Assembly (NCBI GenBank): GCA_902728285.1
Contig: CACVBU010001038.1
Span: 661,368-725,367 of the forward strand
Length of the DNA stretch: 64,000 nucleotides
DNA from: Clytia hemisphaerica
Taxonomy: Eukaryota; Cnidaria; Hydrozoa; Leptothecata; Clytiidae
Reading direction: 5' to 3'
The translations under genes were made by a program, and so were the position numbers. Below the pieces are notes generated by a model, which saw nothing but the letters and a program-made list of their open reading frames with translations, ran no database searches and was not told the DNA's origin. Positions 1-64,000 of this stretch are shown here, in pieces (position 1 is the stretch's first letter; each line of letters begins with the position of its first letter).

Positions 1-1403
1 GACTCAATGAAATTTCAGAAAATTGCCATTTCATGACGCCATTTTGGGCTACTGAAAGTAAATAAATTTAGGCTGAGTGCGGAAAATTTATAGCTGAGTG
101 GTCTGATTTTTACTTCCAGTCTAGAATAGTAGCAAATATGCCGTCGTTTTGTGACGTCATGTCATTTGGTACCGGTTTTCACGGCACGACGGATTATTGG
201 TACGGGTAAGGAAAGACTTGTTCCACTGATGACAGGGAAAAAACCCTGGAACTAGCTTTTTAAAGTTTGAAGATTGCAATATTAGAGGGTTTAGTTGAAT
301 AAAATTTATTGACACAAATAATATTTCCGAAGAGCCCAAGTACAGTATGGCCTATCCATATCTTTTCAACTTTTACAGCCAACCGGTTAAAATTTCTGTG
401 GCGCTATGATTATCGAATAAGCTAGATCCGATCAGGGCCATTTCGAATGGGAATGTTGACCGGATATTATGATAATAATATGCCTTGTTGAAGTTAAAGA
501 ATTAAAAGGTAAGAGACTATAAAGTCTCGATTGGATGACTACACATTTTTTGAATAAAAACATCCAAAATTTTGGAAGCCTTCAGCCTTTGGATTAGTCA
601 GAAAATCTGCCGTATACTATCTTCGCTTTCTGATTTGAATGATGGCGCTGCTCTACTTTTTCCCCCATCAGAATTAGTAAAGGCAAAAAGTAGTTGAGTT
701 CCAGCTCCTGGACTACCTTTGGATTGGATGTTCTTAAAGTCAATTTCAAAATAGCTGGCAGTGTTTTTTCAAACCTCGATAACTTAAGATAGAATTTGTT
801 AGAATCAGTTAGCGGTTTTGTGCTCGTTAAAAAGATAACCCGGAGTGGAATATTATCAAAAAAGAAAAAAATTTAAAAAATGGAAAAACGAATTATCTAC
901 AAATACAAACTCTATGTAAACAAGTCAATATTTTAAAACGTATATAGATAACATAACAAATGACCGTTGTATAGTAAATTTAGTACTCTCCTGAGAATGC
1001 TATAACAGTCGGCTCTCTCTAATTCGATCCTCAAGGAAAAAAACAATCTTCTTCGAATAGGGAAGATTTGAATTATGGAAGGTATTATTTGTTGATGCAA
1101 CTAGCCCAGGTGACTAAATACAGAAGGGTTTGAATTAAAGAGTCTCGAAAAGTGAAAAGCTCCACAGCCACGAATTGAATAACTTAAATATACTTTTTCA
1201 TAAATCACGTCACGAGCGACACTTTACCTCGTTTTCAAACTATTTGCCATGGTAATTGATTCCCAGAGGAGTTCATAACAATTTTACTCGTAAAAGTGAT
1301 ATTGGAATGCTCGAGGGATTTAAAACGAGGCAGTTGTCTCACTCAAAATAATTCATGAAAAGACCTGTCAGTAAGCTTGTGATCCACTATCTAGTCCTAT
1401 ATA
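1..1403. other. Gene-free flank, 5' end of window
   Basis: No supported coding exon, RNA gene or element boundary was found. The stretch is AT-rich. Around 1015-1095 it has short TTCGAA-type words (attcgatcctcaagg, cttcgaatagg) like those near 6735 and 45050, which suggests an old dispersed repeat without visible ends. Confidence 0.5.
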
Positions 1404-1680
1404 CAGGGTGTCCGAAAAAAAGTATCGAGTCATACCACTTCTATAAAAAGAAAGTTTCTTGCGAGGTTTCTTGTGTGTGTTTCACTAAATTTGTAATGTT
1501 CATCAAAGTTTCTCTCTGTGTGTCATATCAATTGTGAAAGTTAATTTTTTTTAATCATAATGACTTCTGTAAAAACAATTATTGTGTTGGTATATATTTT
1601 CTTACATTTTGTTAAACACACGCAACACCTTCTACTCAGAATCATGTTCGAACTCGATGTTCATGTTTCCGGATACCCTG
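1404..1680. mobile_element. Short TIR element with TA flanks (mariner-like MITE)
   Basis: The left end reads CAGGGTGTCCGAAAA. The right end, read inward on the other strand, is CAGGGTATCCGGAAA. Both are directly flanked by TA (1402-1403 and 1681-1682). TIRs of the CAGGGTGTCC type with TA duplication are characteristic of Tc1/mariner-type elements. There is no transposase, so it is non-autonomous. It lies downstream of the M1AP stop codon. Related ends bound the elements at 5028-5721 and 48940-49091. Confidence 0.65.
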
Positions 1681-1783
1681 TATTGATATATGTACCACTA
1701 CATCATACAGCTTTTTAACAGGGTCCAATTTCCAAAAAATACACCGTCACCATTTTGCAATTCACTGAGAGACCCTGGTTTTC

Positions 1784-4700
1784 TTAATGTTTTGTTTGCT
1801 TGTAACCTCGAGGTGGTTCGAAACGAGGTTTTCTCTTTTTCCCTTGGTTAGATGCTGATGAAAATGCCGATGTGTATGGAGGAATGACGTCATTGGTTGT
1901 CACGTGACCGATATCGTCATTGTTGACACAGGGAGCGGCATGCCATGGCGAGAACGGCTTGATTTGACGAACAGATGCTGGTTGAGGCATGGTCTGTAGA
2001 GAATGAGATAAGATGATGATAAATTTGCAACTTTATTAAAGAATTCCACAGTCTAAAACCAAATCATCTCTTCAAATACTTTTATAACAAAATGAAAGTC
2101 TTATTTTCCATATTTAAAAGCGACACAAATGATGATGGGTCAAATCAAAACAGTTTTCAACTTTGGCCCTCCGTCATCCTGTACTTCAACTTATTCTATC
2201 TCGAACTTATTCTATCTCGAGCGACCGTAGTACAGTGGTAGAGCATCCGGCTACGGTTCGCAAGGTTGTGGGTTCAACCCCCAGCCGGATCATACCAAAG
2301 ATTCCCAAAATGGTACTTGATGCCTCTCTGCTTGATGCTCAGCAACTAAGAGAAGGATCAAGGGTAAGTGGAGAAATCCAGGGAGAAAGAGTGGCGCCCT
2401 CCCCTACCTTCGGGTAGATAGCTATCGAAAGAGGAGCCTTCGGGTCGCCTCCGACTGCGGTCGCAGACTTACTTACTATCTCGAACAGAAACCTCGACTC
2501 TTCGACTTTTCTCAGGCTAGATTTCTTGGGAAAAATCTACTGACTTCGAGTCGAAAATGGAGAGCTTGTACGAAAGCTGCGAGAAAAAAACAAGTAATTC
2601 ACACAAAAATGACTTACGCGTGCTGTAGGTTTATCAAAATTTGAGTAAGAAACATTGGGTTTCTTAGGTGGCGGTTCCATATTCCTTGCTGTTTGGTTTG
2701 TTATTTTCTTCCTGTTGCTACCTGCTGAATTGGTTGCTGTGTTCAATGCTGTTTCGAACAGGTTGCTGACATAATTGAAAGGGTTGTAGTCACTCATCAC
2801 TGGAATCTGAAAGATAAAATATTGAGAAAAATGATCTTGATACATCGGTAATAGAAACATATAAACTAGAAACAAATTAATTTTAAATCATACTTTCGCA
2901 TACCTCGGGATGCTTAAGATTAATAACTTTTTAAAATATTTTTCATGAAAATTTGGATTGACATCTTCTGACAAAGTTTTATCCTGATTGTGATTGATGA
3001 CGAACCACGATGGCTCACCTTATTCATGTCGCTCCAGACTTTTTCTTTGACATCACCATCAAGACTTTGATCATTAGTAGCATTAGCAGATGCGTGCGAT
3101 AACATGATATCCCTGACAGCTATAGATTTGATCAACATCGTTCCATTTGTTGATGGTAACACCAAGAAATTCGAATGAATTGGTCCGATCTCCTTGGATT
3201 CGAGAACCAAGGCCAAAGACTAGAGTATTTAAATAAAATAAACATTTGGAAAGTATCAGCCTAATTTGAAAATGCATAAAATTTGCATAAATTTTCTTTG
3301 TGAAATGTTCTGTGGAGATCTACATTCTTAAAGATTTAAGAAACTAACTACCATTCCTAGCATGGGTGCAAAATATCAGAAAATATTCGTAAAACTGGGC
3401 AACTAAAAAGCACTGCCATAGTTACAGTAGTCTGATTTGCAGGCTTTACATTCTCTATCACAGAAAAAATGAGAAAATCAATGGGTGGGAGAAGAACATT
3501 TTGCACCTTGGAACATGCAAGAAATTCCCTGAGTGGGAAATATCATTCATGTCCAAAGGTGTGAAATGTATATACTTATTCCACCCAAGTGATTTACTCA
3601 AATTTTCCTTCGTATATTCCTAATAGAAACCTTTTCGTTGGAGGATGAGAAAAAGGGTATGACATAGACTAATCAAAAAATATTTTGCATAGGTTCGTGG
3701 ACTGCCACAACAATGGATTAGATTTCTATGAATGTGGCCAGTAGCGTAGTGGCAGGGGGGCAGTGCCCCCACCGGCCGATTATCTTGGGGAGGGGGGGGA
3801 GGCGAATTAAAAAGGGGGCAAATAGACCCCTCTGTTTACTAATTTTAGCGCCCCTTTGCTCTTTTACACCTTAGATTTGGCAGTTTTAAAAAGATATTTA
3901 CTTTTCATAGGGGGCGCCAAAAACCAAAATCTTCTAAAATTGCCTCCCCAATTTGCGCGAATTTTACTCGACCCACCACGCTACTGAATGTGACCGCTTG
4001 ACTTGTTATACATAAAGGTAAAAGATCAATATATAGAACTCCTCCAAAGTTTTATTTGAATATACCTTGTCTTTCATGTACGCATTTAACGCATTGAACT
4101 GTGATTGGTTGTTTTCTAGCTCGTCCCAGTCCATTTTCCAGCAACTGGTCGGTTTCATGATGCGTGGGATGCCATACAAGACTGATTCACAAACACCACC
4201 GATGTCCACAAAGTTCTTGGGTTGTAAGTTAAACACAGCAATGATTGGTTTTTGACGACTTTTACTGCATGTCAGATGGAAATTGATGTTCGTCTCTAAA
4301 GACTAAAACGTAAAACCAAGTGAAAATGTAAACCTAGTTAAAATAGTTTGTTAAATGTTGCTTCATCGGATTATGGAGCTTACTACTTCCAATAGAAATT
4401 GTAAACACAGAAGCGATTTCATTATATTTCTTATATTTTTATAAAATCAAAATTCATTCAAGACGCTTCTGTGTTTACAATTTTTGTTGTAATCATCCAG
4501 GATGATCAACCAATTTGATAACTTCCAATAAGCTTATACTGATATGAACTTTCCAGGGAATAACAAAACTTACAAAGTTCCTTGCATTAGGGATTTGTGT
4601 TGGGTCGATAATAGTGTCAACCAAATCACACCTCAGAGAAAAATCTAATAACAAAGAAAGAACGTTAAAAATTAGTATTTGGTTCTACTGACTGGTTATC

Positions 4701-7700
4701 ATGTGTTTACACCTAATTCCTAAAAGAGCAAATTTATTTCCAGATAAAATCCGATCATGATACTACTAAAAGCATCATAGTTTTACATATATCTTAAAAT
4801 GGACCGGTTATTGTTACAAAGGGTTAATCATACTTGATTTATTAATTGTATACTTTTCGGAGATAAAACTAGAAGAACAAACCGTTAAAGGTGATTGTTA
4901 GATGTACTTCATCAGATCCAGAACTATCTTTTAACCAAGAACGAAAATACTGCTCCAAATTCACTTTATCTAAAGTTAAATTGTTTTTCTAGAAAATAAC
5001 TATGAGTGTTATGAATCATCTGTTGTACCGGGTGCACCAAAAAAAGTATACAGGTTTGTCGAGATACTGTGAGCTTCAGGATTTATTTTTTTTGTTCATT
5101 CTTTTTTTATTGTATAGAGGATGCTCTAACTTGAATTTTGAGCTATCATACCTGATCATACATTAAATTTGACATTGCTATAAATAAGACAAAATAACAA
5201 AAAACACAATTTTATTGTTTTTTTAATTCTTCTTTTCTTATCTATATTTTGCTAACAGTTTCTTCATCTTATTTGCACGTCATGAACATTTCCAACACGA
5301 GCAAACTCAATGCAGACCCAAGTTCTTTGAGCAACTAGTCGAGGAATGCTGATCTAAAAGTTTTCTCACATAGCACACACATAACATCAAAACCTGCCTG
5401 TCCTGGAGATTTCCAAAACTTTTTTTCCGGTTTTCCAAAAATATTATCCCACATGGATATAGCTTGTTTTACTATATTTTTAAATTCTGTAACGAGTTTT
5501 GATGAACAAAGTTGCATTTTTTGGTATCTTTTGAAATTTCGACATTAAAAAAAAGTCAGTTAAAAAAAAATAATTTTCGAACTATTTTTTCAAACCTAAA
5601 GTATGATAGCTCAAAATTCAAGTTAGAGCATCCTCTATACGATAAAAAAAGAATGAAAAAAAATAAAATCCTGAAGCTCACAATATCTCGACATACCTGT
5701 ATACTTTTTTGGTGCACCCGGTACATATTGTAACCATTTACAAAATTTTGAAAACATTTTAAATGATTGACTTTTAAGTAGTGTATCAAATTTTAAAGTA
5801 TTTTTACTTAGAAAGAATTTAAATATAGAGAACTAACTCCTCCGTCCATAGCTTGGTAGGAACATTTCTGATATCTGTTCGGGAATTTACCGTAATAACT
5901 GAAGGTAGATATAGAAAAAAAGAGGGTTGTACCATTTTCCAGATAACGCGTTTCAACGTAGCCACATAATATTCCATCCAACTCACTGTTATTTGAACCT
6001 GAAACGATTCGAGTATAACCTTTTGAATATTTTCTCAGGGGGAGCAATTATACAGAATGGACACCGTCAGAATTGTGACAAAAGGTTACAAAAAAAACAA
6101 AAATAAGGAACTGAATCCCTTCAGGGTAATAAGTTCTAAAAATTTTCGACATTTTAGTCCCTCCGTAAGACTTTTTAAGTGTTTATTTTCGAAATGCCTG
6201 TCAAATCACAACCCTAAACACTCCTTGTAACCAATGATAAATTACTGAATGAAAATTATTCAACTTTTACTCTTACATGTCATTTCATCACTGCTTTGTA
6301 ACTCATCTGAACCTGGGTGTAGTGTTGTATTCATTCTAGCCACTTGAACTTTCTATTCATGAAAAAACGACAACGTACTATCTATTCGGCTATGTATACT
6401 CTGGTTTAAATTCTTAAGAAGACAGTCTTAACTTTTTTAAGATATCGTAGTTATAAAATTTACAGGCTCTTTAAACTAAATCCAAGACTTTTAGCTAAAA
6501 ATGATCTAAAAACGGGTAACAATGACTTTTCTCCTTTGAATCTGTTTGAATCACGTATAACGCGCAATATTGTACCTTAATTATTTCAAGATTTGTTTCT
6601 TTGATGATTCTTGCAATGTGGCGTTCAATGCTTGTCGTTATTCCTTGTGCTGTCAGTAAGCAGATGTTCAACTGTTTTGCTGCTTTGACATTCTAAAAGA
6701 ATTAATACAGAACGGGGAATCTTATTTGTTCGAATTACAGAGAGATTCGAATCATAGAGAGTATATTAAGAGGGATCCTCCTTTACGGGAACTTGAAATA
6801 ATCCTTTAATTTTTTAGAAGCACAGTTGATTTAACTATGCCTTGCATTTCACAAAATTCTAAGAAAACTGAAACGCATCTCATTTAACAAGTTATTCATC
6901 AAATCATTACTTTTTCTAAAAACCAAATCCAATCGGCAAAATTTTCTCATATATATACCTTGTTATTGTTGTATTCATGCTTCTGTTGGAACTGTTTGTT
7001 GATCTCTGCAAAAACCATTTCCAAGTTTTCTAGAATAAAGGTAATGTACAATCACTGACCTTTATATAAAGTGTGTACTAATCGATCCCATAAACTATTT
7101 CGCAATACTGTACAGTCAGTACGAAATCAGATAGAAAGAAATCTCACTTTGTATTGATCGTGAACTGTGTAGTCTCACAGACCAGTTTTTTAGTTTTGGT
7201 AAAAATAACGGACTAAAAACTCGACGGGGATTGATAATCCCGTTTTTTTTATGGATGGAGACATGAATTCCATTGTTTTGAAGTCATATAATTCAGTGAG
7301 GATGAAAAAATGACAAAATATTTTGCAGTGAGAATTTGTTAATTTAATTATTTTCAGCGGGGACAAAAACGGAATCTATAATTTTAAATATTTCGCCAGT
7401 ATTTTTGTTCAATATGATATTCTCAATTGGGTTACTTATATAAGTTAAGGGTAACTTTCATTACCTTCCGATTGGAACAACACAACACAACTTGTTTACA
7501 TACGAAAGCTTAAAATTTATATTCTGATTTGTAAAGGTCATGAAAAATACCTCTTGTTTATGTCATGACTTACCAATAAAAAAACCTTTAGAGTTGATAT
7601 TGCTCTGGTATTTTGTAAATTGTAGGATTCCAGGTAAAGCCAAGATCAAACTTTGCATTCCATTGTTGGTGTGGGTTAAAGGAATTATACACTGAAAGGT

Positions 7701-8664
7701 AAAAGGTAACACATTTCTTTTTTGGCTCATTTCCTGCTCATTTCTCATCTAGAAACTACAATGAAGAAAGGAGATACTGCTTTTGCCAATAAATGATCCT
7801 TTCTATAAAATCCACATTATTCGCCATACTTCTCGAAACTCTCCTTTATAGTAACAAAAAGTTCAAAAATCAGTTTTACAAAAAATAAAAGTGAGAATAA
7901 ATCAAACTTTGAGGTCGATATCACCAATGCAATAGATGCCAAGCATTGATATTTTGGGTGGTCCTGCCAATAGGTTGACCATTGTTAAAAATTCTTCGAG
8001 TGATTTTACAATGGTTTCTATTGATAATCCGTTTGATGATCGAACATCTATGATGATTGCATATCCTAGGAAAATGTTTGCAATCATATTATCATTTTAA
8101 AAATAAGATAAGATAGTTAGAGCACTTTAATAATTACTTTTGCAATATTTTTTCAAATATCTGAATAAGTTCGAATTATTGAGAATCATGTGTAGTTTTC
8201 AAGAGAACCTGGTCCAACTAGCTTTGTCATCCATGAATTGCTCTGGGTTGAAATAATTTAAGGAACAGTCACTAAAGGTAATATGAATGAATGACGGATG
8301 CAGTTTGAAATTCTCACTAAGAAAACATTCCATACCACTGTCTGCCAATCCAAGGGAGCGGGAATGAACTTGATTGCCTGAAAAAATAGAATCAAACGAT
8401 TGGAGTAGTTTCGATGGATAAATAACAATTAGATACAACTGGTGCTCCTTCGTGAGACGAGCGAGGTTGTGGGTTAAAACCACAGTTGAGTCATAACAAA
8501 GATCATAACAAAAATGGTTCTTGATGGCTCTCTTTTCATGTCCATCAAAAAAGATTTTGATAAAGAACAATCAGTGATTATTTGAGGTTCCGATCGCATA
8601 TTATGAAATTAAAAAACATTTACATAGCTTAAATACCTGTCTTTGTTTTTCTCAAACCGTTCAT
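1784..8664 (-). CDS. Meiosis 1 arrest protein (M1AP) homologue, 12 coding exons
   Basis: M1AP is a germ-line factor needed for progression through meiosis I in vertebrate males. Reconstructed coding exons, in order: 8637-8664, 7908-8065, 7574-7691, 6959-7029, 6576-6692, 5987-5998, 4883-4988, 4574-4644, 4066-4302, 3019-3219, 2618-2806, 1784-1993. All junctions are GT-AG and all phases match, giving 1518 nt, or 505 aa plus stop; vertebrate M1AP is about 530 aa. The diagnostic block is GVCESVLYGIPRIMKPTSCW followed by KMDWDELENNQ (about residues 255-285), very close to the vertebrate sequence. Residues 9-62 (YAIIIDV...LLAGPPKISMLGIY) match the N-terminal vWA-like strand and helix, and NFLVLPSTNGTMLIKSIAVR the later conserved strand. 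The C-terminus is basic and probably disordered. A splice acceptor just upstream of the ATG (exon end 8695) implies a non-coding 5' exon further out. The introns hold several MITEs. The identity is strong; single boundaries are predictions. Confidence 0.88.
2219..2477 (+). repeat. tRNA-derived SINE
   Basis: The head is tRNA-like: an A-box-like segment (gtagtacagtggtagagc) and a clean B box (gggttcaaccc) about 35 nt apart. An unrelated body follows, ending in a short hairpin-like stretch (ccttcgggtagatagc / gagccttcgggtcgcc). The copy is flanked by imperfect direct repeats: cttattctatctcga on the left and cttacttactatctcga on the right. It lies in the last intron of M1AP, antisense to the gene. 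A truncated relative is at 8455-8535. Confidence 0.7.
3739..3986. mobile_element. hAT-type MITE in an M1AP intron
   Basis: The ends are inverted: CAGTAGCGTAGTGG on the left and CCACCACGCTACTG on the right. Eight-base flanks AATGTGGC (3731-3738) and AATGTGAC (3987-3994) differ at one position, as expected of an aged 8-bp hAT target duplication. The interior is rich in G and C runs and has no coding capacity. Confidence 0.7.
4396..4483. repeat. Perfect 20-bp inverted repeat in an M1AP intron
   Basis: AAATTGTAAACACAGAAGCG at 4396-4415 is perfectly inverted at 4464-4483, with a 48-nt AT-rich loop between them. It is probably a very short MITE or a transcribed hairpin. No target duplication could be assigned. 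Confidence 0.7.
5028..5721. mobile_element. 694-bp foldback/MITE with TA flanks in an M1AP intron
   Basis: Arms of about 135 bp (5028-5163 and 5590-5721) are inverted copies. They start CCGGGTGCACCAAAAAAAGT and are flanked by TA at 5026-5027 and 5722-5723. Both arms carry the word tatagaggatgctctaactt or its complement. The ends resemble those of the mariner-like elements at 1404 and 48940. It sits between the 12-nt micro-exon and the next M1AP exon (4883-4988). Confidence 0.75.
7197..7376 (+). repeat. Dispersed repeat, copy 1 (pairs with 62832-63006)
   Basis: This segment and 62832-63006 share the same word order: actcga(c/t)ggggattgat, gaattccattgtttt, ttcagtgagga, ttgcagtgag and ttttcagcggggacaaaaa. 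They are direct copies about 56 kb apart and clearly diverged. The family is not recognised. It lies in the M1AP intron between exons 6959-7029 and 7574-7691. Confidence 0.7.
8455..8535 (+). repeat. 5'-truncated SINE fragment
   Basis: The sequence gcgaggttgtgggtt...catgg..cttgatggctctct follows the B-box-to-body part of the SINE at 2219-2477, from gcaaggttgtgggttcaacc through gtacttgatgcctctct. The A-box half is missing. It lies in the first coding intron of M1AP. Confidence 0.55.
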
Positions 8665-8695
8665 TTTTTTTGGGTGAAAATTATTTTTGTTCTCA

Positions 8696-9785
8696 CTGAA
8701 AAGAAAGTTATAACATGTATAAATAGTATTTAATAAATATCATCATAACGTCAGCCTGGGTTTAGGTTCCAGGCAAAAATTAGGTCCCCCCTGAGTTTAA
8801 GTCCACCCAAAGATTTATGAGTGTTATGTTAGCCTCCAGGACTTTTGACCCTAGACACTTTCAAAATATTGATCCAGTAAAAAAGTTTTTTCCAATGTAA
8901 ATTGAGTTCAGTTCTAATTTTAAGATAAAATATTTTTCAGATTCATGAGCTTCAATTTGAGTAATTGACGCCAACTATTAAGCTGAATTATTTTAGCCCC
9001 TACGTTAAGTGATGAGATTTTAGCTCCCTCCAAGTACATAGGACCCCCAAAAAAGTGGTTTACTTCCAGCCCCCTCCTTTTTTGGGAAAAAATTTAGGGT
9101 GTAACCCAACCAGCAGGGGGGGGCTGACGCTATGATCATTGTCAATGAAAAGCTTGGATGATAAAATAGATACCCAAAATTAGAATGCCAGCAAAGTTTT
9201 AATAGTGGGAAAGATATAATGTGTGTGAGTAAGGCCATGAAAGTAACAAAATAATATTCCTTTCAATGTCTCAAATAAATTGTCCAATATTATAAAAATT
9301 TACAAATTGCAATAATCATTTTACTACTACAAGCTATAATACAATTCTCATTTTAAAGTCTAAAATTATAGCAAATAAATGGATAGAAAAAAATATGTGT
9401 AAATAAAAAAAGATCAAGGATGGTATACGGTTTGAAAAAGATAATAGACAACATTATTAACCAAAGCTATTTTTATTCACTTAGATCGCAGAACATTTTT
9501 TAAAAAAATCATTAGCACAACTAAAGAAAAAATTGATAACGTTAATAAATTCGAGAATGTTTCAAAACAATATTAGTAGAAAGGACAAGGTATCAGTTTT
9601 ATACCAACTTTATTAATTTGAAACTTCAGTACAGAAATCACACTTTTTGGAATTCTAAGATCCTAAAATTGGTTTTTCTTTTATGAAGTCGTCGAGCTTT
9701 CTGAACTGAAAAATTAAATACAAAAGCAATTCTTAATGTAACAATAAATTTTCTAACTCCGAAAATGCTGTTGGATGTGATGCAT
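8696..9785. other. Spacer between M1AP and KLHL20, with a possible TIR element
   Basis: This interval holds the M1AP upstream region and the KLHL20 3' flank. A possible element runs from about 8743 to 9135. Its left end is atcataacgtcagcc and its right end ggctgacgctatgat, a 15-bp inverted repeat with one difference, and its interior is rich in agcccc and gtcccccc words. The rest (9241-9600) is AT-rich without visible structure. A minus-strand AATAAA (tttatt at about 9608) lies about 180 bp past the KLHL20 stop and could be its polyadenylation signal. Confidence 0.45.
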
Positions 9786-12700
9786 TTACTGTATACAACC
9801 TGCTTGAAAATAACCCCACGTATAACCTTCAGATTGGTGCAGCGTCACAACTCCAACACCTCCTCCAAGCCTCCTGTAATTCATACCACATTGCAATTTC
9901 CACTGTTTCCCAGTAGGGTCGTAAATTTCGATGGATTTCAAATAGGTTGTACCATCAAAACCACCCACTGCAATTAATTGTCCATTAACTACTGATAAAC
10001 CAACACCACTTCTTCTCGAGTTCAGCGCCACAACTGGAATCCAAGTGTTACTTTTTGCGTCATATTTCTCAGCACTGCTCAACTCTGTAGCATCATCTCT
10101 ACCACCAACTAGAATAAATGGAAAAAATTAAAATCATAAAAAATAATAACAAACAGACATGGTTAATGAGTACTTTGGACAGCCCATGTTGCACACAAAG
10201 TTAAGGGATTCACCACCTAGTATATAATACTGATTTTAAGTTAGAAAGAAGCAACACATTAGCTTAGAAAACAGTCTTTATTTTGTATTAGAAATAACGA
10301 ATAGTGTTACAAGACAGGTGCATCTTAAGATCATACTTTCAAGATTGTTCTTACCAGCATATATACATCCTTGGTAAACAGCAGCACCTAAATGTTTACG
10401 TTTGGTTCCCATTTGTTTGGCTGATGTCCAGGTACTAGTTGCTGGATCAAACCTTTCAACTGAAGCTAAAGGCGATGTTCCGTCTGATCCACCAATCGCA
10501 TATAGATATCCATCCAATACTGACACCGCAACCCCTGAAAATCAAAAAGAAGAATAGTTCTCTGAATTGAAAACTATCGAACAGTGAATGAAAAGCTAAA
10601 AGGATGATAGCTAACATACCTCAATATATCTAAAAATTCAAAAATTTGAAAATATTCAAAATATTTAAATACCCTTATAACATCAATAACAATTATAATT
10701 TTTACTGATTGGAAATCGATAAAAACTACACCAATTCTACACATCAAAACATACCTAGACGCCTACAGCTCATTGGAGTGACACGTGACCAAGAATTAGC
10801 TTTGGAATCGTAGCGTTCAACAATATTCAAACAAGATACACCATCTTGCCCACCAACTGCATACAAATAACTATCAAGAAATGAAATTAAGCTTTATAAA
10901 ATAAGAATTATTATTAGGGTAGGGCGTCAACAGTCATTTTTGGGGCAAAGTCAGAAAATTCAAGATGTAGTGTTTTTTTATGAAAATTTAACCTATTGTG
11001 AGGCATTCTGCGCAATTTTTAAGGTCAAAAGTTCAAAATTGGCCGAACCCCCCTGGGGGTACTGATTCGCACTACAGGCAAAAATTGGAAAAAATGGCAT
11101 TTTCTGGCCGTTTCAGGCCTGTAAATATGTCAAAACTATTGCAAATCTTATTTTTTTCACTTGCTGTACTAAATTTTATGAAGAAACGACAAAATAATCA
11201 TATTGGTTTGAAAATTGTGCCCATTGGAGCCCTATACGAGCCGTTTTAAGCCAAATTTGGGTAGCAAAATGCTTTTTAAGGCCAATTTTGCAAGCTCATA
11301 AACTTTAAACTGATTGATTCACATGTCTGAAATTTTCAGAGATGGAAGTCTTCAATAAAGTCTTTAAGCAAAATGAATTTCAAGTTTTTCACTTTTTTCA
11401 AAAAATCATAATGGCGTCTTCAAAAATCGCTTTTTAGCAAAAAAAAGTCATATTTCTCAAAAAATAGCATTTTTTAAGGCAAGCTTCTACAAACTGAGTT
11501 TAAATGCTGACTGATTTTTTTTTTGCAGTGATAGTATACTGGAGATACTCCAGGGAAATCAAAATCATTTGGGTCTGGGATGTGTCTACGTCTGCCATTA
11601 TGGAAATTAAATTCCTGCTAAGAGCCATTTTTCAGGCAAAAACCCAAATTTGGACTGAAAAAATCTCTAAAATGTCAATAGACATGGGTCCAAACTTTCT
11701 TGCAGTGATAGTATTCTGGAAATACTACAGGAAAATCAAAGTCATCTGGGCTTGGGATTTGGGTATATCCACCATTTTGGAATAGAAATTCCTGTTAAAA
11801 CGCAATATTTCAATCAAAAATCCAATTTTTGACTCAAAAAATCTTAAAAATGGCAATAGACATGAACCTAAAATCTTTTTGCAGTGATAGTCTTCTGGAA
11901 ATACTCCAGGGAAATCAAAATCGTTTGGGTTTAGGATTTGGGTATATCCGCCATTATGGAATTGAAATATGTGTTAAAACTGGCTAAAATACAACGTTTC
12001 AAGCAAAAACCCCGTTTTTGAATAAAAACTGCTCTAAAATGACAATAGACATGGACCCAAATTTTTATGAAGTGATAGTATTCTGTGAATATTCCTGGAA
12101 AAACAAAATCATTTCAGTCTGAGATTTGTTTACATCCACCCTTATGGAAATGAAATCTCTGTTAAAATACATCATAATTGACTAAATATTTTGTATATTA
12201 TATTAAGCAAAGAGTGTGAATTTACAATCCTTTAATTTAGAAATACTAGTTGAAATAAATTATTTAAAAAATCCCATTTCACTCAACAATTCTTTTATAG
12301 CCCACTTACATTTCCATTTTCAAGACTTGTTCCGTCAAAAAAAGATGAATTTTAGCTTGAAATATTATATACATTTTAAAACTGGCTTCAGTCCAGAAGC
12401 ATCTTATACCTGAATAGTTTTTACCCCTAGAGTATTTACAGAATACTATCACTGCAAAAAGATTTTAGGTTCATGTCTATTGCCATATTAGAGCAGTTTT
12501 TAAGTCAATATGGGATTTTTGCTTTAAATGTTGCAATTTAGCCAGTTTTAGCACAGATTTCAATTCGATAATGGCGGATATACCCAAATCCTAAACCCAA
12601 ATGATTTTGATTTTCCTGGAGTACTTCCAGAAGACTATCACTGCAAAAAGATTTTAGGTTCATGTCTATTGCCATTTTTAAGATTTTTCGAGTCAAAATT

Positions 12701-15520
12701 TGGATTTTTGATTGAAATATTGCGTTTTAGCAGGAATTTCAATTTCAAAATGGTGGATATACCCAAATCCCAAGCCCAGATGACTTTGATTTTCCTGCAG
12801 TATTTCCAGAATACTATCACTGCAAAAAAATTTGGACCCATGTCTATTGACATTTTAGAGATTTTTTCAGTCCAAATTTGGGTTTTTGCCTGAAAAATGG
12901 CTCTTAGCAGGAATTTTATTTCCATAATGGCGGACATAGACCCATCCCAGACGCAAATGATTTTGATTTCCCTGGAGTATCTCCAGTATACTATCACTAC
13001 AAAAAAAATTTCAGTCAGCATTTAAACTCAGTTTGTAGAAGCTTGCCTTAAAAAATGCTATTTTTTGAGAAATATGATTTTTTTTTGCTAAAAAGCGATT
13101 TTTGAAGACGCCATTATGATTTATTGAAAAAAGTGAAAAACTTGAAATTCATTTTGCTTAAAGACTTTATTGAAGACTTCCATCTCTGAAAATTTCAGAT
13201 ATGTGAATCAATTAGTTTAAAGTTTATGAGCTTGCAAAATTGGCCTTAAAAAGCATTTTGCTACCCAAATTTGGCTTAAAACGGCTCGTTTAGGGCTCCA
13301 ATGGGTACAATTTTCAAACCAATATGATTATTTTGTTGTTTCTTCATAAAATTTAGTACAGCAAGTGAAAAAAATAAGATTTGCAATAGTTTTGACATAT
13401 TTACAGGCCTGAAACGGCCAGAAAATGCCATTTTTTCCAATTATTGCCTGTAGTGCGAATCAGTACCCCCAGGGGGGTTCGGCCAATTTTGAACTTTTGA
13501 CCTTAAGAATTGCGCAGAATGCCTCACAATAGGTTAAATTTTCATAAAAAAACACTACATCTTGAATTTTCTGACTTTGACATTTGACGCCCCACCCTAT
13601 TATTATGCTTGATAGATATGTTTCCAATTCTAAATTTGATTAAAGGAATTTCTCAATTAAAAGGAATGCAGAAGGTCAAATATTTTTAAAATAATACATA
13701 CATGTAAAATATCATAAAAAATAAATTGAGCATCTTACCCATCAAGAACAGCAACGCCTACACTTGTACGACAAGTGCTTGTTGGGGAAACGTCAGAGCT
13801 CCACTGGTTTGTTTTGGGGTCATATCTTTCAACAGAGTTGAGATAGCTTGAACCATCATGTCCTCCAACAGCATAAAGTAATTCATCTAGAACTGATACA
13901 CCAACGCCACATCTACGTTTGTTCATACTGCAAACCATTTGCCATTCATTTTTCTGTGGTTCATACCTTCAGAGGGTTAAAAAAGATTAATTGGTTAATC
14001 ATTGCACTAGTCTGCGATTTAAGATATTCATGATATGCACCATTGCAATGTCTTCCATTCCACCCAATAGCTGATTGGTTGAAAGTGACGTTTTGACTGA
14101 TTTTACGTCACTTACAACCAATGAGCTATTGGTTCCGTGATGTAATGTCAGAAGACATTGCAGTGGTGCATATCATGAATATAAACAGGAAACTAATATA
14201 ATTATGCTTCATAATCGATCTAATGTAGACATAATAGGTTTGAGTATATGAACACAATTTTAGAAGCAACACGCATGTAGGTGTGTCAAGGCAAGACTTC
14301 AAAGTAATGAAAAACCCAATCCTGAACTCCTTTTATTTATCAAGGCCCTTGGGAATAAAGAATAAATGAAAAAATGAATACAACTGACAAAAGGAAATTA
14401 TTATGAAATAAAATTACCTTTCAACACTGTTAATTGCATCCCCAGTACACCAACCACCAACTGCAAACAAAACTTCACCTCTTTTAGTGGGTTGTCTAGC
14501 TTTAAACCTGGAACCCTGCTTCAGAAGTCGTTCTTCTGGTAAAAGCAAGTAGTTCTTAGCTTCATCAACAAGTTCTCTGCAATTCTCATCACTTTTTATT
14601 AACAAATCAGCACTTACAACACCAACCAGAAATCTTGCATTTAATAATGGTAATCGAACATGTTTAAGAACCTGTTTCAGGCTTGAACGTCTGTCACTTA
14701 TATTAAATCGTACCCATTTCATTACCGATAAAAATACCTCTTCTTCAGAAATAACATTTAGTTCATCACTTGCGATGATATCACAAAGTTGATCTAACAG
14801 AAGAAGCATAAATTCTTCACTGTCTTTTACATCTTGGAAATTATGTAATGTGAATAAATCAGCAATATGCAAAAGTTCTGTACAAGCATGTGTATCTGCA
14901 AATGATTTTATTCCTAAACAATTTGAAGGATCTAATTGTTTTTTCAAAAACTCACAACAAGCGTCTTGAATTTCTTTCAATTGAAGTAAGCAAGCTGCTG
15001 GAAGAATTGTCTGTACGTTATTCTCATCAATTTTGATGATGGATGTGTATGCAAAATCAATTAACTGTTCCATTGCTTTTTCATCAACATCTTTAATCGT
15101 CACCTCATTTTTCCTGCTTTCTGCCATTTCTCTGGTAAACATTGCTCTGAAATATGGGCAACAAGCAGATAGAACAACTTTGTGACATCTAAACTCTTTC
15201 GATCCAACACAAATCAAAACATCACATAGCTCATTATTCTTACGCAAACTGTCAAGCATGGTCAGCATCGAGGTTGGATACTTTTCTGATTTATGAAGAA
15301 AGTATGGCTTCAAGGCCATGTTAGTTTGGTTTAATTTAAGAGGAATAATGGAACTGGATCTTCTATGATGATGGTAGTAATCCATAACTTCATTCTCATC
15401 ACATGATGTACTTGATTTGTTTTCCAAAGATTCTGTATCTTCTTCCGATGATCCTCCTTGGACATCTTCCAATGGAAAATCCATTTTAAATTGCAAAATT
15501 ACTTTTTTGTTTTGGTTCAA
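9786..15520 (-). CDS. KLHL20: Kelch-like protein 20 (BTB-BACK-Kelch CUL3 adaptor)
   Basis: KLHL20 is the substrate-recognition subunit of a CUL3-RING ubiquitin ligase. Coding exons: 14418-15520, 13739-13966, 10755-10870, 10355-10534, 9786-10108. All are GT-AG with matching phases, giving 1950 nt, or 649 aa (human is about 609). Residues 1-80 form a low-complexity acidic or His-rich leader without family similarity. The BTB domain is about 90-200 (ELCDVLI..., [17 protein letters not shown]), BACK about 205-310 ([17 protein letters not shown]), and six Kelch repeats run from about 355 ([20 protein letters not shown]) to the C-terminus. Blocks such as [20 protein letters not shown] and [12 protein letters not shown] are nearly identical to vertebrate KLHL20, so orthology is firm. 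The tail after GGGVGV differs and ends GYFQAGCIQ. The first ATG in the frame was chosen; a later one at codon 13 (MDFPLED) is possible. Intron 2 holds a 2.7-kb foldback element, and intron 1 a 159-bp MITE. Confidence 0.95.
10917..13597. mobile_element. Giant foldback (palindromic) element in KLHL20 intron 2
   Basis: The left arm (10917 to about 12150) and the right arm (about 12420 to 13597) are near-exact inverted copies. The outer ends are GGGTAGGGCGTCAA and GGGTGGGGCGTCAA. Both sides are flanked by TATTATTA (10909-10916 and 13598-13605), an 8-bp target duplication that is low in complexity and so only suggestive. Each inner arm is built from four tandem units of about 180 bp, each starting gcagtgatagt(a/c)ttctgg. 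Short open frames here are by-products of the repeats. The element is unspliced intron sequence and would fold into a hairpin with stems over 1 kb in the KLHL20 pre-mRNA. Confidence 0.85.
14024..14182. mobile_element. 159-bp hairpin MITE in KLHL20 intron 1
   Basis: The two halves are inverted: atattcatgatatgcacca and gcaatgtcttc at the left match gaagacattgc and tggtgcatatcatgaatat at the right, with one mismatch over about 32 bp. The interior pairs too (ccaatagctgattgg / ccaatgagctattgg; agtgacgt / acgtcact). No coding capacity. Confidence 0.8.
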
Positions 15521-17169
15521 TATTAATCTAATCTCAACAGGAAGAAAGTAAAATGAAAAATAAAATCATTTTCAAGGAAGGCCCACTAGAATAACTTTAT
15601 ATTGAACATTACATAGTATATATAGGTTAGAATTTTATGACTGTATTTTGGAACTGTTGGTTATACTTTTTTATTAAACCTTTTTAATAAGACACAACTT
15701 TAAATTTGATAAAAACTTATAACCTGATTAAACTTATGACTTCAATGATTTTAAAATCTCAATTTCGTAAAAATACAGTAAAATAAAAAATTTAACTTAT
15801 AAACCTAGCTACTTGGAAGAAGTGAGAAGCAAATCTGAGCAAACCTCTGACTTTGACACATTTTGAATATTACAATGAAATTCAAAAGAGATTGAGGAAA
15901 TCCTTCATTTCAAACCTGATTTATATACTAATTTTTTCCGTGACCACTGCAGTTGAGTTAACAATTAAATTCTGTGATCTTTGTCTTTCTAAAGGTATAA
16001 AGTAAACCATAAAACCCCTTGAAAGTTTTTTTGAAAATATCATGGACCCCTTCTAGGTTAGAATGACCTTTGAAATCACAATGTCAAAAATTTAAAGACT
16101 CCCAACATTAAATCAATAACGCATATAGTTATTATAAATGTGTACTCTCGGGTACCTAATAGCCGGGGGGGGGGGGGGGTTGAATAAAAATGTCCTGGAT
16201 GGAAAATTTTCAAAAGGAGGCTAATACAGCAGAATTAGGGAACGTAAAAAAAATACTAAATTTATTCTTACATTGCTTTGCTTTTTAATTATTCAACCTT
16301 AGGAAAAGGTCCATTTCCTAAACTAGACAGAGTCTCCCTTAATCAGGAAAGAATTTAAGAAGTGTTTACAGGATATAAAATAGGACTTTTATAAACTCCA
16401 TCGCATCATTAAAACAGTAACATAATGATGCCTAATTAGTAAAAATGAATGTAAACTAAGAATTTTCTTGTCATTCTTTTGATGCTCTTGATTTTTATAA
16501 TTTTATTCAACTATTAAAAAATTGTCCATAGAATGCAAACGGTTCCAGCCCCCAGTAATTTTCAAGCTAACGAAAATAGGCACCAGCAAAATTTTAAGAA
16601 TGTAGCCCTGCCACCTGAAGCGAAAACTTGAAAAGAAAATTTTGCTTGTTAGTTTTAAAAACAAAATGAACCTTCACCTTCATCTCCATAAGCAAACATT
16701 GCTAAAATCAAAGTGATGCAGATCTTGATTAAATAAGCTGGGAATAAAGATGAAATATGCTAAGTTTTATGGGTATAAGGTATAATAAATTAGAAGTTTG
16801 ATAAAACTGATTTTTCAAATATATTGAAAACTTAATCATGAAGCTCAGCTCCCAATTCAATTAGTAAAAATTCCGCCCCCAAAAAACCTAGCCCCAGCAT
16901 TAAAAATAAATTCAGCCTTAAACCAAGCAAAATGATTTAGACCCCCCCTCCCTAAGCTCAGAGGGGGTCCATTCTATGATTGTTTTTAAGCAAAGTAGTG
17001 ATGGAGTGTAGTGTCCATCACCTAAAATTCTCCTTTTCACCACCAGTTTGGAGAGCTTCTTGACTTGTTTTCTTTTTTTTTTCAGCCTAACCAGTTCCTT
17101 ATCTTGATACCATTTTCAGCCTCAAGTCCCTTATAAATGTGTTCCTTATAAGAAATGTGTAGCTAATTG
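15521..17169. other. Spacer upstream of KLHL20
   Basis: It should hold the KLHL20 promoter and 5' UTR, but no motif can be fixed. There is a 15-G run at 16165-16179. The stretch from about 16530 to 16980 has C and G runs like the interior of the element near 8743-9135, possibly a degraded relative. No supported coding exon. Confidence 0.4.
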
Positions 17170-18527
17170 GGGGCAGTCTGGGAAATTCTTTATTCTTATT
17201 GACTTCCAAGATTTTTAAATGTGTAATTACATGGCTATCTAAGGATGCAAATTACACACAGTGCAAGATTATAACGTGTAATTTTTTGTGCCCTTACACC
17301 AGAGGATTTCTCAGACTGAGGGCACTTACCTTTTGAAAAATCTTTCTTACAAAAATGACTAAGTCAGTTAGTCACACTAGGAAATCAAGCTTTCAGAAAA
17401 ACAACATCCGTCATCTACAGGATGTATTTGCAACAACAAGGATGATAGGTCTCTTAGGATCAAAAGAGAAACCTATGTGATATCCTACCATTAATTTTTT
17501 ATCTTGAATAAAATTTTCTTAACATCGCTTGAAAAATGACTAAAATTTGGGATATTTTGGCCCATTGGCAAACTTAAAAGTTATCTAGGTCACTGAATTT
17601 GTTATGATATAAGGGGTATGGTGAATCTTTTATACAAAAACAATGAAACTAGGTGAAAAAAGTTTTTTGGGCCAAAATAGCTTTTTGTTCAATTTTTTTG
17701 ACTAGAGCTGAGGTCATTCTATTGCAGCCAGTAATTGTCAGTTAGAAAATAAATTTGATCTGAAAATCATGATTCCTCATCACATTCCAGAAAGGTTTCT
17801 AGAAAAATCAAATATTATGGTACTCTTTGAAAGCTTATAGAGGCTGAAATTCCACTCAAAGGCAGCTTCTAACTCCCATGACCCCCTTAATTTTATAAAA
17901 TTGACTTAAAAGTACATTTTTGGCTGAAATCTTTGCCCAAAATGAGTACTCATTGATACTTGATTCTTGATTTTGTGAAAGCATCCTATAGTGCAAGAAT
18001 TTATCAGGAGTTGGAACATTTTTCTTTCTTTTAAAGATTAGGGTTAGCTCAAAGTCCGTCTTAAACTGTAAAATTCTAACAATCTTGACAATGCTGCTCA
18101 AAACAACAATTTTTGCTCAAGATTGCACAGAAAATGAGCCCCCAAGTTTCATGGGGATAGTACAAACTTTCATCAAGATCTCTACCTCCTGATCTACCAT
18201 TTAAGGATCAAGTCTGTCAAAATGTTCAAAAGTACAAAATATTCCTAAACCTTTCATTCACTTTTGATAATTTGAACTTTGGGCTCATTTAACTGCATTT
18301 AAGAGCAAATAGGTTGATAGCAAAATTGTTTTATAAAGTTCACCTTTCAAGATTTGAGAGTTTATAAGCACATTTTGACAGAATTGATCCTTAAATGGTA
18401 GATCAGGAGGTAAAGAACTTGATGAAAGTTTGTACTTCCCCATGAAACTTCCTAAAAACCAAGATTTCATTGTTGTAGGGGGCTCATTTTCTGTTCAATC
18501 TTGGGGAACTGCCCCAAACTGCCCCAT
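17170..18527. repeat. Region ending in an inverted repeat, possible TIR element
   Basis: The clear part is an inverted repeat with arms of about 130 bp: 18110-18240 (gatctctacctcctgatcta, ccatttaaggatcaa) and 18365-18505 (tagatcaggaggtaaagaac, ttgatccttaaatgg). A larger element is possible, because ggggcagtctggg at 17170 is the approximate inverse of ccccaaactgcccc at 18513-18527. No target duplication could be assigned. Confidence 0.55.
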
Positions 18528-18660
18528 TCTTAAAAAACTGGCTATTAAATCTCTTTGACAACAAATTTTAATAACTCCACAAAGTTTATCGATCATACTT
18601 TCTGTCATAACACGTCACGATAACTTTCACCGATAGCGCGACCTTTTTAAAAGCCTACTC

Positions 18661-21600
18661 ATAGACAGGCAGCTGATGACATCAAAAAAAGTGAATCAGT
18701 GAAAATTCGAGGGACAAATATTGAGTACTTATGAGCATAAGTCTGCTAATGTCACCCATTTTCGGTTTTGTCAACTTTTCAACTTTAAGGCTCCAGTGAA
18801 AAATCTAGGTGCATGCAATAATGATACCAGCTGATGTTTTTTATCAGTCTTGATACTGGCAAGCTTTAAACAGTCATTTTTTCACTTTACAAAGTACACA
18901 ATTTTTTTCAGGACAGCTTTTTACATCAAAATGTGAACGGAAAATGAGGTTTTTAGCAAATTGTCTAAGTTCATTATTTAATAATCTAGGCCAATCATGT
19001 CTGATCATACTTAATTTTTCTTTTTATTACAGCCAAGGGATATGAAAAACAAAATCTACAAAAAAGATTTTCAAAATGAAGTTTTTCCCAGAATAAATGC
19101 AAAAAGTTGCGGACATAACTTTTTCCGTTCACAAAGTTATGTCCGCACCAATTGATTTCTAGAGAAGTGAAAGTGTTAATATCTATAGTTATTTGATTTT
19201 TAACCCTTCCCATCCATTAGAGAACCAAACCAAGTAACATAAAACCAGTTGTCCTTCATTGAAAAATATTCCATTTTGAAGTGAACAGGGTATACTTCCG
19301 TTCACAATTTTGAGTTATGTCCGCACATTATTTTATCCTTTAAATTTTCAAAGGAGTTATTCTTACTCAGCTGAATCATTTTCTATATCAAGGGTCATAT
19401 TTGGGGTCATTTTATACAAATTTGAAGTCCCAAAGGCTATTTGTTGGGAGACGGTGAAAAAAAAGTAGTTCTCCAAAAATTAGTTATGTCCGCAACAAAA
19501 AGTTATGTCCGCAACAAATCATGAAGTTTTCTCAGCCCCCAAACACCATTTTTAGGTTTCTTTGACAAATTATTGCATTTGAGGTCATTATAAGTTGGTC
19601 AAAACCAGAAAAAAGTCTGATAATTTTCCATTGGCAAGATTTCAGTTTTTTCACCTCATATCATATGTATTTCAGTTGCGGACATAACTATTTTCATCTA
19701 AAAATGTTGCTGATAAAGTGTATTTGCAAGCTGGCATGATGTTTTATCATATGGAAGTAGTGCTTAGGCTATTAGAAATAGAAAACAAATACTCTGATGC
19801 CAAGTTGAGGTCCAAAATTACAATTTTAACAGAAAAATAACCTTTTTGTTTCTTTGAAAATGATGGTTCTGAGCCTGCGAGCTTGAATAAAGGATAAATC
19901 GTGCATTAATTTGCATATTAAATTCATTGTGTAGTGTACACACAACATAATCTACTACACATTCACTTACAGACTGGTTAGAATTGCTCCAATTTGTTCA
20001 AAACGGAGTCATATTCTGTAGCAAATTGTATGTTGCGGACATAACTATTTAAAGTATTTTATCAGATTTTTGACCCCCTTAAGTGTCTTAAGCAGTTATG
20101 CTAACACTTTGACAATACTAAAGAGTTACATTTGTAAAAACCATGCATTTCCTTGTTTTTTTTTAATTTTTTGTGTCCTCTAGAGGGTCGTTCTTCTATT
20201 AGAAACATGAGAAAGTTCTAATATCATTGATAACTCTTCTTTTGTTCTTTTCAAAGAAAAACATGTAATAACTGAAATCAAACCAAACCAAATCTTTTGG
20301 TTTTATATTGATTTAGTCTCTATAATATTCCTTAAATTTTGGCAATAGAAAAAGACACTCCAAAATCTTTAATTAATGATGTATAATGTTCTAGGGTTTT
20401 CTACCCTAAGAAGAAAAAGTTATGTCCGCAACACAGCAATTATTACATTTAACCCTTTCTATTGAAAAAGTTAAGTGACTCTCAAGGAAAAATCATATTT
20501 AATGATTATGAAAATGTACAACAGTTGATGTCAAGCTCAAATCTTAACTTTTAAGATTAGATTTTAACAAAAAATTATATATGATTGGATTCTCTTTTAC
20601 AAATAAATCTTCAATTTTCAGGAAATCATAGTTACAAAGACCTTTCAAGACAACAAATTTCAATGATTAAATTTTGGTTCAAGTACAGCAAAGTATTAAA
20701 AGCCAAGTAATAACTCAATTTATGTTTATTGCTGATTTTAAATCAAATTTAACAAAAAGTTATGTCCGCAACCAACAAGGTTTCATTTTCTAATTTTTAT
20801 TGGCTAACTGAAATATAGCAAACTTTTGGTTTTTTGGAAGCCTTGTGATGAGTCCTTCAAATCTAAAATGAAATTACCTGACCATAGCCAGTTTTCTTTT
20901 CATGAAGTCAAACTTTATGGGAATATTTTTTAGTATTTTTAGATTTTATTTTGAAAAAAGTGTCAGAATTTGAAAAATATGCCATACTGGAGGGTAAAAA
21001 TTGCTTTTCAATGCAGCTTAATATATTAGCCATGAACTGAAATCTAAGACAAGTATTAGATAATGCATATTTTATCTCAAATCAAGTGTAAACTACAAAG
21101 AGTTTTTTGCCAAATTTGTCTGATTATAACTACTCTAGGTTAAATTTATGGACCAAGCCAGTTTGATTAAGCCCTGATACTTATGTTTTCTGAAAATTGA
21201 AGTCATTAATAAAAAAAATATCCAGGAACAAAAGTGAAATTCAAAACTTTATTTTTTCCAAATTTTTTCACCTATTTGGGTGACATTACCAGACTCATGC
21301 TCTTATTTAGAAATCTTTATAGTTTAGAGAGTCAGAAAAATTTACTCGGCGTGTTTAAAAATCTTTACCGGACGTGTCCGAGAATAATTTATTAATTGAT
21401 GACGTCACAAGCAAAAGTGAAAAATTGATGTTGTAAAATTTCAAAGTTTTACATACCATTCGAAGCGTTTTTTCATGTAGATTTCAAATCACATCAATCT
21501 TAATTAATAAGTAAAAATTTGAATATGAAAAGTTATTGAGGTCCCTAGCTCTTCTATGACGTCATTTTTGAAAAAATGCTTCATTTTATAAGGAATTACG

Positions 21601-22069
21601 ATCTCAATTTTCTCGAGTTAGGCTGAGAAATCGAATATACCTGTTTAGTTGTCTTCTATATAGTTTTTGACAAGCTTTCGAATGGTGTAAATTGTTTTTC
21701 AATTTGATGACGTTGAAATTTGACATTTTTAGGGGGTGAGAGGGTCATGATTGACCAAAATCACATGTCAAATTTAAGTCATAACTTTTGAAATCTAAAT
21801 TTTTACCTATTGAGACTGATGTGATTTAGAATCTAGATCCAAAAATGCTTCGAATGGTATATATATCATTATTATATGCTGAGATCAAATTTTCACTTTT
21901 GGTGGTGACGTCATCATTTGACAAATTACTACCGGACATGTCCGTTAAATAAATTTTCGGACGCCGAGTAAAATTTTTAGGATCAGTAGATATATGGGAA
22001 CAAGAAAAATCAACTCGACGTTTGTCCCAAAGTCGTCCAGATTTTAGATGTCGTCAGCTGCCTGTCTAT
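18661..22069. mobile_element. 3.4-kb TIR element carrying nine GTTATGTCCGCAAC motifs
   Basis: The ends are ATAGACAGGCAGCTGATGAC at 18661 and its inverse at 22047-22069, 22 of 23 positions matching; weaker similarity continues inward (gggacaaat.ttgagt). Between 19106 and 20772 the word GTTATGTCCGCAAC, or a one- to two-base variant, occurs nine times: plus strand at 19136, 19314, 19483, 19502, 20419 and 20759; minus strand at 19106, 19675 and 20032. No transposase frame is visible and no flanking duplication was found. A 0.65-kb palindromic MITE is nested at 21336-21982. The superfamily is not recognised. Confidence 0.65.
21336..21982. mobile_element. 0.65-kb palindromic MITE nested in the 18661-22069 element
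   Basis: The outer ends are aaaaatttactcggcgt and its inverse acgccgagtaaaattttt. Inverse pairs continue inward: ccggacgtgtccg / ccggacatgtccg, tgatgacgtca / tgacgtcatca, accattcgaagcgtttt / aaaatgcttcgaatggt. So the whole element is an imperfect palindrome. Confidence 0.75.
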
Positions 22070-22150
22070 CAGTACGAAAGAGAAATTGCGTATTTTTTAA
22101 TACACCGTTCATTAACTCAAATCAAATGACTTTGGAGGTTCTGTGAAAAA

Positions 22151-22939
22151 ATGGTGGCTGAATCGCCGTCCCATGTTTTGGCAGATAGTCCCAAGTTAGA
22201 GCAGTTGACGGTAGGTATTTAGTGTAGTAGCTACAAACCTGGAACCTGAACAAATTGCTATTATAATGTATGTACCGTAAATTGGTGTTGGTCTAATCAC
22301 TACCTAATATGAATATCAACATCCCCCCTCTGTTCCTCTTGTTTTCTAATTTCGAAACCCTTTTCTTTAGAGATAAGAATGACCTGAAGGTCGGAATTGC
22401 TGATGAAAACTATTCATTCTTCTTTTGCTTTTTTAGCAATCAGAAAAGAAAAAATATTTTGTCTACAAGCGATCCCGACCCTCCTCCTATCTGAAGAAGG
22501 GTGTCGGAATTAGAAGAGGGATGTACTGAGAAGAGAGACATGAACCATTATAAAATTGGATCTCAAAAGATGAAGGAGAAAAAAGAAAAAGTAATAGTCC
22601 CTACCAAAGATGTAAAAAAACTTTGCTGCTGGAACTGCTGGAACGAAATGAAATCCAGTCCTGTTCTGTTTTTTCTCAAATTTTTTTGTCTGTTCCTTTC
22701 TGTTGGTCCGCATTTTGTATCATTAGTTGCCCGATTCTCCCGATTTTGATTTTTCTTTGCAGCCCCAAGAGTGAGTTGCTATCCCGATTTGAATCCGAAT
22801 TTCTTTTCCAAGAACGAGAATCTACTTTCGTTTTCAAATCATAATGGCCGCCAACCAGATACTGATACTTTTTTCCAATTTCAACATTCTACTAATTCTG
22901 TGAAGAAAATTTTGATTACAGTGAAGTATTTATCCTTAG
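22151..22939 (+). CDS. Doubtful small gene, first three exons (partial)
   Basis: A possible gene starts at ATG 22151 (MVAESPSHVLADSPKLEQLT) and meets a donor gtaggt after 22210. Exon 2 (22437-22500) follows a strong polypyrimidine tract and ttttttag, and reads QSEKKKYFVYKRSRPSSYLK. Exon 3 (22763-22939) follows ttttctttgcag and ends at gtaagac. Phases agree (0, 1, 1), giving about 100 residues without a stop. The next exon would lie beyond the transposon at 23067-25542 and was not found. An alternative splice of exon 2 at 22522 gives a complete 75-aa frame ending at 22844. No family is recognised. Support is splice signals and open phase only. Confidence 0.35.
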
Positions 22940-23066
22940 GTAAGACTTTCTTTCTGATTTTTGATAGATACACAGATATACACCTTAATTAAGTATCTAT
23001 TTTTTGGGAAAATTTCATTCCAGTATAAACCAGCAGTATAAGGGTTAAAGTTTCGCCTCTCTGCCT

Positions 23067-25542
23067 ACGACCCTGCCGGTGCACCCGACAGTCGGGTGCT
23101 GTCGGGTGTTTTGTCGGGTGCTGAAATTTCTAAATTTGCGAAAACACCCGACAAATAGTGCACCCGACAGTCGGGTGCTTAAAATTCCTAACTTAGTGAG
23201 AACACCCGACAATCAACACCCGACACCGCCTGATGGGCATTTGGCAGATTTACGCCCTATACTATTTCCCGCCATCTTTTCCGATGCCGTAGGCGTCAGT
23301 CAAATGATATGAACATCATCGGCTCTTATAAGGCACTATTTCTCGTCACTGGCGGAAGAAAAGGGCCGGCGTGTAAACTGGATCAGCGATGGGTTTAATA
23401 GAGATCTTCGAGTCCTAATCGGTGAAGGTGAAAAAAGTTTCGGGGGCAGGAAAGTGACGAAAATTCTGAGGTAGATAAAAATAGGCTTCGGCGTAATAAG
23501 GGCAATTATCACCCAAACTCGAACCCAGTCCCTTAGTTTGCTTTTTTAATTTTGATATAGCGCTCTGTTATCCGTGGAACGATTGTATCGCGTCCATAAG
23601 TAAAATTAAAAAGTGCGATGCAAGTGGCTCTGGGTACGAGTTTGGGCGCAACCTAGTCCCGTGTATCCTAGGTTTTTTTTACGTTACTAACTACTGATCG
23701 GTACGATAGAAACGCCATACCTGACATTAACTTTTACCTCTGAGGGCCAACCTCTCATGTCAACTAAATCTAAATATAATTCTTTTTATTTAGAGTCGCA
23801 AATAAGAGAAAATGAATTAAATAGCGGAACAGGTAATCATTTTTAATTTGATATTTACATTTTAGTCGTAAAAAAATTGGCGCGTCTTTCTTTTGATTCT
23901 CTACTTTGATCATATTAATGTTTCGATATTCTTAAATTCCAGCCTACACTCGATATGGTCAATCTATTTCTCCGTGTTTAGGTTTGAGGCATGACATCCC
24001 GCTCGCTTTTTCCTCTCTTCTTTTCTCCGTATTTTAGTCTTACATTCTGATGACAAAACACACGGACGTACTGGTTTGTCCAGGTAAGACGTTAATTACC
24101 TTTAATGTTGTGTTACAAATAGCTTTGTCTCATGTGATATTTAGTTTCATAATGACGTAATTTCCATGGCGTTCTAAATGGCTTGTAGAGATGCGTAATT
24201 CCGGAGAGAGGAATGGTTTTTTTCAAATTAGTTACTCTATGGATACTTTTAAAAATATTTTATCAGGCTTATAATCTCAGACATAATGCAATGGATATTA
24301 AAGCTGTGGATAGACAAGAGATTCAAAATCGTGAAGGGTGGTAGTCTATTAATAAATCTTTCTACTTTCTATCTCCTTCAGAAAGAAAACAGAGGGAATG
24401 CATTGATGATCAAATGGCCTTATATATAATTTATTATATTTTATATATTTTTAATTGTATATATTTCAAAGATTGTCTGTAAGACCATGTTCAGACGTTA
24501 CGGTCTCGTATCATTCCGGTATGGTTTCCGTGAGTGTTTCCGCGATAGTGTTCATATTGGTTTCGGAGCGTTTCGGAGCAAGAAAACGGAGCAGTTCTGT
24601 TCCGATGAAAATAGTGGAGCGAAACCGTTCCGATCTGCTTTGCTTTGTAACGTCTTCTTTTTTTCTTTTTCAAATTTCGGCCTTATTCACACTTGTTTCA
24701 GAACCGTTTCGTTTTGGAACGATACGGAACCGTGACGTCTAGAACATGACCTATATTATAAAAAGGTTGTTGTCCAATTTTCTTCTTTTGAGCAACACAC
24801 ACGTTGTCCCCAGCCATCCAAATAGTTTGTATGTACCGTACGTATGTACGCAATGGTTGTATAAGAATGGTGGTGGTACGCTAAAAAGATAGAACAAGAA
24901 ATTCGGCATACAAGTAGCTTTTCGGTACAAAACGAAAACCCAGGTGATATATAGCGTCCAGTTGACGAAGCTACTCAGTCAGCTCAGATAAATTGAACGT
25001 CACTTAAGAGTTTAATGATACACGATTTTCAGGTAGGTAAAAGAGGGGAAACCTACCTAGATAAACTTAATACCCAGAATGGATTTTTGCCTACCTAAGT
25101 ACTAGTGAATGTTGCGTTGATTTGGTGACTCGTTGATGAAACATCTCTATTTGTCTTCATCGTCCTGTCGTTGTTTTACAAGTTGCTCATCACGCATGAA
25201 TGAATAAAAAGAAAAAAACGTTAATCCTTAATCCGTGAACTTCTCCCAAGAACATCAAAACCCGAGAAGAATCAGAAATCACAAAACTAAAGAGATTGGT
25301 TTGACGAGAGTAATTTCGTCAAAAACGCCGCGCGCCCACTACGGGCGGGCGGGGCGGCGGTAGTAAAAAGAACCCGTTTTCCGCCCTTCGGAAATCGCCA
25401 CCCGCCCGTTACATGTCGGGTGCTGTTAAGAGCGTCAAAGATATAGCACCCGACAAAGTGCACCCGACTGTCGGGTGTTAAAATTTCTAACTTCAAGCAC
25501 CCGACAACAGCACCCGACTGTCGGGTGCACCGGCAGGGTCGT
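23067..25542. mobile_element. 2.5-kb non-autonomous DNA transposon, hAT-like, with 8-bp target duplication
   Basis: The left end is ACGACCCTGCCGGTGCACCC and the right end its exact inverse. Both are flanked by the 8-mer CTCTGCCT (23059-23066 and 25543-25550). Next to each end lie clusters of the self-complementary word CACCCGACAGTCGGGTG and of the half-site CACCCGAC in both orientations (about 23085-23225 and 25417-25532), typical of subterminal transposase-binding repeats. The 8-bp duplication suggests hAT, although the tip does not begin with the usual CAG. No transposase frame. A GC-rich patch lies at 25325-25410 and a second TIR element is nested at 24484-24752. Confidence 0.8.
24484..24752. 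mobile_element. Small TIR element nested in the hAT-like element
   Basis: The left end, accatgttcagacgttacgg, is the approximate inverse of the right end, accgtgacgtctagaacatg; similarity extends about 50 bp inward (cgtatcattcc / ggaacgatacg; gtttc). The overlapping open frames here, rich in Phe, Arg and Ser, are by-products of the repeat. Confidence 0.65.
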
Positions 25543-25902
25543 CTCTGCCTCTCTGCCTCCTCCCCTCTATCTAGCTAGCCCTTTGTTGCTTAGCTTAGGC
25601 TTAGGATGGACTCAATGCATATGGTATACTATAGTTATAAGCAATACTGCAATAGGAAAATTTGGCGCTGGTTGATCAGTTGATGAGTTCCTGTATGCGG
25701 TCACAATAAAAAAAATCACTCATAAATATATTACATTCTTGTCTTTTTTTACCGTTTTTCTGCCTAAAAAGATAGGCCTGGGTCACCAATAAGTTGTGTT
25801 CGCGTCATTTCCAGCCCAAAAATACAAGTCGGTCGATCGGTTGGAATCTTAAATCATTGGAAAAATTTGCTCTGAGCATAGGTTTGTTCAGGCGACAAGG
25901 AC

Positions 25903-26256
25903 TACCGTGAGATTGGGTAACTTGCATCAGTGGAGGCTAACATGCATAACCCTAAAATGAATGATCTGGCTGGTCATTGAAATACAAAGTTAAATCAAAA
26001 CAAAAAAGGTAGATTAGAGCTGTGAGCGGAGCTGAATATGGTTTATTTTAATGACCAACCAGGTCATTTACCAGCGTCTTAGAACATCTTGCGCTAATGT
26101 TTTTAACTTTTTATTTTATTTTATATCCTTTATGTTTAAAATCACGAAAATGTACGTAATGTATTATGTGATAATTCAATAGAACTAGAACATTCATTTG
26201 AGGGCTATGCATGTTAGCCTCCACTGATGCAAGTTACCCAATCTCACAGTACCACC
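25903..26256. repeat. Inverted-repeat element, complete copy
   Basis: The left arm (accgtgagattgggtaactt, gcatcagtggaggctaacat, gcataaccct) is inverted at 26200-26256 (agggctatgcatgttagcct, ccactgatgcaagttaccca). Inner words atgatctggctggtcatt and aatgaccaaccaggtcat also pair. A single arm of the same family is at 32745-32834, and a diverged one at 27165-27245. The element at 26259-27167 lies between this copy and that diverged arm. Confidence 0.7.
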
Positions 26257-26258
26257 AC

Positions 26259-27167
26259 CAGCCCTGTGAATCCAGGCCGGCATTTGGCAATGCCGACCTG
26301 AAAGCCGACGTAACTTGAGCTGAAGTCGGCTTTTATTTGCCGACGTAATTTACACTCTAGCTTGGCGTGCCGACAAAAGAAATGTTTTGGGTCGGCAAAG
26401 CTGACCTAAAGAGGAAAAATATTATTTGTTAGGTAAATCTAATTGTGTTATCATTTGATAACACATGTAATCGAGCCTCATTCCATTCTCTTTAGGCAAA
26501 TACTTTTTTATTTATTGGTTTACAGATCCGCCGACGTTATTTTTGCCAAAATAAAATAAAAATAGAGATTTCAAAAAACTTTATTTACTTTTTCTCCTCG
26601 GACCTTCAAAAAAGAAGAAATAAATAAAAAACCTTTACTTAAACAGAAAACAAAAGAAAAGAAGAGAAAGAGAGAGGGGGTTAAATGATCTAAACACAGC
26701 TGTGCCCTATTCTTTATCCATAGAATCTATCTATAATAACATCTTGCACTTTATTCTTTTGTCTTTAAATCTAAAAAATTGTTACTTTAGCAGACTTTAG
26801 GAAATTTCATAAAATTCTATTTGATTATTTCCTCTGATTTCAGTTTTTTAAAAAGAAAATAAAAAAAAATTAAAACATCAATTTTATTTTTATTTTTTTT
26901 CCATCCTCCTGTCCAAAACTTTTCCTCATAATGTCCATAAACCAGAAAATAAAAAAGTAATTGCCTTATAAAACATAAAACTTTCTTATTAACACAATTA
27001 TAGAGCAGCTGAATTTGTTAGTTATGTTTGCCGACCTAAACAAGCTACTTAGGACGGCTTTGCCGACCTAAAATGATCTCTAGGTCGGCAAAATTTTGCC
27101 GGCCTACAGCCAGTTTTGGTTGGCACTTATGTGTGCTGATATGATTTTGTCTGAATTCACAGGGCTG
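26259..27167. mobile_element. 0.9-kb TIR element with GTCGGCAAA subterminal repeats
   Basis: The left end is CAGCCCTGTGAATCC and the right end gaattcacagggctg, an inverted pair of 14-15 bp. CACCAC abuts both ends, a partial target duplication. The word gccgacctaaa / gtcggcaaa recurs several times near each end. CAGCCCTG tips are compatible with hAT. The interior is A/T-rich and non-coding. Confidence 0.65.
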
Positions 27168-27649
27168 CACCACATACCATGAAGTCAGGTAACTTACATC
27201 AGTAAAAGGGAAACTTGCATAGCTATTCATCAAATGCCTGACCAACCATTGTAGAAACGATGTTAAGTCCGCGCCAAATTGTTATTTATTTAAGCTGAGG
27301 TCTACGCCAAAAAAACTTCTGCTTGCAGAAATTGCAGGGTTTTTTTTGGGGGGAGGAGGGGGCGCAGTAAGCCCTCCAAGTGGGATATTTTAAGAGCCAT
27401 TTTCTGTAAGAATCAGGCAGGTCGAGGAAGTGATATCCTCAGATTTTGCTATTTTTGATATTTTGTTCAAATTGATGAAAATAGCATCCTGTGCAAATTT
27501 TTTTGAAAAATCTTTTTTCGTTCCAAAGATATGGGTCTTTAAGATTTGGGCCAATTTGCCCAAATAAGTGCAATTTTGGTAAATCCTTGACTTCAAGAGC
27601 AATTTTAGACATGATCAAGCTTAAGATTCATTTCAAAACATATTTTCCA

Positions 27650-28715
27650 GGGTTCAGGTTTCAGGGTCAGGGTTCAGGACCAGGTTTCAGGTTTCAGAGC
27701 CAGGGTTCAGGTTTCAGGGTTCATGTTAAAATTGTCTACATTGCAGACCAGAATGTTCCGAGGTATATTTTTTTATTCTGTAGACCATTTGCTAGAGTTC
27801 ATGTTCTATATAATAAATGTGTGTTTTCTTTTTAAACTTTTAATAGTTTGGTGGTGAACAATACTTTTTAAAATATGAGACAGCAGGTACTACAACTTTC
27901 AGCGTTGCTTTGAAAATATTTCATAATTCAATTGACTTAGTAGAAATTATCTTTTTGTTACAAAACTGGTTGAATAAACAATAATTAAGATTATTGAAAT
28001 TAAAATATTCTATTACAAGCAGAATTATAAATCAAAGCATTGATCAAGAACAATTACTATTATATTGAAAAATATATTAATGGGCAGAATAATAACGAAA
28101 ATAATAAATTCTATTATTCCTCCTATAAAAAGAAATATGGCAAAACGCTTATCGTTTTTTGTAAGAGTAAGATCAGGCCCAGTGGAAATCATCAGTATAA
28201 TTAAATTATATTTTCTTTCAAAGCATGAAAGTAATCAAATCACCCACCCATTTTTTGAAAAGAAATAGTTTTTTATAAGACTTATTCGGTATGATGAAAT
28301 TGGCTGGAATAGAAGCTGACGAATTTTTTTTCTCTTTTCCGTAAAACCTGGCAAAACTAACTTAATTTTTTGTTGAATTTGTGTTCTTAAAAGAAAAATT
28401 TCATCGTCGTTCGTAACAACTTAGCTTTTATTACTCAAGCGAAACACTAATTGTAAACACTTTTATCAAATAAAGATGTGAAAGGTCAGGTGTGAATGCA
28501 TTCTTGTGCATTCCATTCAGCCCTTGCTTTTTTGTTTGATTCCCCCCACACAAAAAGAGTAAAGTAAAGGGAAAAGATAAGTAAAGAGGTCAGTAATTTG
28601 AAAACAGCAAGTCTGTATTGTAGACAATTTTAACCTGAACTCTGAACCCTGAACCCTGGCCCTGAAACCTGAACCCTGGCCCTGAAACCTGTAACCTGAA
28701 CCTGCGTTTCGTACT
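27650..28715. mobile_element. Insertion bounded by inverted GGTTCAGG microsatellites
   Basis: At 27650-27725 the unit (a/c)agggttcaggtttcagg repeats in tandem, followed by ttaaaattgtctacattgca. At 28612-28710 the inverse, tgtagacaattttaacctga and then repeated ccctgaaacctgaaccctgg, closes the segment. The two ends are inverted tandem arrays. The segment interrupts the left arm of the 4.7-kb palindrome, so it arrived later, or the array expanded there. The interior is AT-rich and non-coding. Confidence 0.65.
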
Positions 28716-29731
28716 AGCCGAAATCATTGCCTGAAATCACAACATTTCCAATTTTGAATAGATTATGAGAGCAATTAGCTGGCTTGGCCACAAGTGTCAC
28801 ATTGATATTTTTGTATATTTCTGAAGTCTTTATGGTAATCTTTAACTTTCAATTAAAATTTCCATGTGACACTTAAGAATATACCCTATAATGGCGGTTA
28901 AACATAGCTTTTCGCTCAATTTTTAGTATTTTCAATGAGCTTTTAAAGCCATGGCCCTAAGTTCCACCACTGAAACAAACCATTTTTAGTTAGTGTTTTG
29001 GCCATATTACCCAATCCTAAAATCAAACCAATGTGCTCTAATACCATTTTTGCACAACTTATCTTCAAAAATCTTTGTAAGTCATCAAGACTTAGCCAAT
29101 TTTTCCCTTAGCAACGCAATGTTTTTCCCAAGCAACCAGATATCCAGCTTTATCAAAATTTTCCAAACTGTTTCCTAGTGGTTCCAGACCATGGTAAATG
29201 TCTTAGATTACAATATCAAAGTCTAGGACACAATTTTCACTGAATTTTAGGGCAAATTAGGGTCTCAGGGAAAAAAATAGCAGATCCCAACAGATAACGA
29301 GGAAGCAACTTTGGCTGATGCTTGTTGCAAAACCCTAAGTAAAATCAAATTGATTTTAATGTTTTTAACATTATTGAAGAGGAAATAAAGAGGAAATTAA
29401 GTGGGGGTACTTAGCATAAAAGTTGAAGGTTCTTTTAACAGGTGAAATGAGGCTTTTAACAAGAAATTTCACCACTAAGGAAAAACGGCAAGTCTCTTGT
29501 TTTTCTTTGTTTTCAAATGCTAAATTATTTGTAATTGATCTTTGAAGGGAAGTCTCTTCTTTCATTTCATACCTTTATTTGTACTGTTTTGTCATTATAG
29601 ATACTACACAGACCTAGAAAAGAACTTGGAAGAAAGTTATGCTGCCTTACAGATGAACTCTAACTACAGTACTTTACAGAGGGTCGTACAGAATTTCAGT
29701 GCAACATTGATTTTTTAGAACCATTTATGCT

Positions 29732-30748
29732 GGGTTATTTTAAAAAGCATGGTACCCCAATTGGTGCACCAATTGGGGTACTTGTTGTGGTACTACTTTC
29801 TGTCCTTAATTTTTGTTAAACGACACTTAATTTCATTATAATATGGTGCTACAATCTTTCATTGATGATTTGATAAAGTTAGATTTAAGATTGTCACAAA
29901 ACTTTTGTCACAATTGCCGTTTTCTGACACAAAGTGAAAATCTACTGCTTTTTAATTAAATCAGCCGCCATCTTGCCTTTCTCCTTTCCTACTACAAAAA
30001 TTTACAGACCAGAATAAGTAAGACCAGAATAAATTCAGTAACCAAACCAAACAGTATTCAGATCCAGTAACCAACATCATATTATAGCTTAAAATCAGGA
30101 GAATTGTAAGGTATTGGCTAGTAACATCTTGTTAATATCTTTTCTTTTTACATGTCAGAATGCTGACAAAAAAATGACACTTTCTTGCAAAAATATTTAA
30201 AAAATATTGAAATATAATAATCGTAAGTCAAATTCCTCCAAAAAGATTTATTATACTGAAAGTGATGCTCATTGTACAAAAGGATACAGATTGACAGTCA
30301 TTTTAGGCTTGGAAAATCTGTAGAGATGCTTTTAGAGCAAGAAAAGCAGTGACATTTTCTTTTGTCATTTTTATCACTAAGTTGACACTTTCTACCAAAA
30401 ATTTTGCTGACATCATAAAATACAATAGTTCTAATGTTACCTTGATTAAGAATTACATATATACTCAATATGATGCAGGAAATATAATTGGATATGAATT
30501 GACAGTAGGAAGTAGTCTTTGATTCTCTAAAACACGTGTTTTAAAGCAAACGAGCATAAACACATATTATATTATTTGTATTACATGTTATTATTACATG
30601 TATTAATTATATCACTCTAAATTTATTTTTAAAAGCGTATGTTATTCTTTTTCACACAATTTAATTCTGGTCAGTAAATTAAATGGGTACCCCAATGAGT
30701 ACCCCAATTGGTGCACCAATTGGGGTATCATGCTTTTTAAAATAACCC
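29732..30748. mobile_element. 1.0-kb TIR element with 9-bp target duplication (Mutator-like?)
   Basis: The left end, GGGTTATTTTAAAAAGCATG, is exactly inverted at the right end. Further in, both ends carry TACCCCAATTGGTGCACC and its inverse, itself a palindrome. ATTTATGCT flanks both sides (29723-29731 and 30749-30757). A 9-bp duplication points to Mutator-like elements, but no transposase is present. It sits at the centre of the 4.7-kb palindrome. Confidence 0.8.
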
Positions 30749-31239
30749 ATTTATGCTAGATTCCACCCAATTTCATTGTTTGAATTTTGACTCTTTGATA
30801 TTAGTTTTGATCGAAATTTTGAAATAATTTGACTTGAAATGATCATGCTTGATGAAACTCAATTAAAGTGGTTCTAAAAGCTCAGTGTTGCACTGAAATT
30901 CTGTATCCTTTCCTCCTCTTTCCTCCTTTAAGTCTTGATGACTTAATATGATAATAATATTATATATATATATAATATAATGATAATATTCAAAAATAAA
31001 TTGTGCAAAAATGGTATTAGAGCACATGTGTTTGATTTTAGGATTGGGTAATACGACCAAAACACTAACTAAAAATGGTTTGTTTCAGTGGTGGAACTTA
31101 GGGCCATGGCTTTAAAAGCTCATTGAAAATACTAAAAATTGAGCGAAAAGCCATTTTAGGGCGTGGCCTTAAGTGTCACATGGAAATTTTAATTGAAAGT
31201 TAAAGATGACCATAAAGACTTCAGAAATATACAACAAGA

Positions 31240-31505
31240 AGCCGGAGCGGCGTGAAGGTCCAGCTGACGTGGCAATAACCGAATGTCGTCCGTACCGAAG
31301 TGACGCAAAAATATTTCCTTCCCATCCTCCACTCTGAGCTTCTATTCTTTGACACTTTCTTTGTATTGTTAAGTTTTGAAAGTTTTTGATGCATTTCCTG
31401 AAATTTCGAAACTTTGGTCGCAGATGGGATTCGAACCCACTAAATACAAAGCACCTATGTTTAGAACGCCAGCGCCTTAACTACTCGGCCATCGGGTCAC
31501 AACTG
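31240..31505 (-). repeat. tRNA-related SINE
   Basis: On the minus strand there is an A-box-like stretch, gatggccgagtagttaaggc, and a B box, gggttcgaatccc, about 55 nt apart, resembling the class II (Leu/Ser) tRNA layout. The acceptor stem does not close and the anticodon stem is mismatched, so this is not a working tRNA gene. A non-tRNA body runs to about 31240. A related head lies at 35600-35735 (shared atttagtgggtt(c/t)gaatcccatc). It interrupts the right arm of the 4.7-kb palindrome. Confidence 0.65.
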
Positions 31506-32129
31506 CAGTAAGGAAGATTCAAAGTTCTTTATAAACATTATAAACTCTACCCGGGGGCTAAAACCCTAACCGGGGGTTAACTCCCATCCCCATCCCCAAC
31601 CCTAGCCCTAACCCTACCTGACCCTACCTGAAACAACCCTTTAATCTAACCGGGAAATTTGACTCTACTACCAATTCAATCCAAAACATAGGTCAAACAT
31701 CACGCGGGTGGCCAAGCCAGCTAATTAAATTGCTCTCAAAATCTATTCAAAATTAGAAATGTTGTGATTTCAGGCAATGATTTCTAGCCATGGCGTCAGA
31801 AAAATTTTCTCAAATGCCATTTTTTCAAAGTACCCATGGATTTCTTCCAGGAAAATATGTTTTGAAATGAATCTTAAGCTTGATCATGTCTAAAATGGCT
31901 CTTGAAGTCGACGATTTATCAATAGTGCACTTTTTTGGGCAAATTGGCCTAAATTTTAAAGGCCCATATCTTTGGAAAGAAAAAAGATTTTTCAAAAAAA
32001 ATTTCACAGGATGTTATTTACATGTATTTGAGCAAAATATCCAAAAATTGGCAAAATCTGAGGATATCACTTCCTCGACCTGCCTGATTCTGCCTGATTT
32101 TTACAGAAAATGGCTCTTAATTTTCTCAC

Positions 32130-33218
32130 GCTTAAAAGTGGCTCAAAATAAGCTTATATTCTATTTACACTCTACTTCGTTATATGGCGGTTAAGGGAGA
32201 GGTGGAGAGCGAGGTGGATGCGCTTAAACCTGATGCAATGAAATCGGATTTTAGAATGGCGGTGCTCCTCTTGTCTTGAAAAACTTTGACTTATGCCGAT
32301 ATCTTACTTTATATCCGCTCCTTGCGCCAATACACTAAAAGTTTTTACTGCCTCACTCCAAATATATTTGGCGTACTGTGCGCCATTTCCACGCTGGCTG
32401 ACCGACCAAAGCAGCAAAATTTCAAAACAAATGAACTACACAGCTCCACTCGGAGCTCTACTCTACCATTTTAGAATCTTATATTTGCTACCCAAGTATT
32501 TTTGGCAAGATACTCGCCGACAGATTCGCGGGTTGATAAAACAGTGTGGTTGGATTACTGTATAAAAAATCATGCGAGATCATAAATTGGATGGCGGGAA
32601 TTCAGACATTTCTTAATTGCTGCTGGACGTGTAACCTCAAATTTGATAATGATATTAAACATAATTATACATGACAACACTTTCATGATTAGGAAATATT
32701 CATTTTATAAACTGCAAATTTTGTAAATCAGGTTTTTTTTTTATTTTAATGACCAGTCCAGTCAGGTCATTCACTTGAGGGCTATGCATGTTAGCCTCCA
32801 CTGATGCAAGTTACCTGATCTCACGGTACTTTATGGTACTACTAATCCAATTCATGGAATCCGATAATTGACCATTACTGATACACTGTTGGTGGTTGGA
32901 ATCAGCTCTCCTGAAGTTGAAATAATTAGGGGTACAAACTATTGGTCACCTTCATCTGCTACAACATCCTATTATACTACATCCATTCCTGCAACTTTGT
33001 CCAAAGATTAGCAAATCTGCAGGGTTTATAGATTGAAATTTGTCGATTGCCTACATGATTTCTTTTCTCCGTCCTTCAAACGCTGCAAACCCTTCAAATT
33101 TGGGACCAAAGATTTGTAAATATGGGTTTTTTGTAGGGTTTGTAGGGTTTGCAGTGGCCAAAAGTTTGTCCCCAAACAAATTCAAATTATGTCTGATACT
33201 CTTTTAACTCGTTTTACA
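32130..33218. other. Spacer upstream of the SDR gene
   Basis: It holds one solo arm (32745-32834) of the repeat described at 25903-26256: aatgaccagtccagtcaggt, then agggctatgcatgttagcct and ccactgatgcaagttacc. The motif gtagggtttgtagggtttgcag occurs at 33135-33155. A splice acceptor (cgttttacag, ending 33219) lies just before the SDR start and suggests a 5' non-coding exon somewhere in this interval. Confidence 0.5.
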
Positions 33219-33239
33219 GGTACTAAAAAAGTATTCGCC

Positions 33240-34226
33240 ATGGCGTCTTTGGAAGAAAGGGCTGAGAGTAATTTGAAGATTCCATCGTGCGTTCTAATCA
33301 CTGGGGCAAACAGTGGATGCGGATTCGACTGCGCGCGACAACTGGCTTTAATTGATGGCGTCAACAAAATATATCTGGCATGTCGCAGCCTTGAAAAGTC
33401 TGAGAGTGCAAAGCAACAGCTGGAAGAGCTCACGAACACAAGTAAATTTGAGGTTTTAGCTATAGATGTTTCAAGCTTAGAGTCTGTTCGCGCTGGCGTG
33501 GAACAGTTGGAAAACGAGCCTGTGATTGATGGTGTTGTTTTGAATGCTGGTGGTGCCGGTGGAAATGTACCAAGTGAACTGATGTCAGCAGGGGTCACCG
33601 TGTCAATGGCAGCCAACTTATTGGGACACGTTCTGTTAATAGATGAATTGATTATTGCGGGAAAGATTGCAGGGAAAGCAGCTACTGTAATTTATGCTGG
33701 TTCTGAATCTGCTAGAGGTATCCCAGCTATGTCTCTCAAACCACCAAATCTTGAAACGGGCTCTGTAGAAGAGTTCATAAGTATTTGCGACGGTTCGTTT
33801 TTTACTGAGAATGAGGCTAAAAATCCCAAATATATGGGTGGTCATGCAAAGTTTGTTGGTGCTTTATGGATATCGTCGATGGCTCGCAAGCATCCCGAGA
33901 TTCGTTTCATTACCGTCAGTCCAGGCGCAACAACTGGAACGAATGCTAGAAGAACTCTACCCTGGTATAAACGCGCATTTGTTGGGGCTTTGGTGAATCT
34001 TCAATCTTTGGTAGGATTGGCCCACTCTGTGGATATCGGGGCGAAACGTTACATTGATGCCTTGCTGGATCATGAGAATTATCAGTCTGGTATCTTCTAC
34101 GGCAGTAAGAAAGGACTCTCTGGTGAGATGGGCGACCAAGCAGTGTTTCTGGATTATTTTGCAAACGGGAGCTTTCAAGATAATGCTAACGAGGCTCTTC
34201 ATAATTTCATAAAAACTGCAGATTAA
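33240..34226 (+). CDS. Short-chain dehydrogenase/reductase family protein, single coding exon
   Basis: It is an NAD(P)-dependent oxidoreductase by fold; the substrate is unknown. The 328-aa frame has the Rossmann glycine motif TGANSGCG (21-28), an acidic DVSS after strand 4 (76-79), NAG (102-104), the active-site-region Asn in AANLLGH (126), a catalytic-type Ser in AGSESARG (155 or 157) and SPGA (227-230). The usual YxxxK is not canonical: the segment is YMGGHAK, with Tyr198 six residues before Lys204 and Gly at the normal Tyr position. The start was set at 33240 (gccATGG, good Kozak context) because a splice acceptor (ttttacag) ends at 33219; an in-frame ATG at 33189 would lie in that intron. 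Unlike its neighbours it has no intron in the coding region, and it is more GC-rich, so retroposition or transfer is possible but not shown. Confidence 0.85.
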   Translation: MASLEERAESNLKIPSCVLITGANSGCGFDCARQLALIDGVNKIYLACRSLEKSESAKQQLEELTNTSKFEVLAIDVSSLESVRAGVEQLENEPVIDGVVLNAGGAGGNVPSELMSAGVTVSMAANLLGHVLLIDELIIAGKIAGKAATVIYAGSESARGIPAMSLKPPNLETGSVEEFISICDGSFFTENEAKNPKYMGGHAKFVGALWISSMARKHPEIRFITVSPGATTGTNARRTLPWYKRAFVGALVNLQSLVGLAHSVDIGAKRYIDALLDHENYQSGIFYGSKKGLSGEMGDQAVFLDYFANGSFQDNANEALHNFIKTAD

Positions 34227-35185
34227 ATTATTTGTGGACTTACCTTTAATTTTGATTTATTTTATTTTCTAGTTTTTTACTGCCTTTGGCAGCTGTTATA
34301 TTAAAACTACATTAGAATAGATATATTCCTTTGGCACAATGATTATAAGAAATTATCTGGCCAGCGGCAGATTCTCTCGATGATCATAACTCACCAAACA
34401 CTTCTCTGGCATTTCATTATGTAGCCTTTACACAAGGCACACTTTGCAATTCACACTCAACAGAGAAATATAAATCATCTGTATACAGCACTGCACACAA
34501 ATATTCTTACAGTGGTAACCAACTAGTTTTACCAACTGCTTTATTCTTTCATGAAAATATATGAAATCAATATAAATATTGATGTATAATAACAATCACA
34601 AAATAACTATTAGAAAATGTCCCATGAAATCAAGAACTTTCCAATCACTTCCATGAAATGTCCACTTCTTTTCTCTGTTATCAAAAGATATTGATAAATA
34701 TTGCTGAAATGAATCACTAAATTTTCAAAATCCAGCTCCATATTGTATATTTAACATAGAGTTTAGGAAGCAGACAGTCGTCTGTCAGTGTATTGAGGAA
34801 TTGGTCCAGACCCAATTAATTGAATTTGTCGAACAAATCAACAACCGAACTAAGCGAACTCGATCGAACGATTTAAAGTTTAATTAGAAAATTTAATTGA
34901 ACCTAATAGAACACTCACCATTTTTGAAGCAATAGGAGTTTGATTAGTTTGGTCTGTAAGAAGTTCGATTAGTTCGATGATATTAAATCCTCATATATTC
35001 CCTCACTTGCAAAAGCTTTACCGTGACTTGCTTTGCCATTTCAACAGTCCCGGGACTTAAGGTTTAATGTACCCAGATATTTGTCTATCCAAAATAAATT
35101 CCTGTTGTGATTTTGCCCCTGGCCACATGGCGGAAGGCTACACCCAAACAAACCAAATTGGGTTATCGAACTGATGAAAAATCTT
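34227..35185. other. Spacer after the SDR gene
   Basis: No gene is visible. From about 34815 to 34980 the sequence is built from gttcgatt / aatcgaac words in both orientations (tcgaacaaatc, gaactcgatcgaacg, gttcgattagttcgatg). Similar words recur at 35440-35525, on the far side of the element at 35189-35428, suggesting that the element landed in an older low-complexity inverted repeat. Confidence 0.5.
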
Positions 35186-35188
35186 TAG

Positions 35189-35428
35189 GCCGGTGTCTAC
35201 TCTCGCGCGAAGCGCGCGAAACTTTTCACGTTATTTGTAACGTCATTGGTTGATTAAAAAAAAAAAGCAATTCCATTGGTCAAAATTGACGTAACGGTTG
35301 AAAAAAGTCTAACTTCCTTCAACTTGTTTTTTGTTCGCGCGAAACTTTTTTATGACGTAATCTTTTCTTCAGGCAAAAACCGTTAAGAAAAATCTTTCGC
35401 ACGCTTCGTACGAAAGTGGACATCGGCC
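35189..35428. mobile_element. 240-bp MITE, Harbinger-like
   Basis: The left end, GGCCGGTGTCTAC, is the inverse of the right end, gtggacatcggcc, with one or two differences. Both ends carry tcgcgcgaa or acgcttcgtacgaa palindromes. Flanks are TTTA on both sides, compatible with a TWA-type target. No coding capacity. Confidence 0.65.
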
Positions 35429-35599
35429 TTTAGAGTTCAATTAATTCATTTAAGTTTGAGTACGATTAGTTCCATTGTTTGATTGGTTCCATTGTTTGAT
35501 TGGTTCGATAAGTTCGATTGATTGGGTGTGGATTGGTCAAAAGGTTGTGGCTTCCTCACAATGGCAAAATACACATCTGGACTTATTTCGTACCTTTTA

Positions 35600-35735
35600 G
35601 TCTCTATCTATGTTTTTCATCTGTTTGAATGAATTTCCGAAAGATCGCTACCGATGGGATTCAAACCCACTAAATGCTAAGTTCCGATGATCAGAAACCC
35701 AACGGTCTAACCATTGCGCCACAGATTCATGCCAG
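35600..35735 (-). repeat. tRNA-related SINE fragment
   Basis: On the minus strand, ggcgcaatggttagaccgtt (A-box region) and gggtttgaatccc (B box) give a tRNA-like head, but the acceptor stem does not pair. From gcatttagtgggtt onward it matches the SINE at 31240-31505, so it is the same or a related family. The body continues a short way to about 35600. Confidence 0.6.
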
Positions 35736-36149
35736 TAGAGTGTTTATGCTTAATGTACTTTTATTATACTTTATTTATTTCTATTTTAGAGTCAGGGTCA
35801 ATTAATATAATACATAACAAATAAATACCAACATATGGCATATTATTCTTGGCGACGAAGATAAAAACACCATTATTTTTTTCTGGCTGGGATGAAATGA
35901 AGTGATAATGTATCAACACTACCTTTGTAGCAAGTCATAATTCTTGTTTTGTATCTCTACTTGGTACACAAATCATATTTACGCTATTGTAAGTCACACC
36001 TCACTTGTGTATACCTGTTTCAGCTTTCACTAAGTCATTGGTGAACCACCAGACAAAACATATTGTCTGGTCTGTCTGTAATACATAAAATCCTTGAAAT
36101 TGCTCACAAACACAAAATCGCGGTAAGTTGAAAACCCTTCTTTAACGAT

Positions 36150-39100
36150 ACTATTCTTATGCTATATAAAGATTCTGTCAAACCAACTTGCAAAACCACT
36201 CAAACTAATATGGCAGAATTTTCTCAATAAAGGATTCACCCCAAAGATACTTGAAACAAGTTACATCACCCCAATATTTAAACAAGGAAATCAAGGATAA
36301 TCTGAAAACTACCGCCCTGTTGCTCTCACATCACATATCACCAAAGGTTTTGAAAATATCGTAAGAAAGAACATGCAAGACCACCTGGAGAGAAACAACC
36401 TATACAAAAACAACCAAGGAAGATCCTGCCTTAGTGAACTACTTGACCATACTGAACGATTGATCCATCATATTAAAAAAATGGCGACAATGTTGATGTT
36501 ATATGCTTCAATTTCACTAAACCATTCGATCGTGTTGACCACTCTGCATAAGCTTGAATGAATAGCATTTATTGAAAATTTCTCTATTAGATTAAATCAT
36601 TCCTGCCAGGGAGAACACAGAGAGTCACAGTCAACGCAAGGCTGAAACAAATTTAGTCTACCGTAAACGGCCATAACTTGCAACGAAAAACAGCGTTTTT
36701 TGGCTAAACGATGCTATATCTTTTAACCTAGAAAAGTTATAGCAACGAAACTTTCACAAAATAAGCTTCTATCTTATTCCTTTTTAGATTACCATTCATT
36801 GATCCAAACAGAAACTTCAATCGAAAACGTCGTTAATCCAAAGATGACCAAAAAATTTTCTTCAAAGTCCACAACTTGCAACGGTGCTAATTTCATAACA
36901 ACAACATACTGAACACGCGCCAACTCTATCACATGAAAAAAATTTGATTTCAAAAAATTTTAATAGCATAATTAAAAATGGCACAACGATGGAGTGCGTT
37001 GTTGTAGACAAAAGACGGATCAATTTGTGAATTACGATTACTTCTCACACATGCAAATTCATAATTGGTTTGGCTTTTTTATGACGATAAGGGAACATTT
37101 GCAAAAACATCGATAGAAAGACGGGGGGGCATTACTAAGCGGAGAAGCTCAGTGTAACGAAGATCTGGGATTTCGTACCTTCGACGAGTTGAATGATTCT
37201 TCTACACCCCCATCTCAATTAAAGCAAAATAAAGTCTACTTTAATTGGATTAATTTTCGCGAATTTATATTTTCGCTTTTTTGCAATGTTTGCCTTTCAT
37301 TCACGAAAATAATCTTGCTAAATTGCGAGAGAAAACTGGTTGCGAATTCAATACTCGCAAAACTTTTGTTTTGCAATCGCCGATTAGTGAATATAAATTC
37401 AAAAAACGAACCTTTTGCCTCGCAAAATTACAGCTTACGAAAAATTAATCCCAATTAAAGTATGCTGAGATGAAACGAAATAAATAGAATTAAAAATGGG
37501 ATTACGGACGGCAGGTTACGGTAACAAATCAAGGCACCATATCCGTACCTTATTGTATTTACCATCTTAGGGACTCAAAATTTGGAAATAGCGTATAGAT
37601 GATTTCCTGAAAATTTTTGAGTGAAAAATGTTGCCGAATTCGCCAATTTGTAAGGCAAGAATCTTCCCTAACAAAGGAAAGTTTATCGAAATATAGTACT
37701 ATTGACTGGAGAGATTCAATCATATATAAATATTTCTGGGATAGAACACTAAAAACGTAAAATTTTTCTCGGGAAGAATCTTTAGCGAATATTATTGGGC
37801 ATCACTAATTGCGTGTTTCCACAAAAAAACAACCACCTTGCTCTTTCAAATTTTAAGTTTGACACATTTTTTTCGTGGTGGTGATAAAACAAAAAATGAA
37901 GACATTCGAGGAAGATTATAGGCTTGGGAAAGCTTATACGTTAAATACGGTTTAATATATTATTTGTTTAAATCTTTCGTCCTTCTACCGTTGGAATCCC
38001 CGATCCTCGTCATAGTATGCCAATTCATTCATCGTTTTGCTATTGAACTTTACTTGCGGGGTGAGCGAGGAGAGAGAGTGTTTTCGATCTTATGTATTAT
38101 ATAATTACAGAATCTAATTTTTGCATTGAATCGTTGAATAGATACAAAAAAGTTCGTCCCCGTGATTCATCCCCTTCGAAATCCATCCAATGTAAAAAAA
38201 TTGCACTCCAAAACCATCTTCATTGTGTATTTTAAAGCTTGGAACAATAGAATTCCTATCCCCATAGAGATTTTGATAGAAATTATTGGCCCCTTTGTGG
38301 GAAAAAATTCCACCGGGGCTTTGAGACAGGTGTTTCGGCATGACATGATTTTTACCGTATTTATATATATAGGAGATTTGTAAAAATTCGAGAAGAAAAC
38401 GGATATTTACTTTTTACCATGTATCCCGTCACTGTCTGCCCGGAGGTCTGCGTTCGCAAAGAGTGACACCTCTTAGACTGAGAAATGATTGTCTAATACG
38501 CTACTCCTTCTCTGGTTCCCATTGACGAGATACCGGAATATTCATCAGAATACTCATCTCATCTTCATCAGAATACTCATAACGCTCATTTGACGTTGAC
38601 TTTGCACACCCCGTCTCACAATCTATATCGATCGACGAAACGTCCATATACAGTGTTACATATACTTTCTTTTACACCCCTGAATCTTAACTAAATTCGG
38701 AACAGATTTGAAGTAAAAATAATCACTTTTGATTAAAAAAGTTCTTAAGAAAAATCCAAAATTAGCGTGTACAGGGTGTGTTTTTCTTTTCCGAAGCTCT
38801 TATCCTTCTTGCATTTCTTATACTCTTACAAAATTGGCTCTGATATTTACTCCTCATTCCTGAAGGGTTGCTTTTTTTTATCCGTCCTGTCTTTTGGTCA
38901 TTCTTTTTCCGTAAATCCAACGAATTGTAGAACTTTTTGCAATTAAATTTTCTATAAAAAGAAACGCACTTGAAACAATCCTTGACCCCCCTGATCGTAA
39001 AATTGATGATTACAGTTTAACGACAAATGATTTTATTGATTTCTTTTGAGGCACTTTTATGACACCAGTCTTGTTATTAACATGATTAGTTTTCGTATGG

Positions 39101-40030
39101 ACATTAGGAAGCAGAAACTTCAGCTGAGATCCTTCAGTTACAATGGTTGATTGATTTAACATGTAAGCATTGGTAATTATCCAATTTATGCATCGAAACG
39201 TCTCTTCGTTGTGAAATGTAATCTAGCAACTTCAATCGAAGAATACGGAAGAACGAAAAACTGTACGAGCTGCGGATTTCGACCCAGCAAGGCCTCGTCT
39301 TTCTTCTTTCGAACTTTCTAGAAATCGCATCGTAAGAGAACGTCAATCGCCCCAAGCGTGGGGGTTTATTGGAGTGACCTAATTATTTTCACTTTTTCAT
39401 CTTCATCTTCGCAACAAATTATTCAATCGGGCTTGTTTTGCTTGATTAACGTGTAGTTTACCATTTCGAACATTCCCTGAAAAAATGAAAGAAAACGAAG
39501 CAATCAACGTGGAGAAAACGTAAATAAACAAAGCTGTTGCAAGTTAAGTCCGTGTTGCAAGTTATGGCCGTTTACGGTATTATTCAGGACCAAATTGAAA
39601 CGTCAAAAAACAAGTCAAAGACCTTGGAGTCACTTTGGATGTGGATATGAGCTACAATCAACACTTGCAAAATCAAATCAGCAAAGAGAAATCCATCAGC
39701 TCATGCGGATATTCCGAACATTCAAAGCATGGGACATTGATGTAATGTTAGCCCTTGAAGTCACTTGCTATTCCACACCTTGAATACTGCTCCCAACTAT
39801 GGTCTCGTCAAAGCGATGCCTCATCCAACAATTGGAGCTGCTACAAAAATGATTTTTGAATGGGGTTTCTTATTGAACCACTTAAACTATTTGGAAAAAT
39901 TGAATCAATTGGATTAACTGAAAATTTGCAGTCTTGAAACAGAGCAGTGTATAAAGGGATAGAAAAACAGCTTCTTGAAAACAATGGAAATACGGCAGGA
40001 AATACGTACCAGGTTTTCTTTGCCCTTAAG
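36150..40030 (+). pseudogene. Non-LTR retrotransposon reverse-transcriptase remnant, split by an insertion
   Basis: From 36172 the frame reads ILSNQLAKPLKLIWQNFLNK, then ETSYITPIFKQG, a stop, then ENYRPVALTSHITKGFE (RT domain 1-2) and, after a frameshift near 36480, CFNFTKPFDRVDH, the diverged form of the FxKAFDxVDH block. The line is broken at 36660 by a 2.9-kb element and resumes at 39580 with VKDLGVTLDVDMSYNQHL, typical of the RT-distal part of Jockey/CR1/L2-type LINEs. Several stops and frameshifts show it is dead. The 5' part and endonuclease are missing. Confidence 0.75.
36661..39577. mobile_element. 2.9-kb TIR element with TA target, inserted in the LINE remnant
   Basis: The left end, CCGTAAACGGCCATAACTTG, is exactly inverted at the right end (caagttatggccgtttacgg), continuing to CAAC. 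TA lies outside each end (36659-36660 and 39578-39579). The LINE reading line continues across the site, which gives independent proof of the insertion. The interior has no convincing transposase. It carries palindromic words around 37245-37440 (ttttcgcgaatt, gcgaattcaatactcgcaaa). TA duplication suggests a Tc1/mariner-type target, but the tip is not recognised. Confidence 0.8.
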
Positions 40031-40944
40031 GAGTTTGTTCCAGTTAATGGATTTCTTTTGTTGTTGTTAAAAAAAAATCTGCATAATTAGCGTGATGTGA
40101 CGAGATTGTTTTGTTTGGAGTCTAATTATTCATAAAATAGAATATTCGGCATCACGGCGGCATAAATTAGATAAAAAGCTAAAGTGCGAAAAAATAAGAA
40201 ATTAAAAAAAATTTAAAATTAAAAGTTTTTAATGAATTTTTTTGCAAATTTTCTCGAAGTACCTGGATATCATTTTAATGAGAATTTTTCCGACTACAAG
40301 TTAGTTTAAAATTTGTTACTGAAAGTCTTGTCTTCAATTACAAGACGTCATGGTCGAAAATGCCAGCTACTAACAATCGAACGAACCTTGAACAGAATGT
40401 ACCTTTCGCTGGCATAACTGGCTTTCAATTTTGACCTTATGTTCTTGTTGAGCTTCTTTTCTTCGGTTTCTTTCTTTTTTGCATAAAAATAGAACGATCA
40501 CGTGGGATAATCTTTTTCTCTAATGGCTTTTGTATTGAATGCTGTTTGAGGTGATAACGGCAATGCATTTCTTAATGAATACATTATATTGTTCATCAGG
40601 TTTAGAGCAAAAGAAGAAAATAGTCAAAGATCAAAGAAATTTTAATGTTAACTTCAATTATGCAATTGATAGCAAGTTATGGGGCTTTCAAAATTTGTTT
40701 ATAAACATATTAATATCAAGATTTTACCAAAAATAAAATCCAGTAACTTTTCTTCCTCTTTGCTGAAAAAAGAATTTGACAAAAAATCGGAAAAAGGGTG
40801 TACACATACCTTGAACCATCTTTCGGATCCTTAAAAACTTCTTATTTTCTCCTTTGTTAGTCATAATTAATGGTTAATTGCTCTTTTAAATCTATAACTA
40901 CTACTACTTTTCTTTGTAGATTTCAACAAACCATTATACGAAGA

Positions 40945-43900
40945 ATGTTTGCGCCGAATCTTTCAATGCTGCTGGTCTCATTTATATCTGCTCTTGTGTA
41001 CAGTGGTCAAGTTGGTTATGTAGTCCAAAAAGTCAATGAGCTTCTCCATTGGAAACTTGGATGTAATCCAACCCCACCTGTTGGTAATTATTATTTAGTT
41101 TTATTCCTTTATGAAGTTCCCCTGAGATGGTAGATAAGACAATTTTCCACCAAATGATTTTCAACGAAGTTCAAGTTATACATATTGTCATTTGATTCTG
41201 CTTCTGCGGTGTTCAATTTTGATTATTTGTTATATGAAAATATCTACACTCATTTTTTATCAGAACAATCTTTAAGAACAATAAGGCCCAAAATTGTCGA
41301 AGAATAATAATGTTGTGCATCGAATTGCTGAATCTTAATAAGCAATCTAAAATCCAAAGTATTAAAAATTGGATATAAAGTCTAAAATACCTCGGTTGAT
41401 CCTAAATAATAAGAACAGGATAAGAACAGGCTTGAAGTGCCAAAAATAAACAACAGCCAAGCATTCAATAGCATTTTAATATTTAATATTTATGAAGTTA
41501 ACACGTTTTTTTTCTTTTTACCAAAGGAAATGTATCTTTACATTATTTCAATGGTCGCGGTAAAAGTGAAGCGATTCGCTTATTGATGGAAGATCATAAT
41601 ATTCCATATACAGAGACTAAATACACCCAAGAATTATGGAGAAATGCACAACCGCTTGGCATTGAAGATGGTCTTTATCATTTTGGTGAAAGTGAGTTCA
41701 AGCAAAATTATTAAGTAATTATTAAGTTTACAATTGTTAATTACAATATACCTTTTCGACCGTAGCCGCCAATTGCCGCGCGGGCATCTTTTTGTCCGTT
41801 TTACCACCCTAAAACCGTCCCAGTCTTTTTTTCGCACCTAAAGACAATAGAAAAAAGTGTAAGAAAAGGATTGGATCGAGGGTGGTAAATTAAATAATAA
41901 AGTGGCACGCGCCTGTTCACGCGACTACGATCGAAAATGTGTTACTGTGTAAATTTGACTTTGCACTTCTTTGCACTTCTTAACCCTATTATTATCAGGC
42001 CTTTTCGGGGTTCCTATTCTCAAGGGGGTGTGTTTTCCACCAGCCTTGCATAACTTTTGATCTAGAAAAGTTATGGACTTGAAACTTGGCAGAAATATTC
42101 TCTACCATAAGGAATTAATAGAAAAAAATTCTGTTTTGATTTTCTGAAAGCCAAAAAGAATATCTGCCGGTTTTTAACATACTGATGTGATAACATTGAC
42201 GTGTAAAATCTATGCAGAAGATGAGTAATTTTTTTCAAAAAACAATGACGTCATTTTTAATGAGTTCATCAAGTTTTGATTTTTTTTTAATATTTTCTGA
42301 GATATTTTATAGATACCTAAAACCTGTCAAAATTTGAAGTTAATTGGATGCCTATATCAAAAGTTGTGCTTAATTTAAAATTTTTTGATTTTACAGGATT
42401 TTTAGCTGGATTTTATGATATGCCTGGACAAAAAAGTCATAAAACCTGATCTGGTCGGTGTATAATTGTAAAATTTGGTATACATGCTGCTAATAAGATT
42501 ATATTTAAAGTCAGAGTGTTAGAATTTTTTTTCAGTGAGCTATTAGCAAAAGAGTGCCAGGCTGGTGGAAAAACCACCCCCTCTCCGATAAAAATAGGGT
42601 TAAACTTAAGCAATATATAGAACCCGTTGTTCTTGTTGTCTTGTCTTGTCGTTTTTATGCATATATTTCATATTATATCTTTATTTGATTCTTCGTTGTT
42701 TTTTGTTTTTAGTTCCATCAATCGAAACCATCAAAGGTGTCAGGCTATCCAAAAGAAAATGTAAGAGACAATTTCGGGGTTTCAGCACTATTTTTAAAAA
42801 TGATATTATTGTGTGAATTGATTTCGGATGATTAAGATGATTTGTTTGACACCTTTCAGAATAAAAATCAGGAGACTCGATTTAATTGCGCACTTTCTAT
42901 ACCTTAAGGGAACTAATTTTCGTGGTGCGAGGGTACTAAATTGGTGCATTTTCTTTTCTTTTCTTTCTGCTGTAATTCTTTCATATTCCTAGGCGTTTTT
43001 GAGGATTTTTATTAAACATTGCATTTCACGGTAGACACCCAAGAACGCGAAAATTAATTCCCGCAAAAATTAGTTCCGTGAAAATTAGTCCTCTTAAGGT
43101 AAACAGAGATTATAGCATGAGTTACTAATTATCGACCTACTGGGGTCGGGAGGAATAAGTTAAAGCTCTTGATATAGAGTTAAACGCTATTCTTTATAAT
43201 AACATCCAAAACTGAAGCTTTCAGATGTTCGTAATTTTTAGGGTTTTAAGGGTAAAAATGTTCATACTGGTTCATAAAATGTTCTTATTGTCACCATCTC
43301 GTTACTACTTTTGTGCCCATTTCTAAGAAATTGGGTGTTTTAGAGTCTATGAGGCCTTAACTTAATGTTCTTAACTTGTCCTTTCGAAGCCTTCTGTTCT
43401 TTAAATAAAAAAACGTGTACGTGGGACTCACAAAGTTAGCCCATGAATGAGAGAGCCTGTTAAGTTTCAGCCACCACGAGTTCAGCCAAAAGTGAGTTCG
43501 TTTTATCACTAAAGGAAATTTTCTCTCGGATTGTCCTTTATGTTGTCCAACTTAAAAAACAAATGTTTGTGAGTAGTACTGAAAGTTTTCTCCTTTTTTT
43601 CAGCCATTTTGCATTTCATTGAAAGTTTTCGCCTTTTTTCAGCCATTTTGCATTTCATTGAAAGTTTTCGCCTTTTTTTCAGCCATTTTGCATTTCATTG
43701 AAAGTTTTCGCCTTTTTTTTCAACCATTTTGCATTTCATTGAAAGTTTTCTCTTTTTTTTCAGCCATTTTGCATTTCATTGAAAGTTTTCGCCTTTTTTT
43801 CAGCCATTTTGCATTTCATTGAAAGTTTTCGCCTTTTTTTCAGCCATTTTGCATTTCATTGAAAGTTTTCGCCTTTTTTTCAGCCATTTTGCATTTCATT

Positions 43901-46900
43901 GGACGAAGTGTTGGATTGGATTGCGATTGCCATGAGATTGATTGGTGTGATATGGTTGCCACAGCTGTCGGTATGTCCTTAAATCACCATTCATTACTTC
44001 CAAACCTTTCTCTATATCAACAGGCTTTTTCTAGAAATAATCTGCTCATAGGGGCGGGGGTTGAAGGATATATCAGTCTTCGCCACAATTAGTTTTACTG
44101 TATGCAGTGCTGACGAGTCCTGCCGAGTGCTGTTCTGCCACCCGAGTCTCCTGGAAGAAGATAGTTAGACAGAAATTCTATGAATTTTTTCACTATACTT
44201 TTCAACGATCTATGCCATGCTTGTGCATAGATTTTCTTTACTCCTTAGACACTTATTTTCCACTGGACAAGTATTAAACTGACCTCCTTCACTAAATTAT
44301 AACTATATTATTATCTTTTTCTGGAACAGCATAATACACCATAACTATGCTGCCCTTCTCCAACAATTAGAGGGTGGAAATCACCAATGCTAATATGTTA
44401 AAGAGAAACTTTGGCTGAAATAATTGTCCATATGGAAATTTGTTGTATTAGGTCAAACATAATACAATCGACGCAGAATTGTTGACTATTCATATTTTAT
44501 GTCGATTTTGTAAAAACTACAAAATTGATATGATATGTAAACCGGATTCCTGCTGACCGTCTTTGAGTTTTCCGGTAATTACTATAACATTCCATGGCTA
44601 GATGAACTAATCATCAAAACAGGTGTCTTATTTTTTATTGAGTGATTTCAATTATAAAAAATAACTCCTCGATTACAAAAGAGTTGCCGCAATAAAAAAT
44701 TATGCTTTGGCTAAGCTAGTTACCAAGTAGCTCATCTAAAGCATGCATTCATTCACGTCTTTGGATAAATGTATTGCAACATTACTAATTATCAGAATTG
44801 ATATAAAATAATCCAATTATTCAATAACAAGTAATTGATAATCTATTAATTGATCAGTTTTGTTTTAATTTTTAAAATGGACAACTTTCTTAGAATAATC
44901 TCCAAGTCGAAGGGAATTCGTGAGCTAACTTTATCGGCTGCAAACTTTGTGCATATTCATTGATTCATTCTCATTGTATATTCTATTTTTCCATCCTTGA
45001 ATTTTATAAGTATCTTGTCTATCTATTGCACAACCGTGTCTGTTAGTCTTTGTAGCTCGAACTTCTATAACTCGAATGTCTCCTTAACTCGAACAAGTTT
45101 TCTGGTCCCTTCAGTTAACGATGCCTTATAAACCATCTCCATGACTCGAAATTTCCCTAATTTGAACAAATAAGTGTTTTTCCCGTACGTGTTCGACTCC
45201 GCTGTAAAACAATTAGTGCAGTCATGTGTTTGGATATCTGCAGATGATTCATAGATTTTTGTGCTGACAACCCGAGAATTTAAGGTATTTCAAGAATTTC
45301 GAGAATTTAGTCTTTATGTGTGATTACCATACCGACTTTTTGAGTTGTTTTGCGCGTCTCGGTTGTAACTATCATTAATTAGTTGAATTGAAAAGCTCAT
45401 TAATAACTTTCCAAAATGACTCGCTCTAATGACTTGCTTTCGGTACATTTTCCTGTATAAATTTGATCGAAATTTCCTTTGCCATTCAATAATAACCGCC
45501 TAAAAGAATGTGATCCCAGCTGGCACACAACGTTGTTTCAACGTTTACAACGTCCATATAACATTAAATGAACGTTGAAACAACGTTATGTGCCAGCTGT
45601 GGTGTTGATTGTCTGACTCCTAAGGTCAAAAATTGTTTACAACTCACCCCATAGTATTTGAGGAACTAAGGCGGTGGTTACACGTAGCCGGGGTGGTATT
45701 CACCTCGGGGTGAAATGGAAAAATAATTCGGCCCGGGGCGAAAAACATTTTGGGATACACGTCGGTGAAAGGCCGTTTTTTCAATCCGGGGTGAAAATTT
45801 TAACTTATTAAAAAACCTAAAAAAACCTAACCATGCATAACTTTTAGATTTTTATCAGTACACAACATCGAGCAGGAAAGATGTCTCCTCTTGAAAACGA
45901 TTTCACCCCGCCTAAATACGTGTATACAGAAACAGTGTTTTCTTTATAGACCGGAGTGAATTTCACCCCGGCTACGTGTAACCACCGCCTAAGGGATAAT
46001 CGAGTTCACCAAATTCCTTTACTCACTGTCATGATTTGATTTTAAAGCTAAATGTAGATAGCCAAATATTTTTCAAGCTGTATTTTGTCTGTCGATTAAG
46101 CACCCCCCGTCCACTGAAGTTTTATATTCTAGTTCATGCACCTTATTACCCTTTTGATACTATGGCAAAAAGGGGAGTAGGGATTTCAATTTGCCTGACA
46201 GAATTACATAGAATGTCAAAAAAAGAAAGTTTGGGAATTTTAGTTCCATGATCATGATCATTTTTGCATCTCTGCGTTTGACCCTGAGCTGGGCTTGAAT
46301 CCTTCTGACCGATTTTATATTGAAATGCCTCTTGGTGCTATTCTTTTTTTCCCTGAGGGTCAAAATAATAATTATCGAGTTGGAGTTAACAAAGCAGTTT
46401 CTATGCCAACAAAGTTTAAAAAAAAGAAAGAAAGTGCTTATACCTGAACTATTTCTTTGCCCATTCATAGGGAACAAAAAATATCATAAAAAATGGCTAA
46501 TGAGGCCAACAAGGTGTGTTTGATTATTTCGTCAATCATATCCTTGCTAGAAAGAAAGGTTTTTCTAAATTCAGGTCTATCTTCCGTGCCCTCAATATTA
46601 TGGCCGTAATATTCGCTTGTCTGAAACAATCATCATTGGTACAGATCAGGTTATTCTTGTTATTATCACGTACGTCATTGATGTTTTGTCGCACTAGAAG
46701 AATAATACATATTTTTTTCGATTGAAGGTCAAAACTTTAGTTATTGATTTCCAGAAGAATTCGAACCTAAGGGTCTGGAGAGGGGATACTAGGTTTGCGA
46801 GCTTATGGGTATGTGCCGCCCGACTTTCGACCCTCGGACCCTTAGTTGGACTTAAAAAAAGTAGGGAAGATAGGAAAATTGTGCAAATTTTAAGTCCCTT

Positions 46901-48006
46901 ATTTGGCAAAATTTCCTATTTTTCGATTCTCTCAGTACCTTGCATTTGTCATCAAGTCATTATAGTGACCTCGTATTGACAACCAATTAAAAGTTCAATG
47001 TATCTCCTCGATAAGTAATGTACTTAATGTATCTCATTTAGTCACCATTACTCAGCTGAGGAGTAACTTGTAGCTGGTCATCAGTTTTGATGTTCACCGA
47101 TTTCCGGATAGGATTGTATAATCCGGCATTATATCACGACAGTTCATATGTCGCGTTTAACCTTTTTTGGATATCTCTAACCATATCATATCAATTAATA
47201 ATTTGATTTCCAGACAGTGGGAAACAACCGCTTCTTACTTACGCCTTGATTTCTGAAGAAAAAGCTTTCTAAAGCTCTTTATCATTTTAATTTTGTTACC
47301 CTCTTGGTCGCTCTAGGCGCTAGAGAATTCCGTTGCTTATTCTAGACTAGTAGATCAACTCTATTATACCTTCTTATCTATTGGCTTTTTTTCCCAAGAC
47401 TTAATCATTTAACTATATTAGGAGTATTTCCCTGAGGATGTGGTATATCACAAAACAGTTACAAAACGTTTAAACAAATTGATTTGAAGTGACATTCACT
47501 TGAAAAATGCGGCGCAAATTTTAAAGGCTTCCCTTGTTCTTGCTTAAGAAAGGTTGAAGATTCGCCTGTAGCCTTCGGCTTGAAACTAAATTGGTCTAAA
47601 CCATTTTCTAGATGACTTACAGAAACAGCTGGAAAATACAGTATTCACTCAACCAAAATTCGACCCCTTCATTCGAGATTCGTATGCTAAAAACATTTTG
47701 ATCCCTTGGCTTGGATATTTCGAGAAATTACCGGAATCCAAAGATACCAATTACGAAGATGAGATTTATTTTGCCGGTGGAAGATTAACATGGTTAGATT
47801 ATTCAATATTTGATATGCTAGAAAGTAATTGCAATCTATTGGACTATACAGAAGGCTGGGATATCCCTTCACATTTAAACTGTTCAACTGTATTTGAAAT
47901 GTTCCCTCGTTTAGATAGACACTACAATACGTTCAAATCTCGATTGAACATTCATGAGTATATCAATAGTGAACGAAGGACTAGTTATGGGCCACCATTT
48001 TGGTGA
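40945..48006 (+). CDS. Glutathione S-transferase, Pi/Mu-like, with hydrophobic N-terminal extension; 5 coding exons
   Basis: GSTs conjugate glutathione to electrophiles. Exons: 40945-41083, 41527-41691, 42713-42760, 43884-43970, 47612-48006. All are GT-AG with phase 1 at every junction, 834 nt, 277 aa. Residues 1-46 precede the GST fold and include NLSMLLVSFISALVYSG, a likely signal anchor or signal peptide. The thioredoxin-like domain starts at VSLHYFNGRGKSEAIRLL (Tyr53 is the expected catalytic Tyr), with the cis-Pro segment GEIPSI (Pro103) and ILHFIGRSVGL. The helical domain contains DMVATAVDDLQ, PWLGYFEKLPE and FAGGRLTWLDYSIFDMLESN. At the glutathione Gln-Ser position of Pi/Mu enzymes this protein has Lys-Arg (LSKRKSIL, 113-120). 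An acceptor (tctttgtag) before exon 1 implies a 5' non-coding exon. Exon 4's acceptor lies in a 40-bp tandem array. Usual length without the extension is about 210 aa. Confidence 0.85.
41984..42599. mobile_element. piggyBac-like MITE in a GST intron
   Basis: TTAA (41980-41983) precedes CCCTATTATTATCAGG, and TTAA (42600-42603) follows CCGATAAAAATAGGG. TTAA duplication with CCCT tips is the piggyBac signature. Subterminal inverse pairs are ccaccagccttgca / gccaggctggtgg and gggggtgtgttttcc / ggaaaaaccacccc. No transposase. It lies between GST exons 2 and 3. Confidence 0.75.
42902..43099. mobile_element. 198-bp MITE in a GST intron
   Basis: The left end, CCTTAAGGGAACTAATTTTC, is inverted at the right end (gaaaattagtcctcttaagg) with one or two differences. 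TA flanks both sides (42900-42901 and 43100-43101). It lies between GST exons 3 and 4. Confidence 0.7.
43185..43420. repeat. Dispersed MITE family, copy 1
   Basis: Ends such as tataataacatccaaaactg and ttaaataaaaaaacgtgtac, with internal gttcttattgtcacca and cttaacttaatgttcttaac, match the copies at 57787-58045 and, interrupted, at 61302-62345. The TIR of the family reads tacacgttttttttataa. It lies in the GST intron before exon 4. Confidence 0.65.
43581..43902 (+). repeat. Eight-copy 40-bp minisatellite containing the GST exon-4 splice acceptor
   Basis: The unit is gaaagttttcgccttttttt followed by cagccattttgcatttcatt, about 40 bp, repeated eight times with few changes (the fourth copy reads caacc instead of cagcc). 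Each unit contains a polypyrimidine tract, an AG, and the first 17 nt of the GST exon. Only the last copy (cag at 43881-43883) runs on into the real exon, ggacgaagtgttgg. The array is therefore a tandem duplication of intron end plus exon start. Confidence 0.92.
45517..45599. repeat. 83-bp near-perfect palindrome (CAGCTGGCACA...)
   Basis: CAGCTGGCACACAACGTTGT continuing into ttcaacgtt is inverted as aacgttgaa and caacgttatgtgccagctg, with one mismatch over about 29 bp and a 24-nt loop. AACGTTG units repeat inside each arm. It is a compact hairpin MITE or a fragment of one. Confidence 0.8.
45670..45989. mobile_element. 320-bp Harbinger-like MITE
   Basis: GGCGGTGGTTACACGTAGCC at the left is exactly inverted at the right (ggctacgtgtaaccaccgcc), and ggggtg / caccccg extends the match. 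TAA flanks both ends (45667-45669 and 45990-45992), the 3-bp TWA target of PIF/Harbinger elements. No transposase. Confidence 0.8.
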
Positions 48007-48939
48007 CAAAATTCATGATGGCAGATGGATTGTGCTTCCTGTGCTGTATCGGGTGTGCTAGTTCTGGACAGAGGTTCTTGCATATAATCATCTTCAGTTA
48101 ATATTCGATGTTAAACTCTGACCAGAGATTTGAAATGATCGGTCAGGCCACTATTGGAGAATCCACGTAATTCTTAACTTGGTGCATGTTTCATTGATGT
48201 CAAGATAAATTATATATTTTCTGAAATTATCGAAAGATATAAAGATTATATTGGGTTTTTATCTATTATTTTATTCCGTGCATTTTATAATATCTAGTTA
48301 GAATGTATGTTTTCAAATTCCTAGATTTTCCAAGAAATAGTTCTAATGAAAATTAGATCACTGTAATTGTTTCATTTTTTTTTCTGATTGACTAATGTAG
48401 ATTCTTCAAATATTCCTCAAAGCTATGTTTTCTAATCATGCGAGCCTAAAACTCAATCTCAATTTCCGCTCATTTTTCAATATCCTGTGTGGTACACACT
48501 AACCAACATTTTATTACTTTTTATGAATGAACTTTTCATGGTGGGCCCGTTAACGATCACAAACGGAAATACACGAAAAAGGTTGTTGTTGTCATTCTTC
48601 TGCACTGACAATATTTTGACGAACTTTTCCTAGATTCTTAGCGTTTGCCTCTCATTAGGTAAAACTACAAGAGATAGTATTCCGAGTTCCCTTTTTCTTT
48701 AATTAGGAATATTGGTCCTATCTATAGTTTACTTGCTAGAAATCTGCTTAATATTAAGCGATGGCCAAGTAGTCTAAGGTAGTAGTAGCGTCTCTAATCT
48801 CTGTTCCTTCCCATGTTCCGTTCAATACATTAAATGCCTGGCCGAGTGCCGTGAAAACAATCAAAAGACTGTCTTTAAGTCCTAGATTACTGGGCTATCT
48901 ACGTAAAATACTGACTCTACTCTAAATTTTGACAGATTA
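48007..48939. other. 3' flank of the GST gene
   Basis: It should contain the GST 3' UTR; no canonical AATAAA was seen close to the stop. Otherwise AT-rich sequence without a recognised feature. Confidence 0.4.
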
Positions 48940-49091
48940 CCGGGTGTCCCAAAAAAAGCTTGTCTTCATCAAATGCTAATATTTTGACGTATTTTTGTTC
49001 TCCTTTGTGTAAAATTGTGTGTTGATTGGAAGTCAAAACGTCAGTTTATACCTGTTCGAAATCATGTTAAGTTTTTTTTTGGGACACCTGG
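48940..49091. mobile_element. 152-bp mariner-like MITE
   Basis: CCGGGTGTCCCAAAAAAAGC at the left is inverted as tttttttttgggacacctgg at the right, with one difference in the tip. TA flanks both ends (48938-48939 and 49092-49093). It is the same tip family as 1404-1680 and 5028-5721. Confidence 0.75.
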
Positions 49092-49587
49092 TATTATTAA
49101 GAATTATCTTCATCCGCATCTTTCGCACCTTTTCATATCACAGATTTTTATGTTGCTTAGGAATTTCATTTTTCTGATCAACAGGAAACTGAACTATGTA
49201 AATGCTGTGATTTTATGGATGTTACTGAAAACAAACACATACTCATTGTAATCAAAGGATTAACGTTTAATGAGCATTAGTCTGTTTTAATATTGCCGCA
49301 AGATATCTTAAAATTTATTGGTATTTATTAATATGCCAATTCAAAATGTTGTCTGTACACGAACACGATATCTACGGCTAATTTCAAAATTCATTTCCGT
49401 ACTACTATTGTACTACGCTACGATAATCGTGAGATACGCTGTCGTACAGAGTATTCAAAATGCCTCACGGCGTAATTTTTGTTTTCCTCGTCTGCAATAA
49501 CGATACTCTTAGATGTTGTAGGCCATCGTTTTGGTTAAAGTTAAGGTTTTTTGTCCCCAAATCCGGTCAGAGAAACATTTATAAATA

Positions 49588-49771
49588 CCTTATCGGGGAA
49601 AACTTCGTCGGGGAAAATTTTCGTCGGGGAAAATTTTCGTCAGGGAGAATTTTCGTCAGGGAAAAATTCGTCACTTGCTGGTAGTTGGTAAGCGCATTAA
49701 GAGCGGGGAAAATTTTCGTCACTTGTCCAAAATTTCGTCACTTTTCCCCGACGAAGTTTTCCCCGATAAGG
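49588..49771. mobile_element. Short TIR element made of TCGTCGGGGAAAA units, copy 1
   Basis: CCTTATCGGGGAAAACTTCG at the left is inverted as cgaagttttccccgataagg at the right. The interior is almost entirely repeats of cgtc(g/a)gggaaaatttt and cgtcact. TA precedes the left end; the right flank has decayed to TG. A second copy is at 56826-56979. Confidence 0.8.
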
Positions 49772-49774
49772 TGG

Positions 49775-51345
49775 TAAGAAAAAGAGGAAATATACACATT
49801 CGAGTAAGCACGCATTGTAAGCATTTCATGTTTGCAATATTTAATCACACTTAAAAGCCGATTCTTGACTATCCATGTTTTGTAATACCGTCGACCGCAG
49901 CGGTGGTCAGAAACTGTTAACGCTTCGACGCTTACCCCGGGTGCGAGGCCCTTTTCGCCCAGTATGTTCCATTCAGTCAGCTATATGATTGATAGATCTC
50001 GTGCAATGTTCAAAGTTTCCAAGGAAGTCAGGACGGAAGTGCTGGCAAATTATGAGATTATCCTTTTGGTAAATTTTAGGGCCTAATTATAGAATTGCAT
50101 CGTCATCAAATTTGATAACGTTTGATTTATACTTTGTTTATTTTTGTCAAATCTCTACCAGTAATTTAATAATTAAAGGATCAGTTTAACGAGCTCGTAA
50201 AGTAATTGATAATTTCCACATTTACAAGGTTTTTTCAAGACTAGCATCAAAATATCGAATTTAAACTTTAGTTTTAGTCAATTAAAAAGCATGTTTTGAA
50301 CAAATGAAGGGTGATTGAGTTTCGGGGTTTTGACTTTTGTAAAATGGAGCCTGATCATGTTCTTAGTTATAAATACCAACAAAAAAATACATGGATTCCT
50401 TTATCATGTTTGATTCATTTTTTCACATGAACTCTGAGGTGCTTCGTCATTTTTAAAACTCTTGGCCCTTGTCAATCCATCAATGAATAGAATCTAGAAA
50501 TGATCAGAATTGTGTTGTCTAACTGTCTTGTTCAAATTGCCAAAATATCATGACGTAAAATGAACAAGTTTAAAACCTTAAAATGTTTCGTGCTAGTTAG
50601 GGTCCTTTTCAGACTCGGATGATAGGGTCGACTTGTAGTAATTTTTGCCATTAATCAGAGCGATCTTTGAAAAAATCCGACAGGGTCCAAATCTGTTCAA
50701 CGGCATTCATAAATTCCGTCTGTTTGGGTTCATTTGTTGATCTCGACTCCCGTGGTACATTCTCGCCAGCCGCTAAAAGGATATTCCGTGCTTTAAGATA
50801 ATCTTTTGTTGTTTCACTGTAATTAATGATTTGTCTCCTTGGTTAAAAGTTGGTCGTTTTGGTTTTAATAAATAAACATAAATCCATAATGTACCATTCC
50901 TTTAATGAAATTGTAACATCTTTAATTAGGCATTGACTCCTCACAAACCCACCAAAACAGTTAGGTCATTTATCATTTTGGTCATGTGCTATGTAGAGAC
51001 AGTTATCTGATTATGTAGGTTACTGAGGTTTCCTGTTTTCAATTTTCTTCCCTTACTTCTTCTGTACAATTTACATATTTGAGAAGTGATTTCATTTCAT
51101 GTATTTTAAGGTTCTCGAGTCTCTTGTTAGCCTGGATACCACGTAATATTTCTGCTACCACGCTGTTTTTGATAGACTGGTTGTAATGATGATTTCTATC
51201 TAATAGTATTCATCACCGTAAACACTCTCTAGTTCGACATTCTACTATTCGATGCGCTCCTGTGAAAATACAATCCCCTTGTTGATACGAGCCCTTCCGA
51301 AGTATGAATTCCTCCTTTTTCAAGTCGGAACGCTTAGCGCTGTCA
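49775..51345. other. Spacer, nothing recognised
   Basis: There is a somewhat GC-rich patch at 49885-49970 (accgcagcggtggtcag, cttaccccgggtgcgaggcc); no B box or fold was found that would make it an RNA gene. The rest is AT-rich and non-coding in all frames as far as can be judged. Confidence 0.4.
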
Positions 51346-51349
51346 ACCA

Positions 51350-51632
51350 TGCTGTACCATGATGCATAGTGGTGGCATTCGAACTACGCGGCAGAGCATA
51401 TAGCTCGTTGCAGGTGCAGAACGGAATTAGTAACGACACACACCAGTGTCTGACATATCACCCACACTCTTGTATCAGAGTAGTGGTACCCAATTCCCCT
51501 CACATGATATGGGTTGACCCGGGTGAAGGTGTGTACAAGTGAACTGTAGTGTTACAATGGGAATCGAACTCGGAGACCTCCCAGACGGGAGTCAAGAGCA
51601 ATGACCACCACACCACTACGCCAAATCGAATG
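51350..51632 (-). repeat. tRNA-derived SINE, different family
   Basis: On the minus strand it starts with tggcgtagtggtgtggtggt (A-box region) and has B box gagttcgattccc about 35 nt on. The body (cacctgcaacgagctat at its end, agtgtgggtgatatgtcag inside) is unlike the SINEs at 2219 and 31240. The acceptor stem does not pair, so it is not a tRNA gene. Confidence 0.65.
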
Positions 51633-54480
51633 ATAGAGCGTAACTGTGTTAACTTTCATTTTAAAACTCAGGGTTTGTTGGTTATCTAGTTTTCGCACCA
51701 GACCAACAAAGGTCTAATCAAGGGCTTCCGTAGAAACACAAAGCTAATTCTCGGCGGGAATTTTCTCCTAAGAAGTCACGTGAAACCACGAGATTTCGTT
51801 GGTTTGAATGATGAGGAACATTTTCTTCACCTTATTCCAGAAAAAATTCATGAAGAAATTTTGCTGGATTTTTATACGAAGGGAAGTCTGCGTATTCGAA
51901 TATTTTTTCGACAAACAACTTCCTCGTCAAAAGATCAGGTAGAAATCTCTTCACGAATATTGTCGTTATTAGCTGAGTAGGTCTTTTAAAAAGACGTGAT
52001 GACATTGTGTAGAGAAGAAAAAAATGTCATTTTCTTGACAAAGTACACTGATTACAATATTGCTTGCACAATTTTAATATTTCATTCTCTTATTGGCCGG
52101 TATGTTCTCCAAATAAATGAATGAACTGAATATTAAATTCTGATTAGGCAACAAACGTAAATAAAGTCCTTAGTATTTTGATTGAGTTTACTCATATCTG
52201 TGACTGTCTCATGAAATGAAAAACCATCATTGATTCAAACGTGACCTGAATGGGGTATTGCCAACAATCGTGGGGTATTCAACGACAATCGTGATCAGCT
52301 TAATGTTTGATATCTGCCCACACAGGATTATCAATTCTGATAAGCGTGTAGGTAGTTGAGGAAATCTCGGTAATGCCAACTTGATTCGATTGTTTAAGAA
52401 AGAATAAATAAAAATATCTTAGATAAATAAACTGGAAGTGCGTGACTTCAGCCGCCCACATTTTACAACTCTCCGCCTCCCACCTCTTGTTTGTAAATCC
52501 GTTGTTGTTGATTTCAAAGGAGAAAAATATCTCTTGAATGAACGTGAGTTTAGTATTAGTGCAGAAAAACGGAAAAGGAAGTTTTAAAATTCACCATAAC
52601 ATATAGAGAGCTGTTTTATTCTTCAGGACCCTTTCAGAGAGTGGGTTGATCTTTTGTATCTCAAATTAATGAAAGGAAATCTTACTGTCTGTACATACCC
52701 CCATTTATGTCCTCCCCCGCCCGGTCCCCAGCAATTGTAAAACTACTTTATAGAAATTACGATGATTCTTTCCGAAAAAGTGAAATGAACAAAATAATTC
52801 CTGGGGGATAATTGGTAATTTAAAGGCAAAATGCCTTAAACAGGCATTAGACACATAGTTGCCAAATTCCATGATGGTGGTTTATTCTTAATTTTCTGGT
52901 CAATTTATCATGAATATTCTTATAAAGTATATTCTTATGTGCACACAGATTCCATAAAGGATACAAGGTATAAGAAATATTCCAAAGATAGGTCTTGACA
53001 GATTTTTCGGAAATTTTCCTGATGTCTTTCTACTGGCTCGTGCCATTAATGATTTAATGGATCAATCAGACTTAATTAGGAATTGGTGCCTCCAGCCTAA
53101 TTATTTAATACGATTTTGATTTATGACATTCATCAAATTGTAACATTAACATTTTGAAGGAATCCAAAAGTATTAAAAGATTTTTTCTTCCAGATATTCA
53201 AATACTTTGGTCGTTTCATAATTTACTGGTTATCATAGCGTCAATTAGACTTTTTGTTAATTGAAAGCCATTATGGCTTGATTTGGTGAAATTTTCTCCA
53301 TTTTTGCATACGTGGAAACGAGATTTTCATGATGGTTCTGTCTAAATAGTTCAACGGCATACCAAGGTAGTGATGATCAGGGCTGAAATTCGGAGAGGTC
53401 ACAGTAAGGGAGGGGTTACCTAATAACAGCTGTTCATAATTTTCTTACACGCACGGTATACCTCTGAAGGTGCTTGAAAATTAAACATCTGAGGAAAATA
53501 GTCCTCCCGCGGAAAATTCTACAACAAGAATCTTGTTGTGCGCCGGATATGAAAAACTGATATGGCGCCCTATTCATAAACAGAATCACACAACTTTTTT
53601 GTCATTCCCAGTCCTTTTGGACGAACGCGGTCCTTACGATTTCGAGATTGCATGTTCGTCAGATTGTTTGTTTTAACACATCCCTTTAGAGCTTCAGCGT
53701 GGTGTGCAGAAAACAATCACAATCTGATCTCAGGTTAGGGAGGGGTGGTTAGGTTAGCAAAATAAGACAAGTCTTTATTTACTATCCATCAAAGTTTCTA
53801 ATAAACTTCTTTTGGCTTTAAAGTGAAAGGGTAAGAATTCGCTGAGAGATTTTGTTTACTGTATTTTTATACGGTTTTATACCGAGAACATTTTTTGGTT
53901 AGTACCACGTGAACCACTAGAGAACAAGGAGACGCCTCATCGACTTTATATTGAAATCACTACCTAGGTTGCAAAATTGCTGACAAGCTTATCAATTACT
54001 GTCTACACAATTCCCCTTACATGGCATGATACTCACTATACCACTGCCCCTACTACTCGATATTTACACACAAATTGACCCTATCTTAGCAACCCAATTA
54101 TAAATTCGTAATGCCATCAGTTTCTTGGCGGGTCTTTTATTTTTCTTGATCGCTATGGTACAAAACCTTCCTTTGATATCAAACATCACGAATTTACGAA
54201 ATCTAATTTTACCAAGCCTATAAAATAAGTATGATTCGTTGTTAATGGACTTTAAATAGTTTGTTTTTCGAAATGGTTTCACAACAGAATTGGGACTAAC
54301 AAGGTTACATTTCCTTGTGACAGAAATATTTCAAAATCACAATTCACCTTAATTTCCTTTTGACAAATTAATACACAAATGACTACACATCCCCTGTCTG
54401 TAATCTTATGGAACTCGACTATTGAATTTGTAATATTCTCAAAATGTTTTTTTTATTAAAGCTTTAACGAGCCCCCCCCC
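51633..54480. other. Spacer, nothing recognised
   Basis: The longest open frames, such as the plus-strand one at 51780-51980, have no splice context or family pattern that would support a gene. No clear inverted repeat with flanks was found. Confidence 0.4.
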
Positions 54481-54489
54481 CCAAAAAAA

Positions 54490-54705
54490 ACGGTTCTCGT
54501 GATGGCGTGATAGGGACCTTTTTCTTGCGTGATTACGTGATTTGGAAATGTTTTCTTCGTGATTGCGTGATCAGAGGTCAAAGATTTTTGAGCCGTGATG
54601 CGTGATTTGGACTTTTTCAAAGGGATGCGTGATTATCCGAACTTTTTGCTGACTTTCGTGAATGAAGACAAAAAATTGAGTGATATCGTGATCAGACTTA
54701 CCGCT
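54490..54705. repeat. Degenerate minisatellite of CGTGAT words
   Basis: The hexamer CGTGAT occurs about ten times in 200 bp, often paired as gcgtgattacgtgatttgg, gtgattgcgtgatc or gtgatgcgtgatttgg. It follows a run of eleven C and eight A at 54472-54490. No known family. Confidence 0.6.
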
Positions 54706-56823
54706 GGGGGTGGCCCTTCAACTTAAGTTGAATCAGTGGAATTTTAAATCTCCAACCATAGGGTATAAGCTTGAATGATAGAGGGTAGCAGACAAATACA
54801 ATACAATACAATTCTTTGTACTACAAAAGTCTCGATTCACGGAACGCCTTGTGAGCTTAAGTCGTGATTGCAAAACCTTCAATTCCCTCTGGGAATTACT
54901 AAACTCTTGAAAATCCTTTTTTTTTTCCTGGCTTTTTGGAGTTGAGTTCAGATTCCCACAGTTTAAATAAGAACATTTTGGATGAAATTTTTGAAAATAG
55001 AAATAAGAATGTCGTAAGAACATGACCAGCCTGAGAATTAGCTTAAAATTATCTGAATTCATAAGAACATTTTGTAATTGCAGTAATTCCTTTTCTACCC
55101 CAACTTTCGATTAAAGCAGGATTGTTTCACTTGAGGGCCAAATTTTATAGGAAAAGGGGATCTGAAAATTTAAGAAAATAATTTCAAGTACGCCAATAAG
55201 AAAATTTAATTCTTAAAATGGCTCAGCCCTAAGCAAGACCTTCCAATGCAAAAATGTTTTCTCTGCCTCTCCGGACCTTTATAACTCACGGGTCCAAATG
55301 GACTGTTTTGTCTTTTAGCTATTACTCCTTATATTAGCAAGGAAGAAAACCTTTTGAAGAAGGGGGGGGGGGTTTCCTTTATTAAATTAAGAGCCTGTTG
55401 ATAATACCATCAATTGGAGCTGATTGGAGACTTTTTTTTGCTTTTATAGTTCTTTCGTTATAAAGGGGTGTATCAAAATATTCTCAATTTGAAAAACAAG
55501 CATGTTTAGCTCACCAAAACTTCATCCCGATCCCGATGATTCTTTTGTTTTGATTTTATGCACGGAACTCAAAAATTGAGACTAGATTGGACATCAACGC
55601 AAATCCTCTCCTTCCTATTCAATTATCCATTCCAGTCTTTATATTCGAGTTCCGTGTTTTCCCGCCTTTATGCACTCCGCACGGAATCGACGTCACCCTC
55701 CACCGCAGTGCGATAATTTTCGACAAACTCAAAGTGTAACTGACCATGAAACAAAGAAAAAATTTGGTTTGTGGGAACTGGCTACAGTTGGTCATGATCT
55801 AGTCAAATTAGAACCTTACCGTCTCCGGTAAAACACACATACACAAACTCGGTAATGACCCAAATAAAGATTCTCCTTCATAAACTTCGGATCTCCTTAG
55901 ACCTGCTACTAATATTGGTTGATTATCAAATTGAGATCGATTTATAATGGTTTTGCTTCACATGTCTGAAGAGGGGTGGCTTAAATCTTATCTTCAATTA
56001 GCTAGTGCTTGCAATGCCAAAACGCAAGATGAGGTTTCAGGCCCCTTTAAATGATCTATTTTCTTAATGTAGCTTAAAAAGCTATTTCTCAATATATCTG
56101 TCATCTTAAAACAAATAGGCCTTCTTCTGAAAAAGAAGATGAATATTTTAGGCTCAAATTAAAGATAATCAATGATTTCATCAAAATTTTACTTAAAATT
56201 ATTTATTAAAATTTAGCTCGTTATTTACAATTCTACTTTTTAAATTAATAAAATTTGTACAAATCAATCATCTATGATAATATAGCCAATATACAAATCG
56301 CCAAACGAAGCCACCTGGGCTCGAATGACCAGCTTTGGTTTTTATCACAGATCTCACTCGTTATTTGTGACGTAATAAACCATCAAATTGGATTTTCGGT
56401 ATCAGCAATCCTCAGATCGTGGTATCATTACCAAGCTCCTTTTAGGAATAGATTAAATGTTTTTTTCCTGTCTTACAGTATCTTTTTATTTGCTGAAATT
56501 ATCTTTTTTTTTGTCATTTCTCCCCGGGATACACAATGCGCTCAATGTTTTCCAATCGCACCACTTAGCTATTCTTCCTCCTTCATGACGTTGATTTTTC
56601 GTTTGGGAAGTTTCTACTTCTTTCAAAGTGTTTCGGTGTTTTCCAAATGGCGTTCAAAATTTTCTTCAGATCTTTGATTTCTGAGAAGAGATTAGTAAAG
56701 ATCATTTAACAAACTTGCTACAAAACTTGAATGGAAAAAAAACGTGCGAACCCGTACCTTTAAGAACCAGGAGATTTGCTTTAGCTCAGCTAAAAATGAA
56801 AAATACGATCAAGTTTTGTAGAA
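54706..56823. other. Spacer with small repeats
   Basis: gcacggaactc at about 55560 and gagttccgtg at about 55652 form a short inverted pair bounding about 100 bp. There is a G run at 55362-55371. A 140-residue plus-strand open frame at 56255-56677 lacks family features and splice context and was not called. Confidence 0.4.
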
Positions 56824-56825
56824 TA

Positions 56826-56979
56826 CCTTATCGAGGAAAACTTCGTCGGGGAAAATTTTCGCCGGGGAAAAATATTCGTTACTTGCTGGTTTTGGTAAAC
56901 GCATTAAGGCCGGGGAAAAATATTCGTCACTTGGCCGAAATTTCGTCACTTTTCCCCAACGAAGTTTTCCCCGATAAGG
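56826..56979. mobile_element. Short TIR element made of TCGTCGGGGAAAA units, copy 2
   Basis: CCTTATCGAGGAAAACTTCG at the left and cgaagttttccccgataagg at the right. TA flanks both ends (56824-56825 and 56980-56981). The same unit order as copy 1 at 49588-49771, with one unit fewer on the left arm. Confidence 0.8.
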
Positions 56980-57080
56980 TAGCCGCTCTTGAGCAATCTG
57001 TGGACTCTAAGACTCATATCGTTTTAGATTCTCTCTAAAGTTTTGGTTATATATGTAAAGGCATATATAAAGTAAAAACA

Positions 57081-59118
57081 CTAAAATTTCATTTGGTACG
57101 TACTTTTTTCAGAGTTCTTTGAGCACATTCCGCAAGTTTGCGGACAAAATTTGCTCATGTATCGTTCATAGTCTTCGCATAAGTAAGCCACTCCTTTACA
57201 TGTTGGCCGTTTGTCTCGACATTCTTTGTTCGGTCTGTCTGTAAGAAATAAAAAGAAAATAATTTGCATTCTAATCTCCATGATTTGAGCCCCTTTAATA
57301 TGTAGTAGCTCTTCATAACTTCATGTCTTCGTTTCCTTCGAATCATAAAATCGTGCTGATACCGTGAGAATTGTAAAATCTAGATTAAATACACCTTAAC
57401 AACTGCGAAATCCAATCCTTTTTTGACACATTTTTCTATTTTTCTAAATTCGAACGGCGTTTTATTAGAATGGAGGAAGGCATATGACGACCAATAAGGA
57501 AGGAATGAATGAATCTCTCATTGACAACAAAAAACAAATCATCATTTTGATTTGATGCAAGTGTGTGTTTGCGGTAAAACATTTTCGCGTAATCAAACCG
57601 GTCATCAAAAACCCGTTAAAAGTCCATCATTTCAATGACATATTTCTTGTTTTTTTAATGTGCGTATGATGTCTTTTTGATTGATCACTAGGTTTCTTTA
57701 TAATCCTTTGTGAGAGCATTTTAACCGCCATTTTAGGTTATCTACCACCGTCAGCGGTTATTCTGAACCAGACACGGGGAAGTTCATTTTACGTTATACA
57801 CGTTTTTTTTATAATAGCATCCAAAGTTTTGAGGCCTACCATCGATGTTCTTAACTTTTTGGGTTTTAAGCCTAAAAGGGTTCTTATTTTCACCATTTTG
57901 TGACCATTTTTAACCATTTTCCTAAAAAATAGAGTGTTTTCGAGTCCGCAAAGCCTTAAAATGTTCTTAACTTGTTCTTAGCATTTTGGCCATCAAAGCT
58001 TTATGTTCTTATATAGTTTGTTTTTATAAAAAAAACGTGTACCCAGTTTTAAAATTAGAATTCGTGATATTCATGACGTGTTGTTTTTTTGCACCCAAAA
58101 AAGAGAGGATGATTTTCACTCATTTTGAAAAGAATTTTTGATAAATTGAATTAGTGGGGCAAAGAGGTTTTCAAGGTACGCATTTTAAGTCTCAAGTCAA
58201 TAAAGGGTACCATATTAATTCCATTTTGTGTCTGAAAAGAAAATTTTTTGCTGTGACTACTATTGATAAAGTTAAAAGCTTCCGCTAATCCATGATTAAT
58301 TATGTACACCGTCTGTAATGAAGTATCTTATTCTAATTTCCATCCATTACTCCGAGATAATGGCCCACCATCGATTATCATGCATATTTCTCGCATTCTC
58401 CCAGGTGTCACACCCGGGGGGGGGGGTTACTTAGGCAAGTGAAGGGTACGGGTATGTGCTGCCTAGGGTGCCTTTTTTGGGACTTTTGGAAAAACCAGAA
58501 AATTGAATTTCAGTCCCACTTAGGGTCGGAAAAATAGGAAAATTTCTACTTTTTGCTCCTTGAAAGATCAAAATTTGATCAAATTAGTCCCATTAAGGGT
58601 CGTAAAAATCGTAAAACTTTCCTATTTTTTCTCTTTATTAATCCCGCTAAGGGTCCAAGGGTCGAAAGTCGAGCGGCACATACCCGTCAGCTCGCAACCC
58701 TAGTACCCCTCCCCGGGTGTCATATTAGGTTTAAAGGGTTGCTATTATACTCGCTTTTTTGTTGATTTTGCAAGCACGATCATCACTAGTTTAAAGTCCA
58801 GATTTGGGTTTGTCATTAAGTCTTTCTAGATCCCAAGCGGGTTGTATTTGGAAAAATCATTGAAATCCTCAAAATCACGTGAATACCTTTCATATTTATT
58901 TAGAACAACAACTAGAATGTATAATGTACCCTTGCTTTAACTCTTATTCTTAAATAGGATCTCTTTTCATAAATATCAGAAAATCTCTTACAATTTAAGC
59001 TGATCTATAGTCAATCAAATGGCTACATACCTTTATCGTTTGGTCCTTTCTTTGATGGCATTGAACAAGCAGTTGCCAAAAGAACACAAAAAATTGCCAA
59101 TGTCAAATACATCTTCAT
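57081..59118 (-). CDS. Secreted ShKT-domain peptide, two exons
   Basis: A small secreted cysteine-rich peptide. Exon 1 (59031-59118) encodes MKMYLTLAIFCVLLATACS, a clear signal peptide, then a short basic linker. Exon 2 (57081-57238) encodes one ShKT module. GT-AG, phase 1, 81 aa in total. Cysteines fall at 36, 43, 50, 61, 65 and 68, ending CPQTCGMC; the spacing C-x6-C-x6-C-x10-C-x3-C-x2-C is that of ShKT domains. An Arg-Tyr pair (55-56) sits where potassium-channel-blocking members have Lys-Tyr. ShKT modules also occur in proteases, peroxidases and matrix proteins, so a toxin role is not shown. The intron is 1.8 kb and carries repeats. A good donor (gtacgt) just after the last cysteine would allow further exons; as read, the protein ends a few residues later. 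Confidence 0.82.
57787..58045. repeat. Dispersed MITE family, copy 2, in the ShKT gene intron
   Basis: It is bounded by tatacacgttttttttataa and ttataaaaaaaacgtgtacc, an inverted pair of about 18 bp. Internal words ttcttattttcaccattttg, cttaaaatgttcttaacttg and atgttcttaac match the copies at 43185-43420 and 61302-62345. Confidence 0.75.
58402..58730. mobile_element. TIR element in the ShKT gene intron
   Basis: aggtgtcacacccgggg at the left is inverted as ccccgggtgtcatatt at the right. Farther in, acgggtatgtgctgcc pairs with cggcacatacccgt. Inside, the phrase (c/t)agggtcg(g/t)aaaaat repeats. A partial copy is at 46750-46900. Confidence 0.65.
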
Positions 59119-59224
59119 TGTTGCTTTTTGTTCTGTATTTTACAAAAGTGTTGTATAGTTGTTTAGTTGTTAATGCTTTAATCTCCAGTTCCGAAATGAT
59201 GCATTACCATACATTGTGATCTTT

Positions 59225-59232
59225 CTTATATA
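59225..59232 (-). promoter_or_regulatory. TATA box of the ShKT peptide gene
   Basis: The minus strand reads gagagcagTATATAAGaaag, a consensus TATA box about 107 nt upstream of the ATG at 59116-59118. Initiation some 30 nt downstream would give a 5' UTR of roughly 75-80 nt. No other gene in the window shows so clear a TATA box. Confidence 0.6.
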
Positions 59233-59239
59233 CTGCTCT

Positions 59240-61301
59240 CTGACAGCTACGGTGATTTATGACTGAACGTTTGTGTGGAGAGAGGCGGGTCCAATTTGCC
59301 ACAATTATTTTCTAAAGACATTCGTTTTCATTAACAAAAAAGAACAATAGTAATTGATTATGAAGTAATTGATATTGAATAATGGTTCTTTTATTCCTTG
59401 GTTTTAATGTCCTTCTATTTTTCAACGAATTTTGTTCGGTTGGATAATTAAGAGTCGATAACGAGGCTCGGAAATGAACCAATCCGTAATTATTGAACGA
59501 CGACAAATATTTCATTTATGTAAAGAATACCTTCTCTCATTAATTACCCATTTTGCGATGCTTTGCTTTTTGTTACCACCGGCTAGCCTAGTTTAGCCTC
59601 TTCTCTTTGCAGCTAGATTTTTAACCTTATTTTAACCGACTTATAGAGGCCTAGACAAATCCTTCCTGGTCTTGTGGTTTATTAGTTATACATGTCTATC
59701 GGACTACTATTTCTGATTTAAAGGAATCGTCCGAATCGGGCAAACGTATTCTAAGTTCTGCGATCAAAGGTGAAAACAGACTTTAGACGACACATTTAAA
59801 TTTGTCCTCCTCCTTATACTATATCGTTTGCGGTTTTGTAGAGGTCTTCGATTCAGACTAGGGACCTAGGAGTACCTGGGATCTAGGGATTACCAATAAG
59901 TGTGGACCAAGGTTTTTGTAAATCTTCCCTCAAAATCTAAAGGAATTTGTCAATCCTTAGAGAGACTTATTTGACTGAAATTTTTCCACCTATAAAGAGA
60001 CTTTGAAGTAGCATATAAATGACCACGCCTTTTTATCCAGGTATCTTCACCGGGTTTTTAGGATTCGGAAAAATATCTACTAGCATAAGTGCTAAAGATA
60101 AAATGGCCAAATAGGATGTTCCATTTTAAAAGACCATACAGGGGGGAGATAAGAACCTTTATAAGTCATAAGAAGATTGTTGAAAATGTGTCGATACCCC
60201 TGAAAAATGGCGAAATTTGTGAAAGTACCCTTGGAAAGATTATTTTCATACCTTAAAGTGAGGGTGGATAAACTGAAATCAGTCTTTTACCCGCTGGAAA
60301 TTTTAAAATAACTTTTTACCCCTTAAAAAAATGAAAAAAGACCCCCTGGAAATTTTTCTCGGATTACCCTCTGGGAATGTTCGTCCACCCCCTGTATGAA
60401 ATGGCCCAATGAAAATGGATACTGAAACAGAATTTACTTCCAGCCACACCAGATTTTTTAAAAGTGATAAACGTTTCCTGTTTGTCTGGTATTTTCACAC
60501 TAACCATTTGCGGCCTGTCAAATATGAGACAGCAGACATATCTTGCTAAAACTAAATTGTCACCATGTTTGACAGTTGTCCACCTGCGCGGTACACCCAC
60601 GTTCAGACTCAAGCTGGCTTTGGCTCATAGTTCGGAATATATTGTAATTAAAAGACTTTTACACTAATTTGTAGTGAGAAAACAATATTCTTATGATGGT
60701 TGTTTCGGTACCGTTTTAAAAGGTCAGAAAAATTTCGTTAACCTTTTTCAAAATATTATGGGGGAGATACAGGAACAATATGCGATATTCATGGCGCGGA
60801 GAACCCTAAAAAAGACCTTGCGTTTGCCACTAATTTTGAACTTAAACAATAAAACTATTGGTAAACGGGCTTTTTTGTGTGCTTCCGTGAGAGAGAGTGA
60901 ATTTGAGAAATTTCGTGTCCAGAGTTGAATCTTTCGGGAAAAGACGTGATTCTTATTGTATTTGCCTTATTTCATAAAATTGAAATCCCATGCTTAAGAT
61001 TTTAAACCTGATTTCTTTTCTGCACCTGATCAACATCGAGGTCGAAAAAAAAACACCGTCCTGTTAACTCTTTTTAACTTCACCTTAATTGAACCTCGTG
61101 TCTAAATATATGTAAAAGTTATTAGGCAAAACATGTTAAAAACTTCAAACTTTTGAACTTTGTGACTGCAATGGTGAATTTAAGTTATATGTGAAATTGC
61201 CACACTATTGAATGTAGCTAACCATATGAGCAGTGCTACTTTCAATTCATACTCATTTTGAGAAAACGTTATGTTAATTTGGAATTTTTTAAGTGAAAGC
61301 A
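59240..61301. other. Spacer upstream of the ShKT gene
   Basis: No gene supported. gaccatacagggggg at about 60132 and ccccctgtatgaaatggcc at about 60390 are roughly inverse and may bound a 280-bp repeat. Otherwise unremarkable AT-rich DNA. Confidence 0.4.
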
Positions 61302-62345
61302 TACACGTTTTTTTTTTATAAGAACAAACTATATAAGTATACGTATCCCTTACGCTGGCCCGACAGGAGAACAACTTGTTTCTGCATTAAAAAGAAAATT
61401 AAAGTTTTGTCTCAAGAAAGACACTAATGTCATGTTTCGAGTAATCTATTCAACACACAAAATTGGCTTCTACACCAACATGAAAGACCCAACACCCTTG
61501 AAGTTCAAGTCGAACATTGTTTATCGATTTATCTGCCCTGGTTGTCGTGCCTCTTATGTCGGCAAAACGGAGAGGAATTTATTCACGCGATGCTCAGAGC
61601 ATGCTACAAAGAAGGAGAGTGCAGTTCTCGAACATTTGAAGGAGTGCTCTGAAGTCAAGTTTATAACTACCCTCCTGACGCTTGGTATTGAAAAGCCTAA
61701 TTTTCGCTCCATCTACATAAATCTCGTAAATGATAATACGTCAGTAATTGATTCCAGTGATAATTGGTCATCACTTCTATACAAAGAAGCTTTACATATC
61801 AAAAGACTGAAACCTATTTTGAACAACGGCCTAAAAGCCTCTAGAGAATTATACCTTTTTTAACTACTTTTTATTACGACCTTGTCTTTTAACCATTTTA
61901 CAATTTTAATAGCCTTCAATTAGCGCATTTTTTTTTTCCAATTTTTCACATAAGTAGCAACTTTGTAATTTTACATTTTACAATCCTGAAAGATGAGTGA
62001 AGTTATGCTCGAAATATAGATATTTTATCAAACATCAATTCGTTGTCAATTTTCTGATCAAGATTATGATAATGAATTCACTATTCGGAATCTCTTTCGT
62101 ACTCTTTTAAACTATATAAGAACATAAGGCTTCGAGGCCCAAAAATTTAAGAACATTCTAAGAACATTCTAAGGCTTTTGAGACTTAAAACATGCAATTT
62201 CTTAAGAAATTACATCAAAATGCTCAAAAAATGCTGAAAATAAGAACATTTTAAGAACATTTTTAGGCTTCAAATCCAAAAAACTAAGAACATCCGAAAG
62301 GCTTCGAAAATTTTTGACGTTCTTATAAAAAAAAACGTGTACATC
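61302..62345. mobile_element. Dispersed MITE family, copy 3, interrupted by a Penelope-like fragment
   Basis: Left end tacacgttttttttttataa and right end ttataaaaaaaaacgtgtac form the family's TIR. The two halves (61302-61337 and 62111-62345) are separated by an insertion that duplicated ACTATATAAG. The right half carries the repeated phrases aagaacatt and aggcttcga of the family. Confidence 0.75.
61338..62110 (+). pseudogene. Penelope-like retroelement, 5'-truncated, GIY-YIG endonuclease end
   Basis: From 61348 the open frame reads PYAGPTGEQLVSALKRKLK, then FRVIYSTHKIGFY..KDPTPL, the region linking the reverse transcriptase to the endonuclease in Penelope-like elements. The GIY-YIG part follows: SNIVYRFICPGCRASYVGKT, with ERNLFTRCSEH and LEHLKEC; the usual YIG is YVG. 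The frame stops at 61861-61863 and the 3' tail contains gctcgaaatatag. Insertion left ACTATATAAG on both sides (61328-61337 and 62111-62120). The reverse transcriptase is missing, so the copy cannot move by itself. Confidence 0.85.
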
Positions 62346-64000
62346 CAGATAAGCGCTTTCAAACTTTAGTGACCTGTCCTTGGTGTTTGGTATTATCTCT
62401 TTTGACAAACGTTTGTCTCGACAAGCTATCCTTATTTATTCTACATTTTGTAGCCGCGAAAGTTCCGAAACGCTGAAATTTCAAAATCGAAATAAATTGG
62501 CTATGTATATATAAGAAACCGTGAGAAAATAAAAAATGGGTAATTAGCCCACATCATGCAAACTGAAAAGAACAAACATTAGCGCTTGTAGGTGAAGGAA
62601 ATGGACGTAAATTTGATTATCGAATGCGTCAATAATCTTCTTTCCTTCCTCCATCTTGCCAGGAAATCTGTTGCAATAATGATCCGTTTTCATTTAATTC
62701 TTGCGAAATTTCAATAATCTCGAGTCATTTTTGGCTAATTTGGCGTTTTCTTCTGATGGCTAATGAATGTCATTTCTTTTCATCTGCGCATTTCAACCAG
62801 TACTGATTTCATCACTTCTTCTCACAGACCCGGTAAAAATGAAGGACCAAAACTCGATGGGGATTGATATTCCCATGTTTTATATGGCTGGGATTTGAAT
62901 TCCATTGTTTTCAAGCCACAAATTTCAGTGAGGATGGAAAAAATAGCACAGTATCTTGCAGTGAGGATTTGCTTATCTGATTCTTTTCAGCGGGGACAAA
63001 AATTGGAGTACATTTTTCCACTGGGGACGATATTTTGGCCAATTTTTCCAGTGGGAAGGGATTCCAGTCTGTGAGAAGGGGGTGTATTTGACCTCCTTAT
63101 AACAAAGTCTTGACTGGAAACAGTATCTCAAAAGACAAGTGAATCTCAGAAAAAATATGTTATGTAGATTCGATAATAACTATAGACTGATATAGCGTGT
63201 TGTCAGAATGTTCACTTGCATTCAAAGTTGAATTGTAGAAAAAGGTGATTTGCTCGCTTTCCTTAAAAAGATTTGTGATATTTCTTCATCAAAATGAAAG
63301 CGTATTGTACACGTTTATACATCCGCTTCTTAGTTTATTATATGATATTCAGGATTATTTTTGACAGAAATATTGCTCAATCTGCAAACGCCTCCATAAT
63401 TTACACAAAAGCCTTTGAAATCTCCTTTCCGTGTAAGATTTACTTCTGTTTCCATTAAAGAATCGATCAAAGAATTAATTCAAAAAATGGAAAATAATAC
63501 ATTTTATCACAATTTCAATTTTAGTTCTACCTGCCTTTTTTGTCGGTGAAGGATATTGTAGCAATCTAATCCTTGTCACGAGCAAAAAAATTCACAATTT
63601 TATGACCTCAAGCTAAAAGTATAATAAAACAGCCGTAATGACGGCTGCAGCCTCCGGTAATTGTCATGGGTCAGCCTTTCTTAATATATCTAACATAAAA
63701 TTTAAAAGAGTTTATCCTAGTAAGTGTGAGCGCAAACGTAAACCAAATCGGGAAATCAAACCGGAAAGATCGGGAAATCGAACCCGACTATCGCGATTAA
63801 TCGGATTTACGCGCAATTACAAATGAAAAACACTGATTTTAAGAAACTCCTTAACCGGAGTTTATGTATCGTTAATAAGGAAACAGCAAATTTACGCTCA
63901 ACTCAAATTTGACATGGTGACGCAAACTTTTACCAATATGACGTATATGTTACATTGGAACAAGGGGGATCAAGGCTTTTGCATTGTTAATTGTTCTAAT
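62346..64000. other. 3' end of window
   Basis: It contains the second copy of the dispersed repeat of 7197-7376, at 62832-63006 (ctcgatggggattgatattc, ttgcagtgaggattt, ttttcagcggggacaaaaa). An ATG at 63638 opens MTAAAS and meets a possible donor (gtaatt) after 63655; it could be a first exon, but nothing else supports it. The rest is featureless. Confidence 0.45.

What the first reader, a model, noticed from the sequence alone, without database searches (positions are those of the whole stretch)
43581..43970. Minisatellite that multiplies the 3' splice site of a GST exon
Eight tandem 40-bp units each contain a polypyrimidine tract, an AG (one mutated to caa) and the first 17 nt of the fourth GST exon. 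Seven functional-looking acceptors therefore lie in front of or at the true one. Use of an upstream acceptor adds multiples of about 40 nt (39-41), which shifts the frame for most choices, yet one 120-nt step would keep it. Such an array could tune splicing, or be a polymorphic tract that switches GST isoforms. Seen directly; the functional effect is inference.
Basis: partly seen in the sequence, partly recalled or inferred. Interest (0 to 1): 0.75.

Follow-up and report, generated by a model that had tools for sequence, protein, structure and literature searches.

The report
Minisatellite repeating an exon's splice acceptor
In one eukaryotic genome a glutathione S-transferase gene carries eight head-to-tail copies of the signal that marks the start of one of its exons; only the last copy leaves the full protein readable, so it is a natural test of how cells choose among identical splice sites.

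Summary
Window 43580-43899 is eight tandem units (40/39/40/41/40/40/40/40 bp). Each carries a possible branch site, a pyrimidine tract, CAG (CAA in unit 4) and the first 16-18 nt of GST exon 4 (43884-43970). Four of eight units, the last included, are identical. The array has one match, itself, in the 417-Mb assembly, and this gene has no close paralogue there; other GST genes exist.

So the array cannot switch between full-length GST isoforms; at most it can switch productive against unproductive mRNA. A close relative's protein (9 of 277 positions differ), from contigs too short to hold introns like these, has the junction made by the last acceptor. Whether that relative has the array is unknown. 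Two other relatives' exon-4 reading frames show no array upstream, over about 168 and 28 nt.

Best reading: a lineage-specific minisatellite made by tandem duplication across an intron-exon border, tolerated because the copy touching the exon body always remains a complete acceptor. It mirrors the human ABCA7 VNTR, which repeats a donor. No RNA data were available.

The parts
40945..41083 (+). GST coding exon 1 (ATG at 40945), 139 nt; donor TTG|GTAATT
   Evidence: Translation agrees with P0002 apart from listed differences; genome hit L008
41527..41691 (+). GST coding exon 2, 165 nt; donor AAA|GTGAGT
   Evidence: (L007)
42713..42760 (+). GST coding exon 3, 48 nt; donor AAT|GTAAGA
   Evidence: IPSIETIKGVRLSKRK agrees with P0002; not reported by the genome search
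43580..43899 (+). Minisatellite of eight 39-41 bp units (TRF extends it to 43901); units 3, 6, 7 and 8 identical; changes seen are in the pyrimidine tract of units 1, 2, 4, 5 and CAG->CAA in unit 4
43601..43603 (+). CAG of unit 1 (upstream acceptor, +280 nt, stop after 149 aa)
43640..43642 (+). CAG of unit 2 (upstream acceptor, +241 nt, stop after 136 aa)
43680..43682 (+). CAG of unit 3 (upstream acceptor, +201 nt, multiple of 3 but stop after 163 aa)
43721..43723 (+). CAA of unit 4 (acceptor lost; +160 nt, stop after 136 aa if it were used)
43761..43763 (+). CAG of unit 5 (upstream acceptor, +120 nt, multiple of 3 but stop after 136 aa)
43801..43803 (+). CAG of unit 6 (upstream acceptor, +80 nt, stop after 136 aa)
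43841..43843 (+). CAG of unit 7 (upstream acceptor, +40 nt, stop after 147 aa)
43881..43883 (+). CAG of unit 8: acceptor that yields the 277-aa GST
   Evidence: the junction peptide SKRKSILHFIGRS is present in P0002
43884..43970 (+). GST coding exon 4, 87 nt; first 16-18 nt belong to the array; donor TCG|GTATGT
   Evidence: genome hit L009
47612..48006 (+). GST coding exon 5 with stop, 395 nt
   Evidence: Pfam GST_C_3, E 6.1e-11, on the open frame 47590-48006; genome hit L006

Best explanation
A 40-bp stretch spanning the intron 3 / exon 4 border of a GST gene without close paralogue was tandemly duplicated to eight copies in this lineage. The stretch ran from the TG of a branch-site-like TGAAAG, through the pyrimidine tract and CAG, to the first 16-18 nt of the exon. 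Because the unit is a whole acceptor plus exon start, any gain or loss of whole units still leaves one intact acceptor joined to the exon body. The most likely working state is that the spliceosome mostly uses the exon-proximal (eighth) copy, probably because that copy alone sits beside the exon body and is closest to the exon 4 donor (exon definition). Occasional use of upstream copies makes mRNAs with premature stops, most of them expected targets of nonsense-mediated decay. The array is mainly a tolerated, nearly neutral minisatellite that may cost a small share of unproductive mRNA. Shown: array anatomy, reading frames, stops, one locus in the assembly, the junction in a relative. Inferred: duplication history, acceptor preference, NMD, near-neutrality.
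For: Eight near-identical units, four fully identical. Both ends carry the same TG (AC|TGAAAG on the left, AT|TGGACG on the right), as expected for tandem duplication at a 2-bp microhomology (sequence; 2 bp can be chance). The 277-aa frame is open only from the last acceptor; 7 of 7 upstream positions end early. P0002 (277 aa; 9 of 277 positions differ; 5 member sequences; longest contig 1356 bp) reads straight through SKRK|SILHFIGRS; intron 4 alone is 3641 bp here, so that contig should be spliced. A search with the one-unit-insertion product returned 2 proteins, neither containing the insertion. Relatives P0011 and P0012 enter exon 4 from sequence without the unit, so the array looks lineage-specific. 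In ABCA7, where a VNTR repeats a donor, the isoform retaining one unit was about 2 +/- 1% (PMC5954066, passages read).
Against: No RNA from this organism was available, so acceptor use is not observed. Unit 8 is identical over all 40 bp to units 3, 6 and 7, so nothing within the unit favours it. Scanning and proximity rules (recalled: Smith et al. 1993; Reed and Maniatis 1986) can favour an upstream AG. P0002 is from another strain or species, and its intron 3 is unknown. Six of seven upstream AGs are kept, which selection against them would not predict if they were often used. The numbers of mutations are too small to test either way. That P0011 and P0012 are orthologues, and that their upstream residues are intron, is inferred.
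Confidence: 0.68

Rival explanations
1. Splicing rheostat: the number of upstream acceptors sets, or lets the cell regulate, the share of GST pre-mRNA sent into premature-stop, NMD-targeted mRNA, and the array is kept for that.
For: Every upstream choice is unproductive. For units 1-6 the stop lies 108-269 nt before the last coding exon junction, beyond the usual 50-55 nt rule (recalled). Upstream units have 13-15 of 17 pyrimidines at -20 to -4, against 15, 14 and 11 of 17 at the other three GST acceptors. In ABCA7, longer VNTRs went with lower expression (PMC5954066, passages).
Against: Not present in two relatives, as far as their frames reach. No RNA evidence. For unit 7, the nearest competitor, the stop is only 35 nt before the last coding junction, so it may escape NMD. 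In ABCA7, unit retention did not change with VNTR size (PMC5954066, passages).
Confidence: 0.13
2. The upstream acceptors win and this allele is a damaged, low-output or null GST.
For: Six upstream CAGs have the same or nearly the same local signals as the last one. First-AG scanning (recalled) would favour upstream sites. Other GST genes exist in the genome (4 GST_N matches on other contigs) and might buffer a loss.
Against: All five exons keep an open 277-residue frame with 9 differences from P0002. The units have diverged from one another, so the array is not brand-new. Both are weak arguments, as frames decay slowly.
Confidence: 0.09
3. Isoform switch: an in-frame 120-nt or 201-nt extension makes an alternative full-length GST.
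For: Insert lengths of 120 (unit 5) and 201 (unit 3) are multiples of three.
Against: Both frames meet a stop inside the added repeats: the products end after 136 and 163 aa.
Confidence: 0.01
4. Assembly artefact or wrong copy number.
For: Raw reads could not be examined; repeat copy number is a common assembly error (recalled).
Against: Units carry distinct variants at fixed places. The assembly has 951 contigs for 417 Mb, with places beyond 3.2 Mb on contig C38, which suggests long reads that would span 322 bp (inference). One locus only, no second haplotype copy found.
Confidence: 0.06

Closest known systems
ABCA7 intron 18 VNTR (human, 25-bp unit; PMC5954066, passages read)
   Same: A minisatellite at an exon-intron border whose units repeat a splice site. 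Using the neighbouring unit adds one unit length, shifts the frame and gives a premature stop.
   Different: ABCA7 repeats a donor (the GT of exon 18) with about 12 to about 427 units, and has known polymorphism and RNA data. Here an acceptor and coding exon bases are repeated, with 8 units, one allele seen and no RNA data.
TERT intron 6 VNTR6-1 (human, 38-bp unit; PMC11830802, search listing and start of abstract only)
   Same: A minisatellite of similar unit length linked to splicing of its gene.
   Different: From the listing, an intronic repeat; nothing that I saw says that its unit carries the exon's own acceptor.
Tandem alternative 3' splice sites (NAGNAG type; PMC3250501, search listing and start of abstract only)
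   Same: Several AGs near one exon compete.
   Different: NAGNAG acceptors differ by 3 nt. Here each AG has its own pyrimidine tract and possible branch site, and steps are 39-41 nt.
Duplicated-splice-site minigene experiments (Reed and Maniatis 1986; recalled, not read)
   Same: Identical splice sites placed side by side so that context alone decides the choice.
   Different: This one is natural, with seven usable-looking copies in a coding gene.

Membership tests
Minisatellite (VNTR) | Head-to-tail units of roughly 10-100 bp with high identity | tested here: met
   Period 40, 8.1 copies, 96% matches
Minisatellite (VNTR) | Variable unit number between individuals | not testable with these tools
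   Only one assembly is held; one locus, no second haplotype found. Relatives P0011 and P0012 show no array as far as they reach, which is variation between lineages, not within one
Splice-site-multiplying VNTR (ABCA7 type) | Each unit carries the same splice-site core as the exon border | tested here: met
   7 of 8 units CAG|CC, 1 of 8 CAA
Splice-site-multiplying VNTR (ABCA7 type) | RNA shows unit retention or altered exon use | not testable with these tools
   No RNA reads. One protein search with the one-unit product found no protein containing the insertion, with a length limit on what it can see
Frame-preserving alternative acceptor | At least one alternative acceptor leaves an open frame | tested here: not met
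   0 of 7 upstream positions (6 CAG, 1 CAA)
GST (Pfam GST_C_3) | C-terminal domain match over the curated cut-off | tested here: met
   Exon 5 frame 42.9 bits against a cut-off of 21.6; P0002 39.3 bits
GST (Pfam GST_C_3) | N-terminal thioredoxin-like domain recognised | tested here: inconclusive
   No GST_N match for P0002 at E<=0.001, and the genome search with GST_N did not ring at this gene. The exon 3-5 query matched solved GSTs from its residue 11 or 13 on

The most novel reading that the evidence does not exclude
The array is a length-encoded splicing rheostat: each added unit adds a complete competing acceptor whose use destroys the message, so unit number, which can change fast by slippage, sets GST output heritably and reversibly while the protein stays untouched.
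Probability: 0.12. Interest if true: 0.75.

Novelty: new variant of a known kind. Interest (0 to 1): 0.42.

Why it matters
It is a natural version of the duplicated-splice-site experiment: 3' splice sites in series, four of them identical over 40 bp, at a coding exon where only the last gives the full protein. RNA reads from one individual would show directly whether position (first AG, or nearest to the exon body) decides acceptor choice. It also shows how a minisatellite can grow across an exon border without changing the protein, because the unit carries its own splice signal. If unit number varies between individuals it could tune GST output.

Tried and rejected
Isoform switch: rejected, 0 of 7 upstream positions leave an open frame.

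Genome-wide class of acceptor minisatellites: a loose pattern gave 444 matches against 246 for the reversed control. Only the first places were listed, none of them on this contig, and by eye most of those listed belong to a few dispersed repeat families. A tighter pattern (acceptor followed by a base other than G) gave 26 matches on 6 contigs, against 132 for its control: no excess. Three of the 26 are this array. For the places on the other 5 contigs I translated after the last unit in one locus each (two for C340) and saw no clear coding exon; the longest open frames were 57 aa (running through repeats) and 51 aa, and I did not run a family search on them. A pattern with a following G and then a base other than A gave 0 matches against 6 for its control. 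So there is no sign of a class in this genome, but only TTTTTTCAG-type tracts with 37-67 bp spacing were asked for in the last two.

Recursive splicing: rejected by eye, since each CAG is followed by CC, not GT. Micro-exons inside units: rejected by eye; the GT in AAAGTTTT would leave introns of about 19 nt.

Rfam: no match in the window at the gathering score. Organism: not identified. DNA of relatives could not be fetched (scans of metagenome contigs are capped at 0 here; I made none, and none of viral or genome contigs).

Literature: nine answered searches and one on GST with minisatellite showed no acceptor-multiplying minisatellite among the titles and abstract starts listed. Lists were cut: 15 of 585 papers, 20 of 25, 15 of 72, 12 of 14, 12 of 206. 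The library lacks most subscription papers. PMC11918821 (passages) has whole-exon duplications and did not help. PMC12480690 (four passages) has none on duplicated acceptors. PMC360135 is not held.
Full report
What is there. The window lies in contig C716 of a 417-Mb assembly of 951 contigs. A GST gene on the + strand has five coding exons: 40945-41083, 41527-41691, 42713-42760, 43884-43970 and 47612-48006. Joined, they give 277 codons and a stop. Exon 5 matches Pfam GST_C_3 (E 6.1e-11), and a query of exons 3-5 matches solved GSTs (6 distinct sequences, best E 9.7e-08, aligned from query residue 13. The first 13 residues of that query were in a wrong frame and so lie almost wholly outside the alignment). 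Public protein P0002 has the same length and differs at 9 of 277 positions. In the whole genome, P0002 finds this gene (4 of 5 exons; the 48-nt exon was not reported) and one weak place at E 0.26. Other GST genes exist: the Pfam model GST_N has 4 matches, all on other contigs, and does not ring at this gene.

The array. Eight units of 39-41 bp fill 43580-43899. Each reads TGAAAG, a pyrimidine-rich tract, CAG (CAA in unit 4), CCATTTTGCATTTCAT. The last 16 bases are the start of exon 4, and the match runs on for two more (TG). Units 3, 6, 7 and 8 are identical. Against these, unit 1 has T for G in the tract, unit 2 one T fewer, unit 4 one T more and CAA, unit 5 two changes in the tract. The core occurs 8 times in the window against 0.02 expected. 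The DNA of 43500-44000 has one match in the genome, itself.

Each unit as a splice site. TTCATTGA straddles each unit border. It gives a yTnAy motif with its A 25-27 nt, and a yTnA motif 21-23 nt, upstream of the exon start in units 2-8; unit 1 has only the yTnA at -22. So the copied exon start of one unit supplies the possible branch site of the next. Pyrimidines at -20 to -4 number 13-15 of 17 in the units, against 15, 14 and 11 at the acceptors of exons 2, 3 and 5. These are motif counts, not measured strengths. Each unit also has an AG (in AAAG) at -19 to -21, next to the possible branch site and so unlikely to serve as acceptor (inference).

Consequences for the message. Upstream use adds 280, 241, 201, 160 (CAA), 120, 80 or 40 nt. 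All seven end early, after 149, 136, 163, 136, 136, 136 and 147 aa. The stop lies 269, 269, 148, 188, 148, 108 and 35 nt before the last coding exon junction. Only the last acceptor gives GST. Skipping exon 4 (87 nt) would also keep the frame; this was not pursued.

Evidence from relatives. P0002 comes from contigs of at most 1356 bp yet encodes all 277 residues. As intron 4 alone spans 3641 bp here, that sequence should be spliced, if its gene has similar introns. It reads SKRKSILHFIGRS, the junction made by the last acceptor. Whether that organism has the array is unknown. A search with the product of a one-unit insertion found 2 proteins, P0009 and P0010, which look like exon 2 and exon 1 read with their intron flanks, without the insertion. 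That search sees only proteins of 0.55-1.75 times the query's length, so it is weak evidence of absence. A search with the exon 4 frame including one and a half units found 2 proteins. P0011 has 56 residues (about 168 nt) before the exon 4 junction and P0012 9 (about 28 nt); by eye neither shows the unit. Hence the array looks specific to this lineage, as far as two short, unnamed relatives can show.

Is it a class? Genome-wide pattern counts show no excess of spaced TTTTTTCAG triplets over the reversed control (26 against 132), and none for the variant followed by G and a base other than A (0 against 6). The looser pattern did exceed its control (444 against 246), by eye largely through dispersed repeats, but its list was cut. 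Of the 6 contigs, only this one was tied to a coding exon; the other five were looked at by translation only.

How it most likely works. Duplication of a unit that spans the border leaves, whatever the copy number, one intact acceptor beside the exon body. Such an array can therefore grow without touching the protein, provided the exon-proximal copy is used. Introns 3 (1123 nt) and 4 (3641 nt) are long, so exon definition is plausible (inference). The human ABCA7 VNTR, which repeats a donor, is the nearest precedent: retention of one unit there is about 2 +/- 1%, gives a frameshift and did not vary with VNTR size, while total expression fell and skipping of the next exon rose with size (PMC5954066, passages). 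That supports exon-proximal dominance by analogy only. I hold neutral tolerance most likely (0.68), a selected rheostat less so (0.13), and a damaged allele less still (0.09).

Limits. No reads, no RNA, no second individual, no DNA of relatives, and the organism is not identified.

Noticed in passing
window 11519-12167 and 12557-13007: Two arrays of 177-179 bp units whose consensus units look like reverse complements of each other, about 400 bp apart.
   Followed up: no
window 27647-27727 and 28632-28704: Two short minisatellites of CAGGGTT-like and CCTGAAC-like units that look like inverted copies about 900 bp apart; possibly the ends of a mobile element.
   Followed up: no
window 9786-10127 and 14414-15565, - strand: Exons of a BTB-BACK-Kelch gene, or of two such genes (BTB E 5.7e-32, BACK E 7.8e-31, Kelch_1 E 2.1e-21); KLHL20-like by recall.
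   Followed up: partly
window 33120-34226, + strand: A 368-aa open frame without introns that matches short-chain dehydrogenases (adh_short E 8e-14).
   Followed up: partly
window 61297-61863, + strand: A 188-aa open frame with a YVGKTERNLFTRCSEH stretch that looks GIY-YIG-like by eye (recalled motif), maybe a retroelement remnant; no Pfam match at E<=0.001.
   Followed up: partly
G000:C378:647664-648877 (L045-L060): An array of about 19 units of 65 bp whose consensus carries TTTTTTCAG; 16 of the 26 matches; no clear coding exon after it.
   Followed up: partly
many contigs of G000, e.g. L012, L022, L024: A dispersed repeat family with short internal tandems of a 40-bp TTTTTCCAGCTGGTCC unit, by eye unrelated in sequence to the GST array.
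   Followed up: no
window 43884-43970: GST exon 4 is 87 nt, so skipping it would keep the reading frame; a possible further isoform.
   Followed up: no
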